DNA of 64,000 nucleotides from Cystobasidiopsis lactophilus (Eukaryota; Basidiomycota; Agaricostilbomycetes; Agaricostilbales; Chionosphaeraceae), in contig BCIO01000005.1 of NCBI GenBank assembly GCA_001599975.1, positions 1,860,001-1,924,000 of the forward strand. Reading direction: 5' to 3'. Position 1 is the stretch's first letter. Each line of letters opens with the position of its first letter. The notes below the pieces were generated by a model, which saw nothing but the letters and a program-made list of their open reading frames with translations, was not told the DNA's origin and did not search any database. Shown one piece after another: positions 1-64,000 of this stretch. Made by a program: the position numbers and the translations under genes.

Positions 1-116
1 ACCTCAGCAAGCTGGAGCCCAAGGCGACGACAGAAGGTGCTGCAGCAGCGGCGGCGGCACCTCAGAGTGCTGGCGATGACGCGCCGGCAGCCCCATTGCC
101 AATGGACGTTGACTAG
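1..116 (+). CDS. C-terminal end of an unidentified protein (partial)
   Basis: An open frame enters from the left edge (codons start at base 3) and ends at TAG 114-116. It gives a 37-residue tail rich in alanine that ends in LPMDVD. The Ala/Pro-rich, acidic end looks like a disordered C-terminus and holds no domain that would identify the family. The start and most of the gene lie outside the window. The frame is assigned from its uninterrupted run to the stop and its ordinary composition; other frames are also open over this short length, so the call is tentative. Confidence 0.5.
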   Translation, partial: LSKLEPKATTEGAAAAAAAPQSAGDDAPAAPLPMDVD

Positions 117-464
117 CGGGAGGTGGCAAACTGAGGGTGCAACCGGACAAGGCGCGGATGGGAAAGCCTTCTTTCGCCTGCATGAAAAGAGTCCTACTGC
201 CATCTGCGACCTTGGAAAGAGTTTGAGGAGTTCGGCGCGTTCGACAATGATGCCGTCGCTTCAGCACCAAGAGAATTCTGAATTTATCCACGTCTCAAAG
301 AACTTTTTTCGGCGTTTGGTCACACGCAACAAAACACAGCTCAAAAGCTTGTTCGTGCCGCGTATGAATGGATCGAGTGACACCGGCAGAACCAGGGCTG
401 CCGCCGCTTGTGAGCTCGTTAACTTGCCTTTGTACCACCAGCTTTTTGTAATTCATCGACGAAA
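117..464. other. Intergenic, partial gene to PEX11
   Basis: This stretch holds the 3' end of the left-edge gene and the upstream region of the PEX11-family gene, both on the plus strand. I see no TATA box, RNA gene or repeat in it. Short open frames here show no protein character. Confidence 0.5.
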
Positions 465-1418
465 ATGGCACAATCCAAGCTCGCTGGCCTTCCCATCCCT
501 CAGTACCAGCCCACGCTGGCCCGGCTCACCAAGATGTCCTTGACCTGGGGTGGAAGTGCGTCTGCTGGAATCCCCGCATCTCGCGTCTCCCAAAATCTCA
601 TTGCTCTCGTCTTCTGCAGGTGATAAGTGAGCGCACTGCATGTCTAGGAAGCAGGATTCGTCGTTGAAACGACCTCGATCGCGCGAAAACAGAATGTTCA
701 TGCTGCTCCAATATGGCTCCGGCTTGGTGGCCTACAGCTTGGCCAAGAGCACTCGGCTCACGCAAAAGCAGCGCACCCAGACCCTCATCACCTCGTTGCA
801 ACTGCTCCGGGGCAAGATTGCGGACTTTCGGGTGTGCTTGCGCCTGTTTGGCCTGCTGCCCATCCTCTCGTGGTGGGGCGCCCTTGTCCGGGACAAGAAC
901 CCAGAGTCGGGCTACATCCACAAGCTCCAAAAGCTCCAGTGCCTCTCGCTACTCATCTACTACCCCTTGGAGCACTACTTCTACTTCGGCCTCCACAAGA
1001 TCATCCCCGATGTCAAGCCCACCACCCTGCCAAAGATCTCCAAGTGGTCCTGCCGCTTTTGGTTCGCCTACACCGCCTTCAAGCTGTTGGAACTCGCCGA
1101 GCAGCTCCGCCTCAACAGGCGTCAGCAAGTGCGGGCTGTCAAGGAGTCGTCCACCGCTTCGGCGGAGGTGCAAGAGTTGAAAGTTAAAGAGTACGCCATT
1201 AAGGAGAGCACGGTCGTCAACATGGCCTACTTCCCCATGACCATTCACTGGTGAGCTGAGCTCTTTCTTACGCAGTCCGCCGGAGCGGCAATTCAATGTC
1301 GGCGGTTGGCTTTAGGTCATTGGAGAGCGGCTTCTTCAAGGACGAGTGGTACACCAACCTGTGCGGCGTGGTGGCAGCCATCGGTCAGCTTCAAGCCAAC
1401 TGGAGGCTGACCGCGTAA
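465..1418 (+). CDS. PEX11: PEX11-family peroxisomal membrane protein
   Basis: Pex11-type peroxins remodel the peroxisomal membrane and drive its proliferation. Four exons fit the family: 465-555, a 7-nt exon 620-626, 693-1250 and 1316-1418, together 252 codons. The tiny exon completes the conserved motif as SDKMFMLLQYGSGL, matching the family's xDKxxxxLQY signature; skipping it breaks the frame. Near the C-terminus, HWSLESGFF followed by a hydrophobic stretch and QANWRLTA matches the usual Pex11 end. Donors are GTGCGT, GTGAGC and GTGAGC. Length (252 aa) is normal for the family. Which Pex11 paralog (A, B or C type) it is cannot be settled here. Ku70 follows on the same strand. Confidence 0.87.
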
Positions 1419-1658
1419 GAAGGGCTGGGGAGGAGGCACTTTAGAAGTGTGAATGCCGCTCTTGATCAGAGAAGGGAGCTCCAGGCGTCTGTTGCTCCAG
1501 TCGCAGCTGCGCGACCAATTGGATTGCTTAAAGCACTGTATCTCTCACATTGTCCGTGTACTTGAGCTTGCACCAGAACTTGGGAGCCTGAGCGCCACTC
1601 AACGCGGGCGCGCGACGAGAACCCTGCTCTCTGTTTTCTCCCAGAACTACGAGCAGCC

Positions 1659-4527
1659 ATGTCCACTTGGAACAACTGGGACGCTGGATTGGACTCTGAA
1701 GAAGAAGAGCTTGACGATGTAGGCCTCTTTCGAAGCCCGATGATAGCGCGCTGAGCCGTAGTCGAGGTCAGGAGGAGACATTTGGCGCCAACAAGGACGC
1801 CCTGGTCTTGCTCATCGAAGCTACCCCTGCCATGCTGGAGCCAGGCTATGACGATGGGAAAGAGCTGCCCTCGACCCTTGCCACGACGCTCAAGGTCGCG
1901 GTCGAGCTGATCAAGCGCAAGGTCATCCTGTCAAAGAAAGACATGGTCGGCATTGTGCTCTTCAACACTGTAGGTCATTTCCTTTGGCTCTCTTCTGGTG
2001 TCATGCCAATGCCATCGTACAGGAAGACAGCACGAAGACGGCGGGCTCGAGCCAGTTTGCAGAGGGTCGCCACATCTTCGATTTGCTCGAGCTCCAACAA
2101 GTCAACGCTTCGGGCATCCAAACGATGAAGAAGCTGGTGGAATGTGAGCTTTGTCCCCCGTCTCGTCGATTGCGACAGACTTGAGTGACAAGCGTGCAGT
2201 CGCGGAGTCCAAACCTGCCGAGTTTCGACACAAATATCGCTCAATGACCTCCGACGCTAGCAGTGTTCTGCCCAATGCAATCAGCTATGCTGGGTCGCTC
2301 ATCAAAGATCGGTAAGCGATCGCAATCTGATATGATTTGCTTTGAGCTTAAGGCCGTTTTCAGCGCCGCTTCGAGTAATGGCCGCATATTCCTCATCACC
2401 GACAATGACGACCCTTTCCCGGGCAAAACAGGCGCCGCATTGCAGCTACGTTCGACGACCGGTCAGCATTTGAGCGTGAATGGCGTTCTTTTTGGACTTC
2501 ACGTTGACACCTCGATCTGACCGGAAGATTTGCCCGACAGGACATGTACGAAATGCACATGGAATGCACTCCTTTCTTCGTCTCCCGGCCGGATCTGGGC
2601 ACACAGTTCGACGTCAGCAAATTCTACAAGGATCTCTTCGAGCGAGTCAACGTGGAGCTCGACAGCCCAGACATGGGCATCTGCTTTTTGGAAGAGCACA
2701 AGGCGCCCAAAGACAAGCACACCAGGTCAATGTACGACGAGCTGCTCGGCCAGTTCAAATTGCGTCAATCCCTCCGCCGCGCGCAGTTCACGATTCCGAT
2801 GGTGATCGGTGCCGGCCTCATGATCGGCATTCAAGGCTATAGCTTGGTGTCAGAGACGAAGAAGGCTGCTCCCATTCAAATCGACACAAGCGGCCGAGAC
2901 GTCCGACAGGTCAAGCAGATTTTGACATTTGACGATCAGGTTTGATCTTTCAGCTCTTTGATGGCGTGGCTCCTCATACTTGAGAGCAGGACGAAGGCAA
3001 ACCGATCGATCCCAAGAAGCATCTCAAGCCCTTCTTCAAGATGGGCGGCAAGAACAGAGACGTCGAGTCGAAAGTGAGCGGCCAGCCTTATTGCACGATT
3101 CTGCTCGGTCTGACGTTTATTCACAGGTCGTCTTCCATCCGGATGAGATCAAAGCTTTGAAGACGTTAGGGCTGTCCCCAGGTGTGTGGCTTTCCGATGC
3201 AGCTGATGAGAGCTTCTGGCTCACAGCTGTTGGCTGCAGGCCTCTATCTGCTTGGCTTCACCACACTCGATCGCTTCGAGCTGCAGCACCAGATCAAGCA
3301 CCCTTACTTCATATATCCGACCGAGGACGTGAGTAAGACTGTGATATCGCAAATTAGTCTCTCTTGAATTCAGTGCAGGCTGTTAAATCTGTGGGCAAGT
3401 CGTTCACCGGCAGCAAGCGCGTCTTTACGGCGCTACTCCAATCTCTGCTCAGCAAAGACAAAGTCGGCTTGGGCGTCTTGCTGGCACGAGCCAATACATC
3501 GCCGGTGCACGTTTTGGTGGTGCCACAGAAGGAACTCTTGGACGGCGACAAGGGCAGCGACGAGGAAGAGGAACCAGAAGAAGAGGCCGAAACCGACAAG
3601 CGCCGGCGCCGCCAGCTCCGCCCGCCTGGCTTCCACCTCATTCAGCTCGCCTACGCCGATGACATTCGCGATCTAGACCTGGAACCCGCGGTCCATTGCA
3701 TCGACCCAGACCACGGTCGGTGAAACGCCTCTTTGTTGAGATGGGTGCTCATCCGTGTCCGTCTCACCGCAGATGACAACGACTCGGTCGGTCGAAAAGC
3801 GGTCGAGTCCATGAAGTTCATCCTCAAGAAGCTGAAACAAGTTTTCGATGCCGACACCTACTCCAATCCAAGCCTCACCTACCACTACGACGCACTACAG
3901 GCGATCGCTCTCATGGAGGACCTGCCGGAACCCGCTGACAACACTGTAGGTTCACCCGTGGCTGCTTGGCCTGGCTTGGTCTGACTTGGCCGGGTTCCAG
4001 CTGCCTCTTTATCACGCCATCAACGCAGTGAGTGATGAAGCTTCACTTTGCTCAACGCGAGTCCTGGGACTTGAGCCCCTTGCCACAGCGAGTGGGAGAG
4101 CGAATCGCCGAGTTCAACGAGCTCATCGAAGAGAACCCCAACGACGGCGCGGACGTCGAGCCTGCCAAGAAGGTCCCTGCCAAACGGAAAAGAACGCCGG
4201 ACAGCGATGCGACTGACGACGAGGAGGTGGACGTGGAGCGAATTGCGCAAAAGATCAAGGCCGACGAGGTTGGCAAGGTGAGTCATTCGTCACGTTTGGA
4301 CTGACTTTTCTGAAATCTTGGTTGCAGCTCACTGTCGAAAAGGACTTGAAGCCCTACCTGCGCAAGTTCAATCTGGCCCTGGGTGGCAAAAAGGCGGACC
4401 TGGTGGAGCGCATCAGGGAACACCGTGAGTGCTCGCATTTCCCTTATCTCACTTTCGGTTGATCCTAAGCTTGTTGGTGCTCCCAGTCAAATCGAAAGGC
4501 AAAATCGAGGAAGACGAAGAAGAATAG
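1659..4527 (+). CDS. KU70: Ku70, DNA end-binding subunit of non-homologous end joining
   Basis: Ku70 pairs with Ku80 to ring broken DNA ends in the nucleus. The first exon (1659-1718) encodes a short acidic N-terminus; from 1772 follows the von Willebrand-like alpha/beta domain (GANKDALVLLIEATPAML). The Ku core beta-barrel follows (ECTPFFVSRPD...FDVSKFYKDLF; PIDPKKHLKPFF; FHPDEIKALKTLGLSPG). Then comes the Ku C-terminal arm (TYHYDALQAIALMEDLPEP) and a final SAP DNA-binding domain (LKPYLRKFNLALGGKKADLVERI). About fourteen short introns interrupt it. An acidic EEEEPEEEAE insertion sits inside the core near 3560. The order of domains and the full-length end argue for an intact gene. It converges on the OSCP gene. 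Confidence 0.93.
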
Positions 4528-4834
4528 CCTTGCGCCCCTCCCTTGTCTCACTCAAATTGTAGAATATGGCGCTCGTCATGCACTCTTCCTGTACCATAGA
4601 GCTCATCCGAACATGTAAACATGCTACTCGCGCGCGCGGGGCGGTCCGTCGTCTGCGCAACAAAAAAGGATTTCTAGAAAGAAAAAGGACAGCGTCGCCT
4701 TCAAACAATGCAATAAGGGCGCCCCAGTGTTTTGCCTTTCGGGTGCTCCCCTTTCCCCTTCCTTGTCCAGCACATGGCTCTAGAAGAAAAAGGTCGACCT
4801 CCGAAATGGTGGAAATATTTTAGACAGATTCTGT
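4528..4834. other. Intergenic between convergent Ku70 and ATP5
   Basis: A 3'-to-3' gap of about 300 bases. It has a short CG-rich alternating tract near 4630 (gcgcgcgcggggcgg). I see no gene or clear hairpin terminator in it; polyadenylation regions of both genes presumably lie here. Confidence 0.5.
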
Positions 4835-5711
4835 TCAACGCAGCCGATTCTGAGCTCTAAATCCAAAGCTCAAGGGATCGAGACACGAACCGTGAAGGAG
4901 CGCATTGAGCTTTTGCACCCTTGATTGAACGCTGAGGTCGATGGTCTTGTCGCCGAAGTCAACAACGAGGCTGAAAGGAAGGGAAGATACTAGGTCTCAG
5001 AGAGGGCGGCCTGCAAGAGTGATCCCAAACTCACCCTCCGAGGATAGCGGGGTTGACAACGTTGGAGATCTTGACCGACTTGCCAGTCTTGGCGGCGGCC
5101 GAGTCCTTAAGGGTCTTTTCCAGGCGGCTTTGGGTGGAGGAGTCGAGGGGAGTGGCCGCTGCACGTCGCCACCCAGAATGAGCTGCTTTCCAGGGCACAG
5201 CAGTCAAGTAGAAGCATGAACGCACAGGTGACGGTGATGGTGACCTCGCCGCGGTGGGCAGCCATGATGGTCGCAAACTCGTCAATGACCTTGTCCGTGT
5301 CCTGCAGGCGGCCATTGTCGGAGAGGACGGCGAGCAGGTTCTTGGTCGCCTCGTCGCCGCCGTTCTTGGCCGATTTGAGCAGGGCCTGGACGCCCTTCTG
5401 CTTGTCCGCGGGCGAGAGGGTCGGGTTGGAGATGAAGTCCTTGATGGCGGCGTCCGCCTGGAGCGCGGAGCCGATCGAGGCCAGGTCGGACTCGACCGTC
5501 TTGAGCGTGGCCTCCGACTTGCTCAGCGCGGCCGAGTAGAGGGCGCCCGCATATTTGCCGGCCACTGCACAACGCTCAGCGGGCTCGACCGGAAAATGTG
5601 TGCCCGCTCCAATATTCGCTCACGGGAGTAGGTCTGCACCGGCGGCGTCACCGTGGTCGCAGCAGCGCGCAACGAGGTCGAGAACGCCCGACGAGCAACG
5701 AAAGCAGCCAT
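4835..5711 (-). CDS. ATP5: Mitochondrial ATP synthase OSCP subunit (ATP5)
   Basis: OSCP joins the F1 head to the peripheral stalk of mitochondrial ATP synthase. The product starts MAAFVARRAFSTSLRAAAT, an Arg/Ser-rich mitochondrial targeting peptide. The family core follows: GKYAGALYSAALSKSEATL, ISNPTLSPADK, LLAVLSDNGRL, and FATIMAAHRGEVTITVT. The second half carries ISNVVNPAILGG, then after an intron DFGDKTIDLSVQSRVQKLNALL, the usual OSCP ending. Several introns are short. The reading frame continues about 18 residues beyond the typical end before TGA at 4835-4837; a shorter alternative end would need an unseen splice. Start chosen because the targeting peptide begins right at this ATG. It is divergent from the secreted-protein gene at 6219. 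Confidence 0.9.
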
Positions 5712-6218
5712 GGGAATCGACGTCGCCCAAAAACAGGGCGGCTGCTTTGAGCTTGGAGGAGGCCCACGAGATCTCGACAAGTGGTCCGGTTTCGTGTCTC
5801 TTGCAATGCCCTTTCGTTCTCTTCCAACGCTTTCTGTATGAGTTGAGATAGTCCTGTCCAAATCCCAGGTAATAGAATGTCGTCCTGCCTGCTCTAGACG
5901 CCCGCTTGGCCAAACTGCTCTCGGATCGCCTGGTGTGCTCGGTGCACTTAGCATGCTTTTGTGTGGCCTCTTCAAGACGCCCAGAAGTGCTCCAAGCGGC
6001 TTGTGTTTCATGCTCTCTGAGCCTCCAAGGATCGGCTTGCGGTTGCACCTCGTAGCGCCCGCCTTGACCGCCACCAAACGGGCGTTCGGCCTTTTGTTTG
6101 TCGCAAGCACCTCTCTCCACGCACACCTCGTCATGGCCATTACACTCTCTTGCTCTCGCTTCAGTCTAGTCCAATCACTGCACACACTTTCATTTAAGAA
6201 TTCCACACGCTCGTTCAA
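5712..6218. other. Bidirectional promoter region, ATP5 / PAN-protein gene
   Basis: About 500 bases between two divergently transcribed genes. A CCAAT pentamer lies at 6171-6175, about 45 bases before the ATG at 6219. There is no convincing TATA box. The long open frames across this region, on either strand, look like chance. Confidence 0.45.
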
Positions 6219-7878
6219 ATGCTCCTCTCCTTGCTCTTGTTTCTCCCTCTCCTGGCGGTTTCTGCCGCTGTGTCTTCCTCAGATGTGGCTTGGAAAGAAG
6301 TTGTACGTCTCGATGTACTTTCTGCGCCCCATGCCCAAGCTCACTCTGCCGCCACAGAAAGTCCGCTACCCTCCCAAAGCGCTCAAGCAGCTCTGCGCTC
6401 GCTTCTTGGCTTTGGATCCCGTCACCGTTACTGTCCAGCCCACTACTACTAAGCTTAAGGTCCGTGCTCGCTCTCCACACGCTGTTTGGCTAGACTCCAA
6501 TTGTTTCGGTGTAGATGGTCGCCACCGCCACCCGAGTGGCCAGCGCGCGCACCACCAAGATCCGCACTAGGCTGCACTACATCCCTACTACTCTGAATTC
6601 GACCTCGACTGTCGATGAGACTGTACGTTGCTTCTCCCCTCACATCCGAAAATTCATTCAGCTCACGAGGTGGATGCGGGCAGTCGACGAGCACCTCTAT
6701 TTCGACTTCCACCAGCACTAATACAGCCGTCAGCTCTACCACTATCACCCTGCCTTATACCGTGACGTCCTACGTGAGTCTCGCCGTTCCGACACCTCTT
6801 GTGAAAACAAATCTCATGGGCTTTTCGGCGGATCACAGACGACCGAGACCGATCTATTCTCCACCACGTCCACTTCCACCTCTGTATCTACCAGCACCGT
6901 CTTTCATACCATCACCTTGAACGGACCGCTGCCACCCAACAAGCGCTCCTTTGACCCCATGCCCACCGGTCCCATCGTCGAGCGCAAGGGCACCCTGGCC
7001 AAGCGTGCAGACCAGGAGGATGTCAATGCCTACTTTAACGCTTTGGTCAAGCGCGACCCGCACTTCGTTCAGCTCGCTTGCCAGCTTTTGGTGCCCTACC
7101 CCACTGTGCGTTTCAACTGTCTTTGTATTTGACCCTCTTCCTCGAGCTTGAACATGTGATGCAGGTCACGCGCTCTCTGGTTCCTATCACCGTCACTGTC
7201 CCAGCCACCGCGCACCGCACGTCCACCAGGTTCTTGACCACAACCAAGTCGACTGTCCGCAACGTGCCCAAGCCGACCACGCTGGTCCTGTCCGAGACGG
7301 ATTCCTTCACGACTTACACGACCACCACGCTCGTGCAGGAGAAGGACATCACGCTCTACCCCACGGAGACGACTTCCTCAAAGGTCGACCTCGTCTTGTC
7401 CTCCACCACCAGCACGACGGACACCATCCGAACAGCTACGACCACGACGGCCACTTATACGGCTCCTTCTCCTACTGTCACGTGTGTTTTTCTCTTTTCT
7501 CTTCAAGAACCATTGAGTAAAGTCTTGATCTGTCGAAACAGGTTGACCACTTGTGTGGAAAAGCCGAACGTCTGCTATGGCGGCTTGCAATACGCCGTCT
7601 ATTGCAACCTCCATCCTTCTTTCAAGACCATCATTAAGCAGGCTATCATCACGGCCGACACCCTTGCTGACTGCGCGACAAAATGCTCAAAGGATGCCAC
7701 TTGCAACACCTCCCAGTTCCATTATGACACTGGAGTGTGTACGCTGTGGACTGTAAGCGAACTCTGAAAGGACCTCACGATCACAAGCTGAACACTCCTC
7801 TAGAGCACTGGCGAACTTGGTCAAGGCTATTTTGAAGCACTGACCAGCACAGCTGAGCTGACCGCCTTCAGCTGCTGA
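6219..7878 (+). CDS. Secreted Thr-rich protein with C-terminal PAN/apple-like domain (copy 1)
   Basis: The product opens with a clear signal peptide (MLLSLLLFLPLLAVSAAVSS). A first cysteine unit follows (LKQLCARFLALDPVTVTV), then a processing-like dibasic region (GTLAKRADQEDVN, ALVKRDPHF). A second, related unit (LACQLLVPYPTVTRSLV) leads into a long Thr/Ser-rich segment. The last part is cysteine-rich with the spacing of a PAN/apple fold: CVEKPNVCYGG...DCATKCSKDATCNTSQFHYD...CTLW. The final exon begins after the acceptor near 7803 and ends at TGA 7876-7878 (LTAFSC). About six introns. The function is unknown; PAN domains usually bind protein or sugar, and the Thr-rich part is probably O-glycosylated (inference). 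Copy 2 lies 540 bases downstream on the same strand. Confidence 0.75.
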
Positions 7879-8417
7879 ATATAGCTCTTGTTCCTTGATA
7901 GCCTTGGCATTGAAATACAGCCCTATTAATTGCCGCAAGGATTTGCCACAAGCCATCGAGAAGACCTCTCTAAACTTCGGGCAAAGCCTTTTTGGTCTTG
8001 TCCGCCTAAAGACTGCCTCAAACCTCTTGTATTCACAGCATGCCGAAATGAGGTTGTGCATTTGAACAACGATGGGGGACAACCTTGGCCCTGTTACAGG
8101 AGCTCGCCGGTGGCGTCCTTTCTCTTGACACGCTGGGAAATTGCCTGCCTCTCTCCGCGCCTTGCTGGTCCAGCTTGCTTGATCTGTCGGGGAATTGCTT
8201 ACCTCTAAAAGGCACCTTGAGCATCCTTCTCGCGTTCTCGTGTGGTCTCGCGCTACTGGAGTCCGATCTGGAAGCTGTCCAGCGATCCGATCCCTTCTCC
8301 TTCCATGGCTTGCTTCCAACGCGTCTGCCCCTTGCTTGCATTCGTTCACAGTATTCTGATATTTGACCTTTTCATCTACAACCTACACTCGTTTGAACCA
8401 CACACTCCTTGCATAAG
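7879..8417. other. Intergenic between the tandem PAN-protein genes
   Basis: It holds the 3' end of copy 1 and the promoter of copy 2. There is no TATA box of the TATAAA type and no extra gene. Open frames on both strands here lack any recognisable domain. Confidence 0.5.
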
Positions 8418-9833
8418 ATGCGAGTCCTCCTCTTTCTGGCTGCGAATGTCCTCGCAGCGTCCGCTGCCACATCGGCGGCTCAAATCTGGAATCAGGCCGT
8501 GAGAATACAATGGCCATGTAGATTCCGTCCAGCTTCTGAACGGAAATTCGTAACTGCAGGTCGCCTCGTACCCCGAGACGGAGCTTAAGCGACTCTGCAC
8601 CACCTTTTTGGCCAAAGACCCCTTTGTTGTCACCAAACGCGGCCCAGCCTCTACCAAGATCCAGGTGTGTTCTGTATACCATTACCTGTGCTTGTTGGTC
8701 TCACCTACAAGCGCGTGATGCTCCATTCAGATCGTCGCCACCGAGACACGTTTTCCCCTGAAGGTGACTACCAGTACCAAGCTTCGGAAGATCTACACTC
8801 CAACGACGACCACGGAGATCGACACGGTTTCTACGGAGACCGTAGGTCCTACGTCTACGTCTACCGAGTTCACCGTGACTGTAGAAACGGTGTCTCACGC
8901 TGTAAGCTTGTTGCTCCATTGGCTGAGTCAAGCTCACCTCTCGAGTGTGACTGCAGGTGCAGGTTACAATCGATGGCCCCCCACCAGCCAAGCGAGATTA
9001 TGATCAGCCTCTGCTGTCACTCAGCCTGCCGCCCAAGTCATCGCTCGAAAGAAGGGCGAGCCACAAAGACGTCTACACGTTCTTCTACGAGCTGGTTGAG
9101 AAGAACCCCCGTTATCTGGAAGTGGTCTGCTTGCTGCTGGTCCCTTATCCCACGGTCACTCGAACGCTCCCGGGTAAAACCAAGACCATCCAAGCCACCG
9201 CCCACAGAACGTCCACTCGCTTCTCGACCAAGATCAAAAACACCACCACTTTCCTCCCATCTCTCACCACCGAGACCTCGTCTGTCACCGATACCATATT
9301 GACCACATTCAGCGATAAAACAACAAGTACAATCACGGTTACCACCACGGCAGAATCTCCAACGCAAACGTGAGTTCGCCTCTCATCATTTGAAACTGCC
9401 GCGCTGAAAGTCAGCCAGCGTAACTACTTGCAACGGCAGTAAAACGTGTGCCTCCAGCGGCCGCGGCTTCAACCTTGGTAAGGCCTTTGGCTGGTCGTGT
9501 CGATGCTGTTTGAGCTCAAAAGACTGATGCGCTCTTTCAAGTCTGCGGCGCAGTTGACATTAACAGCTGCGCTGATGGAACAAGCGTAACCGTCTCAGCC
9601 ACCTCTTTGCAAGATTGCACGAACCAGTGCGCAGGGCGATACTGCAATGTCGCCACGTTCTCTTACGACACAGGCTCGTGCAAGATGTGTGCTGTAGGTT
9701 GCCGCTCGTGACCTGTGCAGACCTACCTCTAAAGCTTGGCTGTACCTAGTCTGAAGACGTGTTCTTCTACACCAGCGGCAATCAACCTCTTGCGGCTGCC
9801 ATTGGTTATGATGGCGACGAGGAGTGCACTTAG
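8418..9833 (+). CDS. Secreted Thr-rich protein with C-terminal PAN/apple-like domain (copy 2)
   Basis: This is a tandem paralog of the gene at 6219. The signal peptide is MRVLLFLAANVLAASAATSA. The two related units recur as LKRLCTTFLAKDPFVVTKR and VVCLLLVPYPTVTRTL, separated by basic sites (PAKRDYDQ, SLERRASHKDV). A shorter Thr/Ser-rich stretch follows (TTFLPSLTTETSSVTDTI), then a PAN-like end: VCGAVDINSCADG...DCTNQCAGRYCNVATFSYDTGSCKMC. It closes with GYDGDEECT and TAG at 9831-9833. Exon order matches copy 1. Divergence is high outside the motifs, so the duplication is old. Role unknown; secretion and cysteine pattern are visible, the rest is inference. Confidence 0.75.
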
Positions 9834-10136
9834 ATCAACGGCAGTACTGCTGCACGTAATTTTACGAACCGTATACTCATCCGGCCGGAATGGCCCAGGC
9901 CCACGTTGTCGTCCTTGTGCCCTTTCAAGTCTTGCAATACCATTACTGAAGCAACATGCATCTATAGTCTCCTATTACACAACCATGAAGGGCGCTTGGA
10001 AAGTCGAATTACGCGGGCAAGGCGGGCTCCTTCACAACAAGCAGTGGGATCTCGGCGTGCTCGTACAAGTACAGTGAGACAGAGCTGCTTGATTCGTGAG
10101 CGTTGCCTAGAGTGAAAGAGACGTGAGGTCGAAGTC
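9834..10136. other. Intergenic, convergent PAN copy 2 / UspA-like gene
   Basis: A 3'-to-3' gap of about 300 bases. I see no gene, RNA or repeat in it. Confidence 0.5.
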
Positions 10137-10858
10137 TCACCTAGAGAACAGCTTCTCCAGTTTCCCAAGCGTCCGTTTGCCCACCACAGCCAGGTCCGGC
10201 GAATGAGTCTTGATTGCGCTCATTATGGCTTGCTTGGGTGGTGTGTGTTCGAGGTGCACATGAGCCACCACCTGCCGCCAGGTCGAATGAGCTTCAGAGC
10301 TTGGCTGGCCAGAGAGAAACGGCCTTACATCCTCAGGAAATAAGCGCGCCACTTCTGCCAGTAACTGAATGCGATGTTCCCTCATCTTGCTGAGTGCCTG
10401 CCATGCATCGGCTGCAACACATTGATAAAGAGAGAAGGCAGAGCCAAAATTAGGTCGTGTCACTCGCAGCTTGTGAAGGACTGGCTCATACCTAGCGTCT
10501 CGGGATCTAATTGATCACAGGCCAATTCAGCAAGGGGAAGGAAGAATTGAGAGCAGAGGGCATATTGAGGCTTACCGACCGGGCTTGACGCAGCTTCGTC
10601 TTTGGGGTTGAGGTAGAGCTTTGGAGACAGGGAAGTGAACACAATGACTTCGTCTCCCTTCTTGAGCAGCTTGTTGGTGAACTCGATGATGGCCGCCACC
10701 CCATCTTCGTCATCCAGGTCCACAGCAATCAGGTATTTCAGGTGCGCGTCCAATTTAGTCGCTTCGGCTTTCGTGTTGGTCTTCATTGTGAAGGGCTCCA
10801 GCGCCAGACTCGAGAGAGCGTCTTGTAGAGAAACATCGTCTTGGTCTGTAGAGGTCAT
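10137..10858 (-). CDS. UspA-like universal stress domain protein (copy 1)
   Basis: The N-terminal part gives the first strand and helix of the UspA alpha/beta fold (YLIAVDLDDEDGVAAIIEFTNKLLKKGDEVIVFTSL). The C-terminal part gives the typical second half (VVAHVHLEHTPPKQAIMSAI, then SPDLAVVGKRTLGKLEKLF). Three exons fit: the first from 10858, a 15-nt exon at 10492-10506, and the last starting in ADAWQALSKMREHR. The 15-nt exon is needed to keep the frame (phases 1 and 1). The protein ends right after LGKLEKLFSR, so it lacks the usual last strand (SVSxxLLxxxxxPVLVV) that its neighbour keeps. Nucleotide-binding Usp proteins respond to stress, but the role here is not shown. Confidence 0.65.
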
Positions 10859-11118
10859 TGTCCGAGTTCTCGGCTGGAGCGTAAAGAGCTTGACATTTTC
10901 GGTGTGCCGAGCTCAGGACGGAGCCGGGTGGCAAATATGGTCCTGTCATCATTGGGGCTGCCGTATGAGCCTAAAAGAACATGCGAGGCTAGAGACTGAA
11001 GATTGTACAAGAAAGAGGTGCCAACAGAATGACGAAAGTCAAACCCGAAAAGAGAGACCCTAAGCCCAGAGCAGCTGCACGCCCGCAACTTCGCGTTCTA
11101 GCTCTTGCATCGAGCTGG

Positions 11119-11872
11119 TCATTTGACCACAAGCAATGGCACTTCGGAGTGCAAGAGGAGATTCTTGGAGACCGACCTGTTCACAAACGCGTGAGAGACG
11201 TCAGAAAGAGTGGCAAATGGGATGCACGAACGAGGAGGAGAATACCCGCTCAACGCCAGACAGGTGTCTTCGGCCTACGAGAACCAAGTCGGGTTTCTGC
11301 GCGTTTGTAAATCTTCAGGCGAAAAAGCGAAAGTTAAGTCCGAGCCGGACACTGACGTGAAAGATGATGGCCTCGTGAATGGCCTCAGAAGGGCCAGTGG
11401 CGTGGTCGACGTGAACGGTGACATTGACGCCTTCTGGGAAGCTCTTCTTCACGGCGACGAGGGTCTCAATGCGTGCCTTCCTAAGCTCGTTGAAGGCTTG
11501 AGCTTCATTCTCCCAGACGGCCCCGGCGGCATCTGCAACAGAATGAGACGTCATACTGTGGAGATGTGAAGCTCTCTTACTGAAAGCATAAGGGGCAGGC
11601 ATCATTGAGAAATTGGGCTGGTAATAGGGCAGCGACGAAAAGAGGATGATGTCGTCCGAGGGTTGGACCAGCTTGTTCTTGGCAAAGTCAAGCACCTTGC
11701 TGGAAACGTCGTCTTCGACATGCTCGAGACAGATGAGGATGGCCCGGCCCGACCGAGCTTGTTGGGCTTCGGCGGCGGTCGTGATGCGGTCCCCGTCATG
11801 GCTCTCGATGTGAGGCGAGGGAGGGGTTGGAGCTCTGGTAGTGCTATAGATCTCGGCTGGGTTGGAAGACAT
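11119..11872 (-). CDS. UspA-like universal stress domain protein (copy 2)
   Basis: This paralog lies upstream of the gene at 10137 on the same strand. It has a disordered N-terminus with a PTPPSP motif. The UspA fold follows: ILICLEHVEDDVSSKVLDFAKNKL, DDIILFSSL, VNVTVHVDHATGPSEAIHEAI, KPDLVLVGRRHLSGVERVF. The last exon gives SVSKNLLLHSEVPLLVVK, the usual closing strand. The last intron (11177-11231) starts with GTTCGT, and only this splice joins the two halves in frame. Start placed at the second methionine (11870-11872) because the preceding in-frame stretch looks like 5' leader; the first in-frame ATG is at 11926. eIF3c lies divergently upstream. Confidence 0.7.
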
Positions 11873-12400
11873 GTTTGGGGATGCAAGAGAGAGAGGTGCG
11901 CAAGAGAACTTAAATAGGTGGGCCACTCATCCGACTACCGGAGTTGCGTGTCGTACCGGCGAATCTTGTTCGTGAAATTTCTGGAAGACACAGAGGCGGT
12001 GCGATGGGTCCTGCTACTACAAGAGACGCCCAAGCTTCCAATGGGTCACACAAATGAAGCTCTCCAGGCCCATCCTGGCAGCAATCGTGCCGCATCATAA
12101 TCCGGGCTTTCCAACCCAATGAAATCTTTTGGTCGAAATAGAGCATGCCAGCATCCAGTCAGCAAGGAAATCAAAAGTAAGTGGAAGCAAGATGGCAAAG
12201 GAGGGCATGAAATGGGTGAAGCGGCGCGCTGGGTCGTGTCAAAGCCCTCGACAGCACACAATATGCGTTCAGTCACTATAAAAAAGCATCAAAGGAGTGA
12301 AAAAGTCGCCCCAGCTGCTACCAGACGCGGCCGGGTGGCAACAAAGGCCGAATTTCGAGGGCAAACCGAAGTTTGGATCGCACGCACCAAAAGATCACAA
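11873..12400. promoter_or_regulatory. Divergent promoter region, UspA copy 2 / eIF3c
   Basis: About 530 bases between two divergent genes. A TATA-like run (tataaaaaa) lies at 12277-12285 on the plus strand, about 115 bases before the eIF3c ATG. I see no other gene in it. Confidence 0.45.
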
Positions 12401-15241
12401 ATGTCGTTCTTCCGTCGAGCTGAAGATTCCGACAGCTCCAGCGAGGAGTCCTCGGACGAAGAGTTGCTCAGCGAGCAGGAGGAGGAGGCCGCCCCCGGAG
12501 CCGCCCCCAAAAAGTCGAGGTTTGCACGCGGCACCGACTCCGAGTCGAGCGATGAGGAGGAGGACGACGACGAAGAGGCCCAGGACTCGGACAAGGAGGC
12601 GGCCGCGCCCAAGATCAGCCGGTTCGCTCGCGGCGCCGACAGCGACGACAGCTCGGACGAGTCTGAGGATGAAGGCAAAAAGATTGTCAAGTCTGCAAAG
12701 TCGAAGCGGGCCGAGGAGCTGGACATGGGCGCCAGGAGGGTCGAGAACGCTGCCAGGATTGACGACTGGGCCACTGTGGGCGCCGGTGAGCCTCTCAAAT
12801 TCGCATGGAGCAGCCTGGAGCACGGGCTGAATTTTTGGCCACAAAGAATTCGACAAAATGACTAGGATGGTCGCCACCGCCCCCTTGAACGTTCTGGCCG
12901 TCGTCTCAGTCCCGCCCGTCTACCTCAAGCTGCTCTCCAGCCTCAACGAAGCCATCAAAGAGGCCGGCCCGAAAGCGAAAAAGTTCAATGCCACCAACAG
13001 CCGCGCCTACAACGGCCTCAAGCAGAAGCTAAAGAAGACCCAAAAGGAGCACGAAGAGCTCATCAAGAAGCACACCGAGGTTCGTGGCGGCTCTCTGTTC
13101 GCACCGCACAGCTTGAAGGCTAAAGCGATGCTCGTGTGGACGAACAGGACCCTGAGCAATACGAGCGCGACTTCGAAGGTGTCACGGAGCCTGCTCAGAC
13201 CGCACCTCGCAAGAAGGCGCCTAAGAAGCCGCTCGGCGAGACGGTCGAGGGTGAAGATGACGACGAGTTCACGACTGTCGGCAAAGGTGGCAAGGCGCTC
13301 AGCATCACTGCCGACAACGTCCTCAAGACCCTCCAATCTGTCCTCGAGGCCCGCGGTAAAAAGGCGACCGACCGAACGGAGCAGACGAAGATCTTGGAAA
13401 AGCTGCTCGCCGTCGCCGCCACCCCCTACGCCCGCATCCGCGTGCTGCTCGCCCTCGTCAGCAGCTTGTACGACTACAACACAAGCACCCAGACCTACTT
13501 GCCGATCGAGCAATGGGAGGCGGCCCGCTCTAAGTTGAACGACCTGTTCAAGATGCTGACCGAAGAGCCCAACTACATCGTGCGCGAGGAGACGGAGGAG
13601 TACGACGAGCTCGAGGAGCGCGTGTCGGTGGATGGCAAGCAGGTCTTGATCCGAGGCAGCGTGCTCAGCTTGATCGAGAGGCTGGACGACGAGTTCACCA
13701 AATCGCTCAAGGAGATCGACCCGCACGCCATCGAGTACGTCGAGCGGCTCAAGGACGAGAAGCACATCTACCAGTCTCTGGCCATGGCTGCCGCTTACTT
13801 CGAGAAGATTGCCACTGCCGAAAGCCTGGACCGCACCGTCATGCGCAGGCTCGACCATGTCTATGGCAAGGTGAGCTGGCTTTTCCTAACAGCTCTATTT
13901 TCCAAAGCTAAGCGAGACTCTGCCACCACAGCCCGACGCGGTCATTGCGGCATTGGAGCAGGCTTTGCCACCAGCACAGTCCAAGATCTGGTCCATTCCT
14001 TCTTCGGTCGAGCCGGGCAAGGGCAACCTAGTCCGCGCTCTCTGCGTTCACCTATACAAGCCCGCCGTCGATGCCCGGCTTCGGTCTCGGGCTGTTCTAT
14101 GCCATGTCTTCCACTATGCCCTCCACAACAACTTCCACCAAGCCCGCGATATGCTTCTTATGTCCCACGTCCACCAGTCTGCCCACAACATGGACGTCGA
14201 TACCCAAATCCTCTACAACCGCACCATTGCACAGCTCGGTCTGGCCGCTTTCCGCACCGGCCTCTTCGAAGAGACCGAGGCTCTACTCCGCGACCTCTAC
14301 TCCAACCCTACCCTGGTCCGCGAGCGTCTTGCTCAGGGCACTCAGCGCCGAGGGCCCGACTACGCAGTCGCGCCCGAGCAGGAAAAGCTGGAGAAAGCCC
14401 GCCAGCTGCCCTTCCACCAACACATCAACCTCGAGCTCCTCGAGTGCGCCTACTTGGTCAGCTCCATGCTCATCGAGGTTCCCCAGATGGCGCTCGAAGA
14501 CTACGACACCGAGCGCAAGCGGGATGTGCGGTCGCGGATGTTCCGCCGCCAGCTCGATTCCTTCGACAAGCAAATCTTTGCCGGGCCGCCGGAGAACAAG
14601 AGGGAGCACGTCGTGCAAGCAGCCAAGGCCCTGCAGAGCGGCGAGTGGAAGAAGTGCATCGACCTGATCGACACCATCAAGGTGTGGTCGCTCATGCCGG
14701 GCGAGAAGGAGGTCAAGGCTCTATTGGCGAGGTGAGCCTACTTCTCTCCTAACGGTTCAAGAAGATGCTAATGATTGCACTCGACTACAGGAAAATTCAA
14801 GAGGAAGGCCTTCGGACGTACCTGCTTTCTCACGCCGCCTTCTACAGCACCGTCTCCCTCGACTACCTTGCCTTCACCTTCGAGCTGCCGTCAGAGTCCG
14901 TCACCGCCTTGGTCTCTGCTATGATCTGGAACGAGCAGCTGTCCGGCTCGCTCGACTCCAAGTCGGAGACCCTCATCCTTCACCGAGAGGTCCGCGGGCC
15001 GCTACAGCAAATGGCGCTTGCGCTGGCCGACAAGATTGGCCAGGCGCTCAACGAGAACGAGCGGACAGCAGCGATCAAGTTTGGCGACGGCGAGGCCAAC
15101 ACTGGGGCCAGGGGTGATCGACGAGAGAACCAACCGGAACAGAGGCGCGGGGATCACCGAAAGGGCCACCAAGGACGGGGCGGCAAGAGGCGCGTTAACC
15201 AACAGTTCTCAAACACCATAGGGCGGGCGGTTGCTGCATAA
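12401..15241 (+). CDS. NIP1: Translation initiation factor eIF3 subunit c (NIP1)
   Basis: eIF3c is a core PCI subunit that holds eIF1 and eIF5 on the 40S ribosome. The N-terminus MSFFRRAEDSDSSSEES is the family hallmark. It is followed by two acidic segments, each led by an SRFARG motif (SRFARGTDSESSDEEE and SRFARGADSDDSSDES). The middle holds FNATNSRAYNGLKQKLKK and FTTVGKGGKAL. The C-terminal half is the PCI region (LEAIDPHAIEYVERLKDE-like core, HALHNNFHQARDMLLMSHV, AFRTGLFEETEALLRDLY, YLLSHAAFYSTVSLDYLA). It ends in a basic, Gly/Arg/Gln-rich tail and TAA 15239-15241. Four introns; one (13080-13147) begins with GTTCGT. Length is typical. Confidence 0.94.
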
Positions 15242-15440
15242 TGACTATCCTTTTTCGTTTCTCTCCTTATTGATCAGTGCAGAGCGACCGGTGGCAACAT
15301 TTGAGCAAGCGGAACGACCCCCAGTATTTGGCATCCCGGATTCACCCTCTCTTGCTGCCCCTCCCGCGTTCTGCCTTAAATTTTGCACCCTTTGCATCTT
15401 ATCTTTCACAAAGACAAGCTACTTGCTTTGCGAGCTACTT

Positions 15441-17818
15441 ATGTCTGCCATTTTCCGCTCTTCCGTCGCATCGGCCAAGCTTGTGTCGCGATCCACCACC
15501 AACTCGCTCCGCTTCATGTCTGCTTCCGCTAAGGCTCTATCCGGTAACGATGGCACCGGCGAGAGCGCTGCCCGTCAGGTGAGCTTGCGTGCTTTGCAGG
15601 TGCACGACACAATGCTGAGCGGATTGCTTGCTTCCATCCCGGCAGCCCCCAGACCAGGTCTTGGTCGTAAGGACATTTTTTTGGTTCGTGCAAAATGATT
15701 GGACCGACGTGATTGGTGCTGCAGGACATTGCGGAATACGTGCACAACTACAAGGTGTGCTTGTGTCTTGAATCCGGTTGCATGGCGAAGCGTGTGCTCA
15801 AGATGGCATGCATGAATAGATCGATTCCGACTTGGCCTACAACACTGCCCGTCTGTGTCTCGAGGACACCATTGGCTGTGGTCTTGGTGCGTTCTCTTGT
15901 TCCTTTCGCAGACAAGGCAAAAGCTCACATCAGAATTCAGAGGGTTTGAGGGTCTCGGAGGGCTGGTGAGCTTTTAGCTTTCCCCCGCGCTTTCCCATTC
16001 GCTCAATGCTCGAGGCTTTCTTTTTCAGCCGCAACTTGATGGGCCCTGTTGTCGACGGCACCGTCGTCCCCAACGGCGCTAAGGTGCCCGGCACTCCCTT
16101 CCAGCTCGACCCCATTCGCGCTGCCTTCAACATCGGCACTCAAATCCGATGGCTCGACTTCAACGACTGCTGGCTCGCAGCTGAATGGGGCCACCCTTCG
16201 TGAGCAGACTCTTTCCATATTGTTTGTGATACGAAACTGATGCTGGCGGCAGGGACAACTTGGGCGCCATCTTGGCCGTCGCCGACTACCTGTCTCGCTC
16301 GGCTGTTGCCAAGGGCGGCAAGCCTTTGACCGTCAAGGACATCCTCACTGGCATGATCATGGCCCACGAGATCCAGGGCTGCTTGGCTTTGGAGAACTCC
16401 TATAACCGTGTCGGTCTCGAGTTCGTCTTCTTTTCACCATCACCTCCTTGGCTTTGTATCTGATCTCATTTGCAGCCACGTCGTCCTCGTCAAGGTCGCC
16501 TCCACCGCCGTTGTCTCCAAGATGCTCGGCCTCTCCCTCGAGCAGACCATCGACGCTGTCTCCCAGGCCTTCATTGACGGCCAGAGCTTGCGAACCTACC
16601 GGTGCGTCCTCGCACTAACTGCCACGTTTGGTCATAGCTGATTGATCTACAGCCATGCTCCCAACACCGGTTCTCGCAAGTCGTGGGCCGCCGGTGATGC
16701 GTGCAGCCGCGCCGTCAACTTGGCCATGATCGTCCAGCGTGGCGAGATGGGCTACCCGACTGCCCTCACTGCTAAGACCTGGGTGCGTTATCCTATGACT
16801 ACGCAAAGAGACGAGCGCAAACTGACGGACGCTCTGCAGGGTTTCTACGATGTTCTGTTCAAGGGCCAACCCTTCAAGTTCCAGCGCCCTTACGGCAGCT
16901 AGTAGGTTTCGTCCGTCTCAAATAACTACAGCAACTTGCTGATGTGCCTTTGCAGCATTATGGAGAACGTCCTCTTCAAGATCAGCTTCCCCGCCGAGTT
17001 CCGTGAGTAGTGTTTTTATTAAGGCTGGACAGCATCGACTGAAGCACTACCTAATCAGACGCCCAAACCGCCGTGGAGTGCTCCCTCACCCTCCACAACA
17101 AGCTCAAGGAGATGGGCAAGACCTCCGACGACATCAAGTCCGTCCGCATCCGCACCCAGGAAGCCGCCGTGCGTTGCTGCCCATGTTCTCCTTCTTAAAA
17201 CGAAGGCACTCAAATTGGACCTCGCTCCACAGATCCGCATTATCGACAAAAAGGGCCCTCTTGCCAACTTCGCCGATCGCGACCACACCATCCAGTACAT
17301 GTGCGCCATCCCGCTCATCTACGGCCGCCTCACCACCGAGGACTACTCCGACAAGGTCGCCGCCGACCCGAGAATCGATGAGCTCCGCGCCAAGATGACC
17401 TGCGTTGAGGACAAGCACTTCAGCACCGACTACCACGAGCCCACTTCCCGCTCGATCGGCAACGCCCTCTTGATCACCCTCAAGGACGGCACCCAGCTCG
17501 AGGAGGTCGAGGTCAAGTGTATGTTAATTCCACTGCCTCTGTGTGTGGCGCTATAACTGACCAACGCGGTAGACCCCATCGGCCATCGCGTCCGCCGTGA
17601 GGAGGGCACCCCTGTTCTTGAGGCCAAGTTCAAGCGCCACATTGAGCCCCATTGTAAGCTCATGTCCTTAGGCGGTTCACCTTCGGTTCTGACCACGTCC
17701 AACAGTCTCGTCCGACCGCGTCGAGAAGATCATCAAGCTGGTCAACGACCAAAAGGCTCTGGAAGCCACCCCCGTGCACACCTTCGTCGACCTCTTCGTC
17801 AAGGACTCCATGTTGTAA
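15441..17818 (+). CDS. PDH1: 2-methylcitrate dehydratase, mitochondrial (PrpD family)
   Basis: This enzyme dehydrates 2-methylcitrate to 2-methyl-cis-aconitate in propionyl-CoA breakdown. The N-terminus ([18 protein letters not shown]) is a mitochondrial targeting peptide. PrpD-family blocks follow in order: [119 protein letters not shown], and the end [14 protein letters not shown]. About a dozen short introns. TAA at 17816-17818. Length fits the fungal enzyme (about 530 aa). No other methylcitrate-cycle gene is visible next to it. Confidence 0.92.
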
Positions 17819-18037
17819 ACGAAGAACTAGCGAAGTTCTGCGCCTCTCGCCACCACCGGAAAGAAGTTGGGTCACATCAGTAGAGGGTCTCGATAGTACT
17901 GCATTTTTAAAGTCAAGTCCCCAATATCTTTCCTACGGCCTTCAGAGTGCATGCTGCGTGCCAGCCCGCTGCCACAATTCCAGATCAGACCGCGAGCATG
18001 AGATGCCCAAAAACGAGGTCTTCCGCGTTCGTTGACC

Positions 18038-19034
18038 ATGCTCTCCAATTCGATGCGTGAAAACTATCAAACGGTACTTTCAGCTTGTCTCATGGATACT
18101 CTATGCGCTCTCATGTCAGAGACAGCTTGGTGTGGCGGAATACTACACCCAGACGGGCTCCTCTTGTTTGCTGCCTCGCCTGCCTCTATCCAGACTCAAG
18201 TCCTGAATTTTACCCCTGAAGATAGCAATCCTCATGCCTCTGGAGTGAAGTCTGTGCGTGAGAGCTTGCCGTGAGCATGGCAGGCCATTCAGATTATCGG
18301 GGCCAGGTTCTTGCTACATTTCTGGACACTTTCTGGTTGGCCCAACAGCAGCCTTCTTCTCTGCGAGTGCTAGGTAAAGTTGTCTTTAGGGCTCGATGGA
18401 TCGGGAGCTCAGAGTCAAGCAGACGTTGGTGCTGGAGCTGGCGAAGCGACCCAAGGTGTCTTGCTGTGGAAGAGGAGTCGGTGGCCGCCACCCGAGCAAG
18501 AGTCTGAAAACGCCACTCCCAGCAAAGCTTTTATCCCTAGCAAGATCAAGTCGAAGAAGTTCGCAACAGAAGGCTTGCCGCCACCCGATCTATCGATCCA
18601 GGCCTGCGATCCCTTCACTGCTGCAAGATACACTGAAGCAACAGGGCTTGAGTGCTCCCAGCATTCCTTTCAAGAGATTGCTTCCGGTGTCTTGGGCCAA
18701 GCACAGCTCTTCGACATCGTTGTCGCAAGCTACTCTCTGCACCTATTAACGAACGACTCCGAACTCTTTGCCTTCTTGGACGCCCTCAAGCATTTGACTC
18801 GGTTGTTGGTCGTCATTGCTCCTCATAAACTGCCTCATGTGAGTGTTCGCGTCCTCTGCTCTCGTCGCTCCAGCTCACGACTCCAGCCAGATCAAGCAAT
18901 GGTCTTGGGGCTTTCAACGGCTTGATCCGCTTACACTCAAAGAGGCGGAAGAGCGGAATCTAGATGCATATGAGATCATAGCAGAACGGAGTAGATTGAG
19001 GGTGTATCAGTCGGTGGAATGGGTAGAAACCTAG
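18038..19034 (+). CDS. Putative SAM-dependent methyltransferase
   Basis: Early exons join to LSNSMRENYQT, then LGVAEYYTQTGSS, then YSNPHASGVKS, a pattern seen before the Rossmann core in small fungal methyltransferases (xxYYxxxGxxYxNPH). A glycine-rich motif I follows (DVGAGAGEAT near 18435). A later strand gives FDIVVASYSLHLL and TRLLVVIAPHKLPH, as in motifs IV and V. The product ends QWSWGFQRLDPLTL...SVEWVET with TAG 19032-19034. The splice pattern between 18300 and 18400 is not resolved. The substrate is unknown. Its stop codon overlaps that of the convergent RNase H2B gene. Confidence 0.62.
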
Positions 19035-20326
19035 GGCGCCTTCTTCTTGAAGAAGCTCGTCAGTGGCTTCATGCCTCGCTTGGACACCTTCTCCAGCGCC
19101 TGGACGCCCCTTGATCCCTTGGATGGTGGTGGCTTCTTTTTGGGCCCGCCTTTGGACGACGAGGAAGCGCTGTCGAGAGAGGCCGCCGAGCCATCTTTGC
19201 GACCGGGCAAGATGTTTTGAATGGCTTGGGTGGTTTTTTGGGTTTCGACTTGAGCATCCAGCAACTTAAAGCTGTAATGACTGTCAGGCTCATCGAATGC
19301 AAGGTCCGAAAGCGACACTCACTCATAAGTCCGGAGCAGCGTTCTCTGCGTGGCGTCGTTGAGGTAGTTGGAGAGGACTCCCAAAGCGACCCGCTGCCGT
19401 GCCTCTGCAAGTTTACTCGTTAGAAGAAGATGGGATGGCCTCACTAAATCAGAGAACTTACGAATTCGCATGGCCTCCTCAACTGTTTCCACGTCCATCC
19501 CATCTTTCGTTATCAACCGGCTCAGAACGGGAAATGTGCCATCGAAGACAGCATCTCCTTGCAGCCGTTCCACCTTGGCACGCAGAAACTGTAGGATCTT
19601 GTCTGGCGATGGCCGAATCGTCGTCAAGGTGTCCGAAACGTCTGCGTGGTGCGTGAGCTGGGCGAGCTTCTGGTGGGAAAGGGCACTCAGCTCACCTTCC
19701 ACATCACAGAGACTAGGTAGTGCCGCCTTGACACAGGGAAGATTGCCAAAGGTCACCAAATCGGCTCCGACCGCATCAGACTCTTCCTCCTCCTCATCGT
19801 CGTCATCATCATCGCTCTTTGGCCAGCGCATGAGATATGAAGCTTCTTCAAAGATGTCATTGTAAGGCATGGACCGGAAGGTGTCTGTGGAAGAGAGCTG
19901 TTGTGCTGTGAGTTTGTGAACGCTCCTTGATCGAAATAGGGCCTACCGAGCGGCAAGCAATCTGAAGAACATTGATCAAGATGAACAGAGGGTCGAATGG
20001 CGTCAACAAGAACAGGCGGCCATCTGATTCTAGGTCAGCAATGGCGCCAATGCAAGCGCATAATGAAGTCGCTTGCCGGACACAATGCTGCTCTCCAGGA
20101 ACCAGCTGCGCTTGCTTTTGTCGTCCGGAGCCACTGCTTGGACCTCTAGCAGCGATCCATCAGCTGCAGGCAGGAACAATGCTGGCAGGCCCGTCCTTGG
20201 GTGAGGCAGTCGCAGAAAGGCGGTCGCGTCTTGGATCTCGAGCCCTGCGCTCGCTCTGCTCAGGTGCTCTCGCGCTCGTTGTGTAGCATATTACCTTTAG
20301 GGACGATGCAAACGCGACTTGAGGCC
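19031..20326 (-). CDS. RNH202: Ribonuclease H2 subunit B (Rnh202/RNASEH2B)
   Basis: RNase H2 removes ribonucleotides and RNA from DNA; the B subunit is a non-catalytic scaffold. Start is MASSRVCIVPK (ATG 20324-20326 on the minus strand), then LPHPRTGLPALFLPA, RSWFLESSIVS and LFLLTPFDPLFILINVL, the conserved N-terminal fold. After an acidic Asp/Glu run come the family's helices (ALPSLCDVEGELSALSHQKLAQL; DKILQFLRAKVERLQ; LVRPSHLLLTSKLAEARQRVALGVLSNYL). The C-terminus (GMKPLTSFFKKKAP) resembles the PCNA-binding (PIP) end known in RNASEH2B. TAG at 19031-19033. Confidence 0.85.
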
Positions 20327-20416
20327 ATTCGTTAAGGACGCGGGGTGACCAATTGTGGCTGCTCCAGTCCACTTCTGGAGGAGCCCTCGCCTGCGCCTGT
20401 TGATCTCAGACGCTCA

Positions 20417-21529
20417 TGCGCTCTTGGTTTGCAGGTGTTGCGGGTCTTTTCTGCTGCCTGCGTGCTCCCGGCGCCGCCTTGGCTCTCTACCAAGCCAGCA
20501 GAGGGCTTGCAAGCCGCCAGTGTCGACAGCCAGCTTGAACCACGCCCGGCGAGGTGCCTCAGCCTGGAGGACCTGGCGCCCCTCTCCGCCCATGCTTTAC
20601 CGCCACCTGGACCCGAGCATCAGTACATCTTCCGCTGGCCGCCCACCAGGCCATCTCAAAGCGATGCCGAGGTCAAAGGCCGGCGCCAGTAACTCGAATG
20701 GCTGGCGAGGAAACGCTACCCTGACCCGATACGATACCGAGGCTCTTGCAAAGGCTTTCCCTCAGGCTGCTCTTGCAGTTCTTACGGTGCGTCACCCCTC
20801 ATTGGCGCCGCGTTCGGAAGACGTGACTCATTCGGCATAGAGCAGAACGCCGGCAATGTCCTCTCTCTAATGCCACCTTCGGCAACCTCTCCAGGATTCA
20901 CCGACTCACCGATCGCCTAGATCCGCCGCAGCCATCCACAACAGTCTACATGCCCAAAGTGATGGCTGACCTGTTCGAAATGTACTGTGGCGCCTTGTTC
21001 TCGGAAGGGGAGCTCCAGCGGGTTGCTTGGTGGAGTGAATTGGTGTCTACGTTGCGTTGATGTTTCCCAGAGCAGAGCAATCAGCTCGGAACCGTGACCG
21101 CAAACGTCGCATCGAGAGCATCGCCGAAATAGCCGACAAGCTGGACACGGCTTCAGAGGACATTTGTGAGCTTGTCCCTTTGATTTCAGCTCTATTGCAC
21201 CAGCTTGAAATGACACTCTTGCAGTTGTGCCATGTAATTGCAAGTTGCTTCTGAAGAAACGCCTCGACGCCAATGGCCCGGGCGAGGCCGCGTTCGCCAC
21301 GCACATGGCCTACACCACCACTCTCCGAATGCCTCATACATCCACCGCAATCTTTACGACAGAGAAGGACATCATGACTGCCGAAAGTACTGCAGCCTGT
21401 ATCGCTCTAGTCCACGAGGATTCGCCACAAATTTACGGCTCGTCGGCCAGTTGGAAGGCTCCGAGGCACGCCCACGATCTTTATACCGCTGATGTCTACA
21501 CCAAGAGGCGCAAAGTGGGTGCCGAATAG
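20417..21529 (+). CDS. RNase III-fold protein with dsRBD-like end; frames do not join cleanly
   Basis: Two parts of an RNase III fold are visible: NATLTRYDTEALAKAFPQAALAVLT (20712-20786 frame) and LSNATFGNLSRIHRLTDRL followed by MADLFEMYCGALFSEGEL, which keeps the Asp and Glu of the second catalytic motif. The last segment (ending near 21529 in YTKRRKVGAE) resembles a degenerate dsRNA-binding domain (ESTAACIALVHE). The first catalytic motif (usually LEFLGD) is seen only in another frame, as LEWL at 20693-20704. I found no intron that joins the first and second parts in frame. It may be a diverged mitochondrial L44/L3-type protein, a decaying gene, or one with introns I missed. The start given is only the first upstream ATG with a targeting-like peptide. 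Confidence 0.4.
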
Positions 21530-22171
21530 ACGACTCTCACGCTTGACGCTGCGCCTTCGCCACCTCGCATTTTCACCGAGCTCCCGCCACCTTCGTTTCG
21601 ACCCACCTCACTAATCTCACAACTTGAATTGCGCTCTGTGGTGACCTGTAGGCAAGTGAGCGGTCTGTGCTGAACCATTGCCTTGAGCCATCCTTATTAG
21701 GTTTTGAGCCCTCCCAAGCCCGGCATAACTGTAACGCGCCCTGTACCCTTCTTCAGGCCTCTTTGATCTCCTTACAGTTTTTTAACATGTATATCCTTCA
21801 CACTTCACACCTTCACAATTGCATTTTTGACTGCGGTTTCGTCCCATTCGTTATGCCGTCATTTCGATATCGAGCCGGCTCGATTTCTGCGCGTGCATTA
21901 TTTTTGCTTGCATTCGCCACCGCCTCAAAGCTTGCCTACTGCGAGTTTCTCTTGAAACTGTACCACTTGTCCTGTAAAACTGTGCCATAGACGGCCTAGG
22001 CGTGGAGAGAGGTTCCCTTTGTCGAAGCTCCTGTCTCTCGCCTCGTCCGGACCTTCTTCTGAACGCCTGCACGACCCTCGTCCTCCCTCTCGGACCGGGT
22101 TCATTCTCTTTCTTTCGTCGACTGGGCTCGCCTGTATGCAACCGGCTTCATAAAGAAGGACGACCGGTGCG
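21530..22171. other. Intergenic upstream of the FLC/TRP-like gene
   Basis: About 640 bases with no recognised gene on either strand. Pyrimidine-rich stretches near 21770-21790 and 22060-22120 are typical of fungal promoters. The open frames here have no domain signals. Confidence 0.5.
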
Positions 22172-25100
22172 ATGATGGCCACCTTCGGGCTCCGTTGGGG
22201 CGCTTGGCTTTTGCTGCTGTCGACGCTGGCCTCGTCCGTGCATGGCGTCAAGCAAATCTACGCTGGATCCGTAGAGTACTGCTCTCCTCAGCAAATCATC
22301 TTGGTCGAGAAGTTCAGCCTCCGGTTCTATCCTCAGGTAGCGTCCCTTCTCTCGTCCTTGTTCAACTTCAAGGCCTCCCGCTGACTTTGGGATCCCTTGA
22401 ATCTTCAGGTAAAGTAGTAATGTACCTTGTACTAAGCCTCGATTAACTTTAGGCCGGCCGACAGAACTTGAGCGTCACCTTCGATATCGTTGCTGAATCC
22501 ATCAGCAGCAATGTCGATGCCTCGGTCAATTTAGAATTGGTTGCATATGGGATGACGCCCCTCAACTACACGATCGACATTTGCTCGCTCGCTTCTGGGG
22601 TTCTCTGTCCCCTCCCGGCCTACCAGTTGTAAGGAGGCGGTTCTCTTCGGCCTTGAACGCCTGGAACTCATGCCCCATCATAGCAATGGCAGCGCCAGTT
22701 ATTTCATCCCTAAATCAGCTGTGAAGAGCATCCCAGGCATTGCCTATACCATCCCGGACCTTGAAGCGCAGGCGACGGTCAGGATAATGGACACCAACAC
22801 TGGCGAGGAAGTGACCTGCCTGACCGTGCATCTCTCAAACGGGTTGACCGTCAAACACGACTATGTCTCCTGGGCGGTCGGCGTCTGCGTGGTCCTACTG
22901 CTTTTTGTCAACCTGATCCACTATTTCTGCCCGATCGACCAAGCCGAAAGCGGCCCGTCGTACCGCCTTCTCACCATGGTCGAGTGGCTGCAGCATATCG
23001 TCGTCACCGGCATTATCTCTGTCAAGTACCCGCCAGTCCTGGTGGCTTTTGCGCAGAACTTTGGTGGGAAAGCCTCTTCAACGCATTCTGGTGGCTTCTG
23101 ATGCCGAGACCTTGTAGCTTGGGCTTTTGGCTTGATCTACATCGGTCCTTTGGAAAGCGCACTGGAAAGCACGATTGTCTCAACAGGTGGCTCGACGAAC
23201 ACCAGCGAGTCGGCGACGGAAATCAGCCAGGCCATTGCCCAGATTCAGGCCACGCTCGGTAAATCGGGGGTCAGTACCGACTCAACAGGCGCCCTCAATG
23301 TCCCAGGCGTCTCGGCTTCTACCGCTGCCGATGCGCATGAAGGGTTGAATCGCTTTGTCGAAGAGTTGAAAGTGGCGGCTTCAGCAGCCTTTGGGGATTC
23401 ACTGGTCGTGTGGTTTATTGCGGCCGCCGTGCTGCTAGTCTTGTTCCTCCTCCTAGGACTTGTGGTCCTTGGCGCCAATCCTCCGAGCAAGAAGAAGGCG
23501 GCGGGTTCCCATGCGCGACGGGTCAAAGAGCAATATGTAGACGCCCTGTCTGGCACCGGCCTCCAATGGGTGGGTTTCGAGAGTGCTTGCCTGATGTCTC
23601 TGACCATCCTGCAGTTCTGGCTTGCTCTTTTCCCCCTTCTGGTGTTGTCAATCTTCACTTTCCGCCGGGGCCCAACTGCTGGGGTAAGATCTGTCCCACT
23701 GTTTGATCGCAAGTCTGAGCCATTCACGCAGTCCGCCTTCCTGGCGATTGCAAGCATCTTCTTCGCTGCATTGCTGGTCGCCGTTGTCGGTGTAGCTGTG
23801 CTGGTGGCCAAGACCGTGAACAAACAGGAAAATGGGGTGGACGGACTGTACGAAAGTCAAAGGATGAGGAGACGATACGCTGGGTTCCTCCAACGCTTCA
23901 AGAGGAACAGGGCTTGGTTCAGCGCCCTGTCCGTCTCATGGCTGGTAGCCAAGGCTATTTTCGTCGGCGGCCTTCAAGTGCGTCCCTTCCTTTGATGGCC
24001 ACTTTGCGAGCTGACGTCTGATCTCTCAGTATCACCCTTTTGCGCAAACTATTCCGTTGATCGTTCTGGAGACTGCGTGGTTTATTTTGCTCTGCGTCTT
24101 CCGGCCCAACGAATCCAAAGGCAGCAACATCCTTGACGCCTTCCTATCTGGCATGCGCCTGATTACGTTTGCGCTTCTTGTGCCCATGATCGACTCATTG
24201 AACATGAACCGAATCGCTGTGTAAGTACTTCCGACTGACTCAGTCCACATCCCTCGTTGATGGCGCCGACATCAGTACCGCTCTTGGTTTCGTGATCATC
24301 GCCATCGAAGGCATCGTCTTTCTTACTCTTATGATCATCTTCCTCGTGCACCTGTTCTCCGGCATCGCCTGGTCCGCAAGGGTCAAACCCAACCGCACCG
24401 GGGTTCAAGACGATACCATGCGCGAGAAACTGTCGGAGAAGAAGAGCAAGCCTCTCGTTTCAGCCTTGCAGCTACGCAAAGACAGCTCTGGCCCGAGGAG
24501 CGAAGAAGTCAACTCCGCCCGCTCTTCTGCTACGCTCATCAACGCGGCAGCCCCCGATCCGGCTCTGGCGAAGTACTCGCCCACCCAGCCTCTCAAATCA
24601 TCCCCCTTGCGCAACAGCCCGCAACAGCAAGAGAGGCCGTGGCCGTTTGTCCCTTCAGAAGGTCACCCACCAGCTCCTCAACGGCAAGAGTCGTATCAAT
24701 CGTACCAGTCATACGCTGGCGCGCCACCTTTGCCACCAGGTGCAGGCAGTTACATGAGCGAGCCTCAGGCGCCACAATCGATGCAGTACATCCCAGCTGC
24801 TCCGTCCCAATCCTTTCCGCATCAACCGGCAGCCTCGCCATTCCGAGACCCTCCCGCTGGATCCATGCCAGGTGAGCTCCCCGCGCGCTTCTCTTGTAGC
24901 CCCGCTGAAGCCCTTCGGCAGTTCCTGCAGCGCCGCCCAACACCATGCGCCAGTCCTACGTGCCTGACAACCAGCCATTGCCCGATAATCTGTCCATGTA
25001 TGTGGCTCCACAGAGGCCACTGCCAGGTGAGTCCCTTCCAGTTCTTTGAGGACGTTGATCTGAGACGCGCAATAATCCGGAACAGCCGAGCCGAACAGCT

Positions 25101-25219
25101 GGTCGCCCGTCCAAAGCTCACAGTATATTCCCCAAGCGCTCGGCTCTCCTACGCATGACCATGCTTCAGTTGTGAATCAGCAACACCACCTGCCTTCACC
25201 GCACTCACCTTCTGTATGA
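22172..25219 (+). CDS. FLC/TRP-like membrane channel with N-terminal ML-like domain
   Basis: The protein starts with a signal peptide (TFGLRWGAWLLLLSTLAS) and an ML-like lipid-binding ectodomain (AGSVEYCSPQQ, NLSVTFDIVAES, YTIDICSL) with paired cysteines. A multi-pass TRP-like region follows: SWAVGVCVVLLLFVNLIHYF, SLVVWFIAAAVLLVLFLLLG, ACLMSLTILQFWLALFPLLV, FLAIASIFFAALLVAVVGVA, TIPLIVLETAWFILLCVF, GFVIIAIEGIVFLTLMIIF. The cytosolic tail is Pro/Gln/Ser-rich (PPLPPGAGSYMSEPQAP) and ends in TGA 25217-25219. This is the layout of the fungal FLC family, linked to ER/vacuolar calcium, haem or FAD transport. About eight introns. Either ATG at 22172 or 22175 could start it. Confidence 0.85.
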
Positions 25220-25346
25220 ACTCTTTAACGCCCCCTAGATAACGAACACGGACATTGACCCGCGTGTGCGCGAATTCGAGGTGTAGCACCATTCTGCTCT
25301 TGTCGTTCTTGTATACCGACGGTCCTTCGTCCTTGCATTATGACCG

Positions 25347-26473
25347 CTAGCGAGCGATTCGCAGCGATAGCACCTCTTGCTCCGGATTGGCGTCCTCCCA
25401 CCCCACTTCCTTGAGAAAGGCCTCCAATTGATCTCCCTTCTGCGCCACCAGTGGCAAGTTCAAAGCCATCTGCTGTGCTAGCCACTTCTTGGGCACGTTC
25501 ATGTACGCCTTTTGAATGCTGTTCCAGGTCGTTCTTCGTTGGGCTTCTAAAAGGCGGGCAATTAGGAGGAATTGCGTTTCGTGGAGAGCACCGGAGGACG
25601 CCAATCTGCGAAGGCTGGCCCAATTTTGCTGAGTCTTGCATCGGAAGACGGCCTTGGCTAAGCGAATATGGGGGTGAGATGAAGGCAGCCGGCTCAAATG
25701 CGTCGAGTAGAGGTCAGAAGGTGGCGAGCCATAGACGAGTTCGTTGTACAGAGTAGAGAACTCGACGTTGCCGTGCATGAGGGCGTAGAGCAAGGCCAAC
25801 GAGGCGAACAGGCATTTGCGATCGACCTCATCTTTGAGCTCTAGCCGTTCCAAAGACGTTGTGAGGTCGCTTGAGAGGGCGTTGTGATATTGGCGGACCA
25901 GGACGGAAAGGGAGATGGTCAAGGTGGCGTCGTGCCGGGCGTAGATCGCCAGGATCAGTGAAGTCTCATAGACTTCAACAGCAAAGTCGTCCTTTCGATG
26001 GCTCGCCACCACTCCTTCGCGCAGTTTGCCTGGCGACAGAGGTGAGCTTTCTCGGCGAGTCGACAGGGAAAGCTTTCTGCCTTACGAAAGTCCAGCAGGA
26101 TGTTGGTCAACGTTTCTCTCTGTACACCAGGTGATTTCCAAGCGCCAAATGGGTCTGGAAAGTTCGCGTTGTATTTGTCGACCTGGCATCGAAATGAGCA
26201 CCAGGTCTTTCGGTTCGAAGCCAAACGAGATGCGGGCTTCACCTCTTGCTGCAAATAGGCCCTGTAGTCCTTTTGAACCTTTGGATCACGCAAGCTGTGC
26301 ACCGACCATGAGCAATAGTCGTCGAAGAGCAGGGTCATGGCGCACCTCTTCTCATTCGCGTTCTCGCCGCGACTGGGCGACAGCAGCAGCCGAAAGTCTT
26401 CTTTGGAGCTGGTGCTGGGCTTTTGGAGAAAGCGGGCTTCTCGTTGAGCCTTGCGGGCAGCCTCAGACGGCAT
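25347..26473 (-). CDS. SAC3/GANP-like protein
   Basis: The N-terminal exon gives a basic start (MPSEAARKAQREARFLQKPS), then RDPKVQKDYRAYLQQEVKP. A splice near 26034-26091 joins LLDF to RKLREGVVASHRKDDFAVEVYETSLILAIYARHD in frame. That segment resembles the SAC3/GANP core, where a region ending in VYETHARIALE is characteristic. A helical region follows (LFASLALLYALMHGNVEFSTLYNELV; LPLVAQKGDQLEAFLKEVGW). With about 370 residues it is closer in size to SAC3D1/Thp3-type proteins than to the large Sac3 of TREX-2. The match is partial; another PCI/helical-repeat family is possible. Confidence 0.5.
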
Positions 26474-26614
26474 ATCGACAGGGTAAACAAGGTGGACGCG
26501 CAGGGTCGAAAGTGAATCTCAGCTCGGCAAATTACAAGTTCCAACTCTTTGTGTGTTACATGCGGGTTTCACTCTCAACAAGAACACCCAGCTCCCCAAA
26601 TCTACCGAAGAGTT

Positions 26615-27677
26615 CTAGTGCTGAACCGACAACGCCGTGGTTTGCGTGGAGTCGTGAATCTTGGCCAGGGCTTCGTCGACGTCGGTGGCGTTGGACCCGG
26701 CGATGCCAAAGCGAGCGGCCGAGGCGGTATGCCCATTCGCGGCGGCCTGTTGGGATGCTGCGCCACTCGCCTTCTTTTCCGCCGCTTGCAGGTAGGCCTT
26801 GAGTTTCTTGTCCTGCTGCACCGACGCCCGCTCCTGGTCGTACGCCAGCCGCGCCCTCTTGACCGACTCCTCTACGTCGTCCGCAATGATGCTGTTCGAG
26901 CTCAGCGCCTTGCCGCCGAGGTTCTCCAGCTCGGCCCGCACACCCAGCGCCATCTTGCCGATTTCCTCTGGCGGGTCGTTGGCATCTCTTGACGAGAGCG
27001 AGCTGGTGGGCAAGGTCGGGTAGTCTCTGAGGTTGTCAGGGATGACGTAGACCAAGGCACGCTCCGGTGTGGCTTGGAGGAACTGGGCGACGAGGTAACG
27101 GACGTCGTCAATGCCCTTTTGGTGGCCCTCGAAGGCCTGCTGTAAGATTTGGAGGTGCTGAATGGTGGAGATGGAGAGTTTGACGGGGAAGGGCGCCGAG
27201 TCGGGCATGTTGGGCTGGGAAAAGCTCAGGGTGAAGAGGGCGAAAAAGGCGCCGGCTTGGATCGAGTCTGGCGGCGTCCCCGGCACCAGCCGTTCTGTTC
27301 TCCATCATCAGAGTGCAGTCCAATAAGACAGTTCATGAAGCGACAACGAACCGGAAAAGCCCCTGACGACGGCGTTCCACCAGGCCTCGCGGATAGATGG
27401 CTCGATGGCATTGAGGTGGATGTGCAGGAAGCCGGACGACCTCCAAACGCCCTTGAACACCTCGAACGGGCTCCTGTCATCCGTATTGGCGGCCCAAGAG
27501 CTGGCGAAGCGGCCGAGCACGACGTTGACATCCTCCCGCAGCGCATCCACAAACATCTTGCTCTGGTAAAAATACGGCTCCAGCACCAGGCCGGCCGCTG
27601 TGAGGCGTTCAGAACAGAATATACAAATTGTATAAGGGGGTCCAAAGCTCACGGTGGGTCGGCAGTGTGAAGAACAT
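26615..27677 (-). CDS. SNAPC1: snRNA-activating protein complex subunit 1 (SNAP43-like)
   Basis: SNAPc binds promoters of snRNA genes. The product starts MFFTLPTHR, then GLVLEPYFYQSKMFVDALREDVNVVL. The family core follows: SPFEVFKGVWRSSGFLHIHL, IREAWWNAVVRGF, QAGAFFALFTLSFSQP, FPVKLSISTIQHLQILQQAF and GIDDVRYLVAQFLQATPERALVYV. These match the SNAPC1 order seen in animals (FEDFTELWRxMxF; VGALYLLYGLYxTQ; ALxFxxMPxxL). The rest is a charged coiled-coil region (RARLAYDQERASVQQDKKLKAYL). It is shorter than animal SNAPC1. Two or three introns. It sits between the SAC3-like and TPP2 genes, all on the minus strand. Confidence 0.72.
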
Positions 27678-27786
27678 GGCAACGGTGCTGGCAGGTGCGG
27701 ATTGAGAGGTCAAGAAGTCAACAAAAAGGCGAGCGGAGCAACTTAGTCTTGATTGAATATGGTATGTGTACAGTGCAATGCAGAGA

Positions 27787-30700
27787 TTAGAAGAGGATGT
27801 GCCGCTCCAAGGCCTTGCGCTGCTCGGCGTCGACCCAGACGTTCCATCCCAAAGCCACCAACGCATCGAGCATGGTCTGCCGCGCTTCCGTCGCCTCTTT
27901 CTCTGACGAGTACTCGCCCAACTCCGAGAGCGCCTTCTTGGCCTTGAGCAGCGCGCTGCCATAGCGGCCGTCGGCCAAGTCCTTTCGGAGCAAGTGCGCC
28001 CCGAGCTTGGCGTCCTTCTCTTCCGCCCAGCGCCTGAAGCCAGCCAGAGCGCTGTCAAACGTAGAATAGGAAGAGCTTGGGGTAGAGGCGGCAGAGCCAG
28101 CGCTGATCTTGTCAAAGCTGTCGTCGTCCGAGGGGGAAGAAGTGGAGGCGGTCGAGGGGCGACGGGCGAGCACAGTGAGCTTGCGGTCAAAGGCCTTGAC
28201 CAGGGCGTCCTGCTGGTCCTTCATCGCCTTGGCCTCTTTTCGCTCTTTGGCCGTGTCCTTCTTAGCTTGCACGCCGTTGAACTTGGCCAGCGCATCCTCG
28301 TCCACCAGCTCGAAGATGGCATTGGTGGCGGCGATGACCTCCTGGTCCGACTCTTCCTTGTCCTTGATGCTGTCCAGCTTGGCAACCAGCAAAGGCAAGT
28401 GGCTCGAGTGGTCCTTGAGCAGGCCGTCCAAGAAGTCCTTCTTGACCGCGTCGTCCTCGATCTTCTTGGCCAGCTCAATTTGGAGGTCGATCAACTGCTG
28501 CGGCTCTTTATCGGAAGGAGTGTCGTCTTTCTCTTTGACCAAAGGAGGTGGAAGGTGAAGAACGGCAGGTCGGCCGAGCTTGTACGACGACGGCGTGAAA
28601 TGGTATTCGCCAACGAGCTGGTCGCCGCTCTTGAAGTCCTTGTCGTACGCAACGTCGTCTGGCAAGCGGGTCTTGATCACACCAGCGCGGGTCTGGCCCG
28701 CCTGTAGCTTCATGCCCTCGAACTTGAAGGCTTTGCCCGACGTTAGGCAGTCGACGTGGTCTGCAAGCTCCCAAAACCGGCGTAAGGCCATCGTTCGGAC
28801 CTATGATTGAGCAATCGACCGAGCTTACCCTGATAGCAATCCAGAGTCACTGCTTTGGCCAGCTTCGTGTCCAAGCTCAGCGCCAGGCCCTTGAGCTTCT
28901 CCAGGACTTCTAGGCTGCCATGAGAGATGAAGAGTTTGGCGGTGTAGTCTCCTTTCGAAAGCTGAATTTCCTTGGGGTAAACGTCGCCCCATTTCACAAA
29001 CTTGCCCGCCTTGTCGGAGATGACGGTCAGCACTGGGAAGGCCGAGTCGTACAAGTGCTCGTCGGTGGGAAAGCGCAGGGTGACGCCCGCCTTCTTGGCT
29101 TGCTTGATCTCGTAAGTTTGGACCAGCTCGAACAGGCCTCGACCGCTGGGGAGGTTGTCGCGCGCCGGCAAGCTGCTGATCTTCGACTCGGTTGGCCGGA
29201 GAATGGTTCGTCGGGTGTCTGTGAACCATCATCAAAGCAAATCCTCAAGGGGATCAAGGAAGACAGCGCACCTAGAGAGATGGAAGGAGAGATAGATTCC
29301 GGTCGAAGCGCGCTGGCCACTTCGAACGTCTCGAGCTCGCTCGCACCGTCTAGCACCAGCTTCTCCGCTCCGCCAGAAAGACCTTGGCCATGGAAGTCGA
29401 CGACCAGCTCGACCTCCGTCTTGCCAGGTGTGTTCCAGCTCTGAGTGACGCACAGCTCCAACGTCGAGCCGCCCTTGACCAGAAACTTCTTCGACTGGGG
29501 CTCGCCGCTAGTCAAGGCGTAGATGGCCTCCATCTGGGTCTTGGAAAGCCGCTTGAGCGGCAAGAGCGAGACAGCGTGTACCCAGAGTTGGGCGGGGGTG
29601 TCTCTAGAAGAGGATTTGACCGTGACTTCGGCCCAGGTGGCGCCGAGCGGCACAGCAAGGAAGTGCCTTTGCAGCAGGCCTGGTGTGAAGACGTGGTTAT
29701 ACTTAGTGTAAGGAACGACTGGTGCCGGCTTGGTGACGGCAATGGGGATGCGGAAGACGATCCGAGCGTCGCCTTGCCACGCTTCGATGTGAGTCGCATG
29801 AACGCCAGGCTCCAAAGTCGAAGGGTCGACTTGAATGTTGAACATCCGGCCTGTGGAAACAATTGTCATGCACATTCTCAAGCGATAGAAGGGAAACGTT
29901 CAAAACCCACCCATTCCATTGACAGCAACAAACTTGGGCACCTTGACCCACTTCTCGTCGCACTTGAGAGTCAGCTGCAAATCGAGCGAGTAGATCTTGA
30001 TGGTCTCCTCCTGCTTGAACTTCGGCGTGACTTCAACCGCAAACTGCTGGATGCTCTGGCAGTCGAGCGCATCCCGGAGATAGACGCCGCGCATGGCCAA
30101 CTTGCGGCCTGGCGGGGTGACGGACACCTGCCATTCGGCGTCTTGATCCGCTTCGGCGTAGTGTTGGAGCAGGTGCTCGTAAGCATCTTGGATCTGGACC
30201 AGGCCGGTGCCCAGCGGGTCGTCGACGCTCTTGGAGGTGAAGTCGATGGCCTTGCGAACTCGGGCCGGAGTCCAGTTCTTTCCGGATGCCTTCAAAGCAG
30301 ACACCAGGAGGGATACGTTGCCAGCTAGGTTGGGACTGGCGTGCAGGTCTCACATGTACTTGATTACGGGATGCCTAATCGAGGGAAGGGAGCGACTTAT
30401 CATGGAAGTCCCGTTCGCCAACATCGTGTGCTTAAGGTTGTAAAGCGGAACAGAAGTAATTGCGGCGCCAGGGGCGTAGCACAGGACCCCCCTCGCTCCA
30501 TCAAAGGCGGGGCCGCGGGAGGACCAAGTGTAGATGGAGGACGGCACTTTATCCAGCAGCGCGTACTCGGCCGCCTGCATCTTCTCCGATACCCAAGCCC
30601 CACAGGCGAACAAGGCGTCCGAAGCGGCGGGCACCGAGCCGACGGTGGTCAACGCCGGCCCTTCGTTGCCTGCAGAGGTGCAAAAGATGCAGTCGTGCTT

Positions 30701-32337
30701 GCGAATGACTTCTTCCACCAACTGTTGCGTGAAGATGCCTTTGTGCTGCGCGCCCCAAGCTCCATCTTCTCCGACTGTGACATCAGCAGAAATTTGAGCA
30801 TTGGTCAAAATGCAGAAGGAGGGGAGACGCACAGCTCATGTTCGCCACTTGGCAGCCGGTGGTGATGATCGCCGTGGTGGCTCGGAGTAAAGCTTGTTGG
30901 GTCTCCATGCCGGCCACGCGCGGGTCGCCGATGCGGATGGAGACGATCTCGACCTCGGGCGCCACGCCGTCCAGCTCAGGCTGGTCGGGGTGCGAGGCGG
31001 CAATGATTCCAGCGACGTGCGTCCCGTGGCCTCCGGAAACCCTGTGGGCAGATTCAAACGCACATCCTAACAAGGAAAAAGAAGGAAAAGCAACCAACGT
31101 GACAATCGATAGCAGCTCGCCGTCGTCGTAAAAGTTGACGCTGTAAGACATCAAGTCTTGGCTGCCAAACGCTTCAAAGTGGCGCTCTTTACTGTGGGGC
31201 GGAAAGTCTCGCAAAATCAGCAGATGTTCACTCCTGCTAAGGTGGAGAGGTTGCTTCACGCGAAATCCGTCATGGGCTTCTTCTTGCTCAAGTCCAAAGT
31301 AACAGGCACCTTGTCCTCTCCTTTCTTACCTGTCCTTTCTTTCAGAATGTATTCCCTCATCTCAAGAACGAAACTGACCAGGCTGATAAATCGGCGTGCA
31401 CAGCTCGTCCATTTCTCCCTCTGCGCCTCCCAGCACACACCTCCAGTCCTTGCCGTCATTCCAAACCACGACGTCCAGTACCGGTCCCACATCTTGAAAG
31501 TCGCTCATGAGCTCTTTGAGCACGTCGACGCGGTCTTGGAGGTCCTTCTTCTGCAGCTTTTGCTCCTCTGAGTCGTCGGCTTCTTCTTCTTTAGCCGCAG
31601 TCTTGGCATCCTTGGTTTCTGAGGTGGCGGAGGCTTTAGAGTCGGAGGAGGGTTTGGCGGAGGTGGTGGTGGTGGTGAAAGCTGAGAGTTCACGCTGGGC
31701 AGCGGCGAGTAGGGCCAGTTGGTCCGTTTCAAACGCGGCCTTGCGCTCCTGTAAGATGATCACCAACGGATAAACACCAGCGAGCACAAAGTGTTCAGGG
31801 GAGGGTGACAAGCAACTCACCTTCTTTCGCCTGCTGACTAGGTCGTCTGGCCAGAGGTCGTATGCGTGCTTGTAGCCCGTCTTCCACACTCCAGACTGTT
31901 CATCACTTAACTCGCATCCTAATGCAACGTGTAAGGCAGAGCGCAGAACGAACCGGATTCGCCCAGTCCTTGTTGAGCTTCAAGCGCCTTCCGGTCGCTC
32001 CTTGCAACAGCAGCTCGCTGCCCTCTTTGGCAGCTACCAGCTCAGCCTTGCCCAGCTTGACGTCGCCCGCTCCAGTTGCATCTATACAATCCACCATGCG
32101 GGACGTCAATCCAGCACTGGCCGGATCCACTCCTGTGTCGAGCACCGCGACACGGATGCCAGCGCCTTTGGTCTTGTACTTGGCGCTGAACGCGGCAGCT
32201 TGGGTCTCCTCTTTGGGCAAGAGCGACTTCAAGGGGAAGGACGCCATGGCCGCTTCCAATGCTGGAGGTTGCTGGGTGCTCAAGGCTCGTCGATTGAGGG
32301 AGAGGAGCGATCTGCGCAGCACGAAGGCACTGGGCAT
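27787..32337 (-). CDS. TPP2: Tripeptidyl peptidase II (subtilisin family)
   Basis: TPP II is a giant cytosolic serine exopeptidase acting after the proteasome. All catalytic blocks are present: Asp in IRVAVLDTGVDPAS, His in GGHGTHVAGIIAASHP, Asn in CIFCTSAGNEGPAL, Ser in NGTSM. Between Asp and His lies the insertion typical of TPP II, here with an acidic Thr/Ser-rich part. A long C-terminal half follows with the TPP II beta-sandwich and helical regions (LVFRxxx, PNLAGNVSLL near 30330; WELADHVDCLTSGK; FKVLGERDYLK-like helices). It ends ALERHILF. About ten introns. The first ATG (32337) adds a 30-residue basic leader (MPSAFVLRRSLLSLNRRALS) before the usual start at MASFPLKSLLPKEET (32247). Confidence 0.9.
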
Positions 32338-32516
32338 TCAATGCCCGAAATGTCGCTACTCGAAGAACGGTCGGTTGCAGCAGAGAGAAGGAGACGAATT
32401 GCTTTCAAAAGGGCCGTCTAATCGGGCTTTCTAAGAGGTACAAATGGGTTTACAACAAGTGCGTGCGTATGCGTGCGTGAAACGACGAAAGAGATTGTCC
32501 TGGTTGTGAGTGTGAT

Positions 32517-33396
32517 CTACGAGGAGGTGTCCGCCACGATGGTACCGCTACGAGCTGCCAACCACTCGGCGTAGGTGACGGTGACCTTGGAGGACTGGTA
32601 CCGCTGCACGCGCAGAGAGTTGATCAATGACTCGTCTATCCTGCCTCTGTGAGCAGATCCTCTCTAAAGTCAGCTTGTGAAGGCCGACTAAAGTGAGGGA
32701 GCACCACTCACGAATACTCCGACTTCTTGATGGCCGCCTCCAACGTCTCCCTCTGGTTCCACCCAGCGTGCGTGGGGACGTCCGGTAAGAAGGTGGCCGA
32801 GTACTCCCTGCCTCCCCTGTGCTTTGAAGACGAGGACGAGGACGACGGGGGAGGGTCAAAGTGGATCCAGATGCCGTGCTTGTCCAGCTCCCAGTCGTAT
32901 GCACCAGAACAGGTTTCGAAGTCGGTCAAGAGCGAGATCCTGCGTTGCACACCTTGAGTTGGGTTTGTGTGAGGAGTTAGGGGTTGAGAGGACTGACCCG
33001 CATTGAAGCCGAGGCAGCTCGGCCAAGCTGATTGGGTTGAACCGGGTATCCTTCATAGCTCTGTACAGACCAGTACCCAAGAGCTCAGTAATCCGAAAGT
33101 GGGGGTACTGAAGGATGCAGGGGCCCGTACGATATAAGAGCGTAATCCGCCAGACCCTTAGCGAGCGGCATTGGGCTGAAGTTGCCAATGCAGCCTCTCA
33201 AGCGCCAAGTGGAGCTGGAGGACGAAGAGGAAGAGGAAGAGCGGATGTTCCAAGTGACGAACAGCGGGTACTCGGGCTCGCTGGCGTCCGAGAGCACGTC
33301 CTGGTTCGTGAAAGCCGGCGAGGCTGGGGCGGGCTCGTGCTTGAGCTTGGCGGACAGGACGTCGAACGCGAACAGGGCGTGCTCTGCGCTGGCCAT
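32517..33396 (-). CDS. AMMECR1-domain protein
   Basis: The protein starts MASAEHALFAFDVLSAKL and soon reaches EPEYPLFVTWNI, a serine run of about ten residues, then TWRLRGCIGNFSPMPLAKGLADYAL. LRGCIG is the diagnostic AMMECR1 motif. Later blocks also match: DTRFNPISLAELPRLQ, SLLTDFETCSGAYDWELDKHGIWI, EYSATFLPDVPTHAGWNQRETLEAAI, and YQSSKVTVTYAEWLA. It ends RSGTIVADTSS with TAG at 32517-32519. Three or four introns. The molecular function of the family is not settled. Start placed at 33396 rather than the further upstream ATG (33435), since the family core begins here. It lies 104 bases from the divergent L7/L12 gene. Confidence 0.87.
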
Positions 33397-33500
33397 TTCC
33401 GTTGCGCGAGAGGCAAGCCACAAGCCAAGCAACAAGTTGGACGAGCGGGTGCGAGAGAGGCAAGGCTTCCTCTGCGCCCACCAAAGTTCGCCGCCTGCAA

Positions 33501-34229
33501 ATGATGGCTTCCTCCCTCGGTCGCTCCCTCTGCAGGACTTGCTCTCGGCGGTGCGTCGAGACCATCTACATTACACAAAGAGTGTTGCTGATTATTCTCT
33601 GCACAGGCGGTTCACGACGTTCGCGCCGCTAAGGGCTTCCGAAGCGCCTGCCCAAGCCTCCACCTCCAAGGCGTCGACCGCGGCCATCAACAACCCCAAA
33701 GTGGCCAGCATCGTGGACCAGATCTCCTCCTTGACCCTCCTCGAAGCCGCCGACCTAGTGACCGCCCTAAAAGTCTGCCCTCTGCCTCTCAATAAATTTT
33801 GTTATGCGCTCGCTCAATTGAGTGCCCGCAGACAACGCTTAACATTTCAGAAGTGTCGTACGCCGCACCAGCTGCTTCAGCTCCGGTAGCAAGCGCAGGA
33901 GCGGACGCACCCGCGGCGGCGGCGGCCGAGGAGGAAAAGCCAAAGGAGAAGACCACCTTCAATGTCAATCTCACTAAGATCGACTCGGCCCAAAAGGCCA
34001 AGGCCATCAAAGAGGTCAAGGCCGTGATGCCCAACATGAACTTAGTCGAGGTTCGTCGTCTTGTCTCGCTTACTCCTTCAAGTCCTGGATTAACTGATCA
34101 TCGTGCGAACAGGCCAAAAAATTCGTGGAGAGCTTGCCCAAGGTGCTCAAGGAGGGCGCCACCAAAGAGGAGGCGGAGAAGCTCAAGAAGGCTTTGGAGG
34201 CCATCGGGGCCGAGGTCACTTTGGATTGA
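33501..34229 (+). CDS. MRPL12: Mitochondrial ribosomal protein bL12 (MRPL12)
   Basis: The N-terminus (MMASSLGRSLCRTCSRR) is a mitochondrial targeting peptide. After an intron come SIVDQISSLTLLEAADLVTAL, the dimerisation helices of L7/L12, then an Ala-rich hinge. The globular domain is EKTTFNVNLTKIDSAQKAKAIKEVKAV, NLVE, then AKKFVESLPKVLKEGATKEEAEKLKKALEAIGAEVTLD. This matches bacterial L7/L12 almost block for block. TGA at 34227-34229. Three introns. The stalk protein recruits translation factors to the mitoribosome. Confidence 0.94.
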
Positions 34230-34393
34230 GAACTGCCTCTTGCTGTGGCTTGTCAAATTCATGTTGGTGGATCGAATTGTCCTTTTTTGCCCCTCTCTTT
34301 CTCCCTTGATGTTCACCCTCTTGGTTCTTCTGCCCTATCTAAGGAAGTCGCGGTATCGAAAACGGAAAACGAAAGCAGAAATGATTGCGCCGT

Positions 34394-35865
34394 TCAGACG
34401 ACGCGGAACTGGGTGCCTTCAGGGACGACCAAGGCGGCGGTGACGAGGTCCTTGGGGTAGAACACCTCTGCGTTGACTGCGGCGTCCTCTGAGAAGTACT
34501 TGGGGATAGCGCGCAGCTGGAGGAGGACTTTGAGCGCTGGTGGCGAAAATGAGCAAAGGGGCATCAAGCTCACCGCGTAGTCCTCGCCCGCGGCGCCCAG
34601 CACTTGCCCAGACAGCTTGGAAGTAGGCGCCAGGAAGCGCTCGAACACTTGCTTGACCAAGCCGTCCTTCGAGGTCAGCGTGCCTCGAGCCTTGGCGCCC
34701 GCCCACAGTGCGTCTGGGCCAATCGCCGTCTCAATGAGGTTCGGCGCATAGGCGTTGACGGTGATGCCTTCGGAAGCGACGCGGGCGCCCAGGCAGCGAG
34801 CCAAGTGGTTCACGCCACTGTTCGCCAATGTTAGCCTGGAAACGTTTGAGGGCCGCTGGATAAACCTACGCCTTGGCCACGCCGTACAACACATCGCCAG
34901 GCATGTGGACAACCCCTGTAAAATGGCAGTTCGAAAGGGGTTGACGTGAAATAGGGCGGGAGGAGAAGACCAACCGGCTTCAGAGCCAGCGAGGACAATC
35001 TTGCCTCGGAAGCCATCCGAATCGGGCCCTTGCGCCCTGAAGTGGGCCAAAGCGACATGCGACACATAGAGACCTCCTGTGGAGTGGAACAAAGCAAAAA
35101 GAGTCAGGAGGGGAAAAACTTGCATGGGCTGTCATGCAACCGCACCATCCAGGGAAATCTCCACGCATTTCAAGTTGGGAGCTCCTTTCTCGCCCAGGCT
35201 ATACAGAGCTTCGAGGTCGGTCTGAGGGTCAGCCGCGGGGTAGGCAGGTTGGGCGATATCCAAAGTGCCTGGAGAGCGAAAGTCTTAGCAAAAAGCTTGC
35301 GGAGACAGACCCGCAAGATCGAAGGGCGCTGACCAGCATTGGAAATGACAAAGTCGATGCGCTTCGACTTGGAGAAGCCTCGGGCAGCCTTGAAAGCAGC
35401 GAGGACGGAGGTGTACGAGGTGACGTCGACCTGGACGAAGAAGGCGACCGGTGCGGACTTGCTGCGAGCGCCGCACGCAAGATGCAAGTGTTAGACGCTA
35501 AAAGCTGAAAGCTGTGAATGCTTCACGCCGTACCCTTGATTGAGCTCCTTAGTGGCTTTCTCTCCATCTGACAGGGTAAACCGTCAGAGAAAGAACAGAG
35601 GCAAGACCGAAGGAAAGAAGCGAACTCTCCGTGTTGAGGTCGGCAACAATGACAGAGGCTCCAGCCTTGACAAAAGCATCTGCGAAAGCACGGCCGATGC
35701 CTTTGAACACACCACAGTCTCAACAACCAACCCTCCGAAGCCTGGCAAAGGACAGAGCGAACCCGAGGCGGCTAAAGCGCATTTCACATGCTCAGCGATC
35801 CTTTTTCTGGGGTTGGCGGCTACGACCAACGCACCTCCAGTGATCAATGCGACTTTGCCTTCCAT
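34394..35865 (-). CDS. Short-chain dehydrogenase/reductase
   Basis: The N-terminus MEGKVALITGG is the start of the Rossmann nucleotide-binding motif; after an intron it continues as GIGRAFADAFVKAGASVIVADLN. Further blocks are VDVTSYTSVLAAFKAA, RIDFVISNAGQ (the NAG motif), GKIVLAGSEAG, and VLYGVAKAGVNHLARCLGARVASEGITVNAYAPNLIET, with the YxxxK catalytic pair. The C-terminal part, ending FRVV, resembles the 15-hydroxyprostaglandin-dehydrogenase-like SDRs of fungi. About six introns. The substrate cannot be read from the sequence. The DUF6534-like gene lies divergently upstream. Confidence 0.82.
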
Positions 35866-36211
35866 GTTTGTTTGGCTGTTTGTGAGAGAGATCCAGTTAA
35901 GGTGTGCTTGCGAAAGTGAGATGGGGGCGGGGCTGATGACCGTTTGACAAATTGACGCTCAGTGTCACGCACTTCGCGTCTGAGACTAATCTTAAGTGCC
36001 AGTGCAATTTGCACAGGAGACCGCTATCGTGTCACATGAAGATGAGAGACATTCGCGCTCGGCCTGTAGCTGCCTGGCCCCCTTTTCAAAGTCTCGTCGA
36101 ATTTGTGCTTCTTGCTCCCGTTCAAACTCCCGCCCGCGCTTCTTGCTCCCGTCTCGCTCCCCTGCCAGCTCGCTCATACCCTTCTACACGCGCACCTTCC
36201 CACGAAACAAG
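35866..36211. other. Divergent promoter region, SDR / DUF6534-like gene
   Basis: About 350 bases between two divergent starts. It contains pyrimidine-rich stretches near 36100-36170. I see no TATA box and no gene. Confidence 0.45.
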
Positions 36212-38235
36212 ATGTCGGGACGTCCTTCTTGTGAGTCGGCTCTTGATTGCAAGACACCCGCCTTGGAACCAAACTGAACGAGATCTGCAGACATCCCCGG
36301 GTGAGTGGCCGCGGTGCCCTCTTCTGCTGTTGAACACTGGAGCTCAACGGGCTCGCGAATCAAAGGTCCATTGACCTGATTGACACGAGCAAGTCCCCCT
36401 TCCCTCGCGACGGGCGGTTTTTCTTGCTCGACGACTGATGCCGCTTTGCCCCGTTGCGCAGTTGGAGCCACGGCCATTGGCGTTGCCATCTCGACCTGGG
36501 TGAGCAGAAAACCGCGGCGAGACAAGCGGCAGAGGCTAAAAAGTGGAGATTGACAGGTCGGAGGCATGGCTTTCCAGCAGGCCTTCGTGAGCTCCTTCCG
36601 CGCTTCCCCCTTGGATCGGGGCCTGTTTGCTGAGCTGCCGGGCTGCACCAGACCTACTTTAAGTGAGTCGGATCCCCAAAGCGAGCGCGGCCAGAGGTTT
36701 TGACGGAGCGATTGGCAAAATCAGCAACTTCCCCAACGACAACATGTTCTTCAAGAGCGTCGTTGGCTCCATCAGCATCCTCAACGTGGTCCACTCTGGC
36801 TGCATCATGTAGGTGTCGTGGGCCACTCGTCTTGCCCATGGATCGATGGGCTGAGTCGCCCGGTCCGACAGCGCCGCCCAATTCGTGAGTCCTCCGACCG
36901 CCCACGGTTTCGAAATGTCTCCGGGCTGACCATCTTGACATGCACAGTACTGGACCGTGACTGGGTGAGTATCCTTGCCGACCACCGCTGAAGAAGTCGT
37001 TAAGGTTTTGCGCGCACGGAATAGATGGGGTGACGTGACCGCCATCAACAGTGCGTCGTTTCCTAACCGCTCAAAGTTTCATCGAACGCTGAGCACGGCA
37101 CTGCAGTCGCAACCAACGAGTACCCAATCTCGTTCCTGCTCACCGGTTTGGTCGCCTGGCTGGTCCAGATGGCCTACGCCTACCGCATCTACGTGGGTCT
37201 CGGTCGGGCGTGTTTCTGAGCAGGTCCTGACTGGGCGCACATTAGATCTTGTCCAACCGCAAGCCATGGATTCCTGCCGTCATCATGCTGTTCACTTTGG
37301 CCCAGCGTGAGCGAATTTTGTTGGGCGGAACCGGGGCGAGATTGACGATCCCTGATTTCCAGTCGGCGCGTCGTTCTACTGCACAATCGAGGCGGCCAAG
37401 GCTGGCTTGCAGAGCAAATTCACGCCTTGTGAGTGTCTTTTGTTTGGGTCGCCGAGCCACGCTGAAAGTGAGACACCAGACTTCAACGCGGCCTACGTCT
37501 GGTGAGGGCGACTTCTTGCGTGTTTCTGGCTGTTCTGATGTATTGGGAGAGTACAGGCTCGGAGGCGAAGCCATTGCCGACGTCGTGATCACTGCCTCGC
37601 TGCTGTACTACCTCCAATCGGTCCGCGATGCCACGACCTTCCGCAACACCAAGTCGATCGCCAACCGCTTGTCGATCCTGACCTTCGAGACCAACGGCTT
37701 GTCTTGCGTGTCCTGCATTGCTTCGGCCATCTTCTTGGGCGTCCGCAAGGACGGCTGGGGCCCTGCCATCAACTTCCGTGCGCACTCTCACCTTTCGCCC
37801 GCTGTGCTCGGAGCTCACACTTTCTGGAACAGTTACCGTCAAGCTCTACTGCGTGTCGATCCTGGTGACCTTGAACGGTAAGCCAGCTCGCCGAGACAAA
37901 GCAAGCGACCCGTACCTCATCAATGTGTCGCTCCAGCCCGAACTGACTTGAAGACGAGAATTGGCAACTCGGTGGCCAACACGACCGTGCCCAAGCTGAG
38001 CTACAACACCAACTACGAGCTGGACACTCGCAACAATGCGCACGGCGTCGCCAACAGCGTTCAAGTGCACAAAGAGGTCCGTTCACTTTGGCGCCCGCCG
38101 CAAAAGGCAATGTGCTGAACTGGGGTTTCTTCCATCCAGGCCATTTCTGTCGCTTACAACAGAGACACCGAGAGCCAGTCGGAGAAGAACCCGTTCGGCA
38201 TCATCGACGAGGAGTACTCGGTGCCTCGCCAGTAG
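36212..38235 (+). CDS. DUF6534-like multi-pass membrane protein
   Basis: Fragmented exons give several membrane helices: GATAIGVAISTW, FFKSVVGSISILNVVHSGCIM, YPISFLLTGLVAWLVQMAYAYRIY, PAVIMLFTLAQFGASFYCT, GGEAIADVVITASLLYYL, LSCVSCIASAIFLGVR and VKLYCVSILVTLNAR. The order, with a SNRKPWIPAVI-like loop and an ADVVITxxLxYYLxxxR motif before the last helices, is that of basidiomycete proteins with the DUF6534 domain. The cytosolic tail ends DEEYSVPRQ (TAG 38233-38235). About ten introns. The first exon is short (36212-36230); whether a 10-nt exon at 36291-36300 is used is unclear. Function unknown in the family. Confidence 0.72.
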
Positions 38236-38806
38236 ACGACCAGATCTCTCGCGCGCTTCCTTCTTCTTTACGACGACATCTCTTCACATGTACACAGCAT
38301 TTTCTCTCTCCTTATCATCCTCTTTTCTTGATTCCCAGACTGGCGGCGTTGCTTGGGTTGGTTCTGGGCAACAACGCGGTCAAAGCGCAGGAGGCGAAGC
38401 GATTTCTAAAGCAGCGGTGGATATCAAAAGGGCGGCAGCAGGCCGGGCAGTAGTACTAAAACCACATTCATTCAATGGAATACCAGTATCGTTCGCGTTA
38501 TTTGTCGACCGCGAGCGCGCGGACTCCGAAGTTGGCTGGCCGGGAGAGAGAGCTGCAACTTGAGCTCACTCCGCCGCTCGTCTTTCTCGTAAGTGCCCAA
38601 ATTACCTGCCTGCCACTTCCTTCTCGTTAGCAAGATGAACCTATCACATTACAATTATACGCAATATTGGAGCTGTCCGACAGAAAGCCATTGGTTTTCG
38701 CTGACGACTTTGATCAGATACTTCTGAACCTTTTCCTGCCTGCATCAGCTGCCCTTTGCCTCGCGCGCAATACCGTGCTGACTTGCTTGAAGCCTGTAGC
38801 GCAGCC
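38236..38806. other. Intergenic, DUF6534-like gene to SSU72
   Basis: About 570 bases between two plus-strand genes. It holds the 3' end of one and the promoter of the other. I see no TATA box of the TATAAA type, no RNA gene and no repeat. Confidence 0.5.
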
Positions 38807-39791
38807 ATGGATCCCAGAATGCGAGACCCGCGCTTCCAAGCGGCCGGCTCTGCGACACCTCCGCCTGTCCTCTTGCCGCCCGCGGGCATGCCTCCGATGC
38901 CACCAATGCCCCTCCAACCTGTTCCCAACAACCTCCAAGCTGTATCAACCTTCCACCCGTTCCCCTCGACCTCGGCCATGGCCATTGACCAGGCGGCGCC
39001 CAAGAAAAAGTCCAAGCTCACCTTTTGCGTTGTCTGTGCCAACAACCAGGTGCGTTGCCTTGCGCTACCTCATCAATCGCGTGCAAAGTATTGATTTGAT
39101 CCTCTCACGGTGCACAGAACCGGTCAATGGAAGGCCACAATGTGCTGCACAAAGCCAACTTCAAGGTCGTCTCTGCCGGCACTGGCTCTGCCGTGCGCCT
39201 GCCAGGTCCCGCGGCCGACAAGCCCAACATTTACGCTTTTGGCACGCCGTACGACGACATGTACCAAGACTTGGTGGCCAAGGATGAAAAGCTGTACACC
39301 TCCAATGGCCTCTTGTTCATGCTCGACCGCAATAGGAACCTCAAGCGGGCGCCGGAGCGGTGGCAGGACACTCGAAGAATCGCGGACGTGGTCATCACTT
39401 GCGAGGAGCGATGCTTTGATGCGGTGTGCGATGGTGGGTCCACTTTCATGCAATTTGTGGGCACTCAAATGGAGAAAAGGGCTAATACTTCCCATGTTTT
39501 GTGATGTCCAGATCTACTTGCAAAAGGCGGCGAGTACAACAGGCCAGTGCATGTCATCAACGCGGAAATCAAGGACAACCACGAAGAAGCTTTGATTGCC
39601 GGCCAAGCCCTGCTGGAGCTCTGCACTGCTGTGAGTGGCGCTCCCATCTTCATGTCTATTAGCATGGCATGACCGCACTCGCTTCTCAGATCGACACGGC
39701 CGCCGATTTGGATACGGAGATGGACGTGATTTTGGAAAGGCATCAGGCGAAGCACCCGCATCAGCTCCTGCACGCGGTCTGCTACTTTTGA
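38807..39791 (+). CDS. SSU72: SSU72, RNA polymerase II CTD phosphatase
   Basis: SSU72 removes Ser5 phosphate from the polymerase tail and acts in 3'-end formation. The core starts [23 protein letters not shown], containing the CX5R phosphatase loop (Cys, then Arg-Ser). An intron splits this loop between NNQ and NRS (donor GTGCGT at about 39051). The rest matches: [90 protein letters not shown]. It ends AVCYF. The N-terminus carries about 60 extra residues, rich in Pro and Met ([18 protein letters not shown]), that the family usually lacks. Four exons. Confidence 0.93.
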
Positions 39792-39974
39792 AATCACAAC
39801 CTGTAACTTGTACCAACAACGCTACTAGTGTAGTAGTAGTACTGTTAATGAACCGAGGCGAGCTTGCGCTTAGGCGAGCCTCAATTAGATAATTCTGCAA
39901 TTGGAAGGTCGAAGCTCTGCAAACACAAAGCGAAGTTCGCGCTTCCCCCTCTTGTCCGCATCCCTCCATTGGCC

Positions 39975-42900
39975 ATGTCGAACCCCTTGGATAAGGTCTT
40001 GCACAAGCTCAAGGACGTCGCCAGTGGCTCCTCGTCGTCCAAGTCGGGCTCTGGCTCCAACACGCCGGAGCACCAGCCAGCCACGCCGACCTCTGCTGGC
40101 GGCAAAGACTCGCCTCACGGCAACTCCATGGACATCCCTCGCACCAACACAAGCCACTCCACGCACTCCGAGCTGTCCACCCACCTCCACAAGATCTTCC
40201 ATATCGGCGGGCATAAAGAATCGACTTCCGGCGACAACACTCCCCATATCACCTCTCCGGCGGCCGCTGCTGCTCCTGCTGCCAGCGCCAAAACGGCCGG
40301 CGACCACACTCCCACCACGGCTGCAGCCCACCACGCCGCGGAGGAGAAGCGCAAGGCCAAGGAGGCTGCGCGCAAGGAGCGAGAGGCCAAGGTCAAAGCG
40401 GAGCATGCGGCTCTGGAGGAGAAGTACCGCCAGGCCTACGAGGCTGATCCCAAGAAGGATAACTACGGCTCTGTCCCTCTGGCCAAGCCCACACCCCGCG
40501 AACGTGAGTTTGTCGTTGCCGTCTCTGTCTTTCGGCTCTGTGCTTAATGCTGGCGCTTTGCCATTACATACAGAGGTCAAGCGCGACTACCTGGACCAGA
40601 TGGAGACCCTCGAGGAGGGCACCCCTGTCGTCTTCAGGGCCCGCATCCACCACCTCCGGCCATTGAGTGGGTGCTTTCGGAGTACGCTCGGGTTTTAGCC
40701 GGTTGTTGACTTTGCCTCGGCTGCCAGGCGCTAAGATCGCTTTCCTCCTGTTCCGGCAGCGCATCTCCACCATTCAAGGTGTGCTTGCTGTTGGCGAGAC
40801 GGTGTCGGAATCCATGGTCCGCTGGGCCGAGCGCCTGCCCCAAGAGACTGTCGTCGTTGTCGAGGGCAAGATCCAAAACCCCAAGGCTGGCCAGGATGAG
40901 ATCCACTCGGCTTCCATCCACAGCAAGGAGATCTTGGTCACCAAGATGCATGTCGTCGGCACCGTCACCATGGCCTTGCCCTTCCACGTCGAGGATGTCG
41001 AGGCGCCAACCTACGAACACGTGCGATTGCCTCTTGCTCTACGTGATCCTTCATGTCCTAAAGCTGTGTGTCGTACAGGGGTCCAAGTTCCCCACGCCAA
41101 CTGCGTCTGCGGTGGCTAGCACCATCAACCTGCCAGAACCCGTGGGCGAGCCAGCTGCCGCTGCGCTTGCGGTCAAGGAAGAAGAAGCTGCCCGACCTGC
41201 TACTCCGGACTCTTTGACCAGTGCCGTTCAGCCCATCCCCGCCACGCCCCATCTCAACCAGCATATGCAAGGCCACTCCAAGGTCGGCTACAGCACCCGC
41301 CTGGAGAACAAGCTGCTTGACATTAGGGTAGGCTTGATTTCTTACTGAAGAGTGAGATTTACAGAGCTCATGTTGGCGTCTGCAGAGCGATGTCTCGCAA
41401 TCCATCTTCCGGATCCAAGCCGGCGTCGGCAAATTCTTCCGCAGGTACCTCGACGACCATGGATTCATCGAAATCCACTGTGAGACAGAACTTCACTTCA
41501 TTATGATGCATTGCTGATCCATTCTGGGCAGCCTCCAAGTTCCAAGGCGGTGCCACCGAATCTGGCGCCAGCGTCTTCAAGGTCGACTACTTTGGGCGCA
41601 CCGTCTTCCTCGCCCAGTCTCCTCAGTTGGGCAAGCAAATGGCCATCGCAGCAGATTTGGAGCGAGTCTACGAAGTCGGCCCAGGTGCGTTTTGGACTTC
41701 ACCTCAGACGTGCAAAGCAGCCCGTCTGACAGCTCCTCGTCCCGCACAGTTTTCCGCGCTGAAAACTCCAACACCCATCGCCACTTGACCGAGTTTACCG
41801 GTCTGGATCTGGAGATGGCCATCGACGACCACTACGACGAAGTCATCGATATGCTCGATGGCGCTCTCTTGGCCGTCTTCAAGGGTCTTCAGTCCGAATA
41901 CCGCCGCGAAATCGAGATTGTCCGCAAGCTTTACCCTTCGGAAGACCTCGTCTTCCCGGACAAGACTGTCAAGCTCCACTTTGCCGAGGGCGTCAAGATG
42001 CTCAGGGAGTCAGGCTGGACCGACGATGGGCACGAGGTCGACGAATACGAGGACTTCAGCACCCGCACTGAAAAGAGGCTAGGTGAACTCGTCAAAGAGA
42101 AGTACGGCACGGACTTCTACATCCTCGGTGCGCCCTTTTGTCTTTCCTTTTCCCGGCCTATCCCTGATCTGTGAGGTCAATCCGTGCACAGACAAGTTCC
42201 CTCTCTCCGCCCGACCCTTTTACACCATGCCCGATACTACAGATCCCAAGCGGTGCAACGCCTGCGACTTCTTCATTCGTGGCGAAGAAATCCTGTCCGG
42301 TGGCCAGCGCATCCATCAAGCTCCCTTCCTCGAGCAACGCATGAAGGAGTGCGGCATCAACCCAGACACGATGAAGGAGTACGTCGATGGCTTCAGGCAA
42401 GGCTGCCCGCCCCACGGTGGAGGAGGTATCGGTCTCGAGCGTGTCGTCTTCCTCTTCCTCAAGCTCGGCAACATTCGCTGGGCCACCCTTTACCCCAGAG
42501 ATCCCCGCTCGTTCCCTAAGGCCGAGCAAGATGCTCTTGCTGCTGCTGTTGAAGTCACTTCCAGCAAGCTCATGGGCCCCGTCGCCAACACTGTCGAGTT
42601 CGCCAAGCAAGTTCGAGCTGGCCAGGCCCCGCCTTTGCCCAAGTTGGAGGACCTTATTGCTGCCTACGGCGACTCTCCTAACACGTCCTGGCTGGATCCT
42701 TTCTACACCGTCTGGCACGACCCACACACCGGCGCTTGCGTCGGCTACGCTACTTCGTGCGTGCTGCCTCCCTTTCCGTTGCTTGAAGATAACCCGCTGA
42801 TGTCAAACTGCACAGTGGCAAGTATGCTGTCGTTTGGGGCCGTCCTTTGTGCGACGACACGCAGATCCTGGAGGTGGCCAAGTCTTTCATCGAGCACATG

Positions 42901-43915
42901 AAGGAAAAGAAGCTCAAGCCGATCTGGGCCTGTGTGGACGGCGCGACCGAACAAGTGCTCAGCGAGCGATTGGACTGGCGCTGCGTTGTGGCCGTTGCCG
43001 AGCAGCGTGTGGACCCCGTCACCTTGGTGGCTGAGGGCGGCGAGCGCTCAGTCCGCCACAAGGCAAACCGCGCTCAGAAGGAGGGCGTGGTCATCATCGA
43101 GAAGGAGGACCACTTGACCGAAGAGGAAGAGAAGGAAGTCGTTGTTCGCATGAAGGAGTGGCAAGCGGCCCGCCACGGCACGCAAGTCTACTCGGCCGGC
43201 CTCTACCCCTTCCTCGACAAGGAGCACCGCCGCTACTTCCTCGCCCGCGACAAGAACAACACCGTCTGCGGTCTCGTTGTCCTGGCCCAGTTGGCGAAGG
43301 AGCATGGCTTTCAGGTCAAATATTCGCTCGACTTCCCCGGCGCACCACCAGGTAAGCACCTTTACAGCTTGCACTTTCCCTTCGCTCGTGCTCACACAGT
43401 AGAATAGGCACCATCGAGCTCATCGTCATGACTGCGCTGCAGTCTCTAGGCAAGGCTGGTGTGCACGGCGCAACCTTCGGTGGCTCTGCTGTGCGTTTGA
43501 AGCTGTTTCCTTGGTCATGATCGCATATTGACTGATGTCCGCTCGAATGACAGCCGGAAAAGATTGAGCCTATGGGCAAGGACTGGGGCTGGCGAGTCAA
43601 GATGCTCACCAAGTCGTACGGCGTCAGTGAGTGGCAATTTCCCTTTTGGTCTCGTCGCCTTCAGACCTCATCGCCCCTCCCAGTCACCAAAACCTTCCGC
43701 CTCACGGACAAGGCCGAGTTCCGCACCAAGTTTGGCACCGTGGCAGATCCTCAATACGTCTGCTACCCAAGTGGCGGCCTGGGCTTGAACGGCATTGAAG
43801 GTGCGTCTTCCTACCTGCGTCTCTGTGCTGGCCGAGCCTTACCCTTGTTCCTCCAGCCATCATGAAGGTGCTGCAGGCAGACAAGGGCGGCATGCCCGAG
43901 CTGCACCAGCCTTAG
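39975..43915 (+). CDS. AspRS-DUF2156 fusion, ergosteryl-aspartate synthase (ErdS) type
   Basis: The N-terminus is long and low-complexity (Ser/Thr/Ala, then a charged helix). A complete class IIb aspartyl-tRNA synthetase follows: OB-fold (VVFRARIHHLRPL; AFLLFRQRISTIQGVL), motif 2 (VFRAENSNTHRHLTEFTGLD) and motif 3 (GGGIGLERVVFLFLKLGNIR, then YPRDP). Without a stop, the frame continues into a second domain: WLDPFYTVWHDPHTG, AVVWGRPLCDDTQILEVAKSF, IWACVDGATEQVLSERLDW, VYSAGLYPFLDKEHRRYFLA, IELIVMTALQSLGKAGVHGA, GVITKTFRLTDKAEFRTKFG. This is the DUF2156 (MprF/LysX C-terminal, GNAT-like) aminoacyl-transferase fold. The same fusion in other fungi aspartylates ergosterol from Asp-tRNA. About nine introns. 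TAG 43913-43915. No sterol assay is implied by the sequence itself. Confidence 0.88.
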
Positions 43916-44186
43916 ACGGCTCAAGATGATCCGCAAAGATAGAGACTTTTGACCACAGGGGATGAATTTGAACTAACCAAGCAGCACACACAATAGGGCT
44001 TTTCTTCGTCGCACTTGTACACTTCTACGGGAACTCCAGGAGGGCAGCTCGCCGGTGCTATATGATTTACACCAACTTTACCACCTGCCTGAATCGGTGG
44101 CGCGAGAAGCTCGACCTGGAATTCTTTTTGAGCGGACTCCAGCAACACCTTTGCCCGCTTGCTTTTGCCACTCGATATTGTACAAC

Positions 44187-45172
44187 ATGGAGCGCACAGA
44201 TCTGGAGAGCTACCAATACCAGGTGCGCCGGGCCTTCATACAGCTGCCCGAGCAAAGAGCTCAAATGGCAGGCATGTTTGCACAGCTGTCCCAAGTGAAG
44301 CAGGCCTACGCCAAGGACCCGACCAACTCGGAGCTCATCACGCTCAAGGAGGAGCTCGAGTCGCTGATCAAGCTGACGCAAGAGTACCTCGCCCAAAGCG
44401 AAGGCACTTCTGACGCTGCCCCTGCAGAATCCGGCCCCTCCTCCTCCTCCCGCCCCTCCGCAGCGGCGGCGGCGCCACCAGCGGCTGAGTCCTCCAAGCG
44501 CAAAGCACCGCCAGCGTCGTCCAGCGGCGTCGACCTCAAGGCGGGCGAGGACTGCCTGGCCAAGTACTCGGGCGACGGCAAGTTTTATCCCGCCAGGATC
44601 GTGTCCGTCACCGGCGCAGGGGACAACAAGGCGTACACGGTCATCTTCAAAGGCTACGACTCGACCGAGGTGGTGACGGCGGGCGACATCAAGGCCATCT
44701 CGGCGGACAAGAAGCGGCAGGCGGCGGAGAGCGCTTTGGGCGACGAGGACAAGGAGAAGCGCCGGAAGAAGAACGTCAAGAAGGAGGAGACCAGGCAGGC
44801 CAAGAACGCGGAGCAGGTCGGCAAGCAGCAGGCGTGGCAGTCGTTCGCCAAAAAGTCGACCAAGAAAGGCGGTGAGCTCCATCCCTCACACTTGACATTT
44901 AGTTCTGTCTCAACTGACCCTGCCGGCTCACAGTGCATATCCCGGGCATGACTGGCGAAAGCATGTTCAAGACCCCGGACAACCCATATGGCAAAGGTGG
45001 GCGATCTCCTTCTTTTGCCACTCCCCTACAGCGGCTTATACCTTCGCCCACAGTCGGCGTGGTCGGCTCCGGCAAGGGAATGCAAGCAACTAAAAAGGTC
45101 GGGCGACACATCTTCGAAGACGGCGATGCGCCAGAAGGCAGCGGGTCCTCGCGGCCGCCAGTGCTGGGGTAA
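44187..45172 (+). CDS. SPF30: SPF30/SMNDC1-like Tudor-domain splicing factor
   Basis: SPF30 helps the tri-snRNP join the prespliceosome. The N-terminal helix (MERTDLESYQYQVRRAFIQL...LITLKEELESLIKLTQEYL) matches the family start. After an Ala/Pro/Ser linker comes the Tudor domain (LKAGEDCLAKYSGDGKFYPARI, then AYTVIFKGYDSTEVVTAGDI). A basic coiled region (KEKRRKKNVKKEETRQAKN) leads to QQAWQSFAKKSTKKG and, after introns, VHIPGMTGESMFKTPDNPYGKVGVVGSGKGM, the conserved C-terminal motif of the family. TAA at 45170-45172. Two introns near the end. Start chosen where the helix begins. Confidence 0.9.
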
Positions 45173-45624
45173 ACAAGAGGTCATCAATGGGTCGTTTCTG
45201 TTCATTTCACAGCTTTTTCGCTTCTTGTTTGCTTTAAACATGTAAAAAGATGGAGGAGGTCGTAAAAGGGGGAGAATTGCCTGCGCATAGCCCTCTTGAC
45301 CAATGGGATCCTCTTGCGTGTGTACGAGGTCCAAGGAATCAGGCCCCAGCTTTTGGCAAAAACTCTTGATGTTGGTGTGTGTGTCGCGTCGAGCAACGTC
45401 CCGCCCGGTGAAAAATAAAACCATGGTTGAGTTCCTTCCACTCTTCCCACCACCAAAAAGCCCGATGAACAAAGAAAAATGTTGGCGCGCGCACAACTCC
45501 CGGTCGCCTCCCTTGCTCCGCTGAAAAGTGCCATTTTGGGTGTATAGTGTAAAAGCGTGGCTGGACAGGTTTGCGACAAGGCTGGAGTGAAAGAGAGGCG
45601 CGGGAGTTTGATGGTACACCGAAT
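45173..45624. other. Intergenic, convergent SPF30 / bZIP
   Basis: A 3'-to-3' gap of about 450 bases. An A-rich run lies at 45411-45420. No gene or RNA is seen. Confidence 0.5.
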
Positions 45625-46848
45625 CTAAGAAGACATGGACTGGCCGCCCGAGGATGACGAGGCGAACACTGGCTCGTAGGCGGTCGGCGGAGTCGTGATC
45701 TGAGCTCGAAGAGCTTGGTTCTAAGAGCAAGGTGCGTAAGATGGAGAAGCTAGAAGAAGGGAAGGCGCTCACCTCGTCTTGAAGTTCCGCCACACGCCGC
45801 CTCAGCCTTTCATTCTCCATTTGCAGGTTCCGAAACTCGATCCCCAACGGCGACGCTGGGTCTGGCTGATCGTACGCTTTGGGCGACGCATCCCTGGGCT
45901 CAAAGAGCGTGCGCTCCGACTCGAGCTCGGCGACGCGCCGCTCCAAGAAGGCCAACCGATCGTCCCTCTCGCGCTGGCGGTCCTTGGTGCGATCTCGAAA
46001 GCGCTGAGAGGATTCTTTATCTGTGATGGGCACACCGACAAGCGATCAGCTTCCCCGGATTCGAAAAGACAAGAAGGCGCGCTAAGAAATTTTAGAGCGC
46101 CCAAGCCTAAAACTTACTTCGAATTCGCTTTAGCTCTTTGACAGCGACGTCTTCGCTCTCCTCTCCTCGACTGGACCCCCTGGTGTTGGCTCGGCGGCGG
46201 GTGCGGGTGAGTGACATGTCCGGCGGACTTTGGCTGGCGGAGGCGACCATGCCGGTCGACTGCAGCTCGTTGGGCGACTCCCGAAGGCGCAATGGCTCGG
46301 CGCTGATTGGCGAAGCGTACACCGAACCGCCCGAGAGCACTGGCGGCGTGTAGGAGAAGAGGTGAGAGGACGCTGAAGAGCGCGCCGGGCTGTAAATGGG
46401 CGACCCCTGCAACGGCCAGATTGTCAGCTTGTGTGGCGAGTCTGAAGAAAGCAGAAGAGCCTCTTACAGCCATGGATTCTCGACGATCATGCATGGACAG
46501 CGGCGGAATCGAAGTCGCTGACACTGGCCGACCTAGGTAAGGCGAAGGGAGCGAGTAGTCCCTGCTCGAGGCCAGCACGGGCGCGGTGGGAGGAGGTTCA
46601 TAGGCCCACTGTGAGGCACTACCGCTCGCGTAGGGGCCCACCCGGGGCAGAGGGCCGTAAGGGTAAGGTTGTTGTCGGTGGTAAGCAGCGAGGTCAGAGG
46701 GCAGGCTGGGTGAACCAAAGCTGCCGGCCGCTCCCCCTCCCTCGTGCGGCGCGGGTATGGACGAAGGGTCGTGTGGTGCGTACTGTTGATGTTGTTGATC
46801 AGAAGAAGGCGGGAATTGGGGTTGCGTGAGATATCGGTGCGGCTCCAT
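45625..46848 (-). CDS. bZIP transcription factor
   Basis: The N-terminal half is Pro/Tyr/Gln/Ser-rich (HRYLTQPQFPPSSDQQHQQY; RQQPYPYGPLPRVGPY), as in activation regions. After exons with SPIYSPARSSASS and TRTRRRANTRGSSRG, a splice gives ELKRIRNKESSQRFRDRTKDR, a bZIP basic region with Asn and Arg nine apart. The zipper follows (LAFLERRVAELESERTLF), is broken by an acidic/Pro insertion, and resumes as FRNLQMENERLRRRVAELQDENQALRAQI. The basic region resembles the Met4/Cys3/Gcn4 type (NxxxSxRFR). It ends SSSSGGQSMSS with TAG 45625-45627. Start at 46848; an alternative in-frame ATG lies at 46884. Target genes cannot be inferred. Confidence 0.78.
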
Positions 46849-48062
46849 GTCGTGCTGGGTCGGCAGCCAGGAGCAAACTGTCATGCGGAGGCGTTGAACT
46901 CGGTCGAGGTGGGTGGGATGTACAGAGTGGGTGGAAAACAAGGAAGAGCTGGGTAGATATGGGCGAAAAGGAGGGAGCGCAAGGATGTAAAACAAGGGTA
47001 TTCGGACGCGGAAAACGAGAGTGGGTAGTTGGATGGACGGTATCGAAGACGCTGGCTGGTATCCCCCTTCCAAGAGCCCTGAAGTGGTTGCTTGGTTTGT
47101 TCAAAAGGGAATAAGATGCTGCTCCATTGGGCGCTCCTCCTTGTCGGGGAGTTTGCGAATGATTTGAAACGCCAAAGCGAAGTTGATGGGCGCCTGGTGT
47201 GTTTCAAGTTGCTGTTTTCAACTTCTCCCTCCTAAGGATCTACGCGCAAGGAATGCTACAGCTGCTGGCGGTCCAGAGCAGAGAGCATCATGAGCGCACA
47301 GAGGCGAGATATAGGCGGTGAGCGAGGAAAGAAAAAAACGGGCCCTTCTGCCAAAAAGTTGCCACGCGGCGGTGATGATTGCACGCGGGCTTGCCCTGCG
47401 AGATCAATCCTTGCCTAGTGCCGATTCTGTCCGCACAAAGGATGTCGAGCCGGCCAATCCCTGCCGTCTGAAACCGCGTTCTGGACCGGGCCCTTCGCTC
47501 ATCGCTCATCAATCCAAGCTTTTTGCGGGCAGCACGAAATGATAGACATCCAAAGCCTGCGCTAGTGCCCCTGGCATAACAAATTCGCCCTCGGCCCGCT
47601 ATCCTATTACCAACTGCCTTTAGCTTAACGTTTGACTGGCTGAGCGCGGCACAGAGAGCGAGCTTCAAGTTTAATTATGACCTACCTTGGCGCTTCGTTT
47701 CGTGCCCTCAAAGCCGCCGGGCTGCCCCCTTTTTGATGATGCCGCTGTTTGGCTCCAAGCTGAGTTTTAGCGTCTAGCTGCTACCTTTGGGCACTCGTGG
47801 GGGCCACCTGCGACGCAATCTTGCTTAGACGCCGCGCATCATCTGGACACACTGCAACCTGGCCGCCGCGGTGACAGATCCATGACATCTGGCCGCACCT
47901 CAGTTTCGAGCTCGGATCTGCTCGGCTAAACCGCACCTTGTGGCCTCTGACCGAAGAGCCCAGCCTTTCGGTGGCGGAGCCCCTTTGAGATAGAGCACAT
48001 GGCCGGTGATGAAAAAGTGGAGAGCGCGTGCGTCTTGAGGTAAGGGAGCCTGGATGGGCCCG
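46849..48062. other. Long intergenic region upstream of the bZIP gene
   Basis: At 1.2 kb, this is the longest gap in the window. It lies upstream of the bZIP factor and downstream of VPS20 (both minus strand). It is likely the bZIP 5' leader plus promoter. Open frames continue upstream of the bZIP start to 47073 without domain signals. I found no tRNA, repeat or second gene in it. Confidence 0.45.
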
Positions 48063-49034
48063 TCAAGCTGCAATGGCCGTGCGCTCTCGGGCTCGCTGCT
48101 GGACAGGCTGCACCGGTTCTGGGTCTGCCACTGCATTCAAGCTGTGCTCTTGAGATAGAGGGGCAAGTGTGCCTACCTGTGACTTCGATCCGCTCTGGCC
48201 TGTCTGGCAGTTGTGAGTCGGGAACTGCTGGCAGAGTGGCAGCGAGCTAATGATAGACCTGTCAAGAGGGTTCAAAACGGTGCGCAGGGAATGGTGACCT
48301 GCCTGCTCGGCCTCGATGGCTGCCAGCTCGCGTTGGACTTCGTCTTCCTCGTCCGCCGTCATTCGGCTGCTGAGCATCTCGCTGATTTCCTGGTGGGTTA
48401 TCGAAGGCATCAGGACGAGACTCTTCGACGACGACGATGGAGGGCGAGCTGACCTTTTGGTACGCCACCCCCTCCGCGGTTTCGGCCATGAGCTTCTCGA
48501 CGTCCTCGACGTTCATCTCCTTGTGCAGCTCTTTCAAGACCGAATTGCCTTGCTTCAAGCCAAACAGGATGTCCTTCTCCACCAGCGAGAACTCGATGGA
48601 CGTGACCTGCAAACACCAAGAGATAAGCCGCTGTTTGCCGGACCGAGAATGTAAGGACTCACCAAGTTTTCTAGTGTTTCCAGCTGAGAATCTGTCTTGA
48701 CCAGCAAGGACTCTTGGTACTTGCGCCGCCGGAGAGCTGTCAGGGCGCGTTCCTTGTTGCCCGCCAAGAGGGCCTCCTTCGCAATCTCCTTCTCTCGGTT
48801 CAAGATGCCTTCAATCTACAGGGCCCGCCAGCTCCTTAGTATTCACACACTAGAGCACATGTGAAAAGCGGGCCGTGCCTTCTTCTGATACTGCTTGAGC
48901 TTGTCGCGTTGCAACTTGAGGCTGCGTGAGGCCACTTTCAGTTCCCAGCCATTTTCGAGCAACATTGCAGTCAAGGCGCACTCAAGCACGGCACGATCCT
49001 GGGCAGTGATACGATTGGACTGAGAGGAACCCAT
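48063..49034 (-). CDS. VPS20: ESCRT-III subunit VPS20 (CHMP6)
   Basis: Vps20 nucleates ESCRT-III on endosomes. The start MGSSQSNRITAQDRA has the Gly2/Ser6 pattern for N-myristoylation. Helix 1 is LKLQRDKLKQYQKK, and further blocks are IEGILNREKEIAKEALLAGNKERALTALRRRKYQESLL, TDSQLETLENL, SIEFSLVEKDILFGLKQGNSVLKELHKEMNVEDVEKLM and EISEMLSSRMTADEEDEVQRELAAIEAEQ. Two short introns near the end give a tail PDSQLPDRPERIEVT, then VADPEPVQPVQQRARERTAIAA, closely like the CHMP6 C-terminus. TGA at 48063-48065. About seven exons. The mitochondrial uS7 gene starts 91 bases away on the other strand. Confidence 0.9.
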
Positions 49035-49125
49035 TCTGAGGCAGGAACCAGCAGCAGGAGTGAGCGAGTCTTGGTGGGACGGGTCGGAAAGACAGCTCTC
49101 TCTCCAAGTCGACCGGAAAATTATC

Positions 49126-49860
49126 ATGCGGCTCTCCTTCGTTCGCAGGGCAGTTGGCCGTGCAGACAGCGATGCAGGCCCTCAGTTGGTCAGCACCCTC
49201 CAGAGCGTGATCAAGGCGTCCCAGCAGCAAGCGAGGGCGAGGGAGGTCCTTCAAGAGGCCGCCGCCGCAGAAGCCGCCGCCGCCGAAGCGTCTGCCTTTG
49301 AGCAAAGCTTTCCCGCGGCCGGCCCATCCAAGCCTACACCACTAGCGCCGCCTGTCGAGGACCCGCTGCTCGGCTTCTTTGCCCGGCTCATCATGAAGGA
49401 CGGCAAATTGTTGACCGCTCAAAAAACCACTTCGACCATGCTGCAGCACATCCGCTTCCTCACCAACGACGACCCGTTGACCCTGTTCAGGCGCGCGGTC
49501 ACTGCTGCCTCGCCATCGCTCAAGATCGTGTCGCAAAAGCTGACGGGCACCAAGAGGGTCGACTTGCCGCTGCCTTTGACCGAGAGGCAGAGCGTGCATC
49601 GGGGTATTGAGGCCATTGTGAACGCAAGCGACAAGAGAGTCAAAGCGGAAACGGTTTTTGGCAAGCGGTTGGCGCTGGAGGTGCTGAGCGTGCTGGATGG
49701 ATCGTCGGATGCTTTAACCAAGAAACTGCAGACCCACAAGGCTGCCGTTCTTGCCAGGTGCGTTGCGGTCTCAAGTCCCACGTCTTTGTCTTTGAGGGCT
49801 CACTGTATTCTTCCGTCGCACAGATCCAACGTCGGAGGGAAAGGCACGGCAGGTCCTTAA
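49126..49860 (+). CDS. Mitochondrial ribosomal protein uS7
   Basis: The N-terminus (MRLSFVRRAVGRADS) is basic and targeting-like, followed by an Ala/Glu-rich helix. The S7 domain is clear: DPLLGFFARLIMKDGKLLTAQKTTSTML, DPLTLFRRAVTAASPSLKIVSQKLTGTKRVDLPLPL, RQSVHRGIEAIVNASDKR and LTKKLQTHKAAVLARSNVGG. The last piece is joined by an intron whose acceptor is at about 49823; HKxAxARSN is the usual S7 end. TAA at 49858-49860. The protein contacts 12S-type rRNA at the small-subunit head. It converges on RPE with a 40-base gap. Confidence 0.9.
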   Translation: MRLSFVRRAVGRADSDAGPQLVSTLQSVIKASQQQARAREVLQEAAAAEAAAAEASAFEQSFPAAGPSKPTPLAPPVEDPLLGFFARLIMKDGKLLTAQKTTSTMLQHIRFLTNDDPLTLFRRAVTAASPSLKIVSQKLTGTKRVDLPLPLTERQSVHRGIEAIVNASDKRVKAETVFGKRLALEVLSVLDGSSDALTKKLQTHKAAVLARCVAVSSPTSLSLRAHCILPSHRSNVGGKGTAGP

Positions 49861-49900
49861 AAAAAGCCTCTATGCAAGAAACACGCTGGACTGGGGGAGT

Positions 49901-50790
49901 CTACAAATTGGACCACCGCGCCTTGGCGTCGTCCACCATCTTCCTCATGTCCACCATGGCCTGCTTTGGGCTCGGGGCACCAAAGACGGCCGTCCCGGAA
50001 ACCAACACGTTGGCGCCCGCGCACGCACAAGTGCCTGCTGTCTTCGGCCCGACGCCGCCGTCCACCTCGATGTTCTTCTGTGGGAACCTCTTTCGCAACT
50101 CGGTCACCTGGGGCGCCCGCGCGATCAGGACTGTGCAAGCGGCTAGGAAGTTGAGGAGGACGGACTTTGGTCATGCACTCTTCGATGAACTTTTGGCCAC
50201 CCCGACCCGGGTGCACGGTCATGACGAGGATCATGTCGACTTGGGCTCCGAGGTCGTCCGAGATGGCAGAGGCGGGCGTTTGGGGGGAGATGGCCACCGC
50301 GGCTTTCATGCCCTTGGAATGGATTTTTTCAACCAGCTCGAACGGTTGCTGGTCCGCTGTGACTCCGCTCAACAGCTACTCGGATATTGAATGGAACCCC
50401 CTGAGCACGACTCACTCTCGCAAGCTTCCAAGTGGAAAGTGTAAGATGCGCCGCCCGCCGCTGCAATCTCGTCGATCCATTGGCCTGGCTTGGAGACCAT
50501 CATGTGGCAGTCGAGATACACATTCGGCAGCTCCTTGTGGACGGCTCCGATGAACTGAGCTCCAAAGGTGATTGCTGGCACAAAATGGCCGTCCATGACA
50601 TCTGGCCGTGCTCCCTCACTATCAGCTCGCGTTCTTTGGCATTCTCGCTTAGAATCAGTCCGCGACTTCAAAGAGACCCACCCATGTGAAGCCAGTCTGC
50701 GCCTTCCTCCTCGACCATCCTGCGGCTCTCATTGCCGATTTGAGCAAAGTTTGAGGCCAGGACAGAGGGCGCGATGATGGGCTGGAGCAT
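49901..50790 (-). CDS. RPE1: Ribulose-phosphate 3-epimerase
   Basis: This enzyme interconverts ribulose-5-phosphate and xylulose-5-phosphate in the pentose phosphate pathway. The start MLQPIIAPSVLASNFAQIGN is typical. The TIM-barrel motifs follow: DVMDGHFVPAITFGAQFI, YLDCHMMVSKPGQWID, GASYTFHLEA, KGMKAAVAISPQTP, VDMILVMTVHPGRGGQKFIEE, NIEVDGGVGPKTAG, ANVLVSGTAVFGA. Catalytic Asp, His and metal ligands are in place. The loop HPGRGGQ has Arg where most members have Phe. Four or five exons. Stop at 49901-49903. Confidence 0.94.
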
Positions 50791-50969
50791 TGTGAATATA
50801 GATTGACCTGAGATGATGCGGGAGATAGGGCCAGTTGAATGGAATGCCAGAAGTAAGCGAGCGATGGGCCAGCGTCAGCGGTTGCTCGAGTTCAAGGAGC
50901 TGCTTCGGTCCACCAACCGCGCCCGCGTCCTCCTCTCGGTCCGACTGCTGGGAGGCTTAGATTACAGAG

Positions 50970-53900
50970 ATGGCGCACGACGTGGCCAGGGCCAGGCTGC
51001 GGCACCTGATGGCCATCTACAGCCGCAACAGAAAGCGCTCCCAAGGGCTGATCATGCTCGCCATGAGCGCCTATGTGGCCTGGTCTACATTCCGGGGCCT
51101 GAACCCGCGCAAGAAGAAGGGCTCGCCAACTGCTCCAGCTGCCGACGAGCCGCTCATCTCCAGGTCCAAAGGCAAGAGCTCGTCGAGACGCAGAGGAGGT
51201 CCGCCGCCCTTTCTTTNCCCCGCCGTGCCCAAAGAGCGCACCGCTGACCCAATGGGCCACCTGCAGCTCGCGTCGAGGTGGACGCCGTCTTCTGGCAGCG
51301 CCTCGGCCGGATCTTGAAGATTGTGATCCCCGGATTGAAGTCCAAGGAGGCCTCCCTGCTCGTCCTCCACTCGGCCTTTCTCCTCTTCCGCACCCTGCTC
51401 AGTTTGTACGTCGCCGACTTGGACGGCCGCATCGTGTCTGCCCTTGTGCGCGGCCAAGCGTCGACCTTTCTGCTGAGGATCGCGACGTGGATGCTGGTCG
51501 CCGTGCCCGCCACATGTGCGTCGAGTTCTTACCTATAAATCGTGCCAGTTTGAGGATTGAGGTTGCGAGCACTGCACAGATTGCAACTCGATGCTGAGCT
51601 ACATGCAGTCAAAGCTCGCCATAGCCTACCGAACTCGCTTGACCTCTTACGTTCACGAGCAATACCTATCCGACAAGACGTTTTATGCCCTAGGGAATCT
51701 AGAGTGCGTCTTGAACCCTCCCTAGCTGTCATCAAAGCTACCGTTACTCAAGTGGTCCTGCACAGCGATCGGATCAAGAATGCAGACCAGCTCATCACCG
51801 CCGACATCAGCAAGTTTAGCACCTCGCTCGCCGAAATCTACTCCAACATTGCCAAGCCCACCTTGGACGTGATTCTTTACAACTATCAGCTTTCGAGGAA
51901 CGTGGGCGCCGAGGGCTTGTTGGCTTTGGTGATCATGGTCCAAGCAAGCGCCGGACTCCGTGCGTTGCTGGTCCCTAGCATAAGATTTGTTCTTATTTGA
52001 TGTCTTTTGCCCGCTGCACAGTGAGACTGCTGACCCCGCCTTTCGGGCGGTACGCTGCCGAAGAGCAGCGCCTAGAGGGCGAATTCCGCTTCGCCCATTC
52101 AAGACTGATAGAGTGTGCCGAAGAAAGTACGCGGCTCTTCTGCCACAGTGCAAAGCATTGTCTGATGCAGCGACCCCTACAGTTGCACTGTACTCGGGCC
52201 AAGAAGTAGAGAAGAACGTGATTGAGCGCAGCTACTTCAGCTTGATCAAGCATGTCAACCGGATTTTCCGGATGCGTCTCTTACATGGCATTGCAGAAGA
52301 TGGCATTATCAAGGTCGGTCTTACTTTCTCATGTTGGCTTCTGTCCGAATTCTGAATGTGATGCTGTCCCTCGACCTTCAGTGGGTTTGGGGCTCCATGG
52401 GGGTAAGTCTTCGCATGGCAAGCCCTTCACGGACTTATCCTGAAGATATACTCATACAGCTGTGCATTTGCGCCATTCCGGTCTTCTTCAAAATCCCAGG
52501 CGTTACGGCCAACGACTTCGGCGCGCGCACCGAAGGCTTCATCACCAACCGGCGCCTGCTCCTCTCCAGCTCGGATGCCTTTGGACGAGTCATGCTTTCT
52601 TACAAAGAGATCGCCGAGCTGGCGGGCTACACCTTGCGGGTGTCGGAGCTGTTGGACACCATGCAAGAGGTCAAAGCCGGCCGCTACGAGAAGAAGATCC
52701 TTTCCACCGACAACGTGGCCGAGCAAGAGCGCATCTTGCATGGTCGAGGAAGGATCGTGGGCTCGGACGACGATAGCATCTCGTTCGAGAATGTGCCCAT
52801 CGTCTCTCCGACTTCCGAAGTGCTCATCAAGGGAATGAGCTTCCACATCAAGCCCGGCGTATGCGCTTCTTTTCTTATACGGTTGTTTGACCGGCATTCT
52901 GATGAAGCGCGGCTTTATAGGACCACCTTTTAGTTGTCGGTCCGAATGGCTGCGGTAAATCCAGCTTGTTTAGAATTTTGGGAGGACTCTGGCCTGTCTA
53001 TGGTGTGTCTTTCCACTGTCGCAAGCATGACTGATACAGAACGAGCCTGATCCACGAAACTCACAGGTGGCCTGGTTCGAAAACCGCCAGCGTCCGACTT
53101 TTGTTATATTCCCCAGCGGCCGTACCTCTCGCTTGGCACACTGCGTGACCAGATCATCTATCCAAATACCCGAGAAGAAATGGAGCAGCGTGAGTAGAGC
53201 CTCACTACGAGCACGGATGGGCGCGTTCTGAAATCATCGCAGGTGGCACCACGGACGCTGACCTATTCAAGATTCTGGAGGTCCTTCAGATCTCGCACAT
53301 TGTTGAGAGAGAAGGCGGGTGGGATGCCCAAAGAGAGTGGCGTGACGCATTGTCAGGTTGGTGTCTTCTTGTCGAAGAGCCTGAAAGCAAATCTCAAGCA
53401 TCAACCAGGCGGCGACAAACAGCGCATTGCGATGGCTCGGTTGTTCTACCACACTCCAAAGGTACGTTTTGATCCGCGATTGGTTAGCCCAGTCTCAGGA
53501 GATCAATCGTAGTATGCCATTCTGGATGAGTGCACCAGCGCGGTCACTTTGGTAGGACGACCTTATTTCGCCGTCAGATAGAGTCACTAATCTCTCCAAC
53601 AGGAGGTCGAGCGGGTTATGTACAATCACGCCATTGAGCTTGGCATCACTCTGCTCACGTATGCCCAGCCTTCTCGCTGTTGCATTCGAGTGCTGACACT
53701 CTGCGCAGTGTGAGCCATCGTCCTTCGCTCTGGCAATATCACACGCACATCTTGCAGTGTAAGTCCTATTCCGAAGTCATCAGACTCACTCGGCTGGTGC
53801 CTTACCGCCCCTTGACAGACGATGGGCAAGGAGGTTACGCTTTCGCCAAGCTAGACCCTGAGAAGAGGCTTGCACTTCAAGAGGAGAAGCAAGACCTCGA

Positions 53901-53982
53901 AGCCAAGCTGCTTCAAGTGCCGCATTGGGAAGCGCGTCTCGCTGACCTTCGATCGTCGCACAAGCCTCATGCCGCATTGTAA
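50970..53982 (+). CDS. Peroxisomal ABCD-family half-transporter (PXA/ALDP type)
   Basis: ABCD proteins carry long-chain fatty acyl-CoA into peroxisomes. The N-terminus has a basic first segment, then [53 protein letters not shown], the family's first helices. The membrane domain continues with [13 protein letters not shown]-like [21 protein letters not shown]. The ATPase domain has Walker A ([13 protein letters not shown]), Q-loop ([20 protein letters not shown]), signature ([15 protein letters not shown]), Walker B ([11 protein letters not shown]) and H-loop ([11 protein letters not shown]). TAA 53980-53982. About ten introns. The undetermined base 51217 lies in the first intron, which runs from a GTCCGC donor to CCTGCAG and restores the frame. 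Confidence 0.88.
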
Positions 53983-54059
53983 CATAGTGATCTCTTGCAT
54001 TCTGTATCGGCAGCTCTGTTCATGCTTTCTATTGATCTATTATGATCTAGTACAAGACG

Positions 54060-55631
54060 CTAGAAAGGGTACTTGGAAGGCAATTCGCCATCCTCACAGA
54101 CACCCTCCTCCACTTGGCGCTTGTGATGCTTCTCGAGATAGGGCAGTAGCGCATCTTCCCACAGGTGGTTGTTGAAATGCCTGTGTCCTAAATTAGGACG
54201 GAAAAGGCAGGGCCAATCAAGGAAGCAGGGCTTTACCTTCTAAACTCTGAATCCCAAGAGCGAATCTGGGATGCAAGGCGACCAGGGACACCTGGATCAT
54301 TTACTAGATCGCTGACAGGCTCGATGTAGGAGTGGACAGTGAAAACTGGCAAAATGTGTTAGGCGGAGGACAAAGCAAATCGGAACAAAAACGTACCGAG
54401 AGCGCCACTCTTGGGCAGCCGCCTCAGTGTGTTTCGTTCTTGTCGAATAAGAACATCTTCAGGATCCGTAAGGGGCCTCGGCGGCTCGAAGGTCTTGGCT
54501 TCCAGCGATGCCGCGGCCGGCGCGTGCAGCTTGTAGTCGAAGACGTCCTCCGGGCCGTAAAGCTTGACCGACCATGCCAGGTCTTGATCCAAATGCGGAG
54601 AGAAGTTGTTTCGCGTGACAGGCTTGTCGACTGTGAGCTTGTAGAAGTAGCGGTCCATGCTCTGGAATGGGCGCCGTGAGCGGCAAGCACTAGGCGCTAG
54701 GCCAAATGCTCACCTTTTCTAGCTGAGACTCGTAGTAAGGCACCTTTCCAGATGTGTGGATCTCCGACAACATCATCCCCATCTTGTCCATCACTCGCCA
54801 GTTTGCCACCTGCAGGGCGACGCCAGCTTTGAGGCGATATTTGCCATCAGGCTCTTCTAGAAGGACGAGGAGATCATCTTGGCCAAGCAGTCCGGCCACA
54901 ACGATAGGGTTGTCTTTGAGGAGGTCGTATGTGACGCTGAAGGGCAGGATGGTGATGCGCTCGATTGATCCCTCGCCGTACCAGCCATCGGTGTCACTCG
55001 CTCGCTCGACCTTGTAGACATGAGGGTACCGGCGCGAGACGAACTCTGCAACAAAGTCAGCAAGTGGGTAAAGGCTCAAGGATGTGGAAGAATAAGTGCA
55101 TACCGGCCACTTCCTGCGCCAGCTCTCGGACAGCCGCCTCGGCCCCAGGCATGGTCAGCGCCAGCTTGTCCCCACGATCTTCAATCCGTTTCGTGCGTAG
55201 CTCGTGGAACATTTTGAAGTTCTTGTCCAGAAACAGCCACTCGTTGGTGTCCATGTTGCGCAGACCCATGGTCTGGACCTTGTGGGCATAGCGCCACGCC
55301 CTGTACCTCTGAGGTTCTGTCGTCAAGATGTCGTAATCGGTGTCAGGGACGATCTTGGGGTAGTCGAAGGCCACTGGATCCCAAACTGCGAATTGGGCGG
55401 CGCTTCAATTTGATGTCCAAATGTGCGCGCAATCGAGCAGCAAGGCTTACCTCCATTGACTCTTTCTTTGACTGGTAGCTTGACAGGCGCTTGGAGTGCC
55501 ACAGAATGTTGTTCCGCTTTGAGAAATTTCGCAAGGAAAAGGCAGAGAGAAGCAATTAAAGCAAATGGCACGACGACGTGAGGCGACGTTAAGAGCTCGT
55601 CGATCTTGATTGATTTGAGTATGTTGTCCAT
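54060..55631 (-). CDS. DUF3445 haem-dependent oxidative N-demethylase-like protein, membrane-anchored
   Basis: The start MDNILKSIKIDELLTSPHVV leads into one hydrophobic helix (VVPFALIASLCLFLAKFL), an N-terminal anchor. The DUF3445 domain follows: YPKIVPDTDYDILTTEPQRY, MGLRNMDTNEWLFLDKNFKMFHELRTKRI, SRRYPHVYKVE, and PFSVTYDLLKDNPIVVAGLLGQDDL. Later blocks are VANWRVMDKMGMMLSEIHTSGKVPYYESQLEK, DRYFYKLTVDKPVTRNNF, RQERNTLRRLPKSGALVFTVHSYIEPVSDLV and GRLASQIRSWDSEF. It ends HLWEDALLPYLEKHH...ELPSKYPF. About six introns. Stop at 54060-54062. Bacterial members of the family demethylate N-methylated substrates with haem; the fungal substrate is unknown. Confidence 0.85.
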
Positions 55632-55880
55632 GGTGAAAGGGATGATAGGTCACAAGCGCGGATGGTGGCGAAGACAGAGGAGGAGAGAAACGCTGAGAGA
55701 AGGGCTATCGGGTGCGGCTCGACAAGGGCGGCTATTTGCGACGCGGAGGCATTATGTCCAAACGGGCTCAGGCTGTATGTGGTGACCCTAATAAGCGCAA
55801 GCGAAGGCATCAAGAATGCAAACAGCGTGTTTCCCGTATCAGCGTCCGTCCGCACTACGTTCGAAACCGACCCAAGCATT

Positions 55881-56547
55881 TCACGTGGTGGCGGCAAAGT
55901 TGTGGAAGAAAGCGGCGTCGTTCGCATCGAAAGGGTGCAGGGAGAGCTTGCCGCCATTCTGCGACACGGCTTTACCAGACTGGCTTTCTTTGATCGAGCA
56001 CTTCTTGGCGATGAATTGGCCGGTGGCATAAGGAGTATCGGGCGAAGCACACCAGTCGCAGTCCAGCACAAAGGTGCTCGCTCTGTCAACTTTTCAATAC
56101 GAGGAAGTATAGGGAGAACAGGGAGTCGAACACGTACGGAGATCCCCAAGTGAAAGTGTCGACGGCCAAAGTGTTCGACTTGACAGATTTGACGGCTCCT
56201 AAACTGTTGTCCGAGACATCGCCAAGCCTATAACCTCTCAATCAATGGTATTCACACGATCTTGACACAAGCGGGGTTTACTTCAAGATGTAATCGTTCA
56301 CAGCCGAGCCAGTGAACTCGAAGCGGAAGGGAGAAAAGGTCACGGCGCTGCCGGCGTTGATCGAGTCGCCGACTTGAGGAGGGTTGTGTTGTGCAGCCCA
56401 CAAGAGACCCTCCGGACCTCCGTTGGGCACAGAGCCAATCTGAACGTTGGTCCCTTGGAAATTGGGGCGGCAGGTGGACCTTTTGATCAGGGGAGAGGCA
56501 GACGCCACAGCGACCACGGCCAAGAGAGAGACAAAGGAGGTGTACAT
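55881..56547 (-). CDS. Small secreted protein, unrecognised family
   Basis: The start MYTSFVSLLAVVAVASASPLIKR is a signal peptide with a Kex2-like KR. The mature part runs STCRPNFQGTNVQIGSVPNGG, WAAQHNPPQVGDSINAG, FRFEFTGSAVNDYILKLGDV, then SVKSNTLAVDTFTWGSP, and FVLDCDWCASPDTPYATGQF, ending DAAFFHNFAATT. Splices after ILK (donor GTAAAC) and after WGSP (donor GTACGT) hold the frame. About 180 residues and four to six cysteines. A TATA box lies on the minus strand at 56617-56623. I do not recognise the family; size and secretion fit an extracellular effector or surface protein. Confidence 0.7.
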
Positions 56548-57363
56548 GGTCGTTGTCTAGCTTCAAGCGGCGCGAATCGGTTGCTGGTTGCCAAAGAGCA
56601 GGTGGCAAGACAGCGCTTTTATAGTCCTTCCTCGAGGCTGTGAAGTTGAACCCTTTTCCGATAGGCTGAGCAGGCAAGGTCATTTCCACGAAGACACAGC
56701 AGGAAGGACTTAAGGAGGCGGTACGGAGATCCCGAGCAATGAAGCCAGCACATCGGGTCCCGCCTTCCATCTTACCTGCCCTGCCACCTTGATGTACAAG
56801 GTTGCGGGGTCTGCGTGAACAAAAGAAGGAAGAGGGCAGCTGATTTCATGCATCGTGGATTTGGTAGCGAGGGCTGTTCGGTCCAGCCGGAGAGCCGGTG
56901 TTCTGCTGTTCACTTGTCCAGAGGCTGTGTGTGAACGTCTCGGTTGTCTTCTTCTGGGGATGCCCATGGGGTCGACGCTTCTTACACTAAAAGTGCTTAG
57001 GGGTTCAAATTAGGCCCAACAGCAGAGCAGAAGCCATTGAATATGCAAGGGCAGCAGAAATTCATGCAGACATCGCTCGGGGCCAAAGACGCAGAAATCG
57101 GTCTTCCCTTCTTCAGAGCAGTTTCTTAAGACATCAAACAACAGACAGAGCAAGCGGACGACAAGCGTGGGCTTGAGAATAGGATTCGACGAGCATAAGG
57201 GAGAGTTGAAATTCGGTTGAAGCGGTCAGTGAAATTTCAAGGGAAACTCAAGGCCTTTTCTAAAGGTACGCTACTTTTGTTAGGCACAACGACGCTACCA
57301 CAAGCCGGCGGCGAGGGCCAAAGTTGCTGTGGCGACTGCGCGCGAGAAAGCCTTTGCCAGGTC
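56548..57363. other. Intergenic between small secreted gene and U6
   Basis: About 800 bases between the divergent secreted-protein gene and the U6 gene. Apart from the TATA box at 56617-56623 I recognise nothing. No TATA box is visible 25-35 bases before U6; that stretch is GC-rich. Confidence 0.5.
56617..56623 (-). promoter_or_regulatory. TATA box of the small secreted protein gene
   Basis: TATAAAA on the minus strand, about 70 bases upstream of the ATG at 56547. Position and sequence fit a strong core promoter. Confidence 0.6.
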
Positions 57364-57388
57364 GTATCCCTTCGGGGATTACATACAT

Positions 57389-57420
<32 letters not shown>

Positions 57421-57488
57421 GGCCCCTGCACAAGGATGACACGCATGATCAGAGTGGATTCTCTTCGGAGAACAATTATTTTTTTTTT
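57364..57488 (+). ncRNA. U6 spliceosomal snRNA
   Basis: The invariant core is present: AAAATTGGAACGATACAGAG (ACAGAGA box, pairs with the 5' splice site), then AGATTAGCATGGCCCCTGC and ACAAGGATGACACGCA (catalytic AGC region and internal stem-loop). The 5' end forms a short hairpin, ATCCC-TTCG-GGGAT. After GACACGCA the sequence departs from the usual AAATTCGTGAAGCG and has instead a hairpin TTCTC-TTCG-GAGAA, then a T10 run at 57479-57488 that should stop RNA polymerase III. The mature 3' end is probably at the first few Ts. I see no intron. Start placed by comparison with the usual 27 bases before AAATTGG. Confidence 0.93.
57479..57488 (+). terminator. Pol III terminator of U6
   Basis: Ten consecutive Ts directly after the U6 3' hairpin, the standard termination signal of RNA polymerase III. 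Confidence 0.8.
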
Positions 57489-57957
57489 AGGGCTGGCGAC
57501 CAACTCTTCGACTTGTTCTCTTTAATCTTGGCCCTTGTTCATGCTGGTATGATTAAAATGCAAATGGACGGAGATGCGAGCACCAATCGCTGACCCTCGA
57601 TGCCCGAGCTGTGGCCCATCATGCACTCTCTCTTCCTCGCCGTCGGCCGCGTCCAAGGTCGATGCCACGCTCCATGATGGATGTGACTGCTTGTCCATGC
57701 TCTCGATGAAGAGAGACACATTTCTGTGCCTCCTCGGAGCAGAGAGCGCTGCCTCGCCGCTAGTCTGGTTTCTGCTCATGCCAGCTCACACGCCGCCACC
57801 CGGCCGCTCCCCAACTTTTTTTGCGTCGACGGCTGTACGCGAGCATGTGCGGGCTGACTGGTTCTGCATGCGCGCGGGTGCCATTTTGTGGGCTTCAAAA
57901 TTTTTTATGCCACAAAGTGGGCGCTGCTCTTGGCCCCCGCTTCGGACGCGCGACCGT
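57489..57957. other. Intergenic, U6 to left arm
   Basis: About 470 bases with no recognised gene. A weak B-box-like sequence (CTTCGACTTG) lies near 57506, where some fungal U6 genes keep a downstream promoter element; the match is poor. Confidence 0.35.
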
Positions 57958-58022
57958 GTGCTGGCTGCCAATCCCCCGAGCTGAATCCCGCGTCATGACA
58001 ATTTTTGGGGCAAGTCTGCGCC

Positions 58023-58029
58023 TATAAAA
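58023..58029 (+). promoter_or_regulatory. TATA box, left-arm secreted gene
   Basis: TATAAAA about 100 bases upstream of the ATG at 58125, preserved in the right arm and, in a diverged promoter, in the third paralog. Confidence 0.65.
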
Positions 58030-58124
58030 GCTGGCCTTCTGTCTCTTTCTTTCCTTCATCCCAAATCTCTCTTCATCAGCTCGCTACCGACTTTGCTTCC
58101 CACTCCAAATCGAAACCCCTCAGC

Positions 58125-58962
58125 ATGCTCTCCTACGTTTCCCTCGCTGCCTTGCTCGCCGGCCTGGCCTTCGCTGCTCCTACTTCCCAGTCTGTCGTCG
58201 TCAACGGCGTCGCGGCCACCCTCTCGGCGCCCACCGTCCAAGCAGAGGCGGCCATCTCGTGCGGCTCGGGCACCTACCTCGTTCGCTCTTCTCCCTATGG
58301 TCAGACCAGCACCTTGCTCATCCTCTTCTTGAATCAGACCTACAGCATCAAGACCGAGGGCTTCTCCGGCTCTCTGGCTCAAGCCCAGAGCGTGCTCGGC
58401 AACTGGGTGGTGAGTGGCGCCGGCTCTTTGCTTCCACCGCTTCATCAGCTCAACTTGCCTGTCCAGGCCACTGCTCCTGGCACCACCACCTACTCGAGCG
58501 GCTCCAACGCTGTGGGCGCCACCCGCATCTGGACCTCCACCGACTCGGCCTTGGGCGAGACCACTTCCAACACCGAGACCCTGTCGGCCATCATCCAGCC
58601 CACCTCTGGCAACAGCAACCTCGAGCTGAAGTGGTCGGCGGGTGACGAGAAGTTCAGCAACGGCCTCGAGCTCTGTGAGTTGTCCTTTCGCACCGCTGCA
58701 GCTTGCCCAAGTGCTCAATCTCAGGGTTCGCGCAGTCGAGTCCTGGTACGACTTGACCGTCTCTGGACCCAGCAACGGCCAGGTCTCTCTGCAGCTCTAC
58801 GTGAACACTTGTGAGCCCGTTTGCAGCTCTAGCGTTAGCTGGATTCTAAGAAGGCCTCGCGTTGCAGGCGCCTCCAACCAAAACCTGGCCTACCCGACCC
58901 TGGCCACCATCCTGCAAGACAGCATCTCGGCCTACATCTCGGACGTCACGTCGGTCCACTAA
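58125..58962 (+). CDS. Small secreted protein, family A, left-arm copy
   Basis: The start MLSYVSLAALLAGLAFAAP is a signal peptide. An intron (58281-58337, donor GTTCGC) joins SCGSGTYL to TYSIKTEGFSGSLAQAQSVLGNW; the same intron place is kept in the third paralog although its sequence differs, which supports it. Later parts: TTTYSSGSNAVGATRIWTST, ETLSAIIQPTSGNSNLEL, ESWYDLTVSGPSNGQVSLQL, YVNTCASNQNLAYPTLATIL, ending SAYISDVTSVH (TAA 58960-58962). The mature protein is about 170 residues with a few cysteines. I do not recognise the family. A nearly identical copy lies inverted at 62992-63829. Confidence 0.85.
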
Positions 58963-59168
58963 GGCCAGCGCGCTCCTCATGCTTGACGACCTGCTCACGA
59001 CGCCACCGCCACTCGCCGCCGCCAGCTCCTCTCCCTGTCGGCGGTGCTCCCCTACACTCACGTTCTTCTCTCGCTCCTCTTCTTCTTCTTCTTCTTCGTA
59101 GCCACGTTTTGTTACCCCTACGCATTGCATTGTTCACGCTCTATGATCATCCCTCTCCTCGCTTGGGC

Positions 59169-59883
59169 CAACCCTCTTGCATCTGAGTCGCTATGGCCCA
59201 TTTTGGCTCTCGATTTGGCTGTTAATCGACACACAAGTCATCCCACCTCCACCCAAAACAGAAAGATGAAGGAGCTCTGAGGCGGCCGGGCTTCGCCTCT
59301 TTCTCTCGCTCGGCGACTTCCTTGCTGCCCCATTCGCGTCTTAGGTGCTTAAACCATTGGTATACAGCACGCAATGACATGTGACTTGCTCCCAAGGCGT
59401 CTGGCGTGGCTCCGATTCTTCTCCGACCATTCGCGTTGCCAGCTGAACCTTCAACACAGATCTGGCTGTGCTATCGGTACCAAGTGTTTCGACGCCACCT
59501 TGCCCTTCGTGTCGTTGTGCTTGCCTCAAAACTTCGTGTGGGACCCCGTTCGTCACCCCGGCCGGCTCAAATCTCGGCTCCAGGATCCTCCAACTGTGTC
59601 TTCCGCCACCCCGAACCTCGAGTTTCTGGTGTGTGGGCTGTAACCGAGCATGTGCATTGCAACCTTCTCGCTTAACAGACATGCCCTGTACCCTTTCTTG
59701 TCATTGAAGAAGACAGTGTTCGGCGAAGTGGCGCTGCTGGCATCCTCCGCATTCTGGGTTGGTGTGACCATTCGGCCCCGCCCCAAAAGTCCACTATAAA
59801 AGCCACAGCAATGTTTCTTTCCCTCACCTCCATCGGATCCTCTCTGCGCACTCCCAAACAAAATCGTCCTCCCCAACTTCGCC
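59169..59883. other. Spacer segment upstream of the third paralog
   Basis: About 700 bases of unique sequence between the inner break of the left arm and the family B gene. A GC-box-like GGCCCCGCCCC lies near 59774, followed by a TATA box at 59795-59801. No gene seen. Confidence 0.5.
59795..59801 (+). promoter_or_regulatory. TATA box of the third paralog
   Basis: TATAAAA about 90 bases before the ATG at 59884, same layout as in the two arm copies. Confidence 0.6.
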
Positions 59884-60712
59884 ATGCTCCCATACGTTGC
59901 TCTTGCTGCCGCCCTTTCTGGCTTCGCCCTAGCTGCCCCGGCTCCCCAGACGGTCAACATCAACGGCATCTCCGCTACGATCTCGGCTCCCATCGACACG
60001 AAGGCGGCAGCCGCTTTCACTTGTGGCTCCGGCACCTACCTTGTTCGTTGCCTCTGTACTTCGCCCTACTTCTTGAGTGCAGAGCTAAAATCCTCGACTC
60101 AGACCTACAGCATCTTGACTGAAGCCTTTTCCGGCTCTTTGTCGCACGCTCAGTCCGTCTTGGGCAACTGGGTCGTGAGTCATGCTTCCATGGCCTTGCG
60201 GACGTGGCTCAACTTCTTCTGTTGCAGGCAACCGCTCCCGGCGCAACCACTTACCATAGCGGCTCGAATGGCGTTGGATCCAGCCGCATTTGGACCACGA
60301 CCGACACCTCTTTGGGCGAGACCACGCCCAACAGCGAGACTTTGACTGCCGTCATCCAGCCCACCTCTAGCAACACCAATCTCGAGCTCCAATACAGCTC
60401 TACCGACGAGAAGTACAGCAACGGTGGACTGGAGCTCTGTAGGTCGTCTTTTGGTCGCGAATCCGCCGCCCGCTCATTCTGGATGCAGTCCAATCTTGGC
60501 ACAGCCTTACCATTCAAGGCCCAAGCAGCGGAAAGGTTCAGCTACAGTACTACGTGAACACTTGCAAGTTGTTTTCTCTCCTTTTCAGTCGCTGCCACTG
60601 CTGATACCTTTTGTCACTCACAGGCGCCTCCGACCAGAACAAGGCCTACCCCGTCCTTGCCCAAATCCTCCAGGACGGCATCTCTGCCTGGATTGCCGAT
60701 GTTCAAAAGTAG
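59884..60712 (+). CDS. Small secreted protein, family member B (diverged paralog in the spacer)
   Basis: Signal peptide MLPYVALAAALSGFALAAP. The pattern matches the arm genes: FTCGSGTYL, intron 60043-60102 (donor GTTCGT), TYSILTEAFSGSLSHAQSVLGNW, then TTYHSGSNGVGSSRIWTTTD, ETLTAVIQPTSSNTNLELQY, GPSSGKVQLQYYVNTC, DQNKAYPVLAQILQDGISAWIADVQK (TAG 60710-60712). It is clearly diverged from the arm copies in both exons and introns, so it split off long before the inverted duplication arose. Four introns. Family not recognised. Confidence 0.83.
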
Positions 60713-60905
60713 CGTCTCCGACTAGGGCACTTCTACGGGTTTCCTCCCTTTTAGCAGCGACAGTCTTCACACCTTCTCTACTACGGACAATTTCACTTTC
60801 TCACTCTGTCGCATTGCATTTCAAACCGATATCAATTCTGATACTTTGATCTCCCGTGCTCGCTGTGTACATTCAGAGACCATGGTCGTCTCAGGCTCGC
60901 GAAAA

Positions 60906-62460
60906 CTAGAAGACAATCACTGCCTTGCCCTTGCGTTTAGGGTCGTGCGATGCCTCTACCGCTTTGTTGATGTCGTCCAGCTTGTATGTCGTGATGTGAG
61001 ACTGAGAGCAGGTTAATCTCAGCATAATATGAGCAATCCAGTCCAGGAGCCTCACCCGGATATTGTACTTGCTGCAGAGGTCGAATGCCTACCAGTCCGC
61101 GATTGGAGTCGGCAACCTCTAATGCGCAAGGAGACCTGAGCTCACTTCCTGGAGATCTCGGGCGTTGCCTAACAGGCTGCCCCGAATCTTGATGCCACGA
61201 AAGATCAAGTCCTTGTACTCGAAATGAACTCCGCCTTCCGGCTGGCCGAGCAGGACAAAGGTGCCATGGTTTGCTAGGAGGTCGACTGCATATTGAAAGC
61301 TGGGTGGCGCGTCCGTGGCTAGGATGACGCCGTCCAAGCCAGGAAAGTCTTTTGCTGGGTCCAATTTCTTGATTTCTTCGAGAGCTTGTTTGGCCTCGAT
61401 GTTGCTCTGAATCACCAGATCTGCTTTGATGTCGAGGCTGTTGACCAGATCGACAGGCTCCTTGCGAGAGTCGACCGCCACCACCCGATAGCCCTGCGGT
61501 CATTTCGATGAGACAGCAGCTGAGAGCTAGACATATCGGTGGCGCGTACCATGCTTTTGGCCATTTGGACTCCAAGCACGCCTAGTGCACCCAGTCCGAC
61601 AATGCCGACAAGCTAAAGCCTAATATCAATGCTGGAAACGAGCACGATCCATCGGGAACAGCTCACCTGGCCCTTTTTGAATCCAAGCGATTTTATGGCT
61701 GTGTAGATGGTGGTTCCGGCACAGCACAGCGGCGCTGCCTGTTTGCTGTCTGTCACTTGCTGATGCTTGATTTTGAGGGAGGCTTACCTGCTCGTATGGA
61801 AGACCGTCCGGAATCTTGGCAGCAGAGCGACTATCCACGACAGCATAGTCAGAAAAGAAGCCGTCCTTTGAAACACCAAAGTATCTGGAATGTCTGCGTG
61901 AGCCAAGATCAGTCAAACCTGCACAGACATACCCGGTCTGGTTGCGACAGTACTTGTTGTCGATCTGCTTGCACTCGGGGCACCTGGCAAGATCAAAGCT
62001 GTTAGTCGCCACTACCATGAGGGTTCAGAAGGTAACCCACGCAAAGCAGGTGCCAGCTTGACAGACTGCACCGATTCGATCCCCAACCTTGAACTGCCCA
62101 TTCTTCTCTGCGTCTGGCCCTATAAAAGGATCGATTAGAAGGCATAAAGTTGAATCGAGCTGTAACAAACCTAGAGCAACGACGTTTCCCGCAGGCTCGT
62201 GAGAACCGGTGATGGGAAGGTCAAAAGGAACAGGCCCGGTCCCGTCCGCCACCATAGCGTCCTGTACACCCATATCGATGAAAGAAAGACGATGAGTGAA
62301 GAGAGAATCAGCATACAGTGTGGCAATATCCAGCTGCCTTGGTTTCAATCAAGATCTCAAAGCCCTGTGGCTTTGGCACGGCAACATCTCTGATCTCATA
62401 GGGCTTCTTGAACTCGACAACTTGAGCAGCCCTCATTTTGGAGGGGATCGAAGCGGGCAT
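60906..62460 (-). CDS. Zinc-dependent alcohol dehydrogenase (MDR family)
   Basis: The start MPASIPSKMRAAQVVEFKKP leads to GFEILIETKAAGYCHT (catalytic zinc Cys), then GPVPFDLPITGSHEPAGNVV (zinc His/Glu), KVGDRIGAVCQAGTC, and RCPECKQIDNKYC (structural-zinc cysteines). The coenzyme domain holds LVGIVGLGALGVLGVQMAKSMGYRVVAVDS. Later are YAVDLLANHGTFVLLGQPEG and FRGIKIRGSLLGNARDLQE, ending near GKAVIVF (stop 60906-60908). About eight introns. The loop GSHEPAG departs from the usual GHEGAG. An upstream in-frame ATG (62733) would add a long basic leader; I prefer 62460 because the family starts here. Substrate unknown. It sits inside the spacer of the inverted duplication. Confidence 0.88.
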
Positions 62461-62788
62461 TTTGGGCAAGCAGGTGGCAGAGGCAACAGTTGGCGGGGGA
62501 GCTTCAAGAGACCGCCGAGCGGGATATTCGAATGCTAGGGGCGCTGTCAGGCTCTTGGTACTGTGCGCTGTCGAATAGAACTTTTGGACGAGCAAAGCGA
62601 GAAGCGCAAAGGTGATCGTGCGGGGCGAAGAGGTGCAACGCACGAGTGAGGTGAATCGGCGGAGTGGCAAGCGGTATCGCCGAGAAGGCCTCAGGTGGTG
62701 AGAGGGTGCGTGTAAAACACAGCTTGAAGGCATTCAAAGAACAGGAAACACGAAAGCTGGGATAGCTAAAGGGGGAGGCGCAACGATA
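62461..62788. other. Spacer upstream of the alcohol dehydrogenase
   Basis: About 330 bases between the dehydrogenase start and the inner break of the right arm. Its promoter probably lies here. No further gene seen. Confidence 0.45.
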
Positions 62789-62991
62789 GCCCAAGCGAGG
62801 AGAGGGATGATCATAGAGCGTGAACAATGCAATGCGTAGGGGTAACAAAACGTGGCTACGAAGAAGAAGAAGAAGAGGAGCGAGAGAAGAACGTGAGTGT
62901 AGGGGAGCACCGCCGACAGGGAGAGGAGCTGGCGGCGGCGAGTGGCGGTGGCGTCGTGAGCAGGTCGTCAAGCATGAGGAGCGCGCTGGCC

Positions 62992-63829
62992 TTAGTGGAC
63001 CGACGTGACGTCCGAGATGTAGGCCGAGATGCTGTCTTGCAGGATGGTGGCCAGGGTCGGGTAGGCCAGGTTTTGGTTGGAGGCGCCTGCAACGCGAGGC
63101 CTTCTTAGAATCCAGCTAACGCTAGAGCTGCAAACGGGCTCACAAGTGTTCACGTAGAGCTGCAGAGAGACCTGGCCGTTGCTGGGTCCAGAGACGGTCA
63201 AGTCGTACCAGGACTCGACTGCGCGAACCCTGAGATTGAGCACTTGGGCAAGCTGCAGCGGTGCGAAAGGACAACTCACAGAGCTCGAGGCCGTTGCTGA
63301 ACTTCTCGTCACCCGCCGACCACTTCAGCTCGAGGTTGCTGTTGCCAGAGGTGGGCTGGATGATGGCCGACAGGGTCTCGGTGTTGGAAGTGGTCTCGCC
63401 CAAGGCCGAGTCGGTGGAGGTCCAGATGCGGGTGGCGCCCACAGCGTTGGAGCCGCTCGAGTAGGTGGTGGTGCCAGGAGCAGTGGCCTGGACAGGCAAG
63501 TTGAGCTGATGAAGCGGTGGAAGCAAAGAGCCGGCGCCACTCACCACCCAGTTGCCGAGCACGCTCTGGGCTTGCGCCAGAGAGCCGGAGAAGCCCTCGG
63601 TCTTGATGCTGTAGGTCTGATTCAAGAAGAGGATGAGCAAGGTGCTGGTCTGACCATAGGGGGGAGAGCGAACGAGGTAGGTGCCCGAGCCGCACGAGAT
63701 GGCCGCCTCAGCTTGGACGGTGGGCGCCGAGAGGGTGGCCGCGACGCCGTTGACGACGACAGACTGGGAAGTAGGGGCAGCGAAGGCCAGGCCGGCGAAC
63801 AAGGCAGCGAGGGAAACGTAGGAGAGCAT
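62992..63829 (-). CDS. Small secreted protein, family A, right-arm copy
   Basis: Same length and exon structure as the gene at 58125-58962. The signal peptide reads MLSYVSLAALFAGLAFAAP, with Leu to Phe at residue 11. Other visible changes are silent or in the first intron (complement 63617-63673). Start at 63827-63829, stop at 62992-62994. TATA box on the minus strand at 63929-63935. Both copies look intact, so both may be expressed. Family not recognised. Confidence 0.85.
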
Positions 63830-63928
63830 GCTGGGGCGAGGGTTTCGGTTTGGAGTGGGAAGCAAAGCCGGTAGCGAGCTGATGAAGAGAGATTTGGGAT
63901 GAAGGAAAGAAAGAGACAGAAGGCCAGC

Positions 63929-63935
63929 TTTTATA
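63929..63935 (-). promoter_or_regulatory. TATA box, right-arm secreted gene
   Basis: TATAAAA on the minus strand, the mirror of 58023-58029, about 100 bases before the ATG at 63829. Confidence 0.65.
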
Positions 63936-64000
63936 GGCGCAGACTTGCCCCAAAAATTGTCATGACGCGGGATTCAGCTCGGGGGATTGGCAGCCAGCAC

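Follow-up and report, generated by a model that had tools for sequence, protein, structure and literature searches.

An inverted repeat whose arms each carry a U6 snRNA gene, and signs of gene conversion between the arms

Near the end of the window (the whole stretch of 64,000 nucleotides analyzed, C5:1860001-1924000, from an assembly of 22.1 Mb in 8 contigs), two nearly identical pieces of DNA lie in opposite orientation, and they raise the question of whether they are alike because they are young or because they have been kept alike, and for the sake of which gene. The preliminary description had reported arms of at least 1.2 kb, nearly identical, with the right one continuing past the window. 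Alignment of 57958-59168 with the reverse complement of 62789-64000 gave 98.7% identity over 1,215 columns, with 9 substitutions and 2 gap openings, and extension beyond 64000 carried the right arm to 64658 (C5 1922789-1924658), its outermost 658 bp lying past the window end. The repeat was thus real as described, but the unit was incomplete: the left arm starts at 57299, 659 bp ahead of the start first proposed, and the full arms, extended along C5, are 1.87 kb (1,870 bp each; 1,854/1,874 columns identical, 98.9%; blastn). The left arm spans 57299-59168 on the forward strand, and the in-window part of the right arm spans 62789-64000 on the reverse strand (blastn of the left arm with the reverse-complemented right arm). 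Near-identical inverted arms around a spacer, as in a palindrome, were found, the spacer being 59169-62788 (3,620 bp). No self-match at E <= 1e-6 other than the arms and the gene pair S1/S2 (below) was found in the 72.5 kb compared, so a chance origin of the arm match is excluded; the locus is an inverted duplication.

The surroundings of the arms were also compared with the whole genome. Besides itself, the spacer matched only S1 and one 65-bp stretch of contig C2 at 78%. The right outer flank matched only itself, and the left outer flank matched itself and five other places (55-95 bp, 79-86%), none of which lies in the right arm; the outer flanks of the two arms are not copies of each other. 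The right arm is bordered on one side by an alcohol dehydrogenase (ADH) gene and on the other by a gene encoding a DUF1168 domain (PF06658). A mobile element carrying the unit was considered and rejected: genome-wide, the arm DNA was found in at least 2 places and otherwise gave only matches to S2 and to U6-like genes, and a target-site duplication was not evident by eye. High identity of inverted arms is also what an assembly artefact would give, either from a fold-back read or from a haplotype that was collapsed or duplicated and then placed twice, but this is unlikely here. A fold-back read mirrors its own flank, whereas these outer flanks differ; a 3.6-kb spacer lies between the arms, 12 substitutions and 3 indels separate them, and such an artefact leaves unexplained the other snRNA pairs of the genome, which are inverted at 73-87% identity.

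The duplicated unit had been described as a secreted-protein gene. That gene, S1, is present in both arms, but ahead of it, where the unit starts, a U6 snRNA gene with promoter elements of its own had been missed. The left U6 gene lies at 57364-57465 on the forward strand (Rfam RF00026, 88.3 bits) and is the sole RNA gene recognized in the window by Rfam at gathering thresholds. The right copy, on the reverse strand at C5 1924492-1924593, lies 492 bp past the window end and has the same score (RF00026, 88.3 bits); the U6 RNA sequence is identical in both arms. Conserved sequence and structure were found, with 88.3 bits against a gathering score of 44 and model positions 1-105 aligned. Upstream elements at -65 and -42 and a T run downstream of the gene, from 57479 in the left arm, would provide an snRNA promoter and a terminator. 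A genome-wide search for U6 gave four matches, namely the two arm copies (88.3 bits) and two on contig C1 (64.0 and 48.3 bits). No canonical U6 gene other than the two arm copies was found among the 47 of 943 first-look candidates that were scored. Each arm holds a complete-looking gene, which may be transcribed by pol III.

Promoter elements were compared across nine snRNA genes (2 canonical U6, 2 U6-like, 2 U2, 2 U4 and 1 U5) in the DNA upstream of each; motifs defined in the left U6 gene were scored in the seven other non-identical genes against 5,000 mononucleotide shuffles. The distal element, ACCACAAG, lies at 57297-57304 on the forward strand, at about -65, with ACCACACAAG as its right-arm counterpart; an ACCACA-type element was found near -64 across the snRNA genes compared. 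In the seven other genes it had 1-4 mismatches over its 8 bases, at positions shifted by no more than 5 bp, U5 being worst (4), and summed over the seven genes 0/5,000 shuffles were as good. The proximal, PSE-like element, AAAGTTGCTG, lies at 57320-57329 on the forward strand, at -42. The sequence AAAGTTGCTC was exact in both U2 genes (-43 and -39) and had one mismatch in one U4 gene (-42), which places the element between -39 and -43 in U2, one U4 and U6. It was weak in the other U4 gene (4/10 mismatches), in the weaker U6-like copy (5/10) and in U5 (6/10), the last being poor at both elements, with 6 mismatches proximal and 4 distal; again, 0/5,000 shuffles were as good when summed over the seven genes. 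Both arms retain the distal and proximal elements common to the U2 and U4 genes, and the arm homology breaks off within the distal element. Because both elements are present and the homology ends at the distal one, each arm copy seems to be a whole U6 transcription unit.

S1 follows U6 on the same strand. An exon model from comparison with S2 (tblastn, exon by exon) places the left copy at 58125-58962 on the forward strand, with five exons (58125-58280, 58338-58409, 58467-58674, 58736-58810 and 58868-58962) and a product of 201 aa, the start of which appears signal-peptide-like by our own reading rather than a predictor's. The right copy lies at 62992-63829 on the reverse strand; the two differ at 4 coding bases and by one residue, Leu11 to Phe, within the signal-peptide-like start, and the gene is intact in both arms. 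No Pfam family matched S1. A profile search, which requires shared 5-residue words, gave 5 relatives among 7,998 candidates scored (two of the 5 were already in the profile), and no Pfam domain was listed for these 5. As the preliminary description had it, the spacer holds an older paralog of S1 and an alcohol dehydrogenase. The paralog, S2, lies at 59884-60712 on the forward strand (67.7% over 715 columns; protein 69% identical in the alignment). The zinc-dependent alcohol dehydrogenase gene lies at 60906-62460 on the reverse strand, with several introns and with ends set by eye from the translation; Pfam ADH_zinc_N matched the piece 61119-61484 at 7.8e-13, and ADH_N stayed below its cut-off on 61626-62018. 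S2 and ADH, the recognized genes of the spacer, converge. Further S1 paralogs in the genome are the matches on contig C3, read as a two-domain gene. A weak S1 match was also seen on C5 at 442.8 kb (E 6.8e-4).

It had also been proposed that the repeat could invert its spacer, control expression head-on or silence by hairpin RNA. The geometry does permit inversion by crossover, and the S1 copies converge, yet a functional device of the repeat, whether an invertible spacer switch or a hairpin RNA silencing S1, is very improbable, and the layout supports neither. Inversion of the spacer, possible as for any inverted repeat of such kind, leaves both U6 and S1 units intact and alters only how S2 and ADH are ordered. 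For a hairpin, transcription would have to run through the whole 3.6-kb spacer with its two converging genes; this spacer parts the S1 copies, so head-on control of expression is likewise unsupported.

The differences between the arms, 12 substitutions and 3 indels (1, 4 and 3 bp; 15 events), are unevenly placed. A divergent island of 290 bp at 58090-58379, in the 5' part of S1, holds 9/12 substitutions and the 4-bp indel, and the remaining 3/12 fall at 57312-57335 at the outer edge, flanking the PSE-like element. Island SNPs at 58155, 58178, 58244 and 58379 distinguish the two S1 copies. Two stretches, 57336-58089 (754 bp) and 58380-59168 (789 bp), are free of substitutions, introns and intergenic DNA included, and differ only by a poly-T indel and a TTC-repeat indel. 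With statistics picked after the pattern was seen, random placement of 12 substitutions gave two gaps this long in about 1/100,000 and 9 in 290 bp in 38/100,000; with the indels (15 events), the gap figure was 62/100,000 and the cluster figure 52/100,000. Constraint as the cause of arm identity is ruled out by the clean introns and intergenic DNA. The DNA between U6 and S1 has no substitutions between the arms up to 58089, and introns 2-4 of S1 have 0 differences in 175 bp, in agreement with the earlier statement that introns are kept like exons, whereas between S1 and S2 these introns have diverged strongly (75/153 aligned positions agree). The blocks of identity are, as in a palindrome, independent of functional constraint.

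Within the island, mutations seem to have arisen in each arm separately. At 58178, 58292 and 58379 the right arm agrees with S2 and the left does not, and at 58155 and 58290 the left agrees and the right does not, with 58290 and 58292 falling in the poorly alignable intron 1. Across the six island sites alignable with S2, the right arm has the S2 state at 3, the left at 2 and neither at 1; conversion of S1 from S2 was rejected, as neither arm leans to S2.

The preliminary description had left two options, arms that are very young or arms kept uniform by gene conversion, and this alternative was rightly drawn. If the inverted duplication were very recent and without conversion, the island would be due to chance or to another allele recombined at or after the duplication. 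We regard this as rather unlikely. The 98.9% identity overall and the genes intact in both arms agree with youth, and a single recombination event would likewise yield an island if the allele involved differed by about 3% (9/290); even placement of 12 substitutions, however, makes the pattern very unlikely, and the cluster at the outer edge requires a second cause. Since the differences cluster, conversion is favored. Gene conversion between the arms is well supported, although read from a mosaic of 12 substitutions in one genome, and this mosaic fits conversion better than youth alone. Polishing of a long-read assembly can also make repeat arms uniform.

The account that we consider probable is that U6 and S1 were duplicated once in inverted orientation, that the arms were homogenized by gene conversion, and that the pair is kept chiefly for U6. 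The U6 gene with its promoter and its neighbor S1 would have been copied in a single event, most likely from left to right, because S1 and S2 stand in tandem on the left and the right arm sits between the ADH and DUF1168 genes. Gene conversion since then would have homogenized the arms, except for an island toward the 5' end of S1 that stayed unconverted and for the few outer-edge differences; erasure of differences outside the island by conversion would be the simplest reading. The locus would then supply two identical copies of the only canonical U6 gene found, and of the reasons for its persistence, upkeep of U6 dosage and sequence would be the likeliest, S1 being for the most part carried along. 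Selection on U6 as what maintains the pair is something that we infer; the U6 RNA by itself is uninformative on selection because it is invariant between the arms, and S1, intact in both, may be as important as U6.

Other snRNA genes of the genome were found in similar arrangements. The two U6-like genes on C1 are on opposite strands at a distance of 30 kb, and a unit of 645 columns, 87% identical overall, is common to both. In 50-bp steps, this pair was 96-100% identical over 300 bp of the downstream part and 60-82% in the U6 region, with worst steps of 60-68%, which makes it a parallel case to the arms on C5. Two U2 genes on C3 lie head to head, 1 kb apart, with inverted downstream homology of 361 columns at 73%. 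The linked same-type snRNA pairs found were thus inverted in 3/3 cases (U6 on C5, U6-like on C1, U2 on C3), a result that chance could give, at 1 in 8 when only orientation is counted. Two U4 genes were unlinked and U5 gave one match; U1 gave no match in the genome search, and such a search does not show absence. For an additional RNA family, present on C1, C5 and C6, three loci were compared with Rfam, and none gave a match up to E 0.1. As a tentative and doubtful extension, the lineage may recurrently carry snRNA genes inverted, the pairs being the canonical U6 genes (C5), the head-to-head U2 genes (C3) and, on C1, a divergent U6 accompanied by a small RNA of unknown kind. Conversion, likened here to that between the arms of sex-chromosome palindromes, would keep U6 identical, and the C1 pair would have escaped it in the U6 part and so given rise to divergent U6.

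Discussions of snRNA genes mostly concern single copies or tandem arrays, and human RNU2 undergoes concerted evolution. Among published systems, human RNU2 is a tandem snRNA array (PMC3795722); the present locus likewise has several copies of an essential snRNA gene, but as one inverted pair. Mammalian Y palindromes also have near-identical, gene-bearing inverted arms around a short spacer, and their arms are held identical by intrachromosomal gene conversion (PMC6790999). Human Y palindrome P8, with VCY, has a 3.4 kb spacer and arms of about 38 kb, in contrast to arms of 1.9 kb, a genome that looks fungus-like by its gene density and its introns of 50-60 nt, a U6 cargo and a conversion that is read from sequence (PMC6790999). 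In BMP8A/B, linked inverted duplicates for which concerted evolution was shown across species, some blocks have introns as similar as exons, with divergent blocks between, as here, where unlike that cross-species comparison one genome was compared (PMC2720389). Young duplicates in Caenorhabditis elegans are often adjacent and inverted, which suggests inversion within the duplication event; they share the orientation seen here, and the part of that paper drawn on describes no snRNA cargo (PMC2728529). No report of a U6 palindrome was found in the part of the literature searched, most subscription journals lying outside its coverage. The structure is of a known kind, a gene-bearing palindrome with linked duplicates, and its cargo is unusual.

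The locus carries a warning that an apparent recent duplication of a secreted-protein gene may be held by an unannotated neighboring small RNA gene. If the two canonical U6 genes do correct each other within one small palindrome, it would be a compact natural test of protection by inverted duplication, and the 15 differences between the arms would let conversion tracts be counted between strains.

Two divergent U6-like genes were located on contig C1, inverted relative to each other and with 30 kb between them. The 672-kb copy (L009 1501-1600, C1:672671-672770, + strand) retained the U6 core and promoter elements and had a six-T run, its 5' stem-loop was different yet paired, and compensating changes were seen by eye in its internal stem-loop. 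It is perhaps a second, divergent U6. The 643-kb copy (L010 1501-1609, C1:643015-643123, - strand) resembles a pseudogene: it carried an insert of 6 nt, and no run of four or more Ts directly followed its RNA.

Four conserved sequences formed one family, of which two members, L028 (C1:672770-673230, +) and L029 (C1:642550-643013, -), lay directly downstream of these U6-like genes; the others were on C6 (L030, 291796-292155, +) and C5 (L031, 1537567-1537773, +). The 3' end of the family was a strong hairpin followed by a T run, and snRNA-type promoter elements were recognized by eye upstream of some copies. For the three loci tested (L009, L030 and L031), no Rfam match to the family was found up to E = 0.1. 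Alifold returned 64 pairs, 8 of which showed changes on both sides in one or more of the sequences; the covariation term was +0.25, and therefore covariation gave no net support for the structure.

Two U2 snRNA genes on C3 (within C3:809611-811070; L033 4611-4805, -, and 5827-6070, +), scoring 68.7 and 80.6 bits, were arranged head to head 1 kb apart, and the DNA downstream of both was homologous and inverted.

In the window, the left outer flank of the inverted repeat contained a 55-95-bp stretch (~56280-56374) with five further genomic matches at 79-86% (three of them on C5, the other two split between C6 and C1), which may represent a short dispersed repeat or a shared domain. The sole N of the window, at 51217, fell within an open frame (50813-51247).

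Intron 1 of the secreted-protein gene S1 (58281-58337, 57 nt) and that of its older spacer paralog S2 (60043-60102, 60 nt) shared the same base at just 30 of the 54 positions in their alignment. Both were divisible by three in length and free of stop codons, so that retention would yield a longer in-frame protein from either gene.
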